From the NCBI GenBank assembly GCA_021299375.1, contig JAJTGR010000068.1, positions 1-64,000 on the forward strand: DNA of 64,000 nucleotides, given 5' to 3'. A model generated the notes under the pieces. That model worked only from the letters and a program-made list of their open reading frames with translations, ran no database searches and was not told where the DNA came from. Shown here one piece after another: positions 1-64,000 of this stretch (position 1 is the stretch's first letter; each line of letters starts with the position of its first letter). Source of the stretch: Gemmatimonadota bacterium. GTDB lineage: Bacteria > Gemmatimonadota > Gemmatimonadetes > Gemmatimonadales > Gemmatimonadaceae. Made by a program: the position numbers and the translations under genes.

Positions 1-1
1 C

Positions 2-184
2 TACCTGGATCAGGCGTTCCTGCGCGCTGGCTACAAGGCGCAGCAGGGACAGGGGCGCGGGCCGTCCATCGGCTTCGGCTTCCAGCGCGGCGCACTCGGC
101 GTGGACATCGCCCGGCGTTTCGATGCACTGTCATCCCAGCTGGGCGATCCGCCGACGTACGTGTCGCTGCGAGCGCGCTTCTGA
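2..184 (+). CDS. C-terminal end of a probable outer-membrane protein (partial)
   Basis: Only the last 60 residues are in the window; the gene begins to the left. The visible part alternates polar and apolar residues and ends in Phe (final residues YVSLRARF), as is usual for the last strand of an outer-membrane beta-barrel recognised by BamA. The stop TGA shares one base with the ATG of the next gene, so the two are probably co-transcribed. The family cannot be named from this fragment; a PorV/UPF0164-like protein is possible. The barrel assignment is inference from composition and the C-terminal Phe. Confidence 0.5.
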   Translation, partial: YLDQAFLRAGYKAQQGQGRGPSIGFGFQRGALGVDIARRFDALSSQLGDPPTYVSLRARF

Positions 185-1092
185 TGACTCCACACCGGCT
201 CATCGTGGCGGCGCTGATCTGTGGCATCGGTGCCGCCACTGGGCTCCCCTCGGTGACGAGCGCGCAGGCAACCCCCGTCGCACTGCGCTCCCGCGGCTCC
301 GCCGAACGCCGAGATCCGCCGGGGTGGCCGGCGCCGATGGCGCCGGCCACCGGCGCCGCCCCGTGGTGGGCGCCGGTCGTTTCTCTCGTCGTCCCGGGGT
401 CAGGCCAATATGCCCTGAAGCAGCAGCGGAGTGTTGCCTACGTGGTGGCCGAGGGGTTCTTGGTCCTGCAGTATCGCAATGCCCAGCGCGACGGGAATCG
501 AGAGCGCGACGCCTACCGTACCCTCGCGGCCGACGTGGCGCGGCGGCGTTTCGGGGGGACGCGACCGCTCGGGGACTGGGACTACTACGAGAGCCTCGAG
601 CAGTTCGTCGAGAGTGGCGCGTTTGACCGGGTGCCTGGCGGTGCGGTGGATCCGGAAACCGATCCGACCACCTACAACGGAACGCGCTGGCTGCTGGCCA
701 GGCAGACCTTCTGGCGCGACCCGGACGCACCCCCGCTGGTCTCCAGTCCGGAGTACCAGCGTGCCCTCGCGTTCTATCTGCAGTCGGCGGTGCGCGAGGA
801 ATTCCGCTGGAGTTGGCGAGATGAGCAGCTCGCGCAGAATGTCTACATCGAGACGATCCGGAGTGCGAACCGCAGCTACCAGCGGGCGGTGAACATGCTG
901 GGCGTGGTGGCGGTCAACCATCTGGTCAGTCTCGTCGACGCGTACGTGAATGTCCGGATCCGTCGCTTCGGCGGTGTCGGCGTGGGTGGGCTCCAGGTGG
1001 AACAGGTGCATACCGGTTTTGCGCCCGTTGGTGACCCTGCCGCCGGGCAGGGACGCTGGCAGGCAACCATTCGGCTGACGACTGGCCGCTGA
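184..1092 (+). CDS. Exported hypothetical protein, DUF5683-like
   Basis: 302 residues. The N-terminus is a hydrophobic stretch (about residues 5-27) ending in an Ala-Gln-Ala like cleavage area, so the protein is probably exported. After a Pro/Ala-rich linker comes SLVVPGSGQY (about 68-77). It resembles the Pro-Gly-x-Gly-Gln-Tyr signature of DUF5683 proteins, small membrane or periplasmic proteins of unknown function. A second hydrophobic patch, NHLVSLVDAYVNVRI (about 245-259), also fits that family. The middle is rich in Trp, Tyr and Arg with no catalytic motif I recognise. The start overlaps the upstream stop by one base (TGATG), indicating translational coupling. The function is unknown, and the family link rests on motif memory only. 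Confidence 0.6.
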   Translation: MTPHRLIVAALICGIGAATGLPSVTSAQATPVALRSRGSAERRDPPGWPAPMAPATGAAPWWAPVVSLVVPGSGQYALKQQRSVAYVVAEGFLVLQYRNAQRDGNRERDAYRTLAADVARRRFGGTRPLGDWDYYESLEQFVESGAFDRVPGGAVDPETDPTTYNGTRWLLARQTFWRDPDAPPLVSSPEYQRALAFYLQSAVREEFRWSWRDEQLAQNVYIETIRSANRSYQRAVNMLGVVAVNHLVSLVDAYVNVRIRRFGGVGVGGLQVEQVHTGFAPVGDPAAGQGRWQATIRLTTGR

Positions 1093-1250
1093 GGCCTTCG
1101 GGCGTGGGCGCCATCACGTGGTGATGTGCCGCACATCGTGGCGAATGGTGGACGGTGATCGTCAGCAGGTACGCACGATGCCGGCTGGTCGACTGACGGC
1201 CGGGGAGTACACAGGCAATCCGGCCTGTCCTCCGTCCCATTGGTCCTGCA

Positions 1251-2297
1251 ATGACGCCGACCGCCAACGAACAGAGCGCGATGTACCTGACGCGACGTCC
1301 GGTGGAGCCTGTCTGGTTGTCCTCCTGGTGGGCCACGCTTGATGGCGTACGCCAGCGGACGGCCGATCCGGATCGGGTCGTGGCGCAAGCGCTCAAGGCG
1401 CGTCCCCGCGTGATCGTGATCGACGCCGGACTGTCGGAGGATGATGCAGCGGCGGACCCCCAGTGGACGCAGAAGGCGTTGGCGACCTGTCGCCGGCTCA
1501 AGCGGGATGCCTACACGGGGATCGTGCCGGTGCTGCTGATCGTCCCACCTGCGGCCTTTGCCGATGCCTTCGCCGCCGGTGCCGACGAGGTGCTTCGCAC
1601 CGACGTGGCGTGTGACGAGGCCACCGCGCGCTTGCAAGCCATGTTGCGGCGAAGTGATCGGGACACTGATGTGAACCCGTCGACGCGCCTGCCCGGGGCG
1701 CGGGAGATCGAGGCGGAACTGGCGCGCCGTGTTGCCGCCGGGGAGCCGTTCGCCGCCTGCTACGCGGACCTCGATCATTTCAAGGAATTCAACGATCGCT
1801 ACGGGTATCATCACGGCGATCAGGTCATCCGGCTGGTGGCTCGCATCCTGCACGATGTGGTGACGGGGCTCTGCCCCGGCGAAGGTTTTGTGGGGCACAT
1901 CGGCGGGGATGACTTTCTCTTCACCATCCCCCTCGCCGGGGTGACGCGCGTCTGCGACGAGATCGTGCAGGTCTTCGATGAATTGGCGCGGTGGCAGTAT
2001 TCCGAGCAGGACCGTCGCGTGGGATATTTCTTTGGCAAGGATCGCCGTGGGCAGTTGCATCGCGTTCCGTTGATGACGCTGTCGATCGGGGTGGTCACCA
2101 ACGAGCGGCGTCACTTCTCCCGTGGGATCGAGGTCAGCGAGTTGGCGACGGAAATGAAGAGCTACGCGAAGACGCTGCGGGGGTCCGTGTGGGCGGTGGA
2201 TCGGCGACGTGACGAGCCGGCGGCGCCCGGCGTGCTCCGCGCGGACAGCGCGCGCGACTGGACGACCACGCGTGTATCGGGAGGAGACAAGTCATGA
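1251..2297 (+). CDS. Degenerate receiver plus GGDEF-family (GGDDF) protein
   Basis: 348 residues. Residues 1 to about 140 resemble a response-regulator receiver fold with VIVIDAGL at the phospho-acceptor position, but the N-terminal acidic pair and the conserved Lys are not evident. The second half is a GGDEF domain: YADLDHFKEFNDRYG from residue 171, then GGDDF at 218-222 instead of GG(D/E)EF. In the family the fourth residue is usually the Glu that supports catalysis, and no RxxD inhibitory site stands before it, so cyclic-di-GMP synthesis is uncertain. It may be an active variant or a nucleotide-binding sensor. The ATG at 1251 has no clear ribosome site; an in-frame ATG at 1281 is an alternative. 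The stop overlaps the next gene by 4 bp. Confidence 0.8.
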   Translation: MTPTANEQSAMYLTRRPVEPVWLSSWWATLDGVRQRTADPDRVVAQALKARPRVIVIDAGLSEDDAAADPQWTQKALATCRRLKRDAYTGIVPVLLIVPPAAFADAFAAGADEVLRTDVACDEATARLQAMLRRSDRDTDVNPSTRLPGAREIEAELARRVAAGEPFAACYADLDHFKEFNDRYGYHHGDQVIRLVARILHDVVTGLCPGEGFVGHIGGDDFLFTIPLAGVTRVCDEIVQVFDELARWQYSEQDRRVGYFFGKDRRGQLHRVPLMTLSIGVVTNERRHFSRGIEVSELATEMKSYAKTLRGSVWAVDRRRDEPAAPGVLRADSARDWTTTRVSGGDKS

Positions 2298-2989
2298 CGA
2301 TCGCCTGTCCGGAATGCCGGTCCGTCTTCCGGGTCGATCCGGCGAAGGTTCCGGCAACCGGGGTGCGGGCGCGGTGCTCCGTGTGTGGTGGCGTGATCGC
2401 CATCGCGGGCGGCAGCCTGCCGGTGGCCGTCACCCCAGTTTCCTCGGTTGGCACCGTGCCGCCTCTCGCCGGGGGGACGGGGAGGGCGTCAGGTGCGACC
2501 CCGATCGGCCAGCAGTCTGCCCGGGCGCCGACACCCATTGGGTTGTCGGCGGTACGTGCCACGCCCCCGGTGGCCGCCCCGCCGCCCGTCTCGGAGGTAC
2601 GGACGGAGCACACGGAGGCGATACCGGTGCCGCCGCTCGGAGGTACGGCGCGAGGTGATTCGCCGGTCACGCGACCGGCGGAGGACGGCGGGCACTCGGT
2701 CGGTACCCCGTCGTCCGGCAAGCGGGCGATCAACCCGTTTCTGCGGGTGGACCCGTCGCAACGCGCCCGGCGCCTGGCTCGTGCCCTCGTGTCGGATCTG
2801 GTCGCCTATCACCCGCAGAAGCGGGAGGAAGGGTTGCGCGACGGTACGCTCCGGCAGCTTTTCCGGGATGAGATCAAGAAGAGCTACGAGGAGTACGTGG
2901 AACAGGTCGGACGCGAGGCGGCGGAAGGCGCGCCGCACTTCCGTGAGGCGCTCAACGAGATTCTGGCCGGAGGTCGGCGGATCTTCTGA
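2294..2989 (+). CDS. MJ0042-type zinc-ribbon protein
   Basis: 231 residues. A short zinc ribbon opens the protein with Cys5, Cys8, Cys28 and Cys31 (CPEC and CSVC), the pattern of the MJ0042 family. Residues 40-145 are a low-complexity linker rich in Pro, Ala, Gly and Thr. The last about 85 residues form a charged helical domain starting at NPFLRVDPSQRARRLARAL and ending in Phe. This architecture is common in Gemmatimonadota, Myxococcota and relatives, and its role is not established. The ATG overlaps the GGDDF gene stop (ATGA), so the two probably form one transcript. A link to that signalling protein is inferred from coupling only. Confidence 0.75.
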   Translation: MTIACPECRSVFRVDPAKVPATGVRARCSVCGGVIAIAGGSLPVAVTPVSSVGTVPPLAGGTGRASGATPIGQQSARAPTPIGLSAVRATPPVAAPPPVSEVRTEHTEAIPVPPLGGTARGDSPVTRPAEDGGHSVGTPSSGKRAINPFLRVDPSQRARRLARALVSDLVAYHPQKREEGLRDGTLRQLFRDEIKKSYEEYVEQVGREAAEGAPHFREALNEILAGGRRIF

Positions 2990-3073
2990 ATGTCGGGTCG
3001 TGACTGTTCGCCCGTGAGCCAACCGGATAGTTTGCAGCGTATCACGGGCAGGTTGCGCAGCAGGCACATGTCG

Positions 3074-3101
3074 GGCCGCTTTCCCCCTGCGGAAGGCGGC
3101 C
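3074..3101 (+). other. Hairpin upstream of prfB
   Basis: An 11-bp stem (3074-3084 with 3091-3101, one G-U pair) closes a 6-base loop in the 134-bp gap before prfB. No T-tract follows, so it is more likely a leader or spacer structure than a terminator. The rest of the gap holds nothing recognisable except the GGAGG ribosome site at 3114-3118. Confidence 0.35.
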
Positions 3102-3123
3102 TGCGTCGTACGTGGAGGCATGC

Positions 3124-4249
3124 ATGCAGGATGGCGAACGGCTGAAGGTGCTGGCGCGGTCGGAGGAACGACTCGCGGACATGCGGAGGTATCTTTGACG
3201 TCGACGCCAAGCGCTCGACGCTGAACGCGTATGAGGAGGAGATGGCCGACGCGGCGTTCTGGAACGACCAGGAGCACGCGCGCGAGATCGTCCAGCAGGT
3301 CAAGGTGCTCAAGGGCTGGGTCGAGCCGATGGATTCGCTCACTGCGCGCATTGCCGGGGCACGTGAGCTCGATGAACTGCTCGCGCTGGAGCCCGACGCA
3401 GGCATGAACACCGACCTCGATACCGAAGTGGAGCGCATCGTGTCCGAACTCGATGCCTTCGAACTCAAGTCGCTGTTGCGCGGCAAGGACGACTATCGCG
3501 ACGCGCAGGTGGAGATTTCGGCCGGCGCCGGTGGCACGGAGGCGCAGGACTGGGCGTCCATGCTGCTCCGCCTCTACACACGGTGGGCTGAACGCAAGGG
3601 CTTCGAGATCGAGATGCTCGACCTCAGCGAGGGTGAGGAAGCCGGCATCAAGGGCGCCGTCATGGAGATCAAGGGCCAGTACGCGTATGGCTTCCTGCGG
3701 CCCGAGTCGGGGGTACACCGTCTCGTGCGAATTTCCCCGTTCGACTCGCAGGCGCGTCGTCACACCAGCTTTGCGTCGGTGTTCGTATATCCCGTGGTCA
3801 ACGAGGAAATCAACATCGAGATCCGCGACGATGACCTCAAGATCGATGTCTACCGTGCCTCGGGCGCGGGAGGGCAGCACGTCAACAAGACGTCGTCCGC
3901 GGTACGCATCACGCACCTGCCCACCGGCATCGTCTGCGCGTCGCAACAGGAGCGTTCGCAGTTCAAGAACAAGGCGACGGCCATGAAGCAGCTGAAGAAC
4001 CGTCTGTACCAGCTCGAGGCGGAGAAGCAGGCGGCGGTGAAGGCCGCGTTTGATGCCAACAAGCAGGACGTCACCTTCGGCAGCCAGATCCGCAGCTACG
4101 TCTTCCAACCGTACACGATGGTCAACGATCACCGTACCGAGCTCAAGATCGCCGACGTGCAGCGGGTCATGGATGGGGACATCGACCCATTCATCCAGGC
4201 ATACCTGAAGCAGGAGAGCGAAGCGAGCGCGCAAGGAGGCGTGTCGTGA
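3124..4249 (+). CDS. prfB: Peptide chain release factor 2 (programmed +1 frameshift)
   Basis: RF2 ends translation at UGA and UAA on the ribosome. The reading frame begins at ATG 3124 behind GGAGG (3114-3118), encodes 24 residues, and meets an in-frame TGA at 3196-3198. Skipping T3196 joins it to the main frame (3197-4249), giving 374 residues, close to the usual 365. The joined N-terminus (ADMRRYL then [16 protein letters not shown]) matches RF2. The SPF anticodon-like motif (RISPFDSQ) and GGQ at about 249-251 are present. An internal ATG at 3242 would lose the conserved N-terminal helix, so I reject it as the start. The stop overlaps lysS by 4 bp. Coordinates span the whole gene including the shifted base. 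Confidence 0.95.
3184..3199 (+). promoter_or_regulatory. RF2 programmed frameshift element
   Basis: CGGAGG, TAT, CTT, TGA, C in the zero frame: an internal Shine-Dalgarno-like GGAGG three bases before the slippery CTT and the in-frame UGA followed by C. This is the autoregulatory layout known from E. coli prfB. Low RF2 lets the ribosome slip +1 at CUU-U; high RF2 terminates at the UGA. Confidence 0.93.
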
Positions 4250-5775
4250 GCGACGCGGCGCAGGGCGGCGAGCCCGGGGCGGAGCCGCGCCAGGAGCTCA
4301 ACTTCGTGATGCAGGCGCGGCGCGAGAAGCTCGAGCGTCTGCGGGCGGCCGGCGTCGAACCGTTCGGCTATGCCTTCGACCGCACGCACACGGCCAGCGA
4401 GGCGGTTGCGGCGCTCGGCCACAGCGAGGAAGGGCCCGAGGTGGCCGTTGCCGGACGGCTCGTCTCATGGCGCAGCCAGGGCAAGACGGCGTTTGCGCAC
4501 CTGGCCGACATGGACGGGCGCGTCCAGCTGTATTTCCGCAGGGACGAGATCGGTGAGGCGCTGTTCACGCAGCTCGGGGACTACGATCTGGGCGACTGGG
4601 TCGGCGTCCGGGGCGCCATGATGCGCACACGCACCGGCGAGGCGACGGTGAAAGTCGCGCATGTCGAGCTGCTTGCGAAGTCGCTGCGACCGCTGCCGCT
4701 CGGGAAGGAGCAGATCGTGGATGGGCAGGTCGTGCGCTACTCCACGTTTGCCGACACCGAGCAACGGGCGCGTCAGCGCTACGCCGACCTCGCCGTGCAC
4801 CCGGAAGTGCGCGCGCTCTTCCGGGCCCGCTCCGTCCTGACACGCGCCATGCGTACACACCTTGACAGCCTTGGCTATCTCGAGGTGGAGACGCCGGTAC
4901 TGCAGCCGCTCTACGGGGGGGCAGCGGCCCGCCCGTTCGTCACGCACCACAACACGCTTGACATGCCGCTCTATCTCCGCATCGCGGACGAGCTGTATCT
5001 CAAGCGGCTCATCGTGGGCGGCTTCGAGCGCGTATACGAGATCGGCCATGACTTTCGCAATGAGGGCATCGACCGGACGCACAATCCGGAGTTCACGATG
5101 CTCGAGTTCTATGAAGCATTCGCGGATTACACGACGATGATGGCGCGGGTCGAGTCGCTGCTGGTCGCGGCGGCCGAGGCCATCCGCGCCATCCCGATCG
5201 TCGGTGACACGGTCCCGGCACTCGTCACGCCGTTCCCGCGGATCGAGTGGGTGCCCAGCCTCTCGAAGGCGGCCGGGGCCGACGTGATGGGGGTGACGGA
5301 CGCCGACCTGCGCACCATGGCGGAGCGCATCGGCGTGCAGAAGGTGGGGACGCTGAGCCGTCCCAAGGTGCTCGACGAGATGTTCCAGGCGCTCGTGGAA
5401 TCGAAGATCGAGACGCCCACGTTCGTGGTGGATTATCCGAAGGAGCTCTCGCCGTTGGCCAAGCCGAAGCGCGGCGGCCCCGAGGGTATCACGGAGCGGT
5501 TCGAGCTCTTTGCACGCGGCAAGGAACTCGCGAATGCCTTTTCCGAGCTCAACGACCCCATCGACCAGCGCGAGCGGTTCGAGGCGCAGGCGGCGTTGCG
5601 GGCGGCGGGCGACGACGAGGCCAGCGGGGTGGACGAGGATTACCTGCGCGCCATGGAGTACGGCATGCCGCCCACCGGCGGCGTCGGTATCGGCATCGAT
5701 CGGCTGTTCATGTATCTCACGGACACCCCGAACATCCGGGATGTGATCCTGTTCCCCACCATGCGTCCCGAGTGA
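4246..5775 (+). CDS. lysS: Lysyl-tRNA synthetase, class II
   Basis: 509 residues, normal for bacterial class II LysRS, which charges tRNA-Lys in the cytoplasm. An OB-fold anticodon-binding domain fills about residues 60-165 ([18 protein letters not shown]). The class II catalytic core follows: motif 2 around [20 protein letters not shown], and motif 3 near the C-terminus ([15 protein letters not shown]). The GTG start at 4246 overlaps the prfB stop (GTGA), so translation is coupled. Pairing of prfB and lysS is common in bacteria. Nothing suggests the PoxA/EpmA paralogue, since the OB domain is present. Confidence 0.97.
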
Positions 5776-5793
5776 TATGCCGGTGAGGAAGGC

Positions 5794-7044
5794 GTGAAGG
5801 GACTCGAACTGTCGATCGCCTGGCGCTATCTTCGCAGCCGTCGCGGGTCCCGGTTGCTGTCGCTCATCAGCGTCATCGCCATCGGCGGCGTACTGGTGGG
5901 CGTCAGCGCGCTTATCGTCATCATGGGTGTCATGAATGGCCTCCAGCGGGACCTGCGCGAGAAGATCCTGGTGGGCAGCCCCGACCTTCGCGTGCTGCCA
6001 TACGGGAGTGACATGCGCATGGCCGACTGGGAGCGGATCCGCGCCAAGGTCCAGGCGACGCCGGGCGTTGTGCGGGTGGCGCCGTTTGTGCAGACGCAGG
6101 GGCTCGTCCGCAACCTCGGCGGGTACATGGTCGGCACCCAGGTGGTCGGGATCGATCCTGCCGGGACCGCGGGCAGCGACGTGACCACGATTCGCGAGCA
6201 TGCCATTCTCGGGGACTTCTCGTTCCGCCGCGACAGCGTGGCGCTGCCGGGTGCCGTGCTGGGGAAGCTGCTGGCGTCGAAGCTCAATGCCTTTCCGGGC
6301 GACACGGTCGTTCTGCTGGGCGCGGCGGGGCTCGACATGAATGCGTCCACGGGGGCGGTCATTCCACGCGCGGACAGTGTCGTGGTGTCGGGGGTCTTCG
6401 AGACCGGCATGTACGAGTACGACGATGCGTACCTGTATCTGGACCTGGAGACGACGCAGCGATTCGCGGGGCTTGGCACCGACGTCACCGGGTTGGAAGT
6501 GCGGACGACCGACCGGTGGCGGGCGCCGATCGTGGCGGATTCGCTGCGTGCCTCGGTCGATGCGCCGGTGCGCGCGGTGGATTGGCAGGAACAGAACCGG
6601 TCGCTGTTCCAGGCGCTCAAGCTCGAGAAGCTGGGGATGAGCGTGATCCTGCTGCTGATCGTCCTGGTGGCGGCGTTCAACATCGTGAGTACGCTGACCA
6701 TGGTGGTGGCCGACAAGACACGGGAAATCGGGATTCTCCGCGCCATGGGGATGCCGGCGACCTCGATCCGGCGCATCTTCCTGTATCAGGGCGTGGTCGT
6801 CGGGGCGGTCGGCACGGGTGGCGGGTTGGCGCTCGGCCTCGGCCTCGCGCTGTTACTCGAGAGGTACCGACTGATTTCGCTCGATCCGAGTGTCTACTTC
6901 ATCGATCACCTGCCGGTGGCCATCGAGCTGGCGGACGTGGCGCTGATCGTGGTGTCGAGTCTGCTGATCGCGGCCGTGGCTACGCTCTATCCGGCGTCGC
7001 AGGCGGCGAAGCTCTATCCGGTGGAGGCCATCCGGCATGAGTAA
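5794..7044 (+). CDS. LolC/LolE-type lipoprotein-releasing ABC permease
   Basis: 416 residues. Family members pull mature lipoproteins out of the inner membrane and hand them to LolA. The topology is one N-terminal membrane segment (about 22-48, LLSLISVIAIGGVLVGVSAL), a large periplasmic MacB-like domain, then three C-terminal segments (FtsX domain; the first near SVILLLIVLVAAFNIVSTL). The start is a GTG after GAGGAAGG. The stop lies inside the first codons of the ATPase gene (8-bp overlap). Only one permease gene is present, so it probably works as a homodimer (LolF-like) rather than a LolC/LolE pair; that is inference. Confidence 0.88.
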   Translation: MKGLELSIAWRYLRSRRGSRLLSLISVIAIGGVLVGVSALIVIMGVMNGLQRDLREKILVGSPDLRVLPYGSDMRMADWERIRAKVQATPGVVRVAPFVQTQGLVRNLGGYMVGTQVVGIDPAGTAGSDVTTIREHAILGDFSFRRDSVALPGAVLGKLLASKLNAFPGDTVVLLGAAGLDMNASTGAVIPRADSVVVSGVFETGMYEYDDAYLYLDLETTQRFAGLGTDVTGLEVRTTDRWRAPIVADSLRASVDAPVRAVDWQEQNRSLFQALKLEKLGMSVILLLIVLVAAFNIVSTLTMVVADKTREIGILRAMGMPATSIRRIFLYQGVVVGAVGTGGGLALGLGLALLLERYRLISLDPSVYFIDHLPVAIELADVALIVVSSLLIAAVATLYPASQAAKLYPVEAIRHE

Positions 7045-7780
7045 TGCCCCGGTGTCGGCCGCCGCTGCCGCCGGTCTGGCGGACGCTCCAGTTATTGAGG
7101 CGTTCGGCCTCGTCAAGGAGTTTCGCGGAGGTGATGGCGGCGTCATCCGGGTGCTCAACGAGGTGGCGCTGACCGTCGGCCGCGGCGAGATGGTGGCGAT
7201 CGTCGGAGAGAGCGGGGCGGGCAAGAGCACCCTGCTGCACATGCTTGGCGCGCTGGAGCGCCCCTCCGCTGGCCGGGTTCGTCTGGGTGGACAGGCGGTG
7301 GAGTCCCTGAACGAGGAAGCGCTCGACGCCCTTCGGAACCGCACGGTGGGGTTTGTCTTTCAATTCCATCATCTGCTGCGCGAGTTCTCCGCCGTGGAGA
7401 ATGTGATGATGCCGTTGCGGATCGCGGGGGTGCCGGACCGGGAGGCGCGCGAGCGGGCCGAGGCGCTGCTCGAGCGGGTCGGCCTCGCGTCGCGCCTGCA
7501 CCACCGGCCGGGTGCGCTGTCGGGCGGTGAACAGCAGCGGACGGCGGTGGCACGGGCGCTGGCTGCTCGGCCGGCCGTCCTGCTGGCTGATGAGCCAAGC
7601 GGGAATCTGGATCGACACAATGCCGAGCAGTTGCATGACCTGTTCGCCGAGCTGGCGCGTGACCAGTCACTCGGGCTGGTGGTGGTCACCCATAATCAAT
7701 CGCTGGCTGCGCGCGCCGATCGGGCGCTATCGTTGGAAGGGGGACGGTTGGTCGAGTCGGACGTTCGGGAGGTGGGCTGA
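7037..7780 (+). CDS. lolD: LolD-type ABC transporter ATPase
   Basis: 247 residues, cytoplasmic ATPase partner of the preceding permease. Walker A is GESGAGKST (about 56-64), the signature is LSGGEQQR, and Walker B is VLLADEPSGNLD; the Gly-Asn-Leu-Asp ending is typical of the LolD/MacB/FtsE group. It follows the permease with an 8-bp overlap, so the assignment to lipoprotein release is firm by context. Some 20 residues precede the canonical domain start. FtsE is excluded by the partner type. The stop shares one base with mcsA. Confidence 0.92.
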   Translation: MSNAPVSAAAAAGLADAPVIEAFGLVKEFRGGDGGVIRVLNEVALTVGRGEMVAIVGESGAGKSTLLHMLGALERPSAGRVRLGGQAVESLNEEALDALRNRTVGFVFQFHHLLREFSAVENVMMPLRIAGVPDREARERAEALLERVGLASRLHHRPGALSGGEQQRTAVARALAARPAVLLADEPSGNLDRHNAEQLHDLFAELARDQSLGLVVVTHNQSLAARADRALSLEGGRLVESDVREVG

Positions 7781-8265
7781 TGCTCTGCGACCACTGCAAC
7801 GAGCGCGATGCCGTCGTGCACCTCACGCGGATCGTGGACAATGCCGTCACGCAGCTCCATCTGTGCGAGAAGTGCGCGGCCGCGAAGGGGGTGGAGACCA
7901 CGCTCGCGGTGCCGCAGCATCCGCTCGGTGACATCCTGCAGGCAGTGCAGCAGCAGGCCGCCTCGACCGGTGTGGACGCCGCGGCCTGCAGCTTCTGCGG
8001 CGCCACGGCGCGCGATTTTCGGGCCAGCGGGCGTTTGGGATGCCCCCACTGCTACGACGCGATGGAGCAGAGTCTGCGCGAGCTGCTCCGGCGGCTGCAC
8101 GGCAGCTCCCGGCATGTCGGCCAGCGGTACGACCCGCCGGCGACGCATCTCGTCGAGAAACCCGATACGCTGCACGATCTTCGGGATCGGCTGCGTCGGG
8201 CGGTGGACGCCGAGCAGTTCGAACTGGCCGCGGAGCTTCGCGACCGCATCCGGGTACTGGAATGA
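7780..8265 (+). CDS. mcsA: McsA-like zinc protein, activator of protein arginine kinase
   Basis: 161 residues. Two pairs of CxxC zinc motifs come first (MLCDHC, LHLCEKC, then CSFC and LGCPHC). The C-terminus is a UVR motif (LRDRLRRAVDAEQFELAAEL). This is the McsA layout. In Bacillus McsA binds and activates the arginine kinase McsB. The gene directly precedes mcsB with a 4-bp overlap and is followed by clpC, which confirms the assignment. Unlike in Firmicutes, no ctsR repressor gene precedes it; lolD does. Confidence 0.9.
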   Translation: MLCDHCNERDAVVHLTRIVDNAVTQLHLCEKCAAAKGVETTLAVPQHPLGDILQAVQQQAASTGVDAAACSFCGATARDFRASGRLGCPHCYDAMEQSLRELLRRLHGSSRHVGQRYDPPATHLVEKPDTLHDLRDRLRRAVDAEQFELAAELRDRIRVLE

Positions 8266-9362
8266 GCGGTCCGCAGCCAGGATTGGATCTGTCACTGCTT
8301 CCGGACGGCGGGGTTCGGTGGCTCGATGCGTCGGGCCCGCACAGCGACATCGTGATTTCGACCCGCATGCGTCTGGCGCGGAACGTCTCCGGGTACGCGT
8401 TCACGGGGCGGGCGCGGGAGGGCGAACGACTGCGCATGCTGGCGCAGGTACGGGATGCACTCTCGGCGGTGCCGTCACTGCGTGGGAGCGTCCTGCTTCG
8501 TCTCGAGGGCCTGCCGACGGTGGACCGGCAGCTGCTTCACGAGCGCCATCTGGTCAGCAAGGAGCTGGCGGGGCTCGATGCGCAGCATCCGGTCCGGACG
8601 GGCGCGGCCGTGTTCCTCGGGGAGTCGGTCGGACTGCTTGTCAACGAGGAAGACCACCTGCGCCTGCAGTCGCTGCGCTCGGGCTTTGCGGTGCCGCAGG
8701 CCTTCGAGACGGTGCGCCAGCTCGATCAGGAACTGGGGTCCCAGGTGCCCTATGCGTTTCACCGGGAATTCGGGTTCCTCACGGCCTGCCCGACCAACGC
8801 GGGCACCGGACTGCGGGCGTCGGTGTTGATTCACCTGCCGGGGCTCGTGCTGACCAAGGAAATCGGGAAGGTGCTCGCGGGGCTCCAGCAGATGGGGCTC
8901 ACCTACCGCGGATTGTACGGAGAGGGGAGTGAAGTCGTCGGCAATTTCTTCCAGCTCTCGAACCAGACGACGCTCGGGCGCTCCGAGGAGGAGTTGCAGG
9001 ATCTTCTCGTCCGCGTCGTCCGCCATGTCATCGAGCGCGAGGAGGAAGCGCGTCGTGTGCTGGTGCGTGACGCGGGGTATATTATCGAGGACAAGTTGTG
9101 GCGCGCGTTCGGCACCTTGCGGTATGCCCGCAGTCTGACGTTCGACGAAGCCATGAACTACCTGAGTGGCGTGCGGCTGGCGGTCGGCCTGAAACTGATC
9201 ACCGGCCTCAGTGTATACACCCTCAACAAGCTCCTGATCTTTGCCCAGTCGGCCCATCTTTCCCACCTGGAAGGCAAGGTGCTGACGGACAGCGAGACCA
9301 ACTTGGCGCGCGCGCGCTACGTGCGGCAGGTGTTGGTGAGCGAAGGCAGCAGCGTCGAATGA
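8262..9362 (+). CDS. mcsB: Protein arginine kinase McsB
   Basis: 366 residues from the ATG overlapping the mcsA stop (ATGA). It belongs to the phosphagen (guanido) kinase family: [17 protein letters not shown] near residues 28-44 is the ATP-binding start, NEED (in [11 protein letters not shown]) is the substrate-loop signature, and [13 protein letters not shown] carries the conserved Cys. McsB phosphorylates arginine side chains and marks proteins for ClpCP degradation. The open frame continues upstream, but that part overlaps mcsA and is unlike the family. Partner genes lie on both sides. Confidence 0.95.
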
Positions 9363-9390
9363 TCTGCTTCTCCACGACCCTGAGGGGACG

Positions 9391-11901
<2,511 letters not shown>

Positions 11902-11948
11902 GTCTGGGTGACATGCGGGCAACGCCCGGGGCGTCCCGGGTGTCCAAC

Positions 11949-11978
11949 GGTCGGGTCCCTCGCGGGACCCGGCCGTTT
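11949..11978 (+). terminator. Probable intrinsic terminator after clpC
   Basis: An 11-bp stem (11949-11959 with 11964-11974, one G-U pair) with a TCGC loop, followed by GTTTCG. The T-tract is short, so termination may be partial. It separates the prfB-to-clpC group from bamA. Confidence 0.6.
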
Positions 11979-12057
11979 CGCGTCCGGCGTGGCATCAGGC
12001 GCGTTGGTCCGCGCGATACCTCGCCAGGGTGCCTCTCTCCGACGGGGGGCGCCCGCT

Positions 12058-12063
12058 TATATT
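12058..12063 (+). promoter_or_regulatory. Possible -10 element of bamA
   Basis: TATATT in an otherwise very GC-rich stretch, eight bases before the chosen bamA ATG. No convincing -35 lies 16-18 bp upstream. If used, transcription would start almost at the start codon and give a leaderless or near-leaderless mRNA. Confidence 0.4.
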
Positions 12064-12071
12064 TCGAGGCT

Positions 12072-14537
12072 ATGCTGAAACGCGTGTCCCATAAACTCGC
12101 CCGGCGGGCAGCGGTTGCCATGGCCGCCCTGGTGACGGCGGCGGTGTCTGCGCGGCCGATCGCGGCGCAGGAAGTCGCCGGTCGGTGCACGGTTGCCGAT
12201 TCCATCGCCGTGCGCGGCCATGTCCGCGTCGACGAGGCACGCATCCGCACCGAGGCCGGTTTGACGCCGGGCACGCCGCTGAACTTCCCGACGCTGCAGC
12301 GCGCCATCAAGGCGCTGTATCAACTTGGCGAGTTCGACGATGTGCAGATTCAGTGCGACCTGGAGAGTGTGCCAGGGAAGGTCCTCTCCATCCTGCAGGT
12401 GAAAGAGCGGGCGATCCTCGGAGACATCACCGTCGTCGGCCCGAAGGCGGTCTCCGAGCGGTCGATCAAGGACAAGATCGATTTGCTGATCGGCCGTCCC
12501 ATCGATCCGCTGCAGGTGGCGCGGGCGAGGGCGCGGATCGACTCCACATATGAGAACGCGGGCTACTATCTGGCGCGTGTGGACATCGATTCGACCGTGC
12601 AGAGCGACGGGCGTATCGCCCTGACGTACCGCATCGATGAAGGGCGGCGCCTGGCGATCGCCGGCATTGACATCGTCGGCAACGAATCCGTGAAGGAAAA
12701 GCAGATCGTCGGGGCGATGAAGACGAAACCTGAAGGCTTCTTCTGGTTCCGAAAGGGCGAGTTCAATGAGGACAAGTACGTCGGTGATCTCGGGGAGCGC
12801 ATTCCTGAGCTGTACTCGCGCCTCGGCCACGTGGAAATGCGCATCACGAGGGATACGCTGATCGTCGATCGCGAGCGGGGCAAAGGGTTGGTGCAGATCG
12901 GTGTCAGTGAGGGGCCGCGCTTCCGCGTCGGGACGTTCGAGATTGCGGGGAACCGCCGGTTCCCCACCAATGACCTGCGCAAGTTCTTCCCGTTTGACGG
13001 GGCTGACCCGTCGCTCGGGCAGCGGGTGAAGGGGCTCATCAAGCGGGAGGCCGCCGCCCCCGAGGGCATCTTCGACCAGCGCAAGTGGGACGAGGCGGTC
13101 GAGAAGGTCAACAACGAGTACCGCAACAGCGGGTACCTCTACGCGCAGATTCGCCCGGTGGTGGAGCGCCGCTTCGAAGGGCCCGATTCGATTCCCACCG
13201 TGAACCTGCGCTGGGAGATCGATGAGAAGAACCCGGCCATCGTGAATCGCATCGAGATCGTCGGCAACGACTTCACGGTGGACGATTGCATCCGGCGGCA
13301 GATCTTCCTGGTGCCCGGTGGACCATTCAATCAGGCGCTGCTCATCCGGAGCTATCAGAGTATCGGGAACATGAACTTCTTCGAGGCGCCGATGCCGTTC
13401 CCGGACTACCGCCCGATCAACGATCAAGGCGACGTCGATATTGTGTTCCGGGTGAAGGAGAAGCGCACGGGCAGCATCAACTTCGGCGCGTCGATGGGAC
13501 AGGGCGGCGTCGGGTTCGGTGGCTTCGTTGGTCTCGAGCAGCCGAACCTCTTTGGGCTCTGCAAGTCCGGGCGCCTGAACTGGCAGTATGGCCGGTTTTT
13601 CAACGACTTCACCGCGACGTACACCGACCCGGCCCTCAAGGGTACGCGGCTCTCCGGGGCGCTCAGCGCCTATCGCACACAGTCCCGCTTCATCGTCGGC
13701 AACCTCGGGCAGAACATCCGTACCGGCTCCCAGTTCCGCCTCGGCCTGCCGACGCCGTGGTCGTTTTTCTCGACCGTGGCGGTGTCGTACAACGCCGAGT
13801 CGGCGACCTTCACCTCGGGACAGATCACGAACGGGTGTACACGGAACTGCTTCCGCTCGAACCTCGGGCTGGAGTACACGTACGACACCCGCGTCGACAT
13901 GCCGTTCGCGACGGAAGGATCGCTGCGCTCGGTGACCACCGACCTCAGCGGTGGCGTGCTGGGCGGCACGGTGAACTTCCAGCGTGTGACCACCGAGATG
14001 CGTGCCTACGCCAAGCTGGGGCAGATCGGTGGTAACACCCCTGGGTCACAGCCGATCAAGTTCACCATGGGGCTCACGGCGCGCAGTGGCGCCCTGTTCG
14101 GCAACTCGGGGCCGTTCTTCTTCCAGCAGCAGTTCGCGGTTGGCGGCGTGATGTTCGGCCAACAGCTGCGCGGGTACCCCGAGTTCTCCATCACCCCGGC
14201 GGGGTTCAATCCGAACACGGACCAGTTCCGATCGGACCCGAACTCCTTCGGCAATGCCTTCATGACCGTGACCGGTGAGCTCGGGCTCCGGTTCAACCAG
14301 ATGTTCTACCTGAACATGTTCACCGACGCCGGGAACAACTGGGGCTCTGCCCGGCAAATCAACCCGACCCGGCTCTTCCGTTCGGCCGGTTTCGGGGTAT
14401 CTACCGTAACGCCGCTCGGGCCGCTCGGCCTCGACCTGGCGTACGGCTTCGACCGGACGAAGGTGGACATCACGACGGGGCGTATCGTGAAGGATCCGCG
14501 TTGGCAATTCCACTTCCGTCTCGGCCAGCTCTTCTAA
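12072..14537 (+). CDS. bamA: Outer-membrane protein assembly factor BamA
   Basis: 821 residues from ATG 12072, which gives a good signal peptide (Lys/Arg-rich start, Ala/Val core, end near PIAAQE). BamA inserts beta-barrel proteins into the outer membrane. About residues 40-430 hold the POTRA repeats (for example AILGDITVVGPKAVSERSI and FRVGTFEIAGNRRFPTNDL). The rest is the 16-strand barrel, with the final strand ending FHFRLGQLF, a C-terminal Phe. An earlier in-frame start at 11913 would add an Arg/Gly-rich segment across the clpC terminator, so I reject it. The skp gene follows after 15 bp, as is common. Confidence 0.95.
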   Translation: MLKRVSHKLARRAAVAMAALVTAAVSARPIAAQEVAGRCTVADSIAVRGHVRVDEARIRTEAGLTPGTPLNFPTLQRAIKALYQLGEFDDVQIQCDLESVPGKVLSILQVKERAILGDITVVGPKAVSERSIKDKIDLLIGRPIDPLQVARARARIDSTYENAGYYLARVDIDSTVQSDGRIALTYRIDEGRRLAIAGIDIVGNESVKEKQIVGAMKTKPEGFFWFRKGEFNEDKYVGDLGERIPELYSRLGHVEMRITRDTLIVDRERGKGLVQIGVSEGPRFRVGTFEIAGNRRFPTNDLRKFFPFDGADPSLGQRVKGLIKREAAAPEGIFDQRKWDEAVEKVNNEYRNSGYLYAQIRPVVERRFEGPDSIPTVNLRWEIDEKNPAIVNRIEIVGNDFTVDDCIRRQIFLVPGGPFNQALLIRSYQSIGNMNFFEAPMPFPDYRPINDQGDVDIVFRVKEKRTGSINFGASMGQGGVGFGGFVGLEQPNLFGLCKSGRLNWQYGRFFNDFTATYTDPALKGTRLSGALSAYRTQSRFIVGNLGQNIRTGSQFRLGLPTPWSFFSTVAVSYNAESATFTSGQITNGCTRNCFRSNLGLEYTYDTRVDMPFATEGSLRSVTTDLSGGVLGGTVNFQRVTTEMRAYAKLGQIGGNTPGSQPIKFTMGLTARSGALFGNSGPFFFQQQFAVGGVMFGQQLRGYPEFSITPAGFNPNTDQFRSDPNSFGNAFMTVTGELGLRFNQMFYLNMFTDAGNNWGSARQINPTRLFRSAGFGVSTVTPLGPLGLDLAYGFDRTKVDITTGRIVKDPRWQFHFRLGQLF

Positions 14538-14552
14538 CACAGGACCACATCG

Positions 14553-15161
14553 ATGCGACTCCATTCCGTGCTTGCTGCGTGCGCCCTCGTGGTGGCGGTA
14601 CCGGCCCTTTCCTCGGCGCAGGCCGCTCAGAAGTTCGCCTTCGTCAACTCGCAGGCGCTCCTGCAGGGCGCGCCGGGTCGCGCCGAAGCCGAGGCGGCCT
14701 TCGAGAAGGATATGGTTGGGATCCGCGCCCAGCTGTCGAAGCTGCAGGACTCGTTGAACACCATGCAGGAGGCCTTCGCCAAGGAGGAGGTCTCACTGTC
14801 ACCGGCGGCGAAGGAGGCACGCCTGAAGACGCTGCGTGACAAGGAAACCGCGTGGCAGCAGCAGGCGCAGAAGCTGCAGGAGCGCGCCCAGGATCGTCAG
14901 GAAGAGCTGATGGCGCCGATCATGGAGAACCTGAAAAAGGTTCTGGATGACGTGCGCATGGACGGTGGCTACTCGTTCATCTTCGACGTGTCGGCGGGCG
15001 CGTTCATCGTGTCGGCGGACAGGAATCTGGACATTACCGACCGTGTGCTGGCCAAGATGCGGCTCAGCGCGCCGAAGGCGGCGCCGACGTCGGCGCCAAA
15101 GCCTGCGGGTCCGGCGACGGCCCCGGCCGGCGTCACCACCAAGAAGCCGCCGACGGCGTGA
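14553..15161 (+). CDS. skp: Skp/OmpH family periplasmic chaperone
   Basis: 202 residues. There is a signal peptide (about 1-22, ending SSAQA), then KFAFVNSQALLQGAPGR, the conserved start of the Skp body. A long charged coiled coil follows (about 50-125) and forms the tentacles that hold unfolded outer-membrane proteins. The last about 30 residues are an Ala/Pro/Lys tail not present in E. coli Skp. It lies between bamA and lpxD, the order also known in proteobacteria. Confidence 0.92.
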   Translation: MRLHSVLAACALVVAVPALSSAQAAQKFAFVNSQALLQGAPGRAEAEAAFEKDMVGIRAQLSKLQDSLNTMQEAFAKEEVSLSPAAKEARLKTLRDKETAWQQQAQKLQERAQDRQEELMAPIMENLKKVLDDVRMDGGYSFIFDVSAGAFIVSADRNLDITDRVLAKMRLSAPKAAPTSAPKPAGPATAPAGVTTKKPPTA

Positions 15162-16258
15162 TCGCCGCGGTGCGCGGCGATGCTTCGCAGGCAGGCGGCG
15201 GTGATGGGCAGGCGCCCATCACCGCCGCTGACGTTGCAGCACAGACCGGTGGTCGCCTGATCGGCGAGCCCGGCGCTGTCGTGCGCGGCATCGCCCCCCT
15301 CGATCGCGCAGGTCCGACGGATCTCAGCTTCCTCGCTCACGCACGCTACGTATCGCGGTTGGCAGCGTCCCGGGCCGGGGTCGTCCTGGTTACGCCCGCG
15401 TTCGAGGCGGCGCGGGGCACACCGGCGGCGCGAATCGTCGTCGAGAAGCCGATCGAGGCCATGCTGCCCCTGCTGGCCCGCTTTGCGCGTCGTGAGATGC
15501 GGCCCGCCGGCCTTCATGCGACCGCGGTGGTGGCGGCCAGCGCACAGCTGGGCGCCGGCGTGACGGTTGACGCGTACGCGGTCATTGGTGAGCACGTCGT
15601 CGTCGGAGACGGTTGCTGGATCGGGGTTGGCGCCTCCGTTGGCGAGGGAAGCGTGCTCGGGCGCGACGTCCGGCTGCATCCGCATGCGGTGGTCTATCCG
15701 TTCGCCGAGCTCGGCGATCGGGTCGTACTGCACGCAGGGGCGCAGGTGGGCCGAGAGGGCTTTGGCTTCGTGCCGCGTCCCGACGGCGTGGTGCGCATTC
15801 CGCACATCGGCCGTTGCGTGCTCGAGCATGATGTCGAGATCGGTGCCAACAGCTGCGTCGATCGCGGGAGCATCGACGACACCGTCATCGGCGCCGGCAC
15901 CAAGATCGACAGCCTCGTGCAAGTCGGTCACAACGTGCGCATGGGACGCTTCTGCTTCGTGGCGTCGCAGGCCGGCGTGGCGGGGTCGTCGCGTATCGAG
16001 GATGGTGTGCAGGTGGGTGGCCAGGCGGGCGTAGGTGGGCACCTGACGATCGGCGCGAAAGCGACCGTGGCGGCGCAGGCCGGTGTGATCGGAGACATTC
16101 CTGGCGGAGAAGTCTGGTCAGGCTATCCAGCGCGTCCGCATCGCGACCAGTTGCGGGCGTATGCCGCCATTGCCCGACTGGCCCAGCTGATTCGTCCGCT
16201 GGAGCGCTTGCTCACCCGCGACCCGCCGCAGGACCAGTCGACGGGCGCCGGCTCGTGA
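15158..16258 (+). CDS. lpxD: UDP-3-O-acylglucosamine N-acyltransferase LpxD
   Basis: 366 residues. It adds the N-linked hydroxyacyl chain in lipid A synthesis (third step). The N-terminal uridine-binding domain (about 18-115, containing [17 protein letters not shown]) is followed by a left-handed beta-helix of hexapeptide repeats. The probable catalytic His lies in [11 protein letters not shown] and the supporting motif in GREGFGFVP. The GTG start overlaps the skp stop by 4 bp. A short C-terminal tail ends with Gly-Ser. It is the first gene of the lpxD / lpxC-fabZ / lpxA block. Confidence 0.96.
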
Positions 16259-17586
16259 TCGCCAGTGCGGATGCGGTGCTGCGCCGGCCGGGCGGGGCAT
16301 CGCGCGGCAACGCGTCAGGCGGGCGGCGCACGATCGTCGGCGAGGCGATGGTGGCGGGCATCGGTCTGCATCTTGGGAGACCATGCCGGTTGATCTTCCG
16401 GCCGGCGCCGAGCGGTACGGGTATCGTGTTCCAGCGGATCGACCGACCGGACGCGGCGCCGATCCCGGCCCGTGTGGAGGTGGCCGTGGAAGCCGAACGG
16501 CGGACGCAGCTCGGTACTGGCGAGGCGGCGCTGCACACGGTCGAACACGTACTCGCGGCCGTCGGCGGGCTGGCGATCGACGATCTCATCATCGCGATGG
16601 ATGGCCCCGAGCCTCCGATCATGGACGGCAGCGCCGCCCCGTTCCTCGACGCGCTGCGTTCGGCGGGGCTGACGTTGCAGGGTGGGCGTCCCGACTGGCT
16701 CGTGCTGCGCAAGTCCATCCGCGTGGTAGACGGGGACTCGGTGTACGACGCCCACCCGTGCCATGGGCTGGGCCTCGAGGTGTCCATCGACTTTCCCCAC
16801 CCGCTGATCGGACCCCAACGGGGCCGATACCTGGTCACGGCGGATTCGTTCACCCAGGAGCTGGCCTCGGCCCGTACCTTCGGGTTTGTCCACGAGGTGG
16901 ACGCCCTGCGAGCGAAAGGCTTGATTCAAGGGGCATCGACGGCCAACGCCGTGGTGCTCGACGCGACCGGCCTGGTGGACACGAGCCTCCGGTGGTCGGA
17001 TGAGTTCGTGCGGCACAAGGCGCTCGACTGCGTCGGCGACCTGGTGCTGGCAGGCGCGCGGGTCCGTGCCCGCATCGTTGCCCACAAACCCAGTCACCGG
17101 GGCACCGTGGCCCTGGTGCGTGCCCTCGTGCAACACGCTGTCCGGGAGCCCGCTGTGTATACTGTCGAAGACATCCTGCAGGTGCTGCCGCACCGCTATC
17201 CCTTCCTGCTCGTGGATCGCATTCTGGAGATCGAGGAAGGGAAGCGCATCGTGGGCCTCAAGAACGTGACGATCAACGAGCCGTTCTTTCAGGGACACTT
17301 TCCCGGCCACCCGATCATGCCGGGCGTGCTCATCATCGAGGCGATGGCCCAGGTGGGGGGCATGCTTCTCATGCGGACCATCGAGGATCCGTCAAGCAAG
17401 GTCGTGTACTTCATGTCGCTGGACAACGTGAAGTTCCGGCGTCCGGTGAAGCCCGGCGATCAGCTGCGGCTCGAGCTGGAAGTGCTGCAGATGCGGGGCA
17501 CCATGTCGAAGATGCGGGGGGTGGCGTACGTCGATGGCCAGGTCGTGACCGAGGCCGAGATGGCGGCCATGGTCCGCGATCGATGA
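16255..17586 (+). CDS. lpxC/fabZ: LpxC-FabZ fusion: UDP-acyl-GlcNAc deacetylase / hydroxyacyl-ACP dehydratase
   Basis: 443 residues, two enzymes in one chain. Residues about 20-295 are LpxC, the zinc deacetylase that commits sugar to lipid A; zinc ligands are visible as His98 (HTVEH), His254 and Asp258 ([10 protein letters not shown]). Residues about 300-443 are FabZ, which dehydrates 3-hydroxyacyl-ACP in fatty acid synthesis; its catalytic pair is His348 (QGHFPGH) and Glu362 (IIEAMAQ). Such fusions are known in Bacteroidota and some relatives and couple the two uses of 3-hydroxyacyl-ACP. The GTG start overlaps lpxD and the stop overlaps lpxA, each by 4 bp. No separate fabZ is in the window. 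Confidence 0.96.
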
Positions 17587-18371
17587 GGACGGGGGAGATC
17601 ACCCGCATTCATCCGTCGGCGATCATCGATCCGTCCGCGGAGATCGGGCAGGAGGTGGAGATCGGGCCGTGGGCCATCGTCGGCCCGCAGTGCACCATCG
17701 GCGACGGGTCGCGCATTGCGGCGCGGGCCACGCTCGAACGCAATGTGCGCCTCGGGCAGCGTGTGCAGATCGGGGTTGGCGCCATTCTCGGTGGCGACCC
17801 GCAAGACCTCAAGTATCGCGGGGAGGAGACCTGGGTCGAGATCGGCGACGATTCGGCGGTCCGCGAGTATGCGACGATCAATCGCGGAACGGCGCACTCG
17901 ATCACGACGCGGGTCGGCCGGCACTGTTTCCTCATGAGCTACGTGCACCTGGCGCACGACTGCCAGCTCGGGGATCACGTGATCATCTCCAACGGTACGC
18001 AGCTCGCCGGGCATGTCACCGTCGAGGACAGGGCGACCATCTCCGGGCTGTGCGCGGTGCACCAGTTCGCCCGTATCGGACGGCATGCGTTCATCGGAGG
18101 CTGCTCGCGGGTGGCACAGGATGTCCCGCCGTACGTGCGCGCCGTGGGTAACCCGATCAAGCTGTTTGGCCTCAACTCGGTGGGCCTCCGTCGCAGCGGC
18201 TTCGAGGAGACGGTGTTGCGCGAGATCAAGCGCGCGTACCGCTTCTGCTTCCGCTCCGACCTCACGTTGTCGAAGGGCGTCGAGCAGGCGCGCGCCGAGA
18301 TGGCGCTGATTCCCGAAGTCGAGCACTTCCTCGGGTTCATCGAGGCGAGTTCGCGCGGCGTCGGCTTCTGA
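17583..18371 (+). CDS. lpxA: UDP-GlcNAc acyltransferase LpxA
   Basis: 262 residues, the usual length. It catalyses the first lipid A step, 3-O-acylation of UDP-GlcNAc. It is built of hexapeptide repeats ([20 protein letters not shown] onward) with the catalytic-His region in [17 protein letters not shown]. The C-terminal helical part contains [12 protein letters not shown], typical of LpxA. The ATG overlaps the lpxC-fabZ stop (ATGA). The order lpxD, lpxC-fabZ, lpxA is conserved. Confidence 0.97.
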
Positions 18372-18386
18372 CCACGGAGGCTTTCC

Positions 18387-19421
18387 ATGCAACAGGGAGT
18401 CGACCGGCAACGCTTCTCGGGGGCAAGCGCGCCCCGCATCGGGGTCGTCGGGGCTGGTGGCCTCGGTGTGCACCACGTGCGCATCCTGCGCGATCTGTGT
18501 GGTGAACGCTTCGCGGGCTTTGTGGATGAGAGTCCGGCGCGGGCGTCAGAGGTGGCAGCCCAGTATGGTGTGACCGCCTATCCGTCCCTCGACCGGCTGC
18601 TGGCGGAGGTCGATGCGCTGTCGATCGTCGTGCCTACGGTGGCGCACCATGCGGTCGCCGCGAAGGCGCTGCTCGCCGGTAAGCACGTGTTTGTGGAGAA
18701 GCCGTTCACGGTGACCCTCGAGGAGGCGGACGACCTGCTGGCCAGGGCGAAGGCGGCCGGCGTCGTGCTGCAGGTGGGGCACGTGGAGCGCTTCAACCGG
18801 GCCGTGCGTGCCGCGATGCCCTTCGTGGACGAGCCGCGTTTCATCGAGAGCGACCGGCTGGCGCCATTCAATCCGCGCGGGTCCGATGTTGCGGTCGTGC
18901 TCGATCTCATGATCCACGACCTCGACCTCGTGCACACGCTGGTGGGCGCGCGCGTGGCCGAGGTGCAGGCGATGGGCATTCCCGTATTGACGCCGCAGAT
19001 CGATATCGCCAACGCCCGCCTGACGTTCGCCAACGGTGCCGTGGCGAATATCACGGCCAGCCGCGTGTCGCGTGAGCGACTGCGCAAGCTTCGCCTCTTC
19101 CAGAAGAGCGGGTATCTGTCGCTCGATCTGGCCGCCGGGACGGGGGAGTTCTTCCGGCTGCGTGGCGACTTCGACCCGCTGCAGTTGGCGCGCGCGCCGC
19201 GCGCCCTCGAGGAGTTCGTCGAGCGGGTGCCGCTCGAGGCACCGGATGCCGAACCGCTCGTGCTGGAGCTGTCGCAGTTTCTGGGAGCCATCATGGGCCG
19301 GAATCGCGTGGCGGTCACCGGCGAGGAGGGGCGGGAAGCGCTCGACGCTGCGTTGCGCATCGTGGCGGCCATCGAACAGGCCCATGCGGCCATGCGCGCC
19401 AGCGGGTCGTCCGGTGCGTGA
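18387..19421 (+). CDS. Gfo/Idh/MocA family NAD(P)-dependent oxidoreductase
   Basis: 344 residues. The N-terminal Rossmann domain starts IGVVGAGGLGVHHVRIL (about 14-30), and the family motif EKPFTVT follows near residue 107. It lies between lpxA and lpxB. In Acidithiobacillus this place holds gnnA, whose product oxidises UDP-GlcNAc for GnnB to make the 3-amino sugar of some lipid A types. A similar job is possible, but no GnnB-type aminotransferase lies in this cluster, so the role is not settled. ACGGAGG precedes the ATG. The 3' end overlaps lpxB by 8 bp. Confidence 0.88.
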   Translation: MQQGVDRQRFSGASAPRIGVVGAGGLGVHHVRILRDLCGERFAGFVDESPARASEVAAQYGVTAYPSLDRLLAEVDALSIVVPTVAHHAVAAKALLAGKHVFVEKPFTVTLEEADDLLARAKAAGVVLQVGHVERFNRAVRAAMPFVDEPRFIESDRLAPFNPRGSDVAVVLDLMIHDLDLVHTLVGARVAEVQAMGIPVLTPQIDIANARLTFANGAVANITASRVSRERLRKLRLFQKSGYLSLDLAAGTGEFFRLRGDFDPLQLARAPRALEEFVERVPLEAPDAEPLVLELSQFLGAIMGRNRVAVTGEEGREALDAALRIVAAIEQAHAAMRASGSSGA

Positions 19422-20538
19422 AGTGCTGTTTGTCGTCGGCGAGGCCTCCGGCGACCTGCATGCGGCCAAGGTGGTGGAAGCGCTGCGCCGCCACGCGCCT
19501 CCGGGGTTGCCGCTCGTCGGCGTCGGCGGGGACCTCATGCGATCGGCCGGCGTCACGCTCATCGAGCACGTGGAACGTCTGGCCGTCATGGGTTTCGTGG
19601 AGGTGCTCCAGCACGTGCCGAAGCACTGGCGCCTGTTGCGTACCGTGCGAGCGCGCATCGAGAGCGGATCGGTGGCGCTGGTGGTGCTCCTCGACTATCC
19701 CGGCTTCAACCTGAAGGTGGCCGAGGCTGCGCATCGGGCCGGCGTGCCCGTGCTGTATTACATCACGCCGCAGGTGTGGGCGTGGGGTGCCGGGCGTCTC
19801 CCCACGATCGCGCGGGTGGTGACCAAGGCGGCCTCGATTCTGCCATTCGAGGAGGCGCTGCTGCGCTCGCACGGGGTGCCCGCGACGTTCGTGGGGCATC
19901 CGCTGCTCGACCGTGCACAAGCCTTGCCGACTCAGGCCGAAGCGCGCGCGCAACTCGGGTTGCGAGAGCATGCGCCGGTGCTGGCGGTGTTCCCGGGCAG
20001 TCGGCGGGCCGAAATTGGTCGGCATCTCGCACCGTTCGTCGAGGCTGCGCGAGAGGTCCAGCGTCGTCGGCCGGAGGTGCAAGTGGTGGTGAGCGCGGCG
20101 CCCACCGTCCGCATCAGCGCGGGCGGGTGCCCGTTTCCCCTCGTACAGGGAGCCTCGTTCGTGGTGCAGCGTGCGGCAACCGCCGGCCTGCTCAAGAGTG
20201 GCACCAACACCCTCGAGGCGGCGGTCGCCGGGCTGCCGCACGTGATCGGGTATCGCACGAGTCCCATCACGTACGCCATCGCGCGCCGGGTGGTGAAGAT
20301 CCCGCACATTGGGCTCGTGAACGTCGTGGCCGGCCGCGAAGTCTCGCGAGAATTCGTCCAGGATGCCTTCGTACCCTCGGCCGTGGCCGACGCGCTCATG
20401 CCGTTGCTGGACGTGCACAGCCCGGTGCGTGAGCACGCCGAGCATGGGTTGGCCGAGGTTCGTTCGAAGTTGGGAACGCCGGGGGCCTCCGAACGGGTGG
20501 CGCGACTGATTCTCGACATGCTGGGTCCGGCGACGTGA
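19414..20538 (+). CDS. lpxB: Lipid-A-disaccharide synthase LpxB
   Basis: 374 residues from the GTG at 19414 (VREVLFVVGEASGDLH). LpxB, a GT19 enzyme at the inner membrane, joins lipid X and UDP-diacylglucosamine. Family motifs visible are GEASGDLHAAKV at the start, ITPQVWAWG, FVGHPL, FPGSRRAEI and LLKSGTNTLEAAVAGLPHV. The frame is open further upstream, but that part overlaps the oxidoreductase gene. Its stop overlaps the DUF374 gene by 4 bp. Confidence 0.96.
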   Translation: MREVLFVVGEASGDLHAAKVVEALRRHAPPGLPLVGVGGDLMRSAGVTLIEHVERLAVMGFVEVLQHVPKHWRLLRTVRARIESGSVALVVLLDYPGFNLKVAEAAHRAGVPVLYYITPQVWAWGAGRLPTIARVVTKAASILPFEEALLRSHGVPATFVGHPLLDRAQALPTQAEARAQLGLREHAPVLAVFPGSRRAEIGRHLAPFVEAAREVQRRRPEVQVVVSAAPTVRISAGGCPFPLVQGASFVVQRAATAGLLKSGTNTLEAAVAGLPHVIGYRTSPITYAIARRVVKIPHIGLVNVVAGREVSREFVQDAFVPSAVADALMPLLDVHSPVREHAEHGLAEVRSKLGTPGASERVARLILDMLGPAT

Positions 20539-21233
20539 GTGACCGGGAGGCGCCCCACCGGGTCGTCCTCGACCTCAGGACCCGGGTTGCCCTGCGCCTT
20601 GGCTGGTGGCTGTTGCGCCTGCTGGGGTTGACCTGGCGGACGCGTGTGTACGGGCGTGACGCGCTGCTCGCGCCGTTCCCCGAGCGCACGGCGGTGGTGT
20701 ACACCCTGTGGCACGGCCAGATGCTGCCATTGCTGTGGTCGCATCACGTGCGGACCGGCGTTCTGGTCAGCGAGCACAAGGACGGGGAGATCATCACGTG
20801 GGTGCTCGAGCGGTTCGGCATGTTCGGGGTGCGCGGGTCGACATCGCGTGGCGGTACACGGGCGCTGCTGGAGGCTGTTCAGGTGGTGCGCGGAGGGACC
20901 GACATGGCGTTCACTCCGGATGGGCCGCGCGGCCCGCGTCACAGTTTCGCACCCGGTGCGCTGATCCTTGCCCATCGCGCGGAGGTGCCCATCATCACGA
21001 TCACCGGGCACGTGGACAGAACGTGGCGGCTGCGAAGCTGGGACGGATTCGAGCTTCCCAAGCCCTTTGCGCGCATCACGGTGCTGTACGGTCCGCCGCG
21101 GCGCGTCGACGACGGTGACGTCCGGACGGCGGCCGCGCGAACGACGGAATTCGCCGCGCACATGCAGGCTGATATGGCGAGGGCGGCAGCCCTGGCGGGC
21201 AGCGCGAATGGGCGCACTGGCGAGGGACCATGA
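20535..21233 (+). CDS. DUF374 lysophospholipid-type acyltransferase (LpxJ-like)
   Basis: 232 residues. The DUF374 core is visible as LWHGQMLPLLW (around residue 58; the His is the presumed catalytic base), VSEHKDGEIITWVLERFG, GSTSRGGTRALLEA and TPDGPRGPRH. Members of this family (LpxJ of Campylobacter and Helicobacter) add secondary acyl chains to lipid A, and do not strictly need KDO. The position between lpxB and lpxK supports this. No LpxL-type acyltransferase is in the window. GTG start; overlaps of 4 bp at both ends. The substrate is inferred from context. Confidence 0.88.
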   Translation: MSDREAPHRVVLDLRTRVALRLGWWLLRLLGLTWRTRVYGRDALLAPFPERTAVVYTLWHGQMLPLLWSHHVRTGVLVSEHKDGEIITWVLERFGMFGVRGSTSRGGTRALLEAVQVVRGGTDMAFTPDGPRGPRHSFAPGALILAHRAEVPIITITGHVDRTWRLRSWDGFELPKPFARITVLYGPPRRVDDGDVRTAAARTTEFAAHMQADMARAAALAGSANGRTGEGP

Positions 21234-22312
21234 GCATCAGTGGCCAGCTGCGACACGCCGCGGACGGGATGTCGGACTGGGTGTGGTACGGCGCTGATGC
21301 CGGCGCCGCTACCCTTCGGATGGCGCTCGCGCCGCTCGCTGGTGCCTTCGGGGCCGTGGTCGCGCGCCGGAACGGTCGCTACGACCTCGCCACCGCGCGG
21401 GGGATGCTCGCTTCGGTCGCGGTGCCGGCCATGTCGATCGGCAACCTCACCGTGGGTGGTACCGGCAAGACGCCCGTGGCGTCGTGGTTTGCGTCGCGGC
21501 TTCGTTCCCGTGGTGCGACGCCGGCGCTTGTGCTCCGGGGCTACGGGGACGACGAATGGCGGGTGCATGCCATGCTGACCCCTGAAATCGCGGTCATTCG
21601 GAACCCCGACCGGGTCGCGGGGCTCGGGGAGGCGAGGGCGCGCGGTGCCGACTGCGCCGTCCTGGACGACGGGTTCCAGCATCGGCGGGCTCGCCGCGTG
21701 TCGGATGTGGTGCTGGTGGGCGCTGATCGCTTCGACCCCTCGGTACGCCTGCTGCCGGCCGGGCCGTATCGTGAGCCGCTGGCGTCGTTGCGGCGGGCGA
21801 CGGCTGTGCTCGTGACGGCGAAGGCCGTGAGCGGCGGACAGGTCGAGCGGACGGTAGCCGCCGTGCGAACGGCCGCGCCCGATGTGCCGATCGCGGTGGC
21901 CCGGCTCGTGCCCGATACCGTCCACGCCGTCGGGGGAGCGGAAGCGGTCTCGGCGACCACGTGGCTGACTGGTCGCGCCGTGGTGCTGGCCTCGGCCATC
22001 GCCGACCCCACGGCGTTTGCTTCGCAGGTCGTGTCAGGCGGGGCCCGCGTCGTCCGGCACTTCCGCTTTCCCGATCACCACGCGTTTTCCGCCCGGGATG
22101 CGGAGGCGCTGGTGCAGGCCGGTCGGGCAACGGGCGGGGTCGTGTGTACCCTCAAGGACGCCGTAAAGCTGGGCCCCCTCTGGCCTCGCGTGGGGCCTCC
22201 GCTTTGGTATGTTTCGCAGACGGTCGTGGTCGATCGAGGCGCCGAGGTCCTGGAGCGGGAGTGTGACCGGGTTCTGGCGGCGCGCATGACCGCGGCCCCG
22301 ACTGCCGGCTGA
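21230..22312 (+). CDS. lpxK: Tetraacyldisaccharide 4'-kinase LpxK
   Basis: 360 residues. It phosphorylates the 4' position of the lipid A disaccharide at the inner membrane. An N-terminal amphipathic region (about 20-45) comes before the P-loop [14 protein letters not shown] (about 76-89). Other family motifs include [15 protein letters not shown] and FPDHHAFS. It is the last gene of the lpx cluster; gdhA follows after 23 bp. Confidence 0.96.
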
Positions 22313-22335
22313 GCCGGCTCCCACCTTTCCCTCCC

Positions 22336-23646
22336 ATGGCCATCGACCTCCTCCGCCTGCCGACGGACAGCATCGTCCGTCCGGACAAGGATCGGTTTCT
22401 GAACGAAGAGAACCCTTTCGAAGCGATGATGTCGCGCTTCGACCGGGCCGCCGAGTTGCTGGACCTCGAGCCCGGCATCTACAAGATCCTCCGTAACCCT
22501 GAGAAGCAGCTGACGGTCTCCGTCCCGGTGCAGATGGACAACGGGGATGTGGAGGTCTTCACCGGGCACCGCGTCCTCTACAACACCTCGCGCGGTCCGG
22601 CCAAGGGTGGCATTCGCTTCGACAAGAACGTCACCCTCGAAGAGGTCAAGGCGCTGGCGGCCTGGATGACTTGGAAGTGTGCCGTCGTGAACTTGCCATT
22701 CGGCGGCGCGAAGGGTGGGGTCGTGTGCGATCCCCTGAGCATGAGCGTCGGCGAACTCGAGCGCGTCACCAGGCGCTACACCAAGGGGATCATCTCGCTG
22801 CTCGGGCCGGATACCGACGTGCCCGCCCCCGATGTGAACACCAACGAGCGGGTCATGGCGTGGGTCATGGACACCTACTCCATGCATGTGGGGCGCACGG
22901 AGAACGCCGTCGTCACGGGGAAGCCCGTGGAGATGGGCGGCTCACTGGGTCGTAAGGAAGCCACAGGGCGTGGATGCATGCTGGTGACACGGGAGGCTCT
23001 CGCGCACCTGAACATGTCGATGAAGGGCGCCACCGTGGCGGTGCAGGGCTTCGGCAACGTCGGGTCGATTGCGGCCCGCCTGATGGCCCGTGAGGGGTGC
23101 AAGGTCGTAGCCATCAGCGACCGGTTCGGCGCCTTCCACAACGCCGCCGGCCTCGATGTCGAGGCTGCAATCGCCCACGTCCAGCAGCATCGCTCGCTCG
23201 AAGGGTTCACCGGCGGCGACGCGATCGATCCGGACGAGATGCTCACGCTCGCAGTCGACGTGCTGGTGCCGGCCGCGCTGGAAAACGTGATCACCACCAA
23301 GAATGCCCCGAAGATCCGGGCCAAGGTGATCTGCGAGGGGGCCAACGGACCGACTACGGCGGCCGCCGACCCGATTCTCGATGAGAAGGGGGTCTTCGTC
23401 ATTCCCGACATCCTCGCCAATGCGGGCGGCGTGACGGTCTCCTACTTCGAGTGGGTCCAGGACCGCATGGGCTACTTCTGGTCGGAAGACGACGTCAACG
23501 AGCGCCTTGGCGGCATCATGATGCGCAGCTTCCAGGACGTGCTGCAGCTTTCGAGGCAGCACCGCGTGAACATGCGGACGGCGGCCTACATGCTGTCGAT
23601 CAGCCGGGTGGCGACGGTCCATCGGTTGCGCGGCATCTACGCGTGA
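22336..23646 (+). CDS. gdhA: Glutamate dehydrogenase (Glu/Leu/Phe/Val dehydrogenase family)
   Basis: 436 residues, usual for the hexameric enzyme that interconverts glutamate and 2-oxoglutarate plus ammonia. The substrate-side motif PFGGAKGGV carries the catalytic Lys (about 119-127). The dinucleotide motif is VQGFGNVGS (about 236-244), followed by [13 protein letters not shown]. An acidic residue after the second beta strand would favour NAD, but this was not tested. It has no functional tie to the lpx cluster beyond position. Confidence 0.93.
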
Positions 23647-23686
23647 TCGGCGGTCGCTGTCCTGCGCTCGGCTGACAGGGCTTGGC

Positions 23687-24151
23687 GTGCGTGTGGCTCT
23701 GGTGGTCATCGGCCGGCCCCGTCATGCGGGGCTGGCCGAGGCGATTCGGGACTACGAGACGCGGGCGGCGCGGTATTGGCCGCTTGAGGTCTTCGAGGTG
23801 AAGGAAGAGTCCGGACGTGGGCTCCCCGCGGACCTCGTGCGGGAGCGGGAAGGGGAGCGCCTGCTCGAGCGTGTGGCGGCCGATGCCCAGCTCGTCCTCT
23901 GCGATCCGGGGGGCACCGTCATGGAGTCCACCCAGTTCGCCGCGTGGCTGCAGGAGCAGCGAGACCGGGCGCGCCCCGTGACGTTCATGATCGGCGGGGC
24001 GCATGGCTTGGGCGCGGTGGTCCGGCCACGGGCCGAGCGTCGCCTCTCACTGGCGCCGTGGACGCTGCCGCACGAGCTTGCACGACTGGTGCTGGCCGAG
24101 CAGCTCTATCGGGCCGGGACCATCGTGCGCGGGGAACCGTACCACAAGTGA
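23687..24151 (+). CDS. rlmH: 23S rRNA pseudouridine-1915 N3-methyltransferase RlmH
   Basis: 154 residues, a small SPOUT-class SAM methyltransferase. The N-terminus MRVALVVIGRP, the central LCDPGG and FMIGGAHGLG (SAM-binding knot), and the hallmark C-terminus LAEQLYRAGTIVRGEPYHK are all typical. It modifies helix 69 of assembled 70S ribosomes. GTG start 40 bp after gdhA; no clear promoter lies in the gap. Confidence 0.95.
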   Translation: MRVALVVIGRPRHAGLAEAIRDYETRAARYWPLEVFEVKEESGRGLPADLVREREGERLLERVAADAQLVLCDPGGTVMESTQFAAWLQEQRDRARPVTFMIGGAHGLGAVVRPRAERRLSLAPWTLPHELARLVLAEQLYRAGTIVRGEPYHK

Positions 24152-24167
24152 CGACGAGCGAGTACGT

Positions 24168-25784
24168 GTGAACGACCTGGAAGACCGGACGGAACGAGAG
24201 AGCGGGCTGCAGCTGCGCACGGTGCCACTGGGGGGCAGCGATCTGTCGCGTGCGGTTCAGGACGGCACGGTCGGGGCCGCGTGGTATGCCCCCCGGCCCT
24301 CGACCCCAGGCGCATGGCGCACCCACGCCCACACGGTCCGCCGCGCGTTTGCCGCCCGCGACTGGCTTTCGCCCGTGGCCCCGGCGTTGGCAGCCACTGG
24401 GGTGGCCGCCGAGCGCCTGGCGCGCGCCGCCGCCTCTGGCGTGCTCGTGACCACGGGCCAGCAGCCGGGCCTGTTCGGTGGGCCCACGTACACGTGGAGC
24501 AAGGCCATGAGTGCGCTGGCGTTCGCCGATGTCCTCGAGCGCGAAACAGGCGTGCCGGTTGCCCCGGTGTTCTGGGCGGCAAGCGACGATGCCGACTGGA
24601 TGGAGGCGGCTGTCACTCACGTGGCCAGCGCACGCGGACTGCAGACCATTGCGCTTCCCGGTCCGGCCACGGAGGGTGTGGCGATGGCGGAGGTGCCGCT
24701 GGGCGATTTGCGCGACGCGCGAGCACAGCTGGGCGCGGCCTGCGGCTCCTCCGCGCACGCGGACCTGCTCGCCGTCGTCGATGCCGCATACGTCCCGCAC
24801 GCGACGATTGGCGCCGCCTACGTCCAGTTGCTGCGCGCCCTGCTCGAGCCGCTTGGCATCGCGGTGCTCGATGCCGCGCATCCCGCGCTGCGGGCGGCGG
24901 CTGACCCGCTGCTTCGTGAAGCCCTGCGGCATGCCGCCGCCATCCGTGATGCACTGCGGGCCCGTGCTGTCGAGATCGAGGGCGCCGGACATGCGCCACA
25001 AGTCGAGGCCGTCGACGAGCTCTCGCTGGTATTCCGTACGCAGCTGGCGAGCCGGGCAGGCGACGTGGCGCGGGTCCGCGAGCGGGTGCCCGTTGCCGAC
25101 GCGGCGACCGTGGCGCGTGAAGCCGATGCCGGGTCGCTTGGTGCGAACGTGCTGCTGCGGCCCGTGCTGGAGCGGGCGCTGCTGCCCACGGTATGTTACC
25201 TGGCCGGCCCCGGTGAGCTGGCGTACTTCGCCCAAGTGCAGCCGGTAGCCACAGCACTCGGGGCCGCGGTTCCCGTGGTCGCTCCGCGCTGGGCGTGTGA
25301 GCTGGTCGAGGCCCATGAGCGCGTGCGCCAGGCGCGGCTCGGCCTCGACGATGCGGACCTGCACGATCCGCATGCCGCGGAGCAGCGCGTGGCCCGCCGT
25401 CGCCTCGACGACAACATGGGGGACGTGCTCGAGCGGCTCCGTGTCACACTCGACGCTCAGGTGCGGGCGCTGCGTGAGGTCCTCGGCGGCGACGGGGCTC
25501 CGGTGGCCGACGACGTGGTGAATGGACTGGCGCGAGACTTGGGCCATCGACTGGACCGGTTCGAGCGACGGGTGCTCGCGGGAGTGAAGCGCCGTGAGCT
25601 GGACGCGATGCGCGACGTGGCAGCGGTGCGTGCCGCGATTCGCCCCAAGGGGCAGTCGCCGGAACGCGTCCTGAACCTGGTGCCATTCCTCGTGCGGTAC
25701 GGCCCTGAGGTGCTCGTACGCATGCGGGACGAGGCCATGCGCCACGCACAGCAGCTGGTGACGGGAAACGCGACCGCCCCATGA
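24168..25784 (+). CDS. bshC: Putative bacillithiol synthase (cysteine-adding enzyme) BshC
   Basis: 538 residues from GTG 24168. Key family motifs are TTGQQPGLFGGPTYTWSKA (about 97-115) and VAPVFWAASDDADWMEA, with a predicted coiled coil near residues 400-470 and the end NLVPFLVRYGPEVL. BshC joins cysteine to glucosaminyl-malate, the last step of bacillithiol synthesis. BshA and BshB are not in this window. The frame runs further upstream over rlmH, but that part is unlike the family. The stop overlaps murJ by 4 bp. In this phylum the thiol product has not, to my knowledge, been proven. Confidence 0.9.
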   Translation: MNDLEDRTERESGLQLRTVPLGGSDLSRAVQDGTVGAAWYAPRPSTPGAWRTHAHTVRRAFAARDWLSPVAPALAATGVAAERLARAAASGVLVTTGQQPGLFGGPTYTWSKAMSALAFADVLERETGVPVAPVFWAASDDADWMEAAVTHVASARGLQTIALPGPATEGVAMAEVPLGDLRDARAQLGAACGSSAHADLLAVVDAAYVPHATIGAAYVQLLRALLEPLGIAVLDAAHPALRAAADPLLREALRHAAAIRDALRARAVEIEGAGHAPQVEAVDELSLVFRTQLASRAGDVARVRERVPVADAATVAREADAGSLGANVLLRPVLERALLPTVCYLAGPGELAYFAQVQPVATALGAAVPVVAPRWACELVEAHERVRQARLGLDDADLHDPHAAEQRVARRRLDDNMGDVLERLRVTLDAQVRALREVLGGDGAPVADDVVNGLARDLGHRLDRFERRVLAGVKRRELDAMRDVAAVRAAIRPKGQSPERVLNLVPFLVRYGPEVLVRMRDEAMRHAQQLVTGNATAP

Positions 25785-27367
25785 GCGACGGGGGAGGGGG
25801 GCGCTCCGCGTTCGTCGTGGGCGCGGGCATCCTCATCAGTCGCGTCATCGGGCTGCTGCGCAACACGGCGTTCGCGTACTATTTCGGCGCCGGGGCCGCC
25901 TCGGACGCCTACAACGCCGCCTTCAAGATTCCGAACGCGGTGCGCAATCTGCTTGGCGAAGGCACGTTGTCGGCCGCGTTCGTCCCCGTGTACAGCCGAC
26001 TGTTGGGCCGCGGTGACGAACGCGCCGCGCGCACGCTGGCAAATGCCGTGCTTGGTCTGCTGCTGGCGGGCGTGTCCCTGCTGACGCTTGCCGGGATTGC
26101 GGCCGCGCCGGCGCTGACGGCGGTACTCACTCCGGGGTTCGATGCCGGCACTCAGGCGCTGACCACACGCCTGACGCGTGTCCTCTTCCCGATGACCGGC
26201 ATCATGGTCCTGAGCGGCTGGTGTCTCGGGATCCAGAATTCCCACCGGCGCTTTTTCTGGTCGTACGCCAGCGCCGCCCTTTGGTCGCTGGCCCAGATCG
26301 TCCTGCTCCTCGTTTGGGGGCCACGCGCCGACAGCGCGACCACGCTCGCCCTGTGGCTCGCCTGGGCCACCCTGGTCGGAGCGGTGTTGCAGGTCGCCGC
26401 GCAGGTACCGGAGGTGCTGCGGCTTGTGGGCTCCCTGCGGCCCACGTTCGACCGCGCGGCCGAGGGCGTGATGCCGACGCTGCGCAATGTCGTGCCCGTG
26501 GTGACAGCGCTCGGCGTGGTGCAGATCTCGTCGTTCGTGGACCTCCAGATTGCGTCGTTTCTCGCCGCCGGGGCCACGACGAACATCACCTACGCGAACA
26601 CACTGGCGCTCTTGCCGGTGTCGCTGTTCGGCGTGTCGGTGGCAGCGGCGTCCCTCCCCGAGTTCTCGCGCGATTCAGGTTCGCTCGCGCTCGATACGCT
26701 GCGTGAGCGGCTGCGGGTGGGATGGCAGCGCATCCTGTTCTATATCGTACCGAGTGCGTTCGTGTTCGGGTTTCTCGGCGACTACTGCGTGGGCCTGCTG
26801 TATCGGGCCGGTCGGTTTGGCGCCGCCGAGGAACGCGTGGTGTATGCGGTCCTGGCAGCGTACGCGGTAGGCCTGGTGAGCTTCGGCTCGGTCAAGCTGC
26901 TTGGCTCCGCTTACTATGCGCTGCAGGATTACCGCACACCGCTCCGGGCGTCGATCATGAGCATTGTGGTGTCGGCGGTGGCGGCCGTGTCGATTGCCGT
27001 ACCGCTGCGCGCGTCCCCGTACGCGACGGCAGGCATTGCGCTGGCGTCATCCCTCGGGTCCTACGTGAACCTTGCATGGCTCACCCGGGGCCTGCGGCAG
27101 CGCCTCGGCGCACTCTACACGCCTGCGATGTGGGTGGGGACCCGTCGCATCGTCGTGTCGGCCATGGTCGCCACGCTCGCGGGGCTGGGCGTACGCCTGT
27201 TGCATCAGGCGGTGTATCCGGCGTTGCATCCACGCCTTGCCGGAGTGCCGGCGCTGGCGGTGTTTGCCGGCGTGTACCTCGGCACCGCGTGGATGCTCGG
27301 ATCGCACGAAGCCGCCCGGTGGCTGCGGCGGTCGCCCCGAGTGCCGAGGGAATCGACCAATGGATGA
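25781..27367 (+). CDS. murJ: Lipid II flippase MurJ (MviN)
   Basis: 528 residues with about 14 membrane segments, of the MOP exporter superfamily. It flips lipid II across the inner membrane for peptidoglycan synthesis. The N-terminal signature is GAGILISRVIGLLRNTAFAY (about 12-31), and NAVRNLLGEGTLSAAFVPVY follows. ATG overlaps bshC (ATGA); the 3' end overlaps uvrC by 8 bp. Confidence 0.95.
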   Translation: MSDGGGGRSAFVVGAGILISRVIGLLRNTAFAYYFGAGAASDAYNAAFKIPNAVRNLLGEGTLSAAFVPVYSRLLGRGDERAARTLANAVLGLLLAGVSLLTLAGIAAAPALTAVLTPGFDAGTQALTTRLTRVLFPMTGIMVLSGWCLGIQNSHRRFFWSYASAALWSLAQIVLLLVWGPRADSATTLALWLAWATLVGAVLQVAAQVPEVLRLVGSLRPTFDRAAEGVMPTLRNVVPVVTALGVVQISSFVDLQIASFLAAGATTNITYANTLALLPVSLFGVSVAAASLPEFSRDSGSLALDTLRERLRVGWQRILFYIVPSAFVFGFLGDYCVGLLYRAGRFGAAEERVVYAVLAAYAVGLVSFGSVKLLGSAYYALQDYRTPLRASIMSIVVSAVAAVSIAVPLRASPYATAGIALASSLGSYVNLAWLTRGLRQRLGALYTPAMWVGTRRIVVSAMVATLAGLGVRLLHQAVYPALHPRLAGVPALAVFAGVYLGTAWMLGSHEAARWLRRSPRVPRESTNG

Positions 27368-29342
27368 TCGTGCGCGGATCACGGACCAGGCCATGGAGTC
27401 GTTGCCGATTCCTGACGACGACTGGACACGCGCGGCACTGACGCGCGGCATGCCGGTGGCGGTTGCCCAGAAGCTGCCGCACCTGCCCGAGTCACCCGGC
27501 GTGTACCTGTGGAAAGACGCCGAGGGGACGGTACTGTACGTGGGCAAGGCCAAGAAGCTGCGGGCTCGCGTCCGCAGTTACTGGGCGCAGGATCATCTCA
27601 CGAGCCCCAAGACGCGCGGCCTGCTCCGCAAGGTGCGGGATCTCGACACGATCGTCGTGCCCAGCGAAGCCCACGCGCTGATCCTCGAAGCGACGCTGAT
27701 CAAGGAGAACCGCCCACGGTTCAACATTGCCTTGCGGGACGACAAGTCGTATCCGTACATCAAGGTCACGGTGCAGGAGCCGTTTCCTCGCGTAATGGTC
27801 ACGCGACGGCTGGCGGACGACGGCGCCCGTTACTTCGGTCCCTACACGGATGTGGGGGCCATGCGCCGCGCGCTCACTGTCGTCAAGCGCATCTTCACGG
27901 TACGGTCGTGCCACTACGCGTTGCCGAAGGAAGCACCCGAACGCCCCTGTCTCGACTACTTCATCAAGCGCTGCAAGGCGCCGTGCGTGGGCCAGCAGGA
28001 CGCGGCCGACTACCGCACCATGATCGACGAGGTGGTCTGGTTCCTCGAGGGGCGCACCAGTGACGTGATGCGTCACGTGCGTGAGCGCATGCTCGAGGCG
28101 TCGGCTCGCTTGGACTTCGAGCGGGCCGGCGAACTGCGCGATGCGCTGCGGCACCTCGAGAAGATGGAGGAGCCGACGGTCGTGCTGGAGGTGGAGGGCG
28201 GTGACCGTGACGTCGTGGGCTATGCGCGCGATGGTGAGGATGCCTGCGTGGTCGTGCTGCGCATTCGCGGCGGGAAACTGCTGGCGCGTGATCACCGGCT
28301 GTTGGAGCATGCGGAAGGCGAAGATGACGGCACGGTGCTCGGCGCCAGTCTCGCCCAATGGTACCGCACGGTCGAGGCCCGCGCCGCCGACCTGCTCGTG
28401 CCGTTCGACTTCGAGGATCGGGAGATGCTCGAGGCCTCACTCGAGGGGACACACGTGCGTGTGCCGCAGCGCGGACCACGCCGTGCGCTCGTCGAGCTCG
28501 CCGACAAGAATGCCCGGCATCTGCTCGAGGAGTTCAAGCTGGCCGCTTTGGAGGCGGACGAGCGGGCGGCCGACCCCGTCTACGAGTTGCAGCGCGAGCT
28601 GGGGTTGCCGCGGCTGCCACGGTCCCTCGTGTGCTTCGATATCTCGCACGCCCAAGGCACCGACGTGGTGGCGAGTGCGGTGTGGTTCGAGAACGCCCGC
28701 CCCAGGCGGGCCGAGTACCGCAAGTTCAAAATCCAGCTGTTTGAGGGGAACGACGATTTCAAGTCGATGCACGAGGTGGTGACCCGCTACTTCCGCCGCC
28801 GTCTCGACGAAGATCGGCCGCTTCCCGACCTGGCGGTCATCGATGGCGGCAAGGGCCAGTTGGGCGCTGCGCGGGCTGCGCTCGAGAGTCTGGGGGTGAC
28901 CCAGGTCGGCCTCATCAGTCTCGCCAAGAAGGATGAGGAGATCTTCGTGCCAGGTCGCAGTGAGTCCGTGCGACTGCCGCGCCGATCGCCAGCGCTGCGC
29001 ATGCTGCAGCAGGCCCGCGACGAGGCGCATCGGTTCGCGGTGACCTTCCAGCGTCAGAAGCGTGCCGCGCGTACCATTACCTCGGAATTGTTGAAGATTC
29101 CCGGTGTGGGGCCCGCGAAGCGGCGCGCACTGCTGCACGTATTCGGCAGCGTCCAGGGTGTGAGGGACGCCACGCTTGAACAGGTTGCGGCGGTCCCGGG
29201 CTTCGGCCTTGCGTCGGCGCGAAAACTGCACGAGGCGCTCGGCGTGCCATTGTCCCCGACCACGCCGATCGCGACGCCCGAGTCCGACACGCCGACGGAT
29301 GCCCCCGCGGCGCCCACGTCCCCCCTGCCACCGGTCGAATGA
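27360..29342 (+). CDS. uvrC: Excinuclease ABC subunit C
   Basis: 660 residues from ATG 27360. UvrC makes both incisions in nucleotide excision repair. The GIY-YIG domain is near residues 40-120 (SPGVYLWKDAEGTVLYVGKA), the UVR motif near 240-275 (RLDFERAGELRDALRHLEKM), and the RNase H-like endonuclease domain follows (VCFDISHAQGTDVVAS, AVIDGGKGQL). Two helix-hairpin-helix motifs close the domain (KIPGVGPAKRRALL). A Thr/Pro/Ala tail of about 30 residues follows. An alternative start is ATG 27393. The 4-bp overlap with thrC suggests one transcript. Confidence 0.95.
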   Translation: MDDRARITDQAMESLPIPDDDWTRAALTRGMPVAVAQKLPHLPESPGVYLWKDAEGTVLYVGKAKKLRARVRSYWAQDHLTSPKTRGLLRKVRDLDTIVVPSEAHALILEATLIKENRPRFNIALRDDKSYPYIKVTVQEPFPRVMVTRRLADDGARYFGPYTDVGAMRRALTVVKRIFTVRSCHYALPKEAPERPCLDYFIKRCKAPCVGQQDAADYRTMIDEVVWFLEGRTSDVMRHVRERMLEASARLDFERAGELRDALRHLEKMEEPTVVLEVEGGDRDVVGYARDGEDACVVVLRIRGGKLLARDHRLLEHAEGEDDGTVLGASLAQWYRTVEARAADLLVPFDFEDREMLEASLEGTHVRVPQRGPRRALVELADKNARHLLEEFKLAALEADERAADPVYELQRELGLPRLPRSLVCFDISHAQGTDVVASAVWFENARPRRAEYRKFKIQLFEGNDDFKSMHEVVTRYFRRRLDEDRPLPDLAVIDGGKGQLGAARAALESLGVTQVGLISLAKKDEEIFVPGRSESVRLPRRSPALRMLQQARDEAHRFAVTFQRQKRAARTITSELLKIPGVGPAKRRALLHVFGSVQGVRDATLEQVAAVPGFGLASARKLHEALGVPLSPTTPIATPESDTPTDAPAAPTSPLPPVE

Positions 29343-30484
29343 GTCCCACGTCCTGGTTGCTCCACTGTTCCGCCTGTGACACGCCCGCCGCACTGGTGCG
29401 CGCCTCGCTCTGTACGGCCTGCGGGCAACCCCTGTTCGCCCGCTATGCCCCCGTGGCACGCGCGACAGCGCTGCCCGTGCGCTGGGACATGTGGCGATAC
29501 GCGCCCTTCCTGCCCCTCCTCGACGGCGAGGCGCCGGTCACGCTCGGCGAGGGACTCACGCCCCTGATCGAGTCGCCGGTCCTCGCCACGGCCGTGGGCG
29601 TCCGCCGGCTCTGGATCAAGGATGAAGCGCAGAATCCGACGGCGTCGTTCAAGGCGCGCGGCATGAGCGCGGCCGTTACCCGGGCCAAGGCCCAGGGTGT
29701 GCCGGGGCTCGTGGTGCCGACAGCGGGCAACGCAGGAGCGGCGTTGGCCGCCTACGGCGCGGCGGCTGAGCTGCCGGTGCGCGTGTATGCGCCGCGCACC
29801 ACGCCACGCCCCATCCTCGACACGATCGAGGCCATGGGCGCCGACCTCATCCGCATCGAGGGGCATATCGGGGACGCGGGCAAGCTGGCGCTGGCGCACG
29901 CCGCCGAGACTGGCTTCTTCGCCATCTCCACCCTCCGCGAGCCGTACCGCGTGGAGGGGATGAAGACGATGGGCTACGAGATGGTCGAGCAGCTTGGCTG
30001 GCGTGTGCCTGATGTGCTCGTCTACCCCACCGGCGGCGGGGAAGGGACCATCGGCATCTGGAAGGCCCTGCAGGAAATGGCCGCCGGGGGCTGGATTTCT
30101 TCCGATCGTGTGCAGCCGCAGTACGTGGTCGCGCAGGCGGCAGGGTGCGCCCCGATCGCTCGCGCGTTCGCGGCTGGGGCGGAGCGGGCCGAACCGTGGC
30201 TCGATCCGGTCACCTACGCGAGCGGGCTGCGGGTGCCCTCGCCGCTCGGGGATCGCCTGCTGCTCAAGGTGCTGCGCGAGACGAACGGCGTGGCGGGCAC
30301 GGCTTCCGAGGCGGCCATCCGTGACTGGACGTTTCGCCTTGCCACGGCCACCGGCATCGACGCGGCTCCCGAAGGCGGTTGCGCCCTGTCGGTCCTTCGC
30401 GATGCCGTGGTCGAAGGCCGAGTCGCGACCACGGCCGAGGTGGTGGTGTACAACACGGGGAGCGGCGCGTCATACCGCGCCTGA
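29339..30484 (+). CDS. thrC: Threonine synthase
   Basis: 381 residues, a PLP enzyme that converts O-phosphohomoserine to threonine. The N-terminal CSAC and CTAC pairs form a rubredoxin-like zinc site seen in one ThrC class. The PLP Lys lies in NPTASFKARG (about 103), the phosphate-binding glycine loop in YPTGGGEGTIG. The end GSGASYR is near the usual Gly-x-Gly close. Cysteate synthase and related PLP enzymes are less likely. ATG overlaps uvrC. Confidence 0.9.
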   Translation: MSPTSWLLHCSACDTPAALVRASLCTACGQPLFARYAPVARATALPVRWDMWRYAPFLPLLDGEAPVTLGEGLTPLIESPVLATAVGVRRLWIKDEAQNPTASFKARGMSAAVTRAKAQGVPGLVVPTAGNAGAALAAYGAAAELPVRVYAPRTTPRPILDTIEAMGADLIRIEGHIGDAGKLALAHAAETGFFAISTLREPYRVEGMKTMGYEMVEQLGWRVPDVLVYPTGGGEGTIGIWKALQEMAAGGWISSDRVQPQYVVAQAAGCAPIARAFAAGAERAEPWLDPVTYASGLRVPSPLGDRLLLKVLRETNGVAGTASEAAIRDWTFRLATATGIDAAPEGGCALSVLRDAVVEGRVATTAEVVVYNTGSGASYRA

Positions 30485-30488
30485 GCGC

Positions 30489-30494
30489 TATATT
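30489..30494 (+). promoter_or_regulatory. Possible -10 element of the TPR gene
   Basis: TATATT, four bases after the thrC stop and 38 bp before the next ATG, in a GC-rich background. No clear -35 is seen. The same hexamer stands before bamA. Confidence 0.4.
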
Positions 30495-30532
30495 CGAGCG
30501 GCAGTTTACTTCGACGATACCGAGAGGATGAG

Positions 30533-32017
30533 ATGAAGGCATTCACGTGGGCGCGCGCCGGCGCGTTGGCAACCCTGCTGGGAGGGGACGCCTCGTCGCT
30601 CGCGGCTCAGGGGGCCTGCGAGATCAACGATCGCAGCCCGTTCCAGTTGGCGAGCGCCAAGCAGTACGTCTCCATGGCGGCGAATTCCCGCAAGGATGAC
30701 GAAATCCCCCGGCATCTCGCCAACTCCATCCGGGTGCTCACCGAGAGCCCGGAGAAGATCAAGAACGAGGCGGGCCGCCAGTACCTGCTGCTGCGCACGT
30801 ATCGACAGTACCTCGAGCGGAACGAAGGCACCTACGTGATGAACCGCGGCACCATGGGGTTCACCACAAACAAGGAGGGGAGCCACAACCTGCTGTTGGC
30901 CGTCGACTCGGCGGCCAGCGCGGTCGAGACGCTGATGCCGGAGTGCAAGGCGACCGTGCGTCCGTTCCGCCAGCGTTTTTTCGGGGACATCCTGAACAAG
31001 GCCATCGAGGCCATGAACGCCGACAAGGACGATTCGGCGTCGTACTACGCGAACATGTCGCTCCTCGTGGCCGGCGCCGATCCGCGTCCATGGAACCTGC
31101 TCTCATCGGTATACCAGAAGCAGAACAAGATGGACAGCGCGATGATGGCCATGGAGAAGGTCATCACTTTGTCCGGCAGCGACACCCTGTACGCACGGGT
31201 GAAGCAGCAAAGCCGCTACAACCTCGCCGTCATCAACCTGCAGCGCGCCGAGGCCGCGTCCGGGGCGGAGAAGGAAACGGAGATCACCAAGGCTCGTGGC
31301 CTCCTCGAGGCCTACCTCAAGGACACCCCGGGTGACGCGAACGCCTCCCAGGCGCTCGGCCGGGCGCTCCGCCTGTCCGGTGACACCACGGCCGTGGCCA
31401 ACATGTTCGCGGACATGGTGAAGGCGCCGGAGACGTTCACGGCCGACCAGCTGTTCGAGGCCGGGTCGAACGCCGCCGCCGGCGGCCGGTCGGGGGATGC
31501 CCTTGCCCTGTTCGAGGCGGGCTTCAAGAAGAACCCGAACCACCGGTTCGCGCTCTACAACTACGCGACGACCCTGTTCGACCTGAAGGACGCCACGCGG
31601 ATGGGGCCAGCCGTGCAGGCGCTCATGGCGGTCGACCCGAATTTCGAGCGTGGCTGGCGCCTCGTGGCTGGCTATTGGCAGCTCAAGGCTCGCGGGGAAA
31701 CCGATGCCGCGAAGAAGCGAACGTATAACGACTCGACCCTGTTCTATCTCGAGAAGCAGTCCAAGACCAATCCCAAGATCGACGTCACGTTGGCGGCCAG
31801 GTCGGGCACCAGCTATCAGGTGCAGGGCTCGGTGGTGAATGACGGCCAGGCGGCTGGCTCATGGACCATGAAGCTTGAACTGCTCGATGAGACCGGCGCT
31901 GTGGTCGCGAGCAAGGACGTGGCAATCGGCCCGGTGGAGCCCGGCTCCGGCACGACCTTCTCGGTGAAGATCGAGGCGCCCAAGGCCGTGGCCTTCCGCT
32001 ACGCGCCGATCAAGTAG
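30533..32017 (+). CDS. Exported tetratricopeptide-repeat protein
   Basis: 494 residues. A short signal-peptide-like start (about 1-25, ending SLAAQG) precedes helical TPR-like repeats. Clear units are near 180-220 (DPRPWNLLSSVYQKQNKMDS), 260-300 and 315-360 (GDALALFEAGFKKNPNHRF). The last about 85 residues look like a small beta-sandwich (SYQVQGSVVNDGQAAGSW), similar to FxLYD-type domains. A periplasmic scaffold role is possible, but no specific function can be named. GAGAGG precedes the ATG. It follows a possible promoter and is separated from the next gene by a 173-bp structured leader. Confidence 0.75.
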   Translation: MKAFTWARAGALATLLGGDASSLAAQGACEINDRSPFQLASAKQYVSMAANSRKDDEIPRHLANSIRVLTESPEKIKNEAGRQYLLLRTYRQYLERNEGTYVMNRGTMGFTTNKEGSHNLLLAVDSAASAVETLMPECKATVRPFRQRFFGDILNKAIEAMNADKDDSASYYANMSLLVAGADPRPWNLLSSVYQKQNKMDSAMMAMEKVITLSGSDTLYARVKQQSRYNLAVINLQRAEAASGAEKETEITKARGLLEAYLKDTPGDANASQALGRALRLSGDTTAVANMFADMVKAPETFTADQLFEAGSNAAAGGRSGDALALFEAGFKKNPNHRFALYNYATTLFDLKDATRMGPAVQALMAVDPNFERGWRLVAGYWQLKARGETDAAKKRTYNDSTLFYLEKQSKTNPKIDVTLAARSGTSYQVQGSVVNDGQAAGSWTMKLELLDETGAVVASKDVAIGPVEPGSGTTFSVKIEAPKAVAFRYAPIK

Positions 32018-32052
32018 AGGGCGTAGGTAGCGAACAACGGCGTTTGCGATCG

Positions 32053-32081
32053 CCGAAGTCCATGTTATTGATTGACTTCGG
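32053..32081 (+). repeat. Inverted repeat overlapping a -35 element
   Basis: Perfect 8-bp arms CCGAAGTC (32053-32060) and GACTTCGG (32074-32081) separated by 13 bases. The right arm covers the -35 hexamer of the promoter at 32072-32100, and a further CGCCGAAG follows at 32083. The geometry suits a dimeric repressor operator. Which protein would bind is unknown. Confidence 0.45.
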
Positions 32082-32100
32082 GCGCCGAAGTTCGTACGTT
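32072..32100 (+). promoter_or_regulatory. Sigma-70-type promoter before the DUF512-der operon
   Basis: TTGACT (32072-32077), a 17-bp spacer, then TACGTT (32095-32100). This is the best-matching -35/spacing pair I found on this strand. Transcription would begin near 32107, in front of two hairpins. Confidence 0.55.
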
Positions 32101-32106
32101 GTCTCA

Positions 32107-32180
32107 GGTGGGCGACAGCGCAACGGCTGTCGCCTGCGTGGATCCCGGGGGAGAGCCGCGAGGCTCGGTCCCCCGTTTTC
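32107..32180 (+). ncRNA. Structured 5' leader or small RNA with intrinsic terminator
   Basis: The predicted transcript has two hairpins. The first is a 9-bp stem (32111-32119 with 32126-32134). The second is a terminator (32146-32175) followed by TTTT. The RNA would be about 75 nt if it stops there. The next ATG is only 11 bp after the T-tract and no promoter fits between, so the downstream operon needs readthrough of this terminator or a leaderless start. Attenuation or a small RNA are both possible. I recognise no known riboswitch family. Confidence 0.45.
32146..32179 (+). terminator. Intrinsic terminator or attenuator before the DUF512 gene
   Basis: A 7-bp outer stem (32146-32152 with 32169-32175) and a 5-bp inner stem GAGCC/GGCTC capped by a GCGA tetraloop (GNRA type), with two unpaired G on the 3' side, then TTTT at 32176-32179. 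Confidence 0.7.
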
Positions 32181-32190
32181 GTCTGAGGTC

Positions 32191-33486
32191 ATGGTTCGCG
32201 TCACGCGTGTGGAGCCGGGGAGCATCGCCGACGAACTCGGTATCCTGCCCGGCACCGAGCTACTCGCCGTCAACGAACGGCCGTTGGAGGACTTCCTCGA
32301 CTGGGAGTTTCTGACGGCCGAGGACGCGTTCGTGGTGTCGGCGCGCCTGCCGGACGGCACGGCGGTGGAGTTCGACATCGAACGCGTCGATGCCGAGCCC
32401 ATGGGCGTCGAGCTTGCGCCGCCGACTGTGCGACGGTGCGCCAATCGCTGCGAGTTCTGCTTCATCGAGGGGCTGCCCAAGGGGCTGCGCAAGGGCCTCT
32501 ACATCCGCGACGACGACTATCGCCTGTCGTTCGCCTACGGCAACTTCGCCACGCTGTCGAACGTGAAGGAACGTGATATCGCTCGGATGCTCGAGTACCG
32601 GTTGTCGCCGCTCTACGTGTCGGTGCACGCCACCCCGTGGGAAGCCCGCAAGGTGCTGCTGAACAATCCCCGGGTGCCCAACATCATCGAGCAGCTCACG
32701 CGGCTCGCCGAGGGCGGCATTCAGTTCCATTGCCAGATGGTGATCGTGCCTGGCCTCAACGATGGGGACGTGCTCGAGCAGTCGCTCACCGACCTCTGGG
32801 ACCTCGGCGACGCTGTCCTGTCGGTGGCCCTGGTGCCGGTGGGGGTGACCCAGTTCTCGCATTTGTACACCGGCAAGCCCATGGATGCCGCCAACGCGGG
32901 CGCCCTGCTGAACGTGGTGCACCAGTGGGAGGCGAGGGCGATCGACGAGCGCGACGACCGCTGGGTGTTCGGCTCTGATGAGCTATATCTGCTGGCTGGG
33001 CAGGAGCTCCCCGATGTGGAGCACTACGGCGAGTTCTCGCAGATCGAGAACGGTGTCGGCGCCGTCACCGCGCTGCGCGCGCGGGTACGTGACGGCCTTG
33101 CCCAGCTGCCGCGCCTCGACGGCCGGCGCATCGGTGTGGTGACCGGCACCTCGATGGCGCCGCTCATGCCGGACCTGCTCGGTCAGTTGCGGGCGGCCAC
33201 CGGCGCGGAGTTCGTGCTTCTTCCCACCGAGAATTCCCTGTTCGGTCCGACCACGACCACGGCTGGCCTGCTGGTCGGTGCCGACATCCGCCGGGCGCTG
33301 GCCGATCGCCACGATCTCGATCTGGCGCTCATCCCGGCCGAGTGCATCAACGACGACGGACTCTTCCTCGACGAAGAGTCCTTCGTTTCGGTTCGGGAAT
33401 CCCTGCCGATGCCCGTCTATCCATCGTACGACTTCATCGATGCGCTCGTCCCCGAAGGGGATGCGGCGGTTCGATCCGCCGCCTGA
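32191..33486 (+). CDS. DUF512 radical SAM protein with PDZ domain
   Basis: 431 residues from ATG 32191 after TGAGG. A PDZ-like domain (about 1-60, VTRVEPGSIADELGILPGTE) comes before the cysteine cluster CANRCEFC (about 82-89, CX3CX2C). That cluster would bind the 4Fe-4S cluster of a radical SAM domain. The C-terminal half is DUF512 (from about residue 290; RRIGVVTGTSMAPLMPDLL). The enzyme's substrate is unknown in all bacteria I know of. It stands directly before der, plsY and gpsA, an order I also recall from clostridia. That hints at a role tied to ribosome assembly or membrane growth, which is inference only. Confidence 0.88.
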   Translation: MVRVTRVEPGSIADELGILPGTELLAVNERPLEDFLDWEFLTAEDAFVVSARLPDGTAVEFDIERVDAEPMGVELAPPTVRRCANRCEFCFIEGLPKGLRKGLYIRDDDYRLSFAYGNFATLSNVKERDIARMLEYRLSPLYVSVHATPWEARKVLLNNPRVPNIIEQLTRLAEGGIQFHCQMVIVPGLNDGDVLEQSLTDLWDLGDAVLSVALVPVGVTQFSHLYTGKPMDAANAGALLNVVHQWEARAIDERDDRWVFGSDELYLLAGQELPDVEHYGEFSQIENGVGAVTALRARVRDGLAQLPRLDGRRIGVVTGTSMAPLMPDLLGQLRAATGAEFVLLPTENSLFGPTTTTAGLLVGADIRRALADRHDLDLALIPAECINDDGLFLDEESFVSVRESLPMPVYPSYDFIDALVPEGDAAVRSAA

Positions 33487-33494
33487 CCGAGCCC

Positions 33495-34808
33495 ATGAGC
33501 CTTCCTGTCGTCGCCCTTGTCGGACGCCCCAATGTGGGCAAGTCGCATCTGTTCAACCGTGTGATTGGTGAAGCCACCGCCATCGTCAGTGAAGAGGCGG
33601 GGACAACGCGGGACCGGCACTTCGGCGAGGCCGAGTGGGCTGGGCACCGCTTCTGGCTGGTGGACACGGGGGGCCTGGTGGAAGACTCCGACCTGCCCAT
33701 GGACGCGGCGATCCGCCGGCAGGTCATGCAGGCCATCGACGAAGCCGACCTGCTGCTGTTTGTGGCCGACGCCAAGGTCGGCGTGCACCCCAGCGATGCA
33801 CGCATCGTGGACCTGTTGCGCAATGCCGGGAAACCATGGCTCATGGTGGCCAACAAGGTCGACAACCCGGACAGTACCGACTTTTACGAGTTCTACCGGC
33901 TGGGCGTGACGGACGTCTATCCGGTGTCCGCCTCCAACGGCAAAGGCTCGGGCGACCTGCTCGACGCGGTGGTGGCAGCCATTCCAGAGGTCGAAGCGGA
34001 GGAATCGCCGGCCGTTCGCATTGCCGTCATTGGGCGCCCGAATGTGGGCAAGTCGAGCTTCGTGAACCGGCTTCTCGGTGAGGACCGGCTGGTGGTGAAC
34101 GACGAGTCCGGCACGACGCGCGATGCCATCGATGCCCCGATGCGGTACCACGATCAGGACCTCGTCTTCGTGGATACGGCCGGCCTGCGGCGGCAGTCCA
34201 GGATCGACGATGGCATCGAGTTCTATTCGGCGCTGCGTACCCGACGCGCCATCGATTCCGCCGATGTATGCATTCTGGTCATCGATGCCACCGAGGGGCT
34301 GCAGAACCAGGACCTGAAGATCGCCACCATGGCGTGGGACGCCGGTCGCGGCCTCATTCTGGTGATCAACAAGTGGGACCTCTACGAGGACAAGACCGAC
34401 AAGAGTTCGGCGAGGTTCAGGAAGGACGCGATCGAGAAGGCTCCGTACCTCGAGTACGTGCCCTTCCTGTTCACCTCGGCGCTCACGGGGCAGCGGGTCA
34501 CCAAGGTGCTCGACCTCGTCCTGTCGGTGCAGGAGCAACGCGAACGTCGCATCTCCACGTCGCAGGTGAATGATGCGCTGGAGGAGATTGTCGGCCGACT
34601 CCAGCCGCCGCAGGCCGCCGGCCGGGAAGTGAAGCTCAATTACGCGACGCAGGTTGAGGTGGAGCCGCCAACCTTCGCCTTCTTCGGCAACCATCCCGAA
34701 CTGATTCCCGAGCACTACATCCGCTTTGTGCACAATCAGCTACGTGACAAATTCGGGTTCCAGGGCTCGCCGGTTCGCGTGATCATGCGGAGCAAGCGCG
34801 AGTCGTGA
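33495..34808 (+). CDS. der: Ribosome-assembly GTPase Der (EngA)
   Basis: 437 residues. Der has two tandem GTPase domains and a C-terminal KH-like domain and is needed for 50S subunit assembly. The first P-loop is GRPNVGKS (about residues 10-17) with DTGG; the second is GRPNVGKS near residue 182 with DTAG. NKVD and NKWD are the base-specificity motifs. The C-terminus (FFGNHPELIPEHYIRFVHNQ) is diagnostic. ATG 33495 lies 8 bp after the DUF512 stop. The longer upstream frame overlaps that gene and is rejected. Confidence 0.97.
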   Translation: MSLPVVALVGRPNVGKSHLFNRVIGEATAIVSEEAGTTRDRHFGEAEWAGHRFWLVDTGGLVEDSDLPMDAAIRRQVMQAIDEADLLLFVADAKVGVHPSDARIVDLLRNAGKPWLMVANKVDNPDSTDFYEFYRLGVTDVYPVSASNGKGSGDLLDAVVAAIPEVEAEESPAVRIAVIGRPNVGKSSFVNRLLGEDRLVVNDESGTTRDAIDAPMRYHDQDLVFVDTAGLRRQSRIDDGIEFYSALRTRRAIDSADVCILVIDATEGLQNQDLKIATMAWDAGRGLILVINKWDLYEDKTDKSSARFRKDAIEKAPYLEYVPFLFTSALTGQRVTKVLDLVLSVQEQRERRISTSQVNDALEEIVGRLQPPQAAGREVKLNYATQVEVEPPTFAFFGNHPELIPEHYIRFVHNQLRDKFGFQGSPVRVIMRSKRES

Positions 34809-35440
34809 GCCGGGCGCTGCTGCTGCTCAGTGCCGTGATGCTGGCCTACCTCGCGGGGTCCTTCCCCACCGCGTATCTCGTGGGCCGGGCAAACGGCATC
34901 GATCTGCGCACGGTGGGCTCCGGCAACCTCGGCGCCACCAATGTCCAGCGCACCCTCGGTTGGTCGTGGGGGCTGCTGGTCTACCTGGTGGATTTCCTGA
35001 AGGGCTTCGTTCCCACCTTCTTCCTCCCGGCGCTGGTGACGGTGGAGCGCGGCTGGCCCTGGGGGGTGGCGATGGGGGTGGCGGCCATCGCCGGGCATGT
35101 GAAGCCCGTGTTTCTGATGGGGAAGGGGGGCGGCAAGGGAGTGGCGACGGCCAGCGGGGTTTTTCTCGCGCTCGCCGTGTGGCCGACGGTCGCCGCGATC
35201 GGCGCGTTTCTGGTGGTGGTGGTGGCCACGCGGTTCGTTTCGCTGGGGTCGATGGTGGCCGCGGTCGTCCTGGCCGCGGTGCTGCTGGTGCAGGAGGGCG
35301 CGTTCACCCCACTGGCGTGGGTGGGGTGTGCAATCGCGATGTTTGTGATCTGGGCGCACCGTGAGAACGTCAGACGACTCCGTCGAGGCGAAGAACGTCC
35401 CATCGGCGGACGCCAGGTAACCGGAGAGGCCGCGCCATGA
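34805..35440 (+). CDS. plsY: Glycerol-3-phosphate acyltransferase PlsY
   Basis: 211 residues with about five membrane segments. PlsY moves an acyl group from acyl-phosphate to glycerol-3-phosphate, the first phospholipid step. Motifs seen are LAGSFPTAYLVGR, GSGNLGATNVQRTLG and GKGGGKGVATASGV. GTG start overlaps the der stop by 4 bp; the stop overlaps gpsA by 4 bp. PlsY next to GpsA places substrate and user together. Confidence 0.95.
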   Translation: MSRALLLLSAVMLAYLAGSFPTAYLVGRANGIDLRTVGSGNLGATNVQRTLGWSWGLLVYLVDFLKGFVPTFFLPALVTVERGWPWGVAMGVAAIAGHVKPVFLMGKGGGKGVATASGVFLALAVWPTVAAIGAFLVVVVATRFVSLGSMVAAVVLAAVLLVQEGAFTPLAWVGCAIAMFVIWAHRENVRRLRRGEERPIGGRQVTGEAAP

Positions 35441-36462
35441 CCGCATTGGACGACGACGCATCGGTGTCCCTTCGCTGTGCGGTGATCGGCGGTGGCGCGT
35501 GGGGCACCGCAATCGCCGACCGACTGTCGCGAAATGGCCACGCGGTTACCCTGTGGGCGCGCGAATCGGACGTGGTGGAGGCCGTGAACACGCGACACGA
35601 GAATCCGCGCTTCCTGGCGGGTATCCCGTTGTCAGACCGCCTCGTGGCGACGGCCAACATGGAGGCGGCGCTCCGCGGCGCTGGCCTCGTGGTGTACGCG
35701 GCGCCGTCGCATGTATTGCGCCCGGTGGTGGCCACCGGGGCGGCGGCGGTTCCTCCTGGTGCGGTCCTGAGCGTCGCCACCAAGGGCATCGAGCGCGAGA
35801 CGCTCGCCCTCATGACGGACGTCGTGGAACAGGAGGCGCCGCACTACCCGGTGGTGGCGGTGAGCGGCCCGAGCTTCGCCGCCGAAGTGGCGACGGGGCA
35901 GCCCACGGCCGTCGTGGCCGCCTGTGCGTCGCGCGAGGCGGCGATGCTGGTGCAGAGTGCGATGAGCGCCCCGGCCTTCCGGGTGTACACCAGCGACGAT
36001 GTGGTGGGTGTGGAACTTGGCGGAGCGTTGAAAAACGTGATGGCCGTGGCGACGGGCATCCTCGACGGCCTGGGACTGGGCTTCAACCCTCGGGCAGCCC
36101 TGATGACCCGAGGCTTGGCCGAGATGACGAGGTTGGGGGTTGCGCTCGGCGCGAAGCCCGAGACCTTTGCCGGGCTCGCAGGTCTCGGAGACCTCGTGTT
36201 GACGTGTACGGGCGCGCTCTCTCGGAACCGGGCGGTCGGCGTGGCCATCGGCCATGGGCAGACGCTCGAGGCGGCACTCGCTGGCAAGGACAGCGTGGCC
36301 GAGGGTATCCTGAACACGCAATCCGCAAAGGCGCTTGCGGACAAGGTTGGGGTGGAAATGCCCATCGTCGACGCGATGTATCGCATTCTGTTTTCCGGCT
36401 GGGCCCCGAGAGACGCCGTGGCGGAACTCATGGCGCGCGAACTGCGCCCGGAGCGCGACTGA
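35437..36462 (+). CDS. gpsA: Glycerol-3-phosphate dehydrogenase [NAD(P)+]
   Basis: 341 residues. It reduces dihydroxyacetone phosphate to the glycerol-3-phosphate used by PlsY. The Rossmann motif is IGGGAWGTAIAD (about 14-25). SGPSFAAEVATGQPTAV, VGVELGGALKNVMAVATGIL (active-site Lys) and RGLAEMTRLG are family motifs. ATG overlaps plsY (ATGA). Confidence 0.96.
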   Translation: MTALDDDASVSLRCAVIGGGAWGTAIADRLSRNGHAVTLWARESDVVEAVNTRHENPRFLAGIPLSDRLVATANMEAALRGAGLVVYAAPSHVLRPVVATGAAAVPPGAVLSVATKGIERETLALMTDVVEQEAPHYPVVAVSGPSFAAEVATGQPTAVVAACASREAAMLVQSAMSAPAFRVYTSDDVVGVELGGALKNVMAVATGILDGLGLGFNPRAALMTRGLAEMTRLGVALGAKPETFAGLAGLGDLVLTCTGALSRNRAVGVAIGHGQTLEAALAGKDSVAEGILNTQSAKALADKVGVEMPIVDAMYRILFSGWAPRDAVAELMARELRPERD

Positions 36463-36464
36463 TC

Positions 36465-36839
36465 GTGGCTGCCTCGCGCGGAGAGCCGATTCAGGAGTTC
36501 TACTCCATCGGCGAGGTGTGCAGCCTCACCGAGCTCAAGCCGCATGTCCTCCGCTACTGGGAAAGTCAGTTCAAGCTGCTCAATCCGGCGAAGAATCGGA
36601 GCGGCAATCGGGTGTACTCGCGACGCGAGGTGGAACTCATCCTCCTGGTGAAGCATCTGTTGTATACCGAGAAGTACACCATCGACGGCGCCCGGCAGAA
36701 GCTGGATGAACATCGGAAAGGCGGAACCGTTCGTCCGGCGGCGCGTGCCGCCCTCGAGGTACAGGCGATCGAACGCCTCGAACGTGAGCTGGCGGAACTC
36801 CATGCTCTCCTTGAAGATAGCTCGCTGCCTTCACGCTGA
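36465..36839 (+). CDS. MerR-family transcriptional regulator
   Basis: 124 residues from GTG 36465, two bases after gpsA. The winged-helix MerR domain (about 11-80) begins EFYSIGEVCSLTELKPHVLRYWE and continues GNRVYSRREVELILLVKHL. The C-terminal helix (about 90-118) is a dimerisation coiled coil. No ligand-binding domain is present, so it is a short MerR protein like those near ihfA in other groups. The target is unknown. The upstream-extended frame overlaps gpsA and is rejected. Confidence 0.88.
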   Translation: MAASRGEPIQEFYSIGEVCSLTELKPHVLRYWESQFKLLNPAKNRSGNRVYSRREVELILLVKHLLYTEKYTIDGARQKLDEHRKGGTVRPAARAALEVQAIERLERELAELHALLEDSSLPSR

Positions 36840-36856
36840 TTCCCATACTCCCTCGC

Positions 36857-37615
36857 ATGCGCATCCTCCTCAGTAACGACGACGGTATTCTCGCCAAGGG
36901 CCTTGGCATTCTCGAACAGGCCTGTGAACCGCTCGGCGATCTGTACGTCGTGGCTCCCGACCGGGAGCAGAGTGCGACCAGCCATTCGCTGACGCTCCAC
37001 CACCCGTTGCGTCCGGTGCGGCTGGGGGAGCGGCGGTGGCAGGTGGATGGCACCCCGACCGACTGCGTCATGCTCGCTTGTGAGGCGCTGCTCGACGCGC
37101 GGCCGGATTTCGTGATCAGCGGGATCAATCACGGTCCGAACATGGGCGAGGACGTGCTGTACAGCGGGACCGTGGCGGCGGCGATGGAAGGGCTGGCCCT
37201 CGGCATTCCAGCCATTGCCGTGTCGTTTGCGGGAAGCGTTCTCCGGGCCGACGCAATTCTCGACACGCAGGTCGGCCAGATCCGCGCCTTGTTGCACCAC
37301 CTCATGTCGTTGCCCGAGTTCCCGCCGCACACGCTGTTGAACGTGAACCTTCCGGCCATCCCGGGCGAGGAAATTCAGGGGACCAGGCTTACCCGCCTCG
37401 GACGGCGCGTGTTCAGCGACTCCATTACCAGGATGAAGGACCCCTGGGGGCGCGAGATCTTGTGGATCGGCGGGGGGACAGTCGAGTGGAGTGGCGCCGA
37501 CGATTCGGACTTCCGCTCGGTGCAGGATGGCTTCATTTCCGTGACCCCGCTGCATCTCGACCTCACGCACCGTGATGTGCTCAACGCGGCGACGGACTGG
37601 TGGCAGGCCCCATAG
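36857..37615 (+). CDS. surE: 5'/3'-nucleotidase SurE
   Basis: 252 residues, the normal size. SurE is a metal-dependent nucleotidase for nucleoside monophosphates, linked to stationary-phase survival. The N-terminus MRILLSNDDGILAKGL carries the metal-binding Asp-Asp, and the GTPTDCV and SGINHGPNMGEDVLYSGTV motifs complete the site. The 3' end overlaps pcm by 16 bp; surE-pcm pairing is classic. Confidence 0.96.
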   Translation: MRILLSNDDGILAKGLGILEQACEPLGDLYVVAPDREQSATSHSLTLHHPLRPVRLGERRWQVDGTPTDCVMLACEALLDARPDFVISGINHGPNMGEDVLYSGTVAAAMEGLALGIPAIAVSFAGSVLRADAILDTQVGQIRALLHHLMSLPEFPPHTLLNVNLPAIPGEEIQGTRLTRLGRRVFSDSITRMKDPWGREILWIGGGTVEWSGADDSDFRSVQDGFISVTPLHLDLTHRDVLNAATDWWQAP

Positions 37616-38256
37616 AACCGGAGTACCGCGGCGCCCGCCGGCGCCTGGTGGAGACGCTGCAGGACAAGGGGATCAAGGATCTCGGTGTCCTACGTGCGAT
37701 CGACATGGTCCCGCGTCACCTGTTCGTTCCCGCGACGGTGCGGCATCGGGCCTACGAGGACTCGGCGTTGCCAATCGGCAGCGGCCAGACCATTTCGCAG
37801 CCGTACGTGCATGCGAGGGCGATCGAGCAGCTCATGCTGACGGGCAAGGAGAAAGTGCTCGAAATCGGGACTGGGTCGGGGTACCAGACCGCCCTGCTGT
37901 CCCAGCTGGCGGCGCAGGTGTTCTCGGTGGAGCGCTATCGTGAGCTCCTCGACAAGGCACGCCCGATCCTCCAGCAGGCCGATGTACGCAACGTGTCGCT
38001 GTCTCTCGGCGACGGTACACTCGGGTGGCGCGAGTACGCGCCATATGATGCGATCATTGTCAGCGCCGGGGCGCCGCACGTACCGCCGGCTCTCGAGGAT
38101 CAGCTTGCTGAAGGGGGGCGGCTGTTGATCCCGATCGGGGACAAGGACGAACAAATGCTTGCGGTTTTCCACAAGCGCGGGGGGCGATTGGAGCGACGTG
38201 ACATTACCGCTGTCCGATTCGTCCCGTTGATAGGGGCGGGAGGCTGGCCGGGGTAA
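37600..38256 (+). CDS. pcm: Protein-L-isoaspartate O-methyltransferase
   Basis: 218 residues. It methylates isoaspartyl residues in damaged proteins, starting their repair. Motifs are VPRHLFVP, SGQTISQPYVHA, VLEIGTGSGYQTALLSQLA (SAM motif I) and YDAIIVSAGAPHVP. The GTG start at 37600 lies inside the surE end, so translation is coupled. The C-terminus ends soon after RFVPLIG, as expected. Confidence 0.96.
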   Translation: MAGPIEPEYRGARRRLVETLQDKGIKDLGVLRAIDMVPRHLFVPATVRHRAYEDSALPIGSGQTISQPYVHARAIEQLMLTGKEKVLEIGTGSGYQTALLSQLAAQVFSVERYRELLDKARPILQQADVRNVSLSLGDGTLGWREYAPYDAIIVSAGAPHVPPALEDQLAEGGRLLIPIGDKDEQMLAVFHKRGGRLERRDITAVRFVPLIGAGGWPG

Positions 38257-38316
38257 CTCGGCGGGCCGCCGGATTGATGCCCCGGTCGGTCGACCTTCAC
38301 CCTCGCTGCCTCCGGT

Positions 38317-39594
38317 GTGCGTCTCCCTTCGGAGGCAGCGATCCCCGCATCACGGTCCGCACGCCCCATGTTCGCTCCCGCCGTCATTGCACCATACATC
38401 CCGCCGGGCTCCAAGGCCGCGTGCGTGCCGATGCCGCCGTACGCTGCGCCGGGCAGGACCGTCGGGTTGCTCCGTGGGCCGGTAGCGGTGGGGGACGCGG
38501 TTGGCCCATTTGTCCCGGCACCATGGCGAACGCAAGTGCTGCGCTCCGCCGAGGTGGCCGCGCGCGTGGCCGCTGATGCGCCTTCTTCGCCGGCCGTTTC
38601 GCTGCCACTGATCGCGGGGCCGGGAGACCTTGCTGGTCCTGCTTGGGCGGCAGACGCTGCGTCCTCGGCGGCAACATTGCCGTGGATCGACGCCTTCCTG
38701 CGGTCGACGCCGCCCACTCCGACGCAGGCGGTGGTGGCCGTGCGGGAGGCTGAGGCGGTCCCTCCCCAGGCAGGCGGGGCGGGGCACCGGACGCCCCCCG
38801 CGGCGCCCCCGGTCGAAGAAGCTCGAGACACCGTAGGGATTGCCTCGGTGGCAGCAGCCGGCGAAGAGGCCGCCGCCGATGCGCCCTCATTCGAGCGCGC
38901 GGAGTATGGTGCACCCCTTGATGTCGCGTACCTGTCGAGAGAGGAAGGGCCCGTTGAGCCGTTCGCTGCAACGGCAGCGGCCGCTGCCCAGGGGCCTCTC
39001 GAAACCGGGTACGCTGACCCAACGGCCACTGCTCCGGCGGAGAGCGCTGCGGACGGGCCGGATGTTGCGATGCTCGCGTCGACGGTGGCCGAGTCGACGG
39101 TGGCCGAGTCGGCGGAGGCCGTCGAGGTGGAGACGGGCGCTGAACTTTGGCCGCTCGACGACGCCGCGGCAGCCTTCCAGGACCTGTCTGCTCGCCTCGG
39201 GATGGCCACGGCCGACGATCGCCATGAGGCCCTGTCCGCGCCCGCCGCGCCGCCGTTGGCGCCCGCCGCTTACGCGCCTTGGCAGGACGATGACTTCGTG
39301 GACGTCATGCCGATGCCGACAGGGCACGGGCTTGGTCAAGCCCCTCTGACATCTTGGGGGGCGGCTGCGCCAATGGAGGGCGCGACGAAGACCGCAGCTG
39401 TCTTCACCTCGCCCGGCGCATGCGAAACGTGTGCAGATGAAGCGCGCACGGAGGATGCCGCGTTGGCCCTCGAGCAGGTCGCCCGACGGATGCGCGCCGG
39501 TGAACTGGCCATGGTCAGCTACGATCCGCGGCTTGGTGAGCAGGCGGCGCTGGTGGCTGCTCTGGCCGCGGTGCTGGGTGTCCGAGCCCGCTGA
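38317..39594 (+). CDS. Ala/Pro-rich orphan protein
   Basis: Up to 425 residues (GTG 38317; ATG 38368 is an alternative that removes 17 residues). Composition is strongly biased: about 370 residues of Ala, Pro, Val and acidic stretches with few predicted structures, including a tandem TVAES TVAES. The last about 47 residues change character into two amphipathic helices (DAALALEQVARRMRAGELAM, then ALVAALAAVLGV). This could be a small folded domain on a disordered tether. There are no signal peptide, membrane segments or known motifs. It stands alone between pcm and apt. A long open frame on the other strand exists, but this strand matches neighbouring gene direction. Confidence 0.55.
   Translation: MRLPSEAAIPASRSARPMFAPAVIAPYIPPGSKAACVPMPPYAAPGRTVGLLRGPVAVGDAVGPFVPAPWRTQVLRSAEVAARVAADAPSSPAVSLPLIAGPGDLAGPAWAADAASSAATLPWIDAFLRSTPPTPTQAVVAVREAEAVPPQAGGAGHRTPPAAPPVEEARDTVGIASVAAAGEEAAADAPSFERAEYGAPLDVAYLSREEGPVEPFAATAAAAAQGPLETGYADPTATAPAESAADGPDVAMLASTVAESTVAESAEAVEVETGAELWPLDDAAAAFQDLSARLGMATADDRHEALSAPAAPPLAPAAYAPWQDDDFVDVMPMPTGHGLGQAPLTSWGAAAPMEGATKTAAVFTSPGACETCADEARTEDAALALEQVARRMRAGELAMVSYDPRLGEQAALVAALAAVLGVRAR
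39081..39110 (+). repeat. 15-bp tandem duplication inside the orphan gene
   Basis: GACGGTGGCCGAGTC occurs twice head to tail (39081-39095, 39096-39110) and encodes a repeated Val-Ala-Glu-Ser-Thr pattern. It keeps the frame, consistent with a real, loosely constrained coding region. Confidence 0.8.
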
Positions 39595-39614
39595 GAGCGG
39601 CGCCGCTCCCGCCT

Positions 39615-39632
39615 GACGGCTAAGTTGCCGTC
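39615..39632 (+). promoter_or_regulatory. Hairpin with -10-like loop abutting the apt start
   Basis: GACGGC (39615-39620) and GCCGTC (39627-39632) flank TAAGTT. The right arm ends at the base before the apt ATG. The loop resembles a -10 hexamer, so this could be either a promoter for a leaderless message or an RNA hairpin hiding the start. No Shine-Dalgarno is visible. Confidence 0.35.
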
Positions 39633-40193
39633 ATGACCGCCTCGCTCTCCGACCGTCTGGCCACGACCATACGCACCGTCGCGGACTTCCCGCAGCCGGG
39701 AATCCTCTTCAAAGACATCACGCCGGTGCTGGCCGATCCCGTGCTCATGCGGGACGTGATCGCCGAGATGAGCGCGCCGTTCGCGGGGCAGGGGATTACC
39801 CACGTCGTGGGCGTCGAGAGTCGAGGCTTCCTCTTCGGCATGCCGATCGCCCTGTCGCTGGAGGTGCCATTCTCGCCAGCCCGGAAGCCCGGCAAGCTGC
39901 CATGGATGACTGCCCGTGAGGCCTACGATCTGGAGTACGGGAGCGGCGTCCTGGAGATGCACGCCGATGCGCTGTCGGCGGGGGCTGGCCGCGACTCCGA
40001 GTTTTCGCGTCGAGCGCGCGTCCTCGTGGTCGACGATGTCCTGGCGACTGGCGGCACGGCTACGGCGACATGCCGACTCATCGAGCAACTTGGCGCCACG
40101 GTGATCGGGGTGTCCGTGCTGATTGAACTTACCGCCCTGCAGGGACGCCAGCGCCTACCGGAGCGCAACGTGGCGGCTGTGCTGAGGGTGTAG
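39633..40193 (+). CDS. apt: Adenine phosphoribosyltransferase
   Basis: 186 residues. It salvages adenine to AMP with PRPP. The N-terminus has the Apt-specific DFPQPGILFKDITPVL, the middle VGVESRGFLFGMPIALSL, and the PRPP motif is VLVVDDVLATGGTA (about 131-144). Length and motifs separate it from xanthine or orotate enzymes. A 559-bp non-coding stretch follows. Confidence 0.95.
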   Translation: MTASLSDRLATTIRTVADFPQPGILFKDITPVLADPVLMRDVIAEMSAPFAGQGITHVVGVESRGFLFGMPIALSLEVPFSPARKPGKLPWMTAREAYDLEYGSGVLEMHADALSAGAGRDSEFSRRARVLVVDDVLATGGTATATCRLIEQLGATVIGVSVLIELTALQGRQRLPERNVAAVLRV

Positions 40194-40752
40194 CATTCAG
40201 GCTGTTCCGGGTTCGGCGTGGGTTGGTCTGGCCACATCGCGGTCCCCTGGATATCTGGCAAGGCGGGCGCGGTGATGTGGGCGCGGTGATGTGGGCGCGG
40301 TGATGTGGGCGCGGTGATGTGGGCGCCGCCTTCGGCGTCGCGATCAAGAACGGGTGAACGGCAGGATCGACCTGCTCGTCAGGCCACCCGCGCGCGCTCC
40401 TCGGATGGAGCACCCGGGGTGATCCGGAGGTTGTAGATCGCCCCCCGCGGGGGGCCAGGACGCCATAGCGCCGGGCCCGCGCGACCAGGCGCGCTTCGCA
40501 CGGCGCGTGATGCCGGGGTGGCGCCTGACGCCCCCGACCGCCGGCGGGCGCTCGAGTCTGGTCTCCGCCCAGCCGAACGCCACCCCACGCGAAACCCCGA
40601 AGAACGCGCATTCGTCTCTTGGCCGCTGGCTAGCCCGCGTCGGCCCGGGGTTGCCGGCACAAGGCGCCCCGGTCAGTTTGCAGCAGGCCGGAGCGACCCG
40701 GCGCGGCTTGCCTGCGGTGGCAGACGGGGGTCGCCTTGCCTGGCTGAGGTTT
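40194..40752. other. 559-bp stretch without a recognised gene
   Basis: It holds the 14-bp tandem repeat at 40269-40324 and several GC-rich inverted repeats (for example around 40441-40456). Open frames on either strand are short, biased in composition and unlike known proteins. The minus-strand frame ending near 40379 has one normal-looking tail (AIYNLRITPGAPSEE), possibly a gene remnant. I find no RNase P, SRP or tmRNA signature on either strand. Confidence 0.5.
40269..40324. repeat. Tandem repeat, 4 x 14 bp
   Basis: The unit GCGGTGATGTGGGC repeats four times without a mismatch. There is no spacer structure, so it is not a CRISPR array. The perfect copies suggest recent expansion by slippage, and copy number may vary between strains. 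Confidence 0.95.
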
Positions 40753-40827
<75 letters not shown>

Positions 40828-40911
40828 TGTACGATCGCCGCCGTTGCTCGGACGGGTGCCGAGTGGCGGCCGCGGTGGCTATGTTTCCGGACTTCCCGCG
40901 AAGGGCTCCGT

Positions 40912-41607
40912 GTGAGCCGCCTCCTTTCAACCGCTGGCACACGTATGGCGCAGGCTACCCGTCCCGCAGGCTCCTCGGCTGCTCTGAGCGATGATCCGCT
41001 CGAGTCGGTCACGAATTGGCTTCAGCTGAACAGCAAGCCGATCCTCCTCGCCGTTGGGGGCGCGGCGGTGGTTGCGGCCTCGGTGCTCATCTATCGGAGC
41101 ACGACCGCCTCGACGCGTGAAAAGGCGTCGGCCGCGCTGTCGCAGGCGCAGGGTCCGTTCACGGAAGGGAAATTCGACGAGGCGCGGTCGGCTCTGGAGA
41201 AGGTGGCCACGCGCTACGCCGCGACCGCGTCCGGACAGCAGGCCTCGCTGATGCTGGCCCAGGTGCTTTTCGAGCAGAAGAAATACGACGAAGGGATCAA
41301 GTCGCTCGAGTCGGCCCTTGGCAGCGCTTCGGGCGACTTCAAGGCGAGCATGTTGGCGATGATTGCGGCCGGCTACGAGTTCAAGGGCGACATGGGCAAG
41401 GCGGCCGAGCAGTACGCGAAGGCGGCGGCGGCCAGCGCCTTCGCGGCTGACAAGCAGGGGTACGAAGCCTCGCAGGCGCGGAGTCTTATGGCCGCCGGGA
41501 AATCGGCCGACGCCCGGAAGATCTGGGAGCGGCTGGCGCAGTTGGACGGCGCTCTGGTGCAACAGGAAGCCAACGTTCGGCTCGGTGAACTGCTCGCCAA
41601 GCCGTGA
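40912..41607 (+). CDS. YfgM-like membrane-anchored TPR protein
   Basis: 231 residues from GTG 40912 (AAGGG before it) or 220 from ATG 40945. There is a cytoplasmic N-terminus, one membrane segment at about 43-62 (PILLAVGGAAVVAASVLIY), then TPR-like helices in the periplasm (GKFDEARSALEKVATRY; QKKYDEGIKSLESAL). This matches the YfgM/DUF2133 layout, ancillary proteins of the Sec translocon and periplasmic chaperone network. It is the last + strand gene before the polarity switch. An intrinsic terminator follows. Confidence 0.72.
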   Translation: MSRLLSTAGTRMAQATRPAGSSAALSDDPLESVTNWLQLNSKPILLAVGGAAVVAASVLIYRSTTASTREKASAALSQAQGPFTEGKFDEARSALEKVATRYAATASGQQASLMLAQVLFEQKKYDEGIKSLESALGSASGDFKASMLAMIAAGYEFKGDMGKAAEQYAKAAAASAFAADKQGYEASQARSLMAAGKSADARKIWERLAQLDGALVQQEANVRLGELLAKP

Positions 41608-41640
41608 GGCCTGCGCGTTGAGCGGATGCTTGGTGTACGC

Positions 41641-41670
41641 GGCCCGACTTGGCAGTCGGGCCGTTTCGTT
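41641..41670 (+). terminator. Intrinsic terminator closing the + strand gene series
   Basis: A 9-bp perfect stem (41641-41649 with 41654-41662), a TGGC loop, then GTTTCGTT. It is located 33 bp after the YfgM-like stop. Confidence 0.82.
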
Positions 41671-41750
41671 GGTGGGTGGGGCGACCCGACATCAATGGAG
41701 CAGTAATCGGTCAAAGATCGGGCAGTGACGAGTGTGGAGCGGATGGCTAT

Positions 41751-41778
41751 TATGCGTATAATACATGTTATGTCAACG
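41751..41778. other. dif: Candidate dif site (XerC/XerD recombination, chromosome terminus)
   Basis: It has the 11-6-11 layout of dif. The left (XerC-side) arm is TATGCGTATAA, the centre TACATG, and the right (XerD-side) arm TTATGTCAACG. Against the E. coli dif (arms GGTGCGCATAA and TTATGTTAAAT) 8 of 11 bases match in each arm, including ATAA and TTAT next to the centre and TGCG in the outer left arm. It lies at the exact point where gene direction reverses, between two converging terminators. A XerD-type recombinase gene is at 61073-62023. The assignment is from sequence resemblance and position. Confidence 0.72.
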
Positions 41779-41879
41779 TTATGTGGTGGATAAGTGTGGG
41801 AAAAATCGTAGGGAAAATCCATCTCGATATCCTGGTTGAGTCGTAACGCGTTTCTAGCAAACAGCTTATCGATGGTCTT

Positions 41880-41907
41880 GTGAGGTTTCGCTCCGGGGAG
41901 ACCTCAC
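41880..41907. repeat. Inverted repeat near the dif candidate
   Basis: GTGAGGT (41880-41886) and ACCTCAC (41901-41907) separated by 14 bases. No T-tract follows on either strand. The role is unknown; it may be an additional hairpin or a protein site in the terminus island. Confidence 0.4.
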
Positions 41908-41949
41908 GAACTCGGTAGACTGTCCACCTGTCCACAATTTCCTGGAATG

Positions 41950-41977
41950 AAAAAGGCGGTCCGCAAGGCAGACCGCC
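41950..41977 (-). terminator. Intrinsic terminator closing the - strand gene series
   Basis: Read on the - strand: GGCGGTC, a 9-base loop, GACCGCC, then TTTTT (41954-41950). It lies 42 bp after the dapF stop. Confidence 0.88.
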
Positions 41978-42019
41978 AGATCGTCCGGCCGGATTGTCAG
42001 ACGGCGCACAGTGGCCCGG

Positions 42020-42901
42020 TCACAGAGCCTCGATTCTGCCTCGAAAGACCACACGACCTTCTCCCCGCAGTGTCGGCCGGTAGCCGACCGGCTCGGCATG
42101 GTCGAGCGGCTCCAGGCCAACCTCGAGGTCCCGGCCCGAACTCGTACGCAAGAGCACCCTCGGGGTGCTCACGAATCCCCACCGCAGCAACAAGGCCGCG
42201 GTCGCCACTGCCCCAGTGCCGCATGCCAGCGTCTCGCCTTCGACGCCGCGCTCGAAGGTCCGGTAGCGCCAGCGACCCTCGGACATGGGGGAGACCCAAT
42301 TCACATTCGCTCCCGAGGGGCCGGCCGCCCCATGCCAGCGCAGGCTGGGCCCCCGCGCGGCAATCTCCACCGCCTCCGCATCGCCGCACAGCACCACGAG
42401 ATGCGGAACGCCCGCCCTCACAAAGCCGATCCGTCGTTCGCCAGCGACGAGGTCGATCGGCATGCCGAGACGCATATCCGTGACTGGCGGCAGCTCGATC
42501 GACGGCAGCCCGTCCACGCGACTTCGGATCAGTCCGGATCCAGTCGAAAGTCGCATGGCATCGGCTTGGGCCAGCCCCAGCGTCGCCGCGAGTGTCGTTG
42601 AACACAGTGTCGCGTTCCCGCACAGGTCCGCTGGGGTCCCATCGGCGTTGAAAAAGTGGATCCGCACGTCGGCTTCCCCGGCCAGAGGCTCGAGAACCAC
42701 CAGCCCGTCGGCGCCTATCCCGTTGTGGCGATGGCATATAGCGCGCACCACCTCAGGTTGGGTCACGGCTTCGATCGAAACGTCGCGCCCATCGAAGAAG
42801 ACAAAGTCGTTCCCGGACCCGGTCATCTTGGCGAAGGGCAATCCGTGCAGCGCGGCCAGCGAGGGGGCGGCCTTCAGGCGGTCCTCCAGGGGCCCCTGCA
42901 C
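42020..42901 (-). CDS. dapF: Diaminopimelate epimerase
   Basis: 293 residues from the GTG at 42901; a TTG at 42907 overlapping the upstream stop would add two. It converts LL- to meso-diaminopimelate for lysine and peptidoglycan. Both catalytic Cys are present: NADGTPADLCGNA and ETLACGTGA. FAKMTGSGNDFVFFDG is the family start. About 22 residues precede it, slightly more than usual. It is the last gene of the - strand series before the terminator. Confidence 0.95.
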   Translation of the reverse strand: MQGPLEDRLKAAPSLAALHGLPFAKMTGSGNDFVFFDGRDVSIEAVTQPEVVRAICHRHNGIGADGLVVLEPLAGEADVRIHFFNADGTPADLCGNATLCSTTLAATLGLAQADAMRLSTGSGLIRSRVDGLPSIELPPVTDMRLGMPIDLVAGERRIGFVRAGVPHLVVLCGDAEAVEIAARGPSLRWHGAAGPSGANVNWVSPMSEGRWRYRTFERGVEGETLACGTGAVATAALLLRWGFVSTPRVLLRTSSGRDLEVGLEPLDHAEPVGYRPTLRGEGRVVFRGRIEAL

Positions 42902-42903
42902 CC

Positions 42904-43665
42904 TCAAACCTTACCGCTCAGCGCCCACCAGCGCAGGCGCCAAACCATCCAGATCGCTTCCCGTACGATGCGCTTCGACATCTTGGACTCCCCTTCCGTG
43001 CGGTCGTGGAAGACGATCGGGATCTCGGCGAACCGGAATCCACGTTTCCACGCCCGGAAGCTCATTTCGATCTGAAACGCATAGCCGTTGGAGCGTACCT
43101 CATCGAGCGGGATCGACTCCAGGACGGCTCGACGGAAGCACTTGAATCCGCCGGTGGCATCGCCAAGCTGAAGGCCGGTGACCGCGCGGGCGTAGATGTT
43201 CGCCCCGTACGACAGCATCAGTCGCGTCATTGGCCAGTTCACGACCGTGACCTTTCCTTCACGATAGCGCGAACCGAGTACGACATCGGCCTCGCGGATG
43301 GCGGCGAGGAACTCCGGAAGATGCGATGGATTGTGGGAGAAGTCGGCATCCATCTCGAACACAAACGCGTAGTCCCGCTCCAGCGCCCAGCGGAATCCCG
43401 CCAAGTAGGCGCGGCCCAATCCTTCCTTCCCGGCTCGATGCAGGACGTGCACACGCTGATCCGCTGCTGCGAGTTGGTCAGCAAGGCGTCCGGTGCCATC
43501 GGGCGAGTTGTCGTCGACGACCAGCACGTCCAGCCGCGGGTCCTGCTCGAGGATCAACGGGACGATGCGGGTGACGTTTTCACTCTCATTATACGTCGGA
43601 ACGATGACGACCCCGCGCTCCCCGATCGCCAGCGATCCACGGGGCGGCGTCCTGGTGCGCGTCAC
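42904..43665 (-). CDS. Polyprenol-phosphate mannosyl/glucosyltransferase (GT2)
   Basis: 253 residues. A GT-A fold of the DPM1 type: VVIVPTYNESENV (about 19-31), VVDDNSPDGT, then FEMDADFSHNP carrying the metal-binding Asp triad, and GSRYREG. It has no C-terminal membrane segments, as in single-domain polyprenol monophosphomannose synthases. It would load a sugar on a lipid carrier for later surface glycosylation. Its stop overlaps the dapF start region, and its start overlaps the YfhO gene by 4 bp. Confidence 0.88.
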   Translation of the reverse strand: MTRTRTPPRGSLAIGERGVVIVPTYNESENVTRIVPLILEQDPRLDVLVVDDNSPDGTGRLADQLAAADQRVHVLHRAGKEGLGRAYLAGFRWALERDYAFVFEMDADFSHNPSHLPEFLAAIREADVVLGSRYREGKVTVVNWPMTRLMLSYGANIYARAVTGLQLGDATGGFKCFRRAVLESIPLDEVRSNGYAFQIEMSFRAWKRGFRFAEIPIVFHDRTEGESKMSKRIVREAIWMVWRLRWWALSGKV

Positions 43666-46091
43666 GCGGCACTCCCGGCCGTGCCGGCCGCAACGCGCGG
43701 GCGCCGCCGATCAAGGATGCTTCCCACGACCAACCAGAAAAGGGCGATGCCCAGCGCGAGAAGCGTGAGCAGCTTGCCCGTGTGGTATGGTACGCTGTCG
43801 AACCGGAGTTGGACCGACTTGGCTCCACTCGGCAACTCCACGCCGATCAGGGTGAAGTCCGCGCGGGAAACCGTCGCCGGCTTGCCATCGACGGTGGCCT
43901 GCCAGCCCGGATAGTAGTTCTCGGAGACCAAAAGAGCGCTGCCGGCAGGAGCCGGTCCCTGGAGTGTGAGGTCAATGGCGCCAGCCTCGTACCGATCTAC
44001 CTGTACTCCGAACGGAATGGGTTCGGGGAGTGGGGAGTTCACTGGCTGCGCGTCGACATTGGCCGACGTGTCGAAAATGGCGACCCGCTTCACATCGAAG
44101 AGCGGATTGAGAATCGTCGCCTTGGCCGTGGCGTCATCCAGTTTCACCCGCATCGGGGCGACCCACGCGGTGGGGTGATCGCCGGGCAGCTCGTACAGGT
44201 AGGTCATGGTACCTGCGGCGTTGCGCACCGGGCCGGCGACCAGCTTGGCGCCCTGAAATGGGAGGCCGGGCGTATTCGTGTAGAAGTACCGAGCGTTCGT
44301 GAGCGACCAGAAATTCGGGTTGGCGAGCGACTGATAGCCCTCGTTCTTCCCGTACAGCTCCTGGAAACGGCCGAGTTCGTTACCGTGGTAGCCGAGGACA
44401 CCGCGAATGCCATGGGCCATCAGGGCGTCACCCAGCACAAACGGGTCGTGGGACGCCATGTTCTCGCCAAGGGGCAAGGCGATCACGCGCCCCGGCTCCG
44501 GCTGCTTCTTGAGGTACCGGATGATGTCATCGTCGGCATAGAGCTCGGCTGCGGGGGCCGAAAACGACCAGTAGTGCCGTTCGATGCTCCAAAGGTCCAG
44601 CGCCACCACGCCGGCCAGCACCCACCCGGCGACCGGCGTGGCCAGCTTGCCTCGCGCGATGGCAAGACCCAGCGCCACGGTCACCAGCACGACGGCGGCC
44701 GACCTCCAGGCCCCAACGACCACGTTTGAGGCATTGGCTTCGATGGCGTCGCCCCGGGCGTCACCAAGGATTGAGAGCGCGAGGTTGTGAAAGGCGCCGG
44801 CCGATGCCAGCGCCGCGACCAGCAGGGCGAACGCTGCCCACCCGAGCGCGTACTTCGCGGAGGCCTTGCCAGCCAGGACACGCTCGGCGCCGAACGCCGC
44901 GAGGACCGCGAGGCTGAAGGCCGAGACGTACAGGATGGTGCTGGGGGCCCGGAAGAACTTGGAGCCCGGCACGATGGCATACACGAGCTGGTAGAACGGC
45001 GTGTTGCCGCCCCATGCCCAGAACAGGGAGACAATGAGTGTGCCCAGCCAGAACCAGGAATGGCTACGGTGACGGTTCAGCAGGCCACCACCAAAGGCAA
45101 GGAGGGCCAGCACCAGCACGCTGGCGCCCACGTATTCGCTGTGGAAGTGAATGCCATTGCGTCCCCAGTAGCTGTCGAGGATGCCGGAGAACTGCGGCAG
45201 GTACATGTTGATCGTTTCCTCGAGGGGAAACGAGAAGCTCGTGGCATAGTCGTAGCCTTTGCCGCCTGCGCGCGGGGACCACGGCACGTACTCACGGACC
45301 GGCAGGTACTGCACGGCGCCTATCAGGCCGCCCAGAAGCACCGCTGCGAAGGCGAACCCGAGGCGCGGGAACGGGGAGGGAGCGCCGGCTGCCGATCCGG
45401 CGTCGGTCGGGACGTTCCCCGGACGCAGTGCGAGCCACAGAGCGAAGCAGCCACTGCAAAGCAACATGTACTGCAACAGCTGCGGGTGTGGAGAGAGCAC
45501 GGCGAGCCCGACGATCAGCGCCAGAGCGCCCCATGCCCCGTGACGTCCATCGCGGACTCCACGCACGAGTGCCCACAGTGCGGCCGGGAGCAGCGTGCTC
45601 ACGAACAGCTTGCCGTCGTGTCCCGGCGAGGGGTAGGACGCCACGGCGCCACTCAACAGATAGGCCACGGCGCCGATGATCGACGCCTGAAAGCGAACGC
45701 CGGCTGCCCGCAGGAATCCGAATGTGCAGATCCCGGCCAAGATCATGTGGAGCACGAAGCCCCAGGTCATGGCGACGTCGGTCGGGAGGATGAGCCGCAA
45801 CAGGAACGTCGGGTAAAAGATGTCGCCGTGCATGGCCGCGACGTACGGCATGCCGCCGAACTGGAACGGATTCCAGAGCGGGAACCCATGGCCGTTTCGC
45901 AACGACTGGGCGGCGAAATCGCGGAACGAGTAGCCGGCGATGTATTGGTCGGAATTGGGGTTGACCAGGAAGGCGCCCCCAAGGGCGGGCCACGCCAGCA
46001 GCATCGTCGCGAGCACGCAGACGGCGGCCGCCCAGACGAACTGCAAGCGGGGAGTCACCGCCGTCGGATTCGTCGCGTCGGATCGGACCAT
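43662..46091 (-). CDS. YfhO-family polytopic membrane protein
   Basis: 809 residues from ATG 46091 (a TTG six bases upstream is possible). About 12 membrane segments lead, with a long periplasmic domain near residues 490-770, and a last segment near 775 (LLTLLALGIALFWLVVGSIL). Early loops carry NPNSDQYIAGYSFRDF and WNPFQFGGMPY, resembling the acidic first loop of GT-C glycosyltransferases. YfhO of Firmicutes is needed to glycosylate lipoteichoic acid. Here it stands next to a polyprenol sugar synthase, so it may use that lipid-linked sugar. The acceptor is unknown. Confidence 0.82.
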   Translation of the reverse strand: MVRSDATNPTAVTPRLQFVWAAAVCVLATMLLAWPALGGAFLVNPNSDQYIAGYSFRDFAAQSLRNGHGFPLWNPFQFGGMPYVAAMHGDIFYPTFLLRLILPTDVAMTWGFVLHMILAGICTFGFLRAAGVRFQASIIGAVAYLLSGAVASYPSPGHDGKLFVSTLLPAALWALVRGVRDGRHGAWGALALIVGLAVLSPHPQLLQYMLLCSGCFALWLALRPGNVPTDAGSAAGAPSPFPRLGFAFAAVLLGGLIGAVQYLPVREYVPWSPRAGGKGYDYATSFSFPLEETINMYLPQFSGILDSYWGRNGIHFHSEYVGASVLVLALLAFGGGLLNRHRSHSWFWLGTLIVSLFWAWGGNTPFYQLVYAIVPGSKFFRAPSTILYVSAFSLAVLAAFGAERVLAGKASAKYALGWAAFALLVAALASAGAFHNLALSILGDARGDAIEANASNVVVGAWRSAAVVLVTVALGLAIARGKLATPVAGWVLAGVVALDLWSIERHYWSFSAPAAELYADDDIIRYLKKQPEPGRVIALPLGENMASHDPFVLGDALMAHGIRGVLGYHGNELGRFQELYGKNEGYQSLANPNFWSLTNARYFYTNTPGLPFQGAKLVAGPVRNAAGTMTYLYELPGDHPTAWVAPMRVKLDDATAKATILNPLFDVKRVAIFDTSANVDAQPVNSPLPEPIPFGVQVDRYEAGAIDLTLQGPAPAGSALLVSENYYPGWQATVDGKPATVSRADFTLIGVELPSGAKSVQLRFDSVPYHTGKLLTLLALGIALFWLVVGSILDRRRPRVAAGTAGSAA

Positions 46092-46157
46092 GAACAAGAA
46101 GGATTCGGGTGGCGAAATGGGCGCCGTGCAGGGTGCATCGGTCGGCGCGGCACGACG

Positions 46158-47120
46158 TCAGGGTGAGCCGGACCGTCGGAGTGCCGCGCGTTGGGCGGGG
46201 GGGAGCCAAAGCAGACCGACTACCCCCGGGAGGACTTCGAGCATTGTAAGCCATACCCGCGAGGCAGCGCCAAGGATCGCGGCGTCGCCCTGCCCTGCGG
46301 CGCCCATGCCGACGAGCAGGCCGCTCAACGCCACTTCGCGGAATCCCAGTCCCCCCGGAGCGAACAACACGAGGTACCCGATGAGGTAGGAAGCCGAGAA
46401 AACTGCGATGAACGTCGTCGGATTGCCACTGACCTGCGGTGTGACACCACGCGCAAAGAGCGCGAAAGCCACACCATACCCGATCCACGCGATGGCGTTG
46501 AATGCGGTGGTCGCCCATATGGTGTGGGCGGCCAACTGCTGGCGAGCGAGCGGAAGGCCGCGCCCGCGGGAGAAGCGGTCGAGGAGTCGCGGCAGCAGCG
46601 CGGGAAGGATGGCGACCCCCACAACGAACGCGAGGGAGGCACCCAGCGCCATGACCCGTAATCCCGGGTACAGCCGGTCGAGCGCGTCGGCACCGGTCAC
46701 GACCGCGATGGCAATTCCGGCGCCCAGGTTGAGCACGGTGCCAAGGACGGCGGCACCGGCGGCTGCCAAGCCGGAGACGCCTTCACGGGTAGCCAGCACG
46801 CCAAGGGCACCGATCGACCAGACCTTGCCGGGGAGGTATCGTCCGAGGTTGGCGATGGTCCAGATGCGCACGGCGACCGGGTACGCGAGCTCCCCACCCC
46901 ATCCGCGAAGCAGCAAGCGCCAGCTCTGAATGAGCATGGCGTAGGTGGCGAGTACCACGCCGCTGGCGGCGGCGACCCAGGGCCACGCGATGGTGACTGA
47001 GGCCGCCGCCTGCCGCACGTCGGCCCACTGCCGAGCGAGCGCCCAGGCGATGAAGCCGAAGGTCAAGGCCAGCAGGCCGCCCCGTACGACCGGATGGCGG
47101 AGCATCGACAGTGCACTCAC
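46158..47120 (-). CDS. Lysylphosphatidylglycerol synthase-like membrane protein (UPF0104)
   Basis: 320 residues from GTG 47120, which overlaps the upstream stop by 4 bp. About eight membrane segments, with the family landmarks NLGRYLPGKVWSIG (about 93-106) and LFAPGGLGFREVALSGLL near 265. Such proteins are the integral-membrane part of MprF, or stand alone beside glycosyltransferases as putative lipid or glycan flippases. The cytosolic tRNA-dependent domain of MprF is absent, so aminoacyl transfer is not expected. The longer upstream frame is an Arg/Gly-rich shadow. Confidence 0.85.
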   Translation of the reverse strand: MSALSMLRHPVVRGGLLALTFGFIAWALARQWADVRQAAASVTIAWPWVAAASGVVLATYAMLIQSWRLLLRGWGGELAYPVAVRIWTIANLGRYLPGKVWSIGALGVLATREGVSGLAAAGAAVLGTVLNLGAGIAIAVVTGADALDRLYPGLRVMALGASLAFVVGVAILPALLPRLLDRFSRGRGLPLARQQLAAHTIWATTAFNAIAWIGYGVAFALFARGVTPQVSGNPTTFIAVFSASYLIGYLVLFAPGGLGFREVALSGLLVGMGAAGQGDAAILGAASRVWLTMLEVLPGVVGLLWLPPAQRAALRRSGSP

Positions 47121-48337
47121 TCTGCGACTCCAGCCAACGCCGCGTCGCGGTAGTGCGCCAGATAGCGCTCGGCGACAGCCGCGGGCGAGAAGCGTTCGCT
47201 CATGCCCTGGCGCGCCGCCTCGCCCAGCCGCTCCACGGTGGCGATGTCGTGCACGACCCGCCCGATCGCGCCGGCCAGCTCCGCAATGTCTCCTGGCGGC
47301 ACCAATGTGCCGCCCGAGTCCGGACGCACGACATCGAGCAGGCCGGCGTCGGCATAGGCGATAACTGGTGTCCCGCACAGTTGCGCTTCGACGGCGACCA
47401 ACCCCAGTCCTTCCCCGCGCGACGGGACGACGGTGGCCCGCGCCTGCCGATAGAACGGGACCAGAGCCGGCTGCGGCAGTGCGCCGTGCCAGCGGACGCG
47501 GGAGGCAAGCCCTCGCGCCGTGGCGAGTGATTCAAGTGCGTCACGACGCGGACCGTCGCCGATCACGTCGAGCGAGAGACCGGCACACGACGGCATCGCC
47601 AGCGCCTCGAGCAGGTCAGCCAGCCCCTTCTGCTCGTTCAGGCGGCCGACGAAGAGCACACCGTGGCGGGTGGCCATCGCGGCCCCGCTCGTCGCAGGGA
47701 ACGGCTCGTCGAACATGCGAATGTCCACGGGCATCGGCGACACGGCGATGGGTCCATCCGGGGCGATGCGCCGGGCGATGTCGGCAAGCCAGGTGGAGAC
47801 CGCCGTCCGTACAGTCGCCTGTCGGAGCACCCGGCGCATGATCGGGTGAGCCGCCCGGGTCCTTTCCGCCAGCCGCACGTCGGAGCCGTGCATGGTGATG
47901 ACGAGGGGCGGGTCGCCCGACCGTTGTGCTCCCCAGAGCGCGAGGGCCGCCGGAAACCACCAGTGGGCATGCACGATCTCGTACGGGCGGCCGTCGCGAC
48001 GTGCCTGGTCGATTGCGGTGCGGACGGCTCGCCGCATGGCCATGAGCAGCTGAACGAGCGCCAGGCGACCACTCCACGATCCACGGACCGTTTCGGCCAT
48101 GCTGCCGGTGTATGCCAGCGTCATGCGGGCCTCGCTCGCATAGCGTATGCGGCGGACCTGTACCCCCTCGATCAATGCCTGCGCGGTCAAACCGGGCGCA
48201 CCTGGCGCCAGGATGTCGACCTCGGCGCCCGCGTGCTGCAGCGCCACGGCGAGACGCAAGACGAACGAACCGGCCGCATCCCCCGGATACCGCGGCACGT
48301 TGTGGGTGACGAAGAGGACGCGGGGCGCGCGCGTCAC
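47117..48337 (-). CDS. Glycosyltransferase family 4
   Basis: 406 residues with the GT-B fold. The N-domain starts VLFVTHNVPRYPGDAAGSF (acceptor side). In the C-domain VLFVGRLNEQKGLADLLEA and the nucleotide-sugar motif VPSRGEGLGLVAVEAQLCG are clear, with the catalytic EX7E near residue 320. The probable role is adding a hexose to a surface polysaccharide or lipid; donor and acceptor are unknown. GTG start. The stop overlaps the next gene by 4 bp. Confidence 0.9.
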   Translation of the reverse strand: MTRAPRVLFVTHNVPRYPGDAAGSFVLRLAVALQHAGAEVDILAPGAPGLTAQALIEGVQVRRIRYASEARMTLAYTGSMAETVRGSWSGRLALVQLLMAMRRAVRTAIDQARRDGRPYEIVHAHWWFPAALALWGAQRSGDPPLVITMHGSDVRLAERTRAAHPIMRRVLRQATVRTAVSTWLADIARRIAPDGPIAVSPMPVDIRMFDEPFPATSGAAMATRHGVLFVGRLNEQKGLADLLEALAMPSCAGLSLDVIGDGPRRDALESLATARGLASRVRWHGALPQPALVPFYRQARATVVPSRGEGLGLVAVEAQLCGTPVIAYADAGLLDVVRPDSGGTLVPPGDIAELAGAIGRVVHDIATVERLGEAARQGMSERFSPAAVAERYLAHYRDAALAGVAE

Positions 48338-48351
48338 CGCAGCCCGTGGGC

Positions 48352-49386
48352 TCAGGCGTCGTCGCGCACGACGCCGTGCGCTGGTTCGCCACGCTCGTCG
48401 CGGTCCATCTGGTTCGCCGCGAGTTCGTCGAGTTCACGGCGCATCTCGCGAACCTCCGCGCGCTGCTGCGCAATCTGCTCACCGAGCAGGCCGGTGGCGA
48501 AGAAGATCGACCCGAGCATGAGGCTCGTCTGGATTACCGTCCACACCCACCGCTGTCCCTGCCCAGTCACGGCTAGCCACGAGAGGGCGCCTAGTCCGGA
48601 CAGTACCCCAATCGCGAAGAGGGCCACGCCAAGCATCCCGAACGCCAACAGCGGCTTCTGGCCGAAGCGCAACTCGAACCATACGGCGAGCATGTCGAGC
48701 ACGCCCACCGGAATACGGGAGAGGCCGAACTTGGACCGCCCGGCGTGGCGCGGATAGAGCGGAATGGGTACTTCGGTCACGGTGAAGCCCTGCGCAGCCG
48801 CCATCACGATCATGTAGCGGTGGAAGTCCGGGCGCATTGGCAGCGCGGCCATGATTTCACGGCGGTAGGCCTTCACGTTGTTGAGGTCGCGGACAGGCAC
48901 ATGAAAGAGCGTCCGGCTGAGGCCATTGTAGATCTTCGACACGAAGGCCTTCTCGTACTTGCCCTGCTTGAAGCCCGTGACCATGTCGGAGTCGCCGGCC
49001 AGAATCGGTCCGACGAGGCTCGGGATGTCTTCCGGCTTGAACTGCAGGTCGGCCGGAAAAAACACGAGCACGTCACCACGCGCATGAAGGTAACCGGTGC
49101 GCAGCGCCTCGGCGATGCCGCGCTGGGCGCGGTGCCGCACCGGGTGAAGGAACGGATACTGCGGCCGCAACTGCTGCAGGAGCGCCCAGCTCTCATCGGT
49201 CGACCCATCGTCGACGACTACCACCTCATAGCTCGCCTGTTGCGCGTGGATCATCGCGGCGCACAATTCGAGAAAGAGCGGGAGGTTTCCCGCTTCATCT
49301 TTGGCGGGGACGAGGACGCTGACGTCCACGGGTGTCCGCAGTGCCATGCGAGGTGTCGTGCGACGGGGGCGAGAGCTCACAGCCAT
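48352..49386 (-). CDS. Membrane glycosyltransferase family 2 (ArnC/GtrB-like)
   Basis: 344 residues; ATG 49347 is an alternative start (MALRTPVDVSVLVPAKDE). GT-A domain at about 18-250 with VVVDDGSTDES, FFPADLQFKPED (a Asp-x-x variant of the DxD area) and RDLNNVKAYRREIM. Two membrane segments follow (about 255-280 and 290-315), then a charged coiled-coil tail of about 40 residues. This resembles enzymes moving sugar from UDP-sugar to undecaprenyl phosphate. It lies 30 bp after rpoN in the same direction. Confidence 0.87.
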   Translation of the reverse strand: MAVSSRPRRTTPRMALRTPVDVSVLVPAKDEAGNLPLFLELCAAMIHAQQASYEVVVVDDGSTDESWALLQQLRPQYPFLHPVRHRAQRGIAEALRTGYLHARGDVLVFFPADLQFKPEDIPSLVGPILAGDSDMVTGFKQGKYEKAFVSKIYNGLSRTLFHVPVRDLNNVKAYRREIMAALPMRPDFHRYMIVMAAAQGFTVTEVPIPLYPRHAGRSKFGLSRIPVGVLDMLAVWFELRFGQKPLLAFGMLGVALFAIGVLSGLGALSWLAVTGQGQRWVWTVIQTSLMLGSIFFATGLLGEQIAQQRAEVREMRRELDELAANQMDRDERGEPAHGVVRDDA

Positions 49387-49416
49387 CCGGAATCGAAGTG
49401 GCGACGGGCGACGGGG

Positions 49417-50910
49417 TCAGACGCGCTTGCGCATGCGTGCGGGGAGCACGCCGAGCTGATCGCGATACTTGGCAACGGTGCGACGAGCGATCTGGACGCC
49501 CGTCTGCTGCAGGATCTCCACGATCGCCTGATCGGTGAGCGGATTGCGCGGGTCCTCACCGCTCACCAGCTTCCCGATCTGGTCCTTGATGCCGCGCGCC
49601 GAGACGTCGTCGCCGTCGGAGGTGGAGAGCCCCGACGAGAAGAAGAACTTGAGCGGCAAGACGCCACGCGGCGTCTGCACGAACTTCTCGTTGGTCACAC
49701 GGCTCACGGTGGACTCATGCATGCCGACCGCTTCGGCAACTTCGCGCAGCGTGAGGGGCCGCAGCCCCTGCACACCGCGTTCGAAGAAATCGCGCTGGCG
49801 GTCGACGATATAGTGCATGACCTTGAGCATGGTCTGTCGCCGTTGCTCGATGGCCTGAATCATCCAATTGGCCGAGTTGAGCTTGTTGGCGATGAAGTCC
49901 TTGCTTTCGGTGTCGAAGCGCTTCTTGTCGCGGGCAATCTCCTGATAGGCACGCGACAGCTTCAGGCGCGGCAGGTTGCCATCATTCAGGAAGATATGGT
50001 ACTGCCCGTCGATCTTCTCGACCACGAGGTCGGGAATGATGTAGTTGTCGCTGCCGGCACTGAAGCGCAGCCCGGGCTTGGGATCGAGCTTGGCGATCTC
50101 GTCATGCGCGGCCTGCACGGCCTGGGCGCTGATGCCGAAGCGCTTGGAGAGCTCGCTCCAGCGGTGGGCGATCAACTCCTCGAAGGCCTCGTCGACGAGG
50201 CGCCAGGCCAGCGACCCCCCCTGTCCGGTTGCGCGCAGCTGCAGCAGCAGGCACTCTCGCAGGTCGCGAGCTCCGACGCCCGGCGGATCGAGATCCTGGA
50301 TGACCTGCAGCATCGCGGCCATCTCAGGCTCGGTGAACGAAGGCACATCGGTGTCGACGTCGCGCTCCTCCGCCGCGCGCTGAAGCACGTCATTGACGCC
50401 CCGCTGGATCTCCTCCAGCGGACAGGCGAGATAGCCGTCATCGTTGATGTTGCCGACGAACTCCTCCGCGAGGAACATCTGGCGCGGCGACAGGTCGAGC
50501 AACGACAGCTGCTCGGTGAGGTGATCCGAGAGGTCCCGCGTATCGACGGTGACAGGCTCGAAGTATTCCCGCTGCTCCTGTTCCTCACGCTGCCCACCGG
50601 TCTCGAAACCGTCGAGGAGGACCGCCTCCCAGTCGACATCGTCGTCACCGGTCTTCTCGGGTTCCTGCTCGGCGGCGGCCTCCGGCTCGGTGAGATCCTG
50701 CGCCTCGCCGGTCTCGTCGGACTCCGACGCGTCGTCGTCTTCCTCCTCGGGTTCGACAAGCTCGAGGAACGGGTTGGTCAGCAGCTCCTGCTTGAGATGC
50801 TGCTGCAGGTCGAGCAGCGGCATGTACAGCAGATCCATCGCCTGATACAGGCGTGGATTGACCTTCAGTTCCTGCCGCAGGCCGGCATGCTGCTGGAGAC
50901 CCGTCTTCAT
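49417..50910 (-). CDS. rpoN: RNA polymerase sigma-54 factor RpoN
   Basis: 497 residues. Region I is Gln/Leu-rich ([19 protein letters not shown]; binds bacterial enhancer proteins). A very acidic region II follows (about 50-115). Then come the core-binding domain and the HTH ([20 protein letters not shown]), and the C-terminus has the RpoN box [10 protein letters not shown]. It needs AAA+ activators, none of which are in the window. The order lptC, lptA, lptB, rpoN matches proteobacteria. ATG overlaps lptB by 4 bp. Confidence 0.97.
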
Positions 50911-52118
50911 GCGGTCGGCACTCCGGCCTCGGCGTCGGCAAAGCGGGCGCGGAGGCGCGCGGTCAACGTCGGCCCGAGATAGATCTCGGCGACGGTTTCG
51001 TCGTAGACCAGCTCCTGCACCGTACCCGATACCTTCACGCGCCCATCGTACATGATGTACGCGCGGTCGACAATGTCGAGCGTCTGCTCGACATTGTGAT
51101 CGCTGATGAGCACACCGATGCCGCGATGGCGCAGCCCGGCGACGATGGTCTGGATGTCGTGCACCGCGATCGGGTCCACACCCGCGAACGGCTCGTCGAG
51201 CATCATGAACTTCGGCTGCGTCACGAGTGCGCGGGTGATCTCGAGGCGCCGGCGTTCTCCGCCCGAGAGCTGGTACGCCCTGCTGTGGCGCAGGTGCGCG
51301 ATACTGAGTTCGCCGAGCAGCTGCTCGAGACGCGCCCGGCGCTCATCCGCCGAGAGGGGAAGCGTCTCGAGGATGGCGAGGATGTTCTGCTCGACGGTGA
51401 GTTTGCGGAAGATGGACGGCTCCTGCGAGAGATAGCCGATGCCCTGACGCGCCCGTTGATACATGGGCATGTCGGTGATGTCCCGCGTGTCGAGGCGAAT
51501 ACGCCCCTGCTGTGGGGCAATGAGGCCCACGAGCATGTAGAACGTGGTGGTCTTGCCGGCACCATTCGGCCCCAGCAGCCCGACGATTTCCCCCTGCTGT
51601 ACGCGGAGCGCCACGTCATTCACGACGCGACGCCCCCGGTAGATCTTTGTCAGCCCGTCGGCACTGAGCACCGATTCGGCACCGTCGGCGGGCATCGCCA
51701 TCGGCGCCGCCGTCGCCCCCGGCCCGCGCTGCTCCCCGGTCTGGCGGAGCTGCCGAGCCAGTTCAGCCCGATGATCGACCAGCGCCTCCCAGATGGCTGG
51801 CGTCACCAGCACGATACTCTCGGGGGCCATGGCGCCACTCGGCGGCAGTTCGACCACGCCCGCCGCCGCCAGGCGTGGCAGGAGCGCGGTGGCCAGATGC
51901 GCGCGCACGTCGCCGGGGGCCCGGTGACGGCCGTCGCTGGATCGCTCGATGAACCGCGTGGCCAGCACGTGCAGCGGCACCGTACCCGCGGCGTCGGCAT
52001 CCTCCAGCAGGGCTCCAAACGCGATCGCCAGTGATCGATCCCCATGCACCGCCCGTTCCAACACCGCGTCCACGGTGGTGGCTGACTTGGCAAGCGAGGC
52101 GTCGAACGAATCGGTCAT
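50907..52118 (-). CDS. lptB: LPS export ATPase LptB with a long N-terminal extension
   Basis: 403 residues, against about 240 for E. coli LptB. Residues about 153-395 are the ATPase: Walker [10 protein letters not shown] (near 183), signature LSGGERRR, Walker [17 protein letters not shown], and the H-loop [10 protein letters not shown], all LptB-like. LptB powers LPS extraction by LptFG and passage through LptC, LptA and LptD. Residues 1 to about 145 are extra, helical, rich in Ala and Leu, with [17 protein letters not shown] that might be part of a winged helix. The ATG overlaps lptA (ATGA) and no start nearer the domain is better placed. Confidence 0.93.
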
Positions 52119-53887
52119 GGACGGCGACGATATGCGGAAAGGGTCGACACGGTGCCTGCTCCGACGGGTTCCCTCGCGGGACGCTCGAACGGGGGCGGGA
52201 CGGAAGGTGGACGGCGGGCGGGAGCCCCACCGGTCGACGGTGGCGGCGGCGAGCCTGACCTGGGCCGGCTCCTCGCAGCGCCGTCCCGACGGGCGGTGGT
52301 GTCGGACAGACTGTCGAGGACGGGTTCGAGATACACCCCCGACGCGGCGGAATCTACTCGAACGTCGCGCACGGCACCCGTGTCGAAGTTCACGAAGATC
52401 CGAACACCGCGGACGTAGTTGATACCCGGCGGCGACGCTCGCCCACGGCTGTTCGCAATATGGAAAAGTGAACTGGCGTTGCCGAGCGCCCGGATCTCAC
52501 GGATGCGGGGGCCTTTGGCGGTATCGGCCGTCGCCGTGCTATCGAAGAACGCGAACACGCTGTCGCCACTCAGGACATCCTTGTCCGGGGTGCGGATCTT
52601 GGTGGTGTCCGGGGTTCCGACGGCCCGGGCATCACCGACGGCGCGCACTTCGCGGACGCGACGCGCCGCGAGCCGGATGCGGAGGGAATCGGCGTCCACA
52701 TCCTGTTGCGGCGTGGTGGCCCTGGAGCGGCCCGGACCGAAGGCGAAGGCTTCGTCGAGTTGCTGCTCCTTGAGGCGCAGGTCGATCCACTCCGAGGTCA
52801 GCACAAGCTGATCGTTGGTCGCGGTCGCCTTGTGACTCGCGAACACGCGATCGAGCTTGCGCTCGGTGCTGAACAGGTCGATGGTGTCCGCATTGAGCAC
52901 GAACCGCTGGGCCGAGTCGGTGTTCGTGATGCGCGCGCCCCGTACGAGCCGCGCGCGCTGCGTGATCTTGTCGAAGGCCGACGAGTCGCTGCGGCCGTTG
53001 ATCTGCTGGCGTTCGATGACGACGTCGCCCCACGCCATCAGCAGCGAGTCACCGGTATCTTCGAAGCGGTTGGCAATGACCGTCACTGGCGGGCCCGGGC
53101 GGCCGAGGCTGTCCTTCTCGATCAGCCGAGCCGTGGAGCGGGAGGGGGCCACCATGCGGGCAATCGGGCGCTCCGGCGTCGAGCGGTAGTACTCGATGCT
53201 CGGCCCCATGAACGTGCTGCCGGTGCTCAACTGCGTCGCCACAACGTTCCCGTCGGCATAAAGGCGACCTTCTCGCGTGAAGTACGTGGCGTGCGCGGCC
53301 GCGACCTGCATCTTGCCTGGCTCTTCGTACGTCACGTTGCCGTACAAATTGACGATTCCCGCCTGCTGAAACTGCTCGGCGCTGTCAGCGCGCAGCCGGT
53401 TGTTCTCGCCCTGGCAGCGTCCGACGAAGCCGCCGCCGATGAACGTATTCGAAATCGAGTCATTCATGCGGCTGTACAGCAGCCGCGTCTCGGGGGGGGA
53501 ATCGGCGAAGTCCAACACGCAGTCGCGGGTCGCGGGCTTGGGCTTGCGGGCCGGCTTGGCCTTTGCCTTGGCGACCGAGTCCTTGACCAGTGAGTCTCTG
53601 GTGATGGAGTCCTTGCGCGCTGCAGCGCGCAGCGCCACGGAGTCCCTGGCAGCGGCAGCCGCCAGAGAGTCCGCGCGCAGCGAGTCCGCCCTGAGGGCTG
53701 CGTCACGCCCGGTGGGCAGGACGGCGGGTGGTCCGGCCGGCGCGGCGCCCGGTGGGGTGGCCGACGCACTCGGCGATGGCGCAGAGCGTGCGGCGCCACG
53801 GCAACTGGCGATGGCGGCGACTGCCGCCACCACCGCCAGGCGCCACCCAGCGCGGCGACGCGCTTTGTGGACCACCCGGGCGTCCAT
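52115..53887 (-). CDS. lptA: LptA/OstA-domain protein, probable lipoprotein
   Basis: 590 residues from the ATG that overlaps the lptC stop (TGATG). The N-terminus has a membrane stretch with a lipobox (AAIASC), then a Ser/Ala/Lys-rich linker with DSL repeats to about residue 130. OstA-like beta-jellyroll segments follow ([48 protein letters not shown]). The tail is Pro/Arg-rich. LptA normally bridges the periplasm, carrying LPS to LptD. It is three times larger than E. coli LptA (185) and lipidated, so it may be a membrane-tethered variant with several jellyrolls. Confidence 0.82.
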
Positions 53888-54450
53888 CAACGGGTGGGCA
53901 CCGAGACGGGGGCCACGCCCTTGCAGGCCCGCAGGCACCGGAAATTATTCAGCCGCGGATCCGACTCGAAGCCTATTCCCGTCAGAGAGCGCTTCGGTTC
54001 GTTGAGAACGAAAGCGGAATCCGTGTAGAACTGGTTGCGGACCTGATCGAACACGAGCTGCGGCGTGGTGAGCCGCTTGCCGTCGTCGCGGATGACGACC
54101 ACATCGCCGCGAGCCTCGATGCGAGACAGGCGCGAGTTGTAGCTCGCTGTCTTCGACGTCATGGTCCCGTCCTTCAGCCCCTGCGCCGTGTAGAAGGTCA
54201 CATTCACCCGCTTCAGCTCGAGACGCGTGCCGTCGTCGTAGGTGAAGGTCGTGTCGGCGAGGAGTTCACCCTTGTTCACGCCCTTGTCGGTCAGAAACGT
54301 GCGCATCCCGAACAGCATCTGCTCGGCGGAATCGGGCAGCATCGACTTGGCCGCTCGCTGTGCGGCGGGCTTTCTCGAGGCCGGGCAGCCTGCGGCCGTG
54401 AGCAGCAGCGCGGCAAGCATGCTCGTGCCGGTGGTACGCAGCAGGCGCAT
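53887..54450 (-). CDS. lptC: LptC-like LPS export lipoprotein
   Basis: 187 residues. The signal peptide ends in a lipobox (LTAAGC, Cys at about 22), so unlike E. coli LptC, which keeps a membrane helix, this one is probably lipid-anchored. The jellyroll core is seen in ADTTFTYDDGTRLELKRVNV and SRIEARGDVVVI. LptC passes LPS from LptFG to LptA. The gene lies between kdsD and lptA, as in E. coli. Three bases separate it from kdsD. Confidence 0.88.
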   Translation of the reverse strand: MRLLRTTGTSMLAALLLTAAGCPASRKPAAQRAAKSMLPDSAEQMLFGMRTFLTDKGVNKGELLADTTFTYDDGTRLELKRVNVTFYTAQGLKDGTMTSKTASYNSRLSRIEARGDVVVIRDDGKRLTTPQLVFDQVRNQFYTDSAFVLNEPKRSLTGIGFESDPRLNNFRCLRACKGVAPVSVPTR

Positions 54451-54453
54451 GAT

Positions 54454-55416
54454 CTAGACGGCCCCCGCACGCATGAGATCATGCAGGTGCACCACCCCGG
54501 CGAGCCGCGCGTCGCCATCGACTACCGGCATCGCCATGATGCCGAAGGTTTCCATGCGATGCACGACAGCACTGCCAAGCTCATGGACCTGGGCCACGCG
54601 GGGCGACGACGTCATCACGGAGGTAACGGGGATCGGGAGGATATCCTGCTGGCGCTGCAGCAACCGGGTGAGGTCGCCCGCGGTGACGACCCCGGATACG
54701 CGTTCCTGTTCCACAACCAGCGCAATACCACGATGCCCCGCCAGCAGGACCACGGCATCGCGCATGGTGGCGTTCAGGTCGAGAACCGGTAGCGGACTCG
54801 TGATCATGACATCGCGGACCCGCGTCAGGAGTCGTCGTCCGAGCGCGCCGCCCGGGTGGAGCCGCGCGAAGTCCTCGGCGCGAAACCCCTTCTCCTGCAG
54901 CAGCGCCACGGCGAGCGCATCGCCAAGAGCCAGAGTGACGGTGGTGCTGGTCGTGGGCGCCAGGTCATGTGGACAGGCCTCTTCGCGCCCCCCCAGTTGG
55001 AGCGTCACGTCGGCATGGCGACCCAGGCGGGATGCGGGCGCCGCCGTCATGGCGATGAGGCGCACCCCCATGCGGGCCAAGGCCTCGATGAGGCCCAGCA
55101 GTTCCTCACTTTCCCCACTCTTGGAGATGAGGATCGCGACGTCGTCGGGACCGACGATGCCGAGGTCACCGTGCAGCCCCTCGACCGGATGGAGAAACAT
55201 CGCCGGTGTGCCGGTCGAGGTGAAGGTCGCGGCCATCTTGCGACCGACGAGTCCCGACTTCCCGACACCGGCGACGATGACCCGCCCGCGACAGGTGGCC
55301 AGCAGCTCGACAGCGGACACGAAGGCATCGCCCAGCGCCGCCGCCGAATCGGTCAAGGCCTCCGCTTCGAGGGTGAGGACGCGGCGCCCCCGCTCGATGA
55401 TTGCCTCCGCACTCAT
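54454..55416 (-). CDS. kdsD: Arabinose-5-phosphate isomerase KdsD
   Basis: 320 residues from the ATG overlapping kdsC (ATGA). It converts ribulose-5-phosphate to arabinose-5-phosphate, the KDO precursor. The SIS domain is at about 25-185 (VIVAGVGKSGLVGRKMAATF; ISKSGESEELL; GDALAVALL), and two CBS domains are at about 200-320. A longer frame to 55500 overlaps kdsC and is rejected. It is flanked by kdsC and lptC, which fixes the identity over GutQ. Confidence 0.95.
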   Translation of the reverse strand: MSAEAIIERGRRVLTLEAEALTDSAAALGDAFVSAVELLATCRGRVIVAGVGKSGLVGRKMAATFTSTGTPAMFLHPVEGLHGDLGIVGPDDVAILISKSGESEELLGLIEALARMGVRLIAMTAAPASRLGRHADVTLQLGGREEACPHDLAPTTSTTVTLALGDALAVALLQEKGFRAEDFARLHPGGALGRRLLTRVRDVMITSPLPVLDLNATMRDAVVLLAGHRGIALVVEQERVSGVVTAGDLTRLLQRQQDILPIPVTSVMTSSPRVAQVHELGSAVVHRMETFGIMAMPVVDGDARLAGVVHLHDLMRAGAV

Positions 55417-56068
55417 GCGCTGGCCCCCGCGCGGGCCAGATCCCCATCGGCGTGGTCCACGCTGCGGCTTCGTACGTACCGCTCGACAGCGTCCATCCAT
55501 TCGCCGCGGGCCTGCAGCAACGCTTCGGCGAACTCGCGCACCGCCCCGCGCCCCCCGCAGGCGGTGAGTTGCAGCGTTGCCAGCCGACGCACCTCCGGTA
55601 CCGCGTTGCCGACGGCGACGGGCAAGCCGACCCCACGCATGACACCGAGATCCGGTAGGTCATCCCCCACGAACGCCACGTCGTCGAGCGGGCAGTCCAG
55701 GTCGGCGCACAACCGCCGCAGGGCCGGCAGCTTCCGCGCGTGGACGTCCTGGACCACGTGTTCGACCCGCAACTCCTTCGCCCGCATGGCGACCGCCTCC
55801 GACACGCGGCCGGTAATGATCGCGAGCGTCAGTCCACATTCGCGCAGCATGACGATGCCCAGGCCGTCCTGGATGTCGAAACGCTTGAACTCGAACGGCA
55901 TGGCGCGATCGCCGTCCAGGGTGGCGCCGAGGTAGATGCCGCCGTCGGTAAGCACACCATCGACATCGAAACAGACGAGACGAATGCGGCGCGCCAGGGT
56001 CGGTTCGATGCGGGGATGCTGCAGGGGCATCGCCGGCAACACTGCGGTCTCCATGTCTGCGGGGACGC

Positions 56069-56072
<4 letters not shown>
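55413..56072 (-). CDS. kdsC: KDO-8-phosphate phosphatase KdsC
   Basis: 219 residues. HAD superfamily: the catalytic motif is CFDVDGVLTDGGIYLG (about 34-49), with TGR as motif II and VAFVGDDLPDLGVM as motif IV. It is a small, cap-less C0-type enzyme, usually tetrameric. It releases KDO from KDO-8-phosphate. About 30 residues precede the core, more than in E. coli; a nearer ATG (METAVLP) is possible. Overlaps kdsA and kdsD by 4 bp. Confidence 0.93.
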
Positions 56073-59419
<3,347 letters not shown>

Positions 59420-59441
59420 TGTCCAGTCGGTCGGTTCGTGG

Positions 59442-59469
59442 TTGCAGCAAGATTCACGCCAGCTAAGAT
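59442..59469 (+). promoter_or_regulatory. Candidate terC promoter
   Basis: TTGCAG (59442-59447), 16-bp spacer, TAAGAT (59464-59469). Its -10 lies on the same base pairs as the -10 of the kdsB promoter on the other strand. Predicted start near 59476. Confidence 0.5.
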
Positions 59470-59493
59470 ACCCGGTTCGGCGCGCCAAGGCAA
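59465..59493 (-). promoter_or_regulatory. kdsB operon promoter
   Basis: On the - strand: TTGCCT (59493-59488), exactly 17 bp, TATCTT (59470-59465). Predicted start near 59458, about 39 bases before the kdsB ATG. The shared -10 with the terC promoter means the two are probably used in turn, not together. Confidence 0.6.
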
Positions 59494-59537
59494 ACACGCG
59501 CGTCCGTCCCGTTCTCACGCTCCTCGCACCCGAAGGC

Positions 59538-60506
59538 ATGCCCACAACGACGTGGTGGATCGGTTTCAACTCGCTCGTACTCCTGTTGCTCGCCCTCGAC
59601 CTGGGCGTGTTCAACCGGACAGCGCACACCGTCAGCGTCAAGGAGGCGCTCGGGTGGAGCCTGGTCTGGGTATCCCTTGCGATCGGCTTCGGGCTCTGGA
59701 TCGGCAGCAGTATGGGCCGCCAGCCGATGTTGGAGTTCTACGCCGGCTATCTGGTCGAACAGGCCCTGTCCGTCGACAACCTGTTCGTCTTCATTCTCGT
59801 GTTCGGCTACTTCCGGATTCCGCCCGAGTTGCAGCACCGGGTGCTGTTCTGGGGCATCCTGGGCGCGCTCCTGATGCGCGGCGCGATGATCGGAGCCGGC
59901 GCCATACTCATTGCGAAGTTCCACGCGATCATCTACGTGTTCGGCGCGTTCCTTGTCTACACCGGATTCAAGATGGCCTTCGGTGGCGAAAACGAGGTCG
60001 AACCGGAATCGAATCCCGTGATTCGCCTCGTGCGACGATTCATCCCCATCACCACGCGCCTGCACGGGCAGGCCTTCTTCGTGCGTGAGTCGGTCACGCC
60101 CGGCGGCGCCATCAAGCTCGTGGCCACGCCACTTTTCGTGGTGCTGATGCTCGTCGAGACGACCGACGTCGTCTTCGCGCTCGATTCCATCCCGGCCATC
60201 TTCGGCGTGACGCGCGACCCCTTCCTCGTCTACACGTCGAACGTGTTCGCCATTCTCGGATTGCGCTCGATGTACTTCGTGCTGGCCAACGTGATCGGCA
60301 AGTTCCACCTGCTCAAGTACGGCTTGTCGATCGTGCTGTCCTTCGTGGGAGTCAAGATGCTCGTCTCCGAGCGCTGGCCGATCCCGATTGGCGTTTCGCT
60401 CGGGATCGTGGCCGGTGTGCTGGTGGCGAGCATCCTGCTGTCCCTGCTCATCCCGCCGAAGCCGAAGCCGGCGGTCGAACTGCCCGCGTCATGGCCAGAA
60501 AATTGA
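59538..60506 (+). CDS. terC: TerC-family integral membrane protein
   Basis: 322 residues with about nine membrane segments. Diagnostic motifs are EQALSVDNLFVFILVF (about 74-89) and ETTDVVFALDSIPAIFGVTRDPF, whose acidic residues lie within the membrane. Family members (Alx, MeeF/MeeY) export Mn2+ or help metal loading of secreted enzymes. No yybP-ykoY manganese riboswitch is visible in the 118-bp upstream gap. It is the only + strand gene right of the polarity switch. Its last 59 bases overlap the pabA gene tail to tail. Confidence 0.93.
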   Translation: MPTTTWWIGFNSLVLLLLALDLGVFNRTAHTVSVKEALGWSLVWVSLAIGFGLWIGSSMGRQPMLEFYAGYLVEQALSVDNLFVFILVFGYFRIPPELQHRVLFWGILGALLMRGAMIGAGAILIAKFHAIIYVFGAFLVYTGFKMAFGGENEVEPESNPVIRLVRRFIPITTRLHGQAFFVRESVTPGGAIKLVATPLFVVLMLVETTDVVFALDSIPAIFGVTRDPFLVYTSNVFAILGLRSMYFVLANVIGKFHLLKYGLSIVLSFVGVKMLVSERWPIPIGVSLGIVAGVLVASILLSLLIPPKPKPAVELPASWPEN

Positions 60507-61056
60507 CGAGCAACGTGCGCCCGTGCTCGGTGAGAATCGACTCCGGGTGGAATTGCACCCCCCACACGGGGTGCTCGCGGTGCCGCAACGCGTGAACCTC
60601 CTCGTGGTCGTCGACGGCAACCGCGGTGACGCAGAGCACCGCGGGGAGCGTAGCCCGTTCCACCACGAGCGAGTGGTAGCGCATCACCCCGAAGGGTGAC
60701 GGGATACCGGCGAAGAGGCCCGTGCCGTCGTGCTCCACCCGGGACACCTTGCCATGCATGACACGGGACGCGCGCGTCACCACCCCGCCGTACGCCTCCC
60801 CAATGGCCTGGTGGCCGAGGCAGACCCCGAGCAACGGAATCGAAGCGCCGTATCGGCGGATCACCTCGACCGAGATCCCTGCCTCACGTGGGGAGCAGGG
60901 CCCCGGGGAGATCACGATCGCGTCCGGTGCCATGGCCCCGACCTGTTCGACGCTCAGGGCATCGTTGCGGTGCACTTCGAGGGTTTCACCCAACTCGCCG
61001 AAGTACTGGACGAGGTTGTAGGTGAACGAGTCATAGTTGTCGATGACGAGCAGCAT
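60448..61056 (-). CDS. Anthranilate/aminodeoxychorismate synthase glutamine amidotransferase
   Basis: 202 residues, class I glutamine amidotransferase: MLLVIDNYDSFTYNLVQYF, SPGPCSP, the nucleophile in LLGVCLGHQAIGE (Cys about 79) and VQFHPESI with catalytic His-Glu. It supplies ammonia for p-aminobenzoate or anthranilate (pabA or trpG). The synthase subunit is not adjacent, so the two roles cannot be separated. The C-terminal tail (RAVRPPASASAG) is encoded antisense to the end of terC. Confidence 0.93.
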   Translation of the reverse strand: MLLVIDNYDSFTYNLVQYFGELGETLEVHRNDALSVEQVGAMAPDAIVISPGPCSPREAGISVEVIRRYGASIPLLGVCLGHQAIGEAYGGVVTRASRVMHGKVSRVEHDGTGLFAGIPSPFGVMRYHSLVVERATLPAVLCVTAVAVDDHEEVHALRHREHPVWGVQFHPESILTEHGRTLLVNFLAMTRAVRPPASASAG

Positions 61057-61072
61057 GGGGAGACCTGGTCAT

Positions 61073-62023
61073 TCACGCGCGCGGGTGGAACTGGCGGTGT
61101 ACGCTCCGAAGATACTCGCGGTCGACGTGGGTGTAGATGTGGGTGGTGGCGATGTCGGCATGGCCAAGCATCTCCTGCACCGCGCGCAGGTCGGCTCCGC
61201 CCTGCAAGAGGTGCGTGGCGAAGGAGTGCCGCAACGTGTGCGGGGACACGGCTTTCTCGATTCCGGCCAGCTGGACGTACTTGCGAAGGATGGTCCACGC
61301 GCCCATGCGTGTCAGCGGTCGCCCCTGTCCATTGAGGAACAGCAGGCCCCTGCCCTCGCCGCGCTCCAGCACCGGCCGCAGTTCGCGCAGATACACGGCC
61401 ACCGCACCGATGGCCGAGCGCCCGATGGGCACGAGGCGTTCCTTGTTCCCCTTGCCGAGCACGCGCACGAGGGCGTCCTCGAGCAACACATCCTTCATCG
61501 CAAGTCCTATCCATTCGGACACGCGCAACCCCGCCCCGTACGCCAGTTCGAGCATAGCGCGATCGCGGAACGCCAACCGTTCATCCAGCGCGGGCGCCGC
61601 CAGCAAGCGCGTGACTTCGTCCACACTGAGCACATCCGGGAGCGTCCGGCCGCGCTGCGGCGCATCGAGCCGCTCCGTCGGGTCGATCGACACGAGTCCC
61701 TCAGCGTTGAGCACGCGGAACCAGGTGCGCAGCGCCGAGATGTTGCGGCGGATGGAACTGCTCTTTCTCGGGGGCACGGTATCGCGCAGCGAGTAGACGA
61801 ACTCACGCAGGGCCGCCGCCGTGATGTCGGACGCGCGATGGACGCCGTGCGTACGCAGGAACTGCACGCAGCGCACGACGTCACGACGGTACGCCTCGAC
61901 CGTTCGCGGCGAGGCACCGTGCTCGAGGACCAGCGCGTCGACGAACGCCTGAACGTGAAACCCTGCCATGGCCGCTCCCTCGTCCTGGCCTGCCGTGTCA
62001 GCTGACTTCGAATGGCGGGCCAT
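61073..62023 (-). CDS. xerD: Tyrosine recombinase XerD-type
   Basis: 316 residues from the ATG that shares one base with the dedA stop (TAATG). The N-terminal core-binding SAM-like domain (FVDALVLEHGASPRTVEAY) is followed by the catalytic domain with all active residues: Arg in GAGLRVSEW, Lys in GKGNKERLVP, His and Arg in HTLRHSFATHLL, His in LGHADIATT and Tyr in IYTHVD. Xer recombinases resolve chromosome dimers at dif. Genes on both sides are housekeeping, so it is not a phage integrase. The dif candidate is at 41751-41778. XerC versus XerD cannot be fully decided by eye. Confidence 0.9.
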   Translation of the reverse strand: MARHSKSADTAGQDEGAAMAGFHVQAFVDALVLEHGASPRTVEAYRRDVVRCVQFLRTHGVHRASDITAAALREFVYSLRDTVPPRKSSSIRRNISALRTWFRVLNAEGLVSIDPTERLDAPQRGRTLPDVLSVDEVTRLLAAPALDERLAFRDRAMLELAYGAGLRVSEWIGLAMKDVLLEDALVRVLGKGNKERLVPIGRSAIGAVAVYLRELRPVLERGEGRGLLFLNGQGRPLTRMGAWTILRKYVQLAGIEKAVSPHTLRHSFATHLLQGGADLRAVQEMLGHADIATTHIYTHVDREYLRSVHRQFHPRA

Positions 62024-62634
62024 TACCGCTTGCTCGCCGCCAGGCGGCGTGACACCAGCACGCCGAGCGCCACCACGGCGACCACGGCGGCGACCAGGCC
62101 TGCCGTCCGCTGCTGCGCGGCGATTCGAGACAGCAGTGCCTCGGCGTTGCTGCCGGCCCGGAATGCCAGCACACACACCAGACCGTACCACACCCCCGAA
62201 GCCAGCGACATGGCCAGCAACGACCGACCGGCGCCAATCCGGAGCGCGCCGGCCACGGGCGGTACCACGGCTCGCACGCCGGGAAGGAACCGGCTGATGA
62301 TCACGGCCACCACGCCCTGGGCAGCAAAGCGCGCGGAGAAGCGGGCCGCGGCGCCCGCGGGGAACACCGAGGGGAAGCGCTGCTCGAGCCACGGCAAGCC
62401 GAATCGCTGGCCGAATCCGTACATGAGCATGGCCCCTCCGATATTGCCGATCATCGTGGCACTCCAGACGCCCACTTCCGTTCCCGAGCCACGGGCCGCC
62501 ACGAAGGCTCCCAGCGCGATGACGGTGTCGGCCGGCAGAGGGGGAAAGACGTTTTCGGCGAAGGCCGCAACGAGAATCGCGGCATAGAGCAGCGGGGCCG
62601 GAAGGGACGCGAGCCAGGGAAGGAGGTCGGACAT
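62023..62634 (-). CDS. DedA/SNARE-associated family membrane protein
   Basis: 203 residues from ATG 62634. The DedA signature is seen in AAFAENVFPPLPADTVIALGAF (in the first 45 residues) and ISRFLPGVRAVVPPVAGAL, with about five membrane segments. Members recycle undecaprenyl phosphate or phosphatidylethanolamine across the inner membrane. ispF makes isoprenoid precursor and lies just upstream, which fits the C55 lipid theme. The exact lipid is unknown. The stop shares one base with xerD. Confidence 0.9.
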   Translation of the reverse strand: MSDLLPWLASLPAPLLYAAILVAAFAENVFPPLPADTVIALGAFVAARGSGTEVGVWSATMIGNIGGAMLMYGFGQRFGLPWLEQRFPSVFPAGAAARFSARFAAQGVVAVIISRFLPGVRAVVPPVAGALRIGAGRSLLAMSLASGVWYGLVCVLAFRAGSNAEALLSRIAAQQRTAGLVAAVVAVVALGVLVSRRLAASKR

Positions 62635-62671
62635 TGTCGTGAACGGGTCGGACGTTTCCCGTTCTGGGCGC

Positions 62672-63157
62672 TCAGACGGCGCGAGACACCGTGGCCACGG
62701 CAATCACGGCCAGGCCCTCGCCCTTGCCAATCCAACCCATGCCCTCGTTCGTCTTCCCCTTCACGAACACCTGGTCGATGTCGACAGCCAGCGTGTCGGC
62801 AAGCCGCTGCCGGATCGCCTGACGATACGGCCCGATCTTCGGCTGCTGGGTCACCACGGTCACATCGACGTTGGTGACGGCATATCCCGCTGCGACGAGC
62901 CGCGTGTGGGCCGCCTGCAGCATGACGACCGAATCCTTGCCGCGATTGGCGACGTCGGTATCCGGGAACATCTCGCCGATGTCACCAAGGGCGGCGGCCC
63001 CGAGGATGGCATCGGTCACCGCGTGACAGATAGCGTCGCCATCGGAGTGCCCTGCGCAGTGCACCTCCGAAGGGAGGTCGATGCCGCCCAAGCGCATTGG
63101 GCCGCCCGCTGCGAAGCGGTGCGAGTCGTACCCGACCCCGACGCGAGGCAGCGTCAT
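62672..63157 (-). CDS. ispF: 2-C-methyl-D-erythritol 2,4-cyclodiphosphate synthase
   Basis: 161 residues from ATG 63157. An MEP-pathway enzyme for isoprenoids. Metal ligands are visible in GVGYDSHRF (Asp-x-His) and CAGHSDGDAICHAVTDAILG, with GDIGEMFPDTD after. The C-terminal KTNEGMGWIGKGEGLAVIA is typical. No ispD is fused or adjacent. The ATG overlaps mqnC by 4 bp. Confidence 0.96.
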   Translation of the reverse strand: MTLPRVGVGYDSHRFAAGGPMRLGGIDLPSEVHCAGHSDGDAICHAVTDAILGAAALGDIGEMFPDTDVANRGKDSVVMLQAAHTRLVAAGYAVTNVDVTVVTQQPKIGPYRQAIRQRLADTLAVDIDQVFVKGKTNEGMGWIGKGEGLAVIAVATVSRAV

Positions 63158-64000
63158 GCAGCCACCGTCGCCGGCTCGGCCTCGGCCGCGATGAGGGAAT
63201 AGTCCTGACGCCGGCGCGCCGGCGAAAATCCAGCATCGCTGATGAGCCGGTCGAGTTCCTGCACCGTCGTGCGGTGCGTCGTGTTGGCCGCCGACACCAC
63301 GTTCTCCTCGATCATGAGCGAGCCGAAGTCGTTGCAGCCATACCGCAGAGCCAACTGGCCGACCTTCATGCCCATGGTCACCCAACTCGACTGGAGGTTG
63401 GGGACGTTGTCGAGCACGATGCGCGAGATGGCGACGGTGCGCAGGTAGGTCACGGCGTCCGTCTTGGGCATGTGCGACAGCGTCGGCGTGTTCTCGGGCT
63501 GCAACGGCCAGGTGATAAAGGCCGTGAAGCCATTGGTCCGCGCCTGCAGGTCGCGCACCCGCTGCAAGTGCTCGATCCGCTCAGCCAGCGTTTCGCCGAT
63601 GCCGTACATCATCGTCACGGAGGTCTTCATGCCCTCGTTGTGTGCAAGCTCCATGATCTCGAGCCAGCGGTCGGCGCCCGCCTTCTTGGGCGCGACGAGA
63701 TCCCGCACGCGTTGTACGAGGATCTCCCCGCCGCCGCCCGGGATCGAGTCGAGTCCCGCCGCCCGCAGTTCCCGGATCACGTCGCGTGCGTCCATGCGGA
63801 ACCGGGTGGCGAAGAAGTCCACCTCACTCGGCGAGAAGCCGTGGATGTGGATGGGATGGTTTCGCTTGATGTAGCGCAGCAGGTCGAGGTACCACTCGAA
63901 CGGGATGTACGGATTGTGCCCACCCTGGATGAGGATCTGGACACCACCGAGCGCCTTGGTCTCCTCGATCTTCTCGCCGATCTGCTCGAACGACAGCGTG
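63154..64000 (-). CDS. mqnC: Cyclic dehypoxanthinyl futalosine synthase MqnC (partial)
   Basis: The C-terminal 281 or so residues are visible; the start lies beyond the window. Family motifs include GGVQILIQGGHNP, HIHGFSPSEV, GLDSIPGGGGEIL, TSVTMMYGIGET and TAFITWPLQPENT. MqnC is a radical SAM enzyme of the futalosine route to menaquinone. The CX3CX2C cluster would lie in the missing part. CofH, a close relative, is less likely given GGGGEIL and no F420 genes nearby. The stop overlaps ispF by 4 bp. Confidence 0.92.
   Translation of the reverse strand, partial: TLSFEQIGEKIEETKALGGVQILIQGGHNPYIPFEWYLDLLRYIKRNHPIHIHGFSPSEVDFFATRFRMDARDVIRELRAAGLDSIPGGGGEILVQRVRDLVAPKKAGADRWLEIMELAHNEGMKTSVTMMYGIGETLAERIEHLQRVRDLQARTNGFTAFITWPLQPENTPTLSHMPKTDAVTYLRTVAISRIVLDNVPNLQSSWVTMGMKVGQLALRYGCNDFGSLMIEENVVSAANTTHRTTVQELDRLISDAGFSPARRRQDYSLIAAEAEPATVAA

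Follow-up and report, generated by a model that had tools for sequence, protein, structure and literature searches.

A chromosomal dif site of a Gemmatimonas-group genome with a candidate accessory protein-binding site beside its XerD arm

Chromosome dimers are resolved by XerCD recombination at dif upon activation by FtsK, and chromosomal dif is not known to need more than XerC, XerD and FtsK. The locus described here raises the question of whether it holds a chromosomal dif, and whether a second, separately conserved element belongs to that site. The window analysed is a stretch of 64,000 nucleotides corresponding to positions 1-64000 of a 74,048-base contig, one of 116 contigs in a 4.48-Mb draft genome. 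The initial annotation had placed a candidate dif at 41751-41778, with two 11-bp arms around a 6-bp centre and eight of 11 bases in each arm matching E. coli dif, and both statements are borne out. The 28-mer on the + strand, read from the window sequence as TATGCGTATAA-TACATG-TTATGTCAACG, is composed of a XerC-type arm (41751-41761), the centre (41762-41767) and a XerD-type arm (41768-41778), the two arms being partly inverted.

The site is present in one copy per chromosome and kept in relatives. Its core, TGCGNATAAN6TTATGTNAA, showed one match in the window with 0 mismatches, compared with 0.06 matches in shuffled sequences even when up to three mismatches were allowed. The arm pattern occurred a single time in the draft genome at up to three mismatches, with 0 control matches. 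Near-identical 28-mers were found mostly in records of Gemmatimonas, Gemmatimonadaceae and Gemmatimonadetes, which places the host in that group. TGCGYATAAN6TTATGTNAAC was present at zero mismatches in 26/29 congeners and at up to two mismatches in 27/29, nearly always as one copy. The few second copies of the core are contig-end copies (G011 and G024) or weak chance matches with unrelated centres (G000 and G005). A diverged form of the site was also found in the family and order beyond the genus. Two peripheral observations concern the same sequence. A near-perfect sigma-70 promoter look-alike (11/12) overlaps dif on the - strand of this genome (41749-41776) because of its unusual TTATGTCAACG arm. 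A contig filed as Candidatus Kuenenia stuttgartiensis (L033) carries a Gemmatimonas-type dif and dapF, and is therefore probably a mislabelled or contaminated bin.

The position of the site was examined by GC skew and gene polarity. In the single-contig complete chromosomes of G028, G020 and G029, the skew sampled along the chromosome flips sign at dif, and dif is 42-45% of the chromosome away from dnaA, roughly opposite the origin as the initial annotation had expected. The change points in these genomes are 147, 127 and 66 bp from dif and that in this contig is 150 bp away, distances to be read at a resolution of a few hundred bases and no finer because the break cannot be placed more precisely than the gap between the converging genes. 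The anticipated sign change at the site holds for the three complete relatives, but in this contig the skew only drops from +0.043 to about 0 and is not reversed. The switch in gene polarity is visible in the chains of open reading frames, with genes on the + strand up to a tetratricopeptide-repeat protein gene (40912-41607) and on the - strand from dapF, encoding diaminopimelate epimerase (42020-42907), onwards. The gene dapF adjoins dif throughout the genus and in a large part of the order. Converging terminators had also been claimed, and the one downstream of dapF on the - strand (41977-41955) was identified by a terminator scan, whereas the hairpin assigned to the upstream + gene (41640-41663, + strand) is seen by eye only, fails the T-run rule of the scanner and is absent from its list.

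The genome encodes the proteins expected to act at such a site. XerD (TIGR02225, 341.3 bits against a cut-off of 329.6) and XerC (TIGR02224, 338.6 against 335.15) were called by equivalog models, both above cut-off, and FtsK is encoded with alpha, motor and gamma domains. The XerD-type recombinase gene noted earlier at about 19 kb from the site corresponds to an open reading frame at 61073-62392 on the - strand, in which homology to shorter relatives spans 61073 to about 62011; in each of the four genomes compared, 17-21 kb separate xerD from dif. Among all 8-mers in 1.87 Mb from three relatives, the most polarised is GGGCAGGG, read towards dif at 105:11, an 8-mer with experimentally demonstrated KOPS activity for the FtsK of E. 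coli and V. cholerae (PMC2533119). In the window, five KOPS-like GGGMAGGG motifs to the left of dif (starting at 1045, 23847, 30039, 35120 and 39786; 1045-39793) are all on the + strand and four to the right (starting at 46288, 48557, 56274 and 61348; 46288-61355) are all on the - strand, such that 9/9 in the window and 10/10 in the contig point to dif. In the relatives their orientation likewise switches at dif with few exceptions, showing that polarisation of the E. coli KOPS motif extends to this distant phylum.

Taken together, the unique 28-mer, its conservation, the skew break, the KOPS symmetry and the genes for XerC, XerD and FtsK support the assignment of 41751-41778 as the chromosomal dif of a Gemmatimonas-group genome. 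This assignment is well supported, and recombination at the site is predicted. The site itself is of a known kind and its existence is not new, as a prediction study of 2011 already reported a dif for the single Gemmatimonadetes genome that it covered (PMC3025954).

Beyond the 28-mer, a conserved box array lies beside dif that the initial annotation missed, as it falls outside the coordinates considered there. Two boxes follow the XerD arm on the + strand. Box A1, GTGGATAA (41786-41793), lies 7 bp from dif and 10 bp, one helical turn, before box A2, TGTGGGAAA (41795-41803), which lies 16 bp from the XerD arm and belongs to an order-wide motif with the family consensus TGTGGRNAA. The pair GTGGATAA[C/G]TGTGGGAAA is found to the right of dif in 26/29 congeners, starting after exactly 7 bp; the string GTGGATAASTGTGGGAAA likewise occurs in 26/29 congeners, only at dif and always after 7 bp, and GTGG at the A1 offset was present in 19/19 congeneric loci. 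In those genomes the tandem pair occurs once per genome and, with up to one mismatch allowed, nowhere else; G011 gave two entries, apparently a single site divided between contig ends.

To follow the box outside the genus, 297 Gemmatimonadota genomes were searched for a composite of the dif core, a gap of 10-24 bp (15 lengths) and TGTGGRNAA. Matches were obtained in 118/297 genomes from 43 genera, a raw count inflated by shared ancestry, and in 0 with the reversed control. All 119 matches fell at a gap of 17 (70 matches) or 18 (49 matches), placing the box 15 or 16 bp after the 28-mer, while the bases between dif and the box vary freely. Since the composite search selects for the box, an independent set of 26 non-congeneric dif loci was assembled with dif-only patterns, and 15 of the 26 showed GTGG at one offset, against a mean per offset of 0.16. 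The strict box is missing in about 40% of non-congeneric dif loci, several of which carry near variants. The distance between dif and the dapF stop codon ranges from 27 to 394 bp, yet the box keeps its place, indicating that it goes with dif, not with the adjacent gene. On the XerC side the left flank showed no comparable shared motif, apart from a few species that have a TGTGG box at -22/-23. The case is strongest in the spacing, which stays constant in at least two families although the sequence of the spacer changes.

In Gemmatimonas the A boxes are part of a wider array. Alignment of 17 congeneric right flanks gave the order dif, 7 bp, A1 and A2 with their 10-bp period, block B, TCACGAA and block C, with further GTGG boxes, often one or two, at +32 and +51. 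Block B (41844-41871), midway between A and C and at about +65 to +93 in the aligned flanks, is dyad-like with the consensus TAAGNNNTTG-N5-CAANNNNTTA and is degenerate in this genome. The short conserved TCACGAA follows on the + strand (41904-41910). Block C comprises two GTGG-family boxes in the opposite orientation, CTGTCCAC and CTGTCCACA (41920-41936, - strand), and lies 141-144 bp from dif in 31/36 loci. The lengths between blocks are conserved and their sequences are not, as would be expected if protein and DNA formed a folded complex. Across the order the A boxes alone are shared, and outside Gemmatimonas blocks B and C are not clear. Block B was also considered as a dif-specific motif and rejected, because its profile matches upstream of gyrB, pilin and groES genes as well, where the dyad TAAGNNNTTG-N5-CAANNNCTTA was observed (L084:10401, L079:13420, L119:14344 and L088:19723). 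On that basis block B is probably the site of a general regulator.

We read this locus as a chromosomal dif carrying a candidate accessory protein-binding site on its XerD side, with a probability of roughly 0.8. Judged from motif and spacing, the A boxes are most likely a binding site of an accessory protein that works with the Xer complex. In the proposed scheme, FtsK would translocate along GGGMAGGG motifs, reach XerC and XerD at dif and switch them on, whereupon the two recombinases would resolve chromosome dimers. The candidate accessory site would consist of a TGTGGRNAA box held 15-16 bp from the XerD arm, either alone or in tandem with a second box one helical turn away. A protein bound to them may contact, or be positioned by, the Xer-FtsK complex on dif, a suggestion prompted by the fixed distance and the 10-bp phasing with respect to XerD or FtsK. 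Like the accessory proteins at plasmid cer and psi, it would probably act on the dif synapse at the terminus, which it might stabilise, gate or localise. In Gemmatimonas the array grows to about 165 bp, with a dyad at its centre and a box pair in inverted orientation, and may loop through block B. Extended to the whole order, the proposal would be of a two-part dif, in which a XerCD/FtsK core is joined by a candidate accessory site whose helical position next to XerD does not vary, and dimer resolution (or fork convergence) would be under the control of a DNA-binding protein; we regard the chances of this extension as even. The array may also serve a process other than dimer resolution, because FtsK-gamma and KOPS are present and dimer resolution should not need accessory sequences.

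Motif likeness makes DnaA the obvious candidate binder, although an accessory protein of the Xer complex is preferred here. An ordinary dif might simply be flanked by DnaA boxes forming a terminus-located DnaA-binding or titration locus, similar to datA, that ties initiation control to duplication of the terminus. The boxes do look like TTATCCACA in reverse. Across the roughly 2 Mb sampled, no other cluster of these GTGG-type 9-mers is as dense as the dif array, and in G071, of a related genus, parB is adjoined by perfect DnaA boxes in tandem with the same 10-bp period. The detailed box sequences argue otherwise. Most of the 119 order-wide A2 boxes are TGTGGAGAA, TGTGGGAAA or TGTGGACAA; the commonest, TGTGGAGAA (53/119), is a poor DnaA box, and a perfect TGTGGATAA is found in just 8/119. 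The A1 box of the genus never carries the T that would complete the DnaA consensus, no perfect DnaA box is present in the dif arrays of G028, G020, G029 and G000, and the array does not provide the several 9-mers matching TTATNCACA that mark a DnaA-box cluster. A titration site, moreover, would not need a spacing from dif fixed within 1 bp. We consider binding by DnaA a serious but doubtful alternative, with perhaps one chance in a few of being correct.

Several DnaA-related features were observed elsewhere in these genomes. The dnaA promoter region of the genus holds a single perfect TTATCCACA. Several DnaA-box-like 9-mers lie in an intergenic region that is conserved 300-400 kb from dif and has CTTGNTTGCCAACACG in common with the sequence upstream of dnaA (G028:C1:1819061-1819560, L286; G020 about 1630466-1630670, L285; G029 about 1822900-1823220, L287). 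DnaA-like match pairs were present in 9/9 genomes searched, and a second DnaA-like protein showed two tandem DnaA-type AAA+ domains with no C-terminal DNA-binding domain seen by Pfam (G028:C1:1881571-1883310, L087:1571-3310, and likewise G000:C1:87109-88677). Tandem DnaA-box-like pairs with a block-B-like dyad lie directly downstream of parB in G071 and G112 (L263:1499-1620 and L279:1440-1530) and are, from their sequence, possibly oriC in these two genomes; as oriC of the genus they were dropped, being absent from that place in Gemmatimonas G028.

The opposed orientation of pairs A and C also recalls the replication-fork trap of Bacillus subtilis, which is composed of opposed TerI/TerII pairs. 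Such a trap at dif would account for two tandem pairs, inverted relative to each other and separated by about 125 bp, at the skew break, a break that is itself located no better than the gap between converging genes. It is possible but not favoured because A persists outside the genus where C is absent or unclear, and termination at dif was not required in published simulations (PMC3317982). We regard it as improbable. A promoter or structured RNA, as opposed to a DNA site tied to dif, is a very improbable source of the flanking conservation. A promoter-like match does overlap dif on the - strand, but it depends on bases peculiar to this genome, and both neighbouring genes converge on the gap. 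An RNA element was rejected, as no covarying pairs were found in 17 sequences and no Rfam family reached threshold. That the 28-mer is a scar or target of a Xer-using mobile element and not the resident dif is hardly credible, since, although some viral contigs carry dif-like sites and seven match the composite pattern, dapF remains the neighbour across the genus and a large part of the order, each genome holds one copy, skew and KOPS are symmetric around the site and no plasmid match was found.

A viral contig (L307:7608-7651) has two dif-like sites, of which one is E. coli-like and has a TGTGG box at a distance of 14 bp; the contig may represent a Xer-using phage or element. Two further identities for the boxes were tried and set aside. 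As a KOPS beside dif, the box on the right arm would point away from dif, and it does not match GGGNAGGG. The MraZ operator has the form TGGNN-N5-TGGGN, which the box pair fits, but MraZ is missing from the Gemmatimonadales tested: 21/22 genomes gave no match and the remaining one, G000, gave a 25-residue fragment. In a separate observation, mraZ was apparently lost from the order with the dif box, and sister families keep it.

A motif kept within 1 bp of the same distance from dif in at least 43 genera suggests that a further factor occupies this position and acts together with the complex. Identifying the box-binding protein would give access to a second level at which dimer resolution or replication termination is controlled, and the signature of dif plus box offers an easy terminus locator for draft Gemmatimonadota genomes.

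Compared with known systems, the site resembles E. coli dif as a single-copy, 28-bp, two-arm site at the skew break with 16/22 arm bases identical, and the E. coli XerCD-FtsK system in the polarity of the KOPS GGGNAGGG and the FtsK gamma domain. E. coli dif, however, is without a TGTGG box at a fixed distance and has no GTGG at that flank position, and the location of xerD 17-21 kb from dif is a further contrast with E. coli. Vibrio cholerae dif1 and dif2 are likewise FtsK- and KOPS-dependent chromosomal sites, for which conserved flanking motifs for accessory proteins were sought by the authors and none found (PMC2533119), whereas here one is kept across an order. The clusters of GTGG-type 9-mers around a central motif are shared with E. 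coli datA and other DnaA-box clusters, from which the array differs in a box consensus that departs from the DnaA box and in a spacing tied to dif. A further analogy is with cer (ColE1) and psi (pSC101), in which a Xer site is accompanied by an adjacent accessory region of about 200 bp with protein sites at defined positions (PMC11724359), as candidate sites are here. In those plasmids the accessory region is on the XerC side and is bound by PepA together with ArgR or ArcA (PMC11724359), whereas the present array flanks the XerD arm, uses a different motif, and is chromosomal and found together with FtsK-gamma and KOPS. For this reason the array is not a member of the cer/psi class, although by analogy it may work likewise. 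The new part is the precisely spaced second motif beside dif, which is absent from the well-studied chromosomal sites and is probably bound by a protein.
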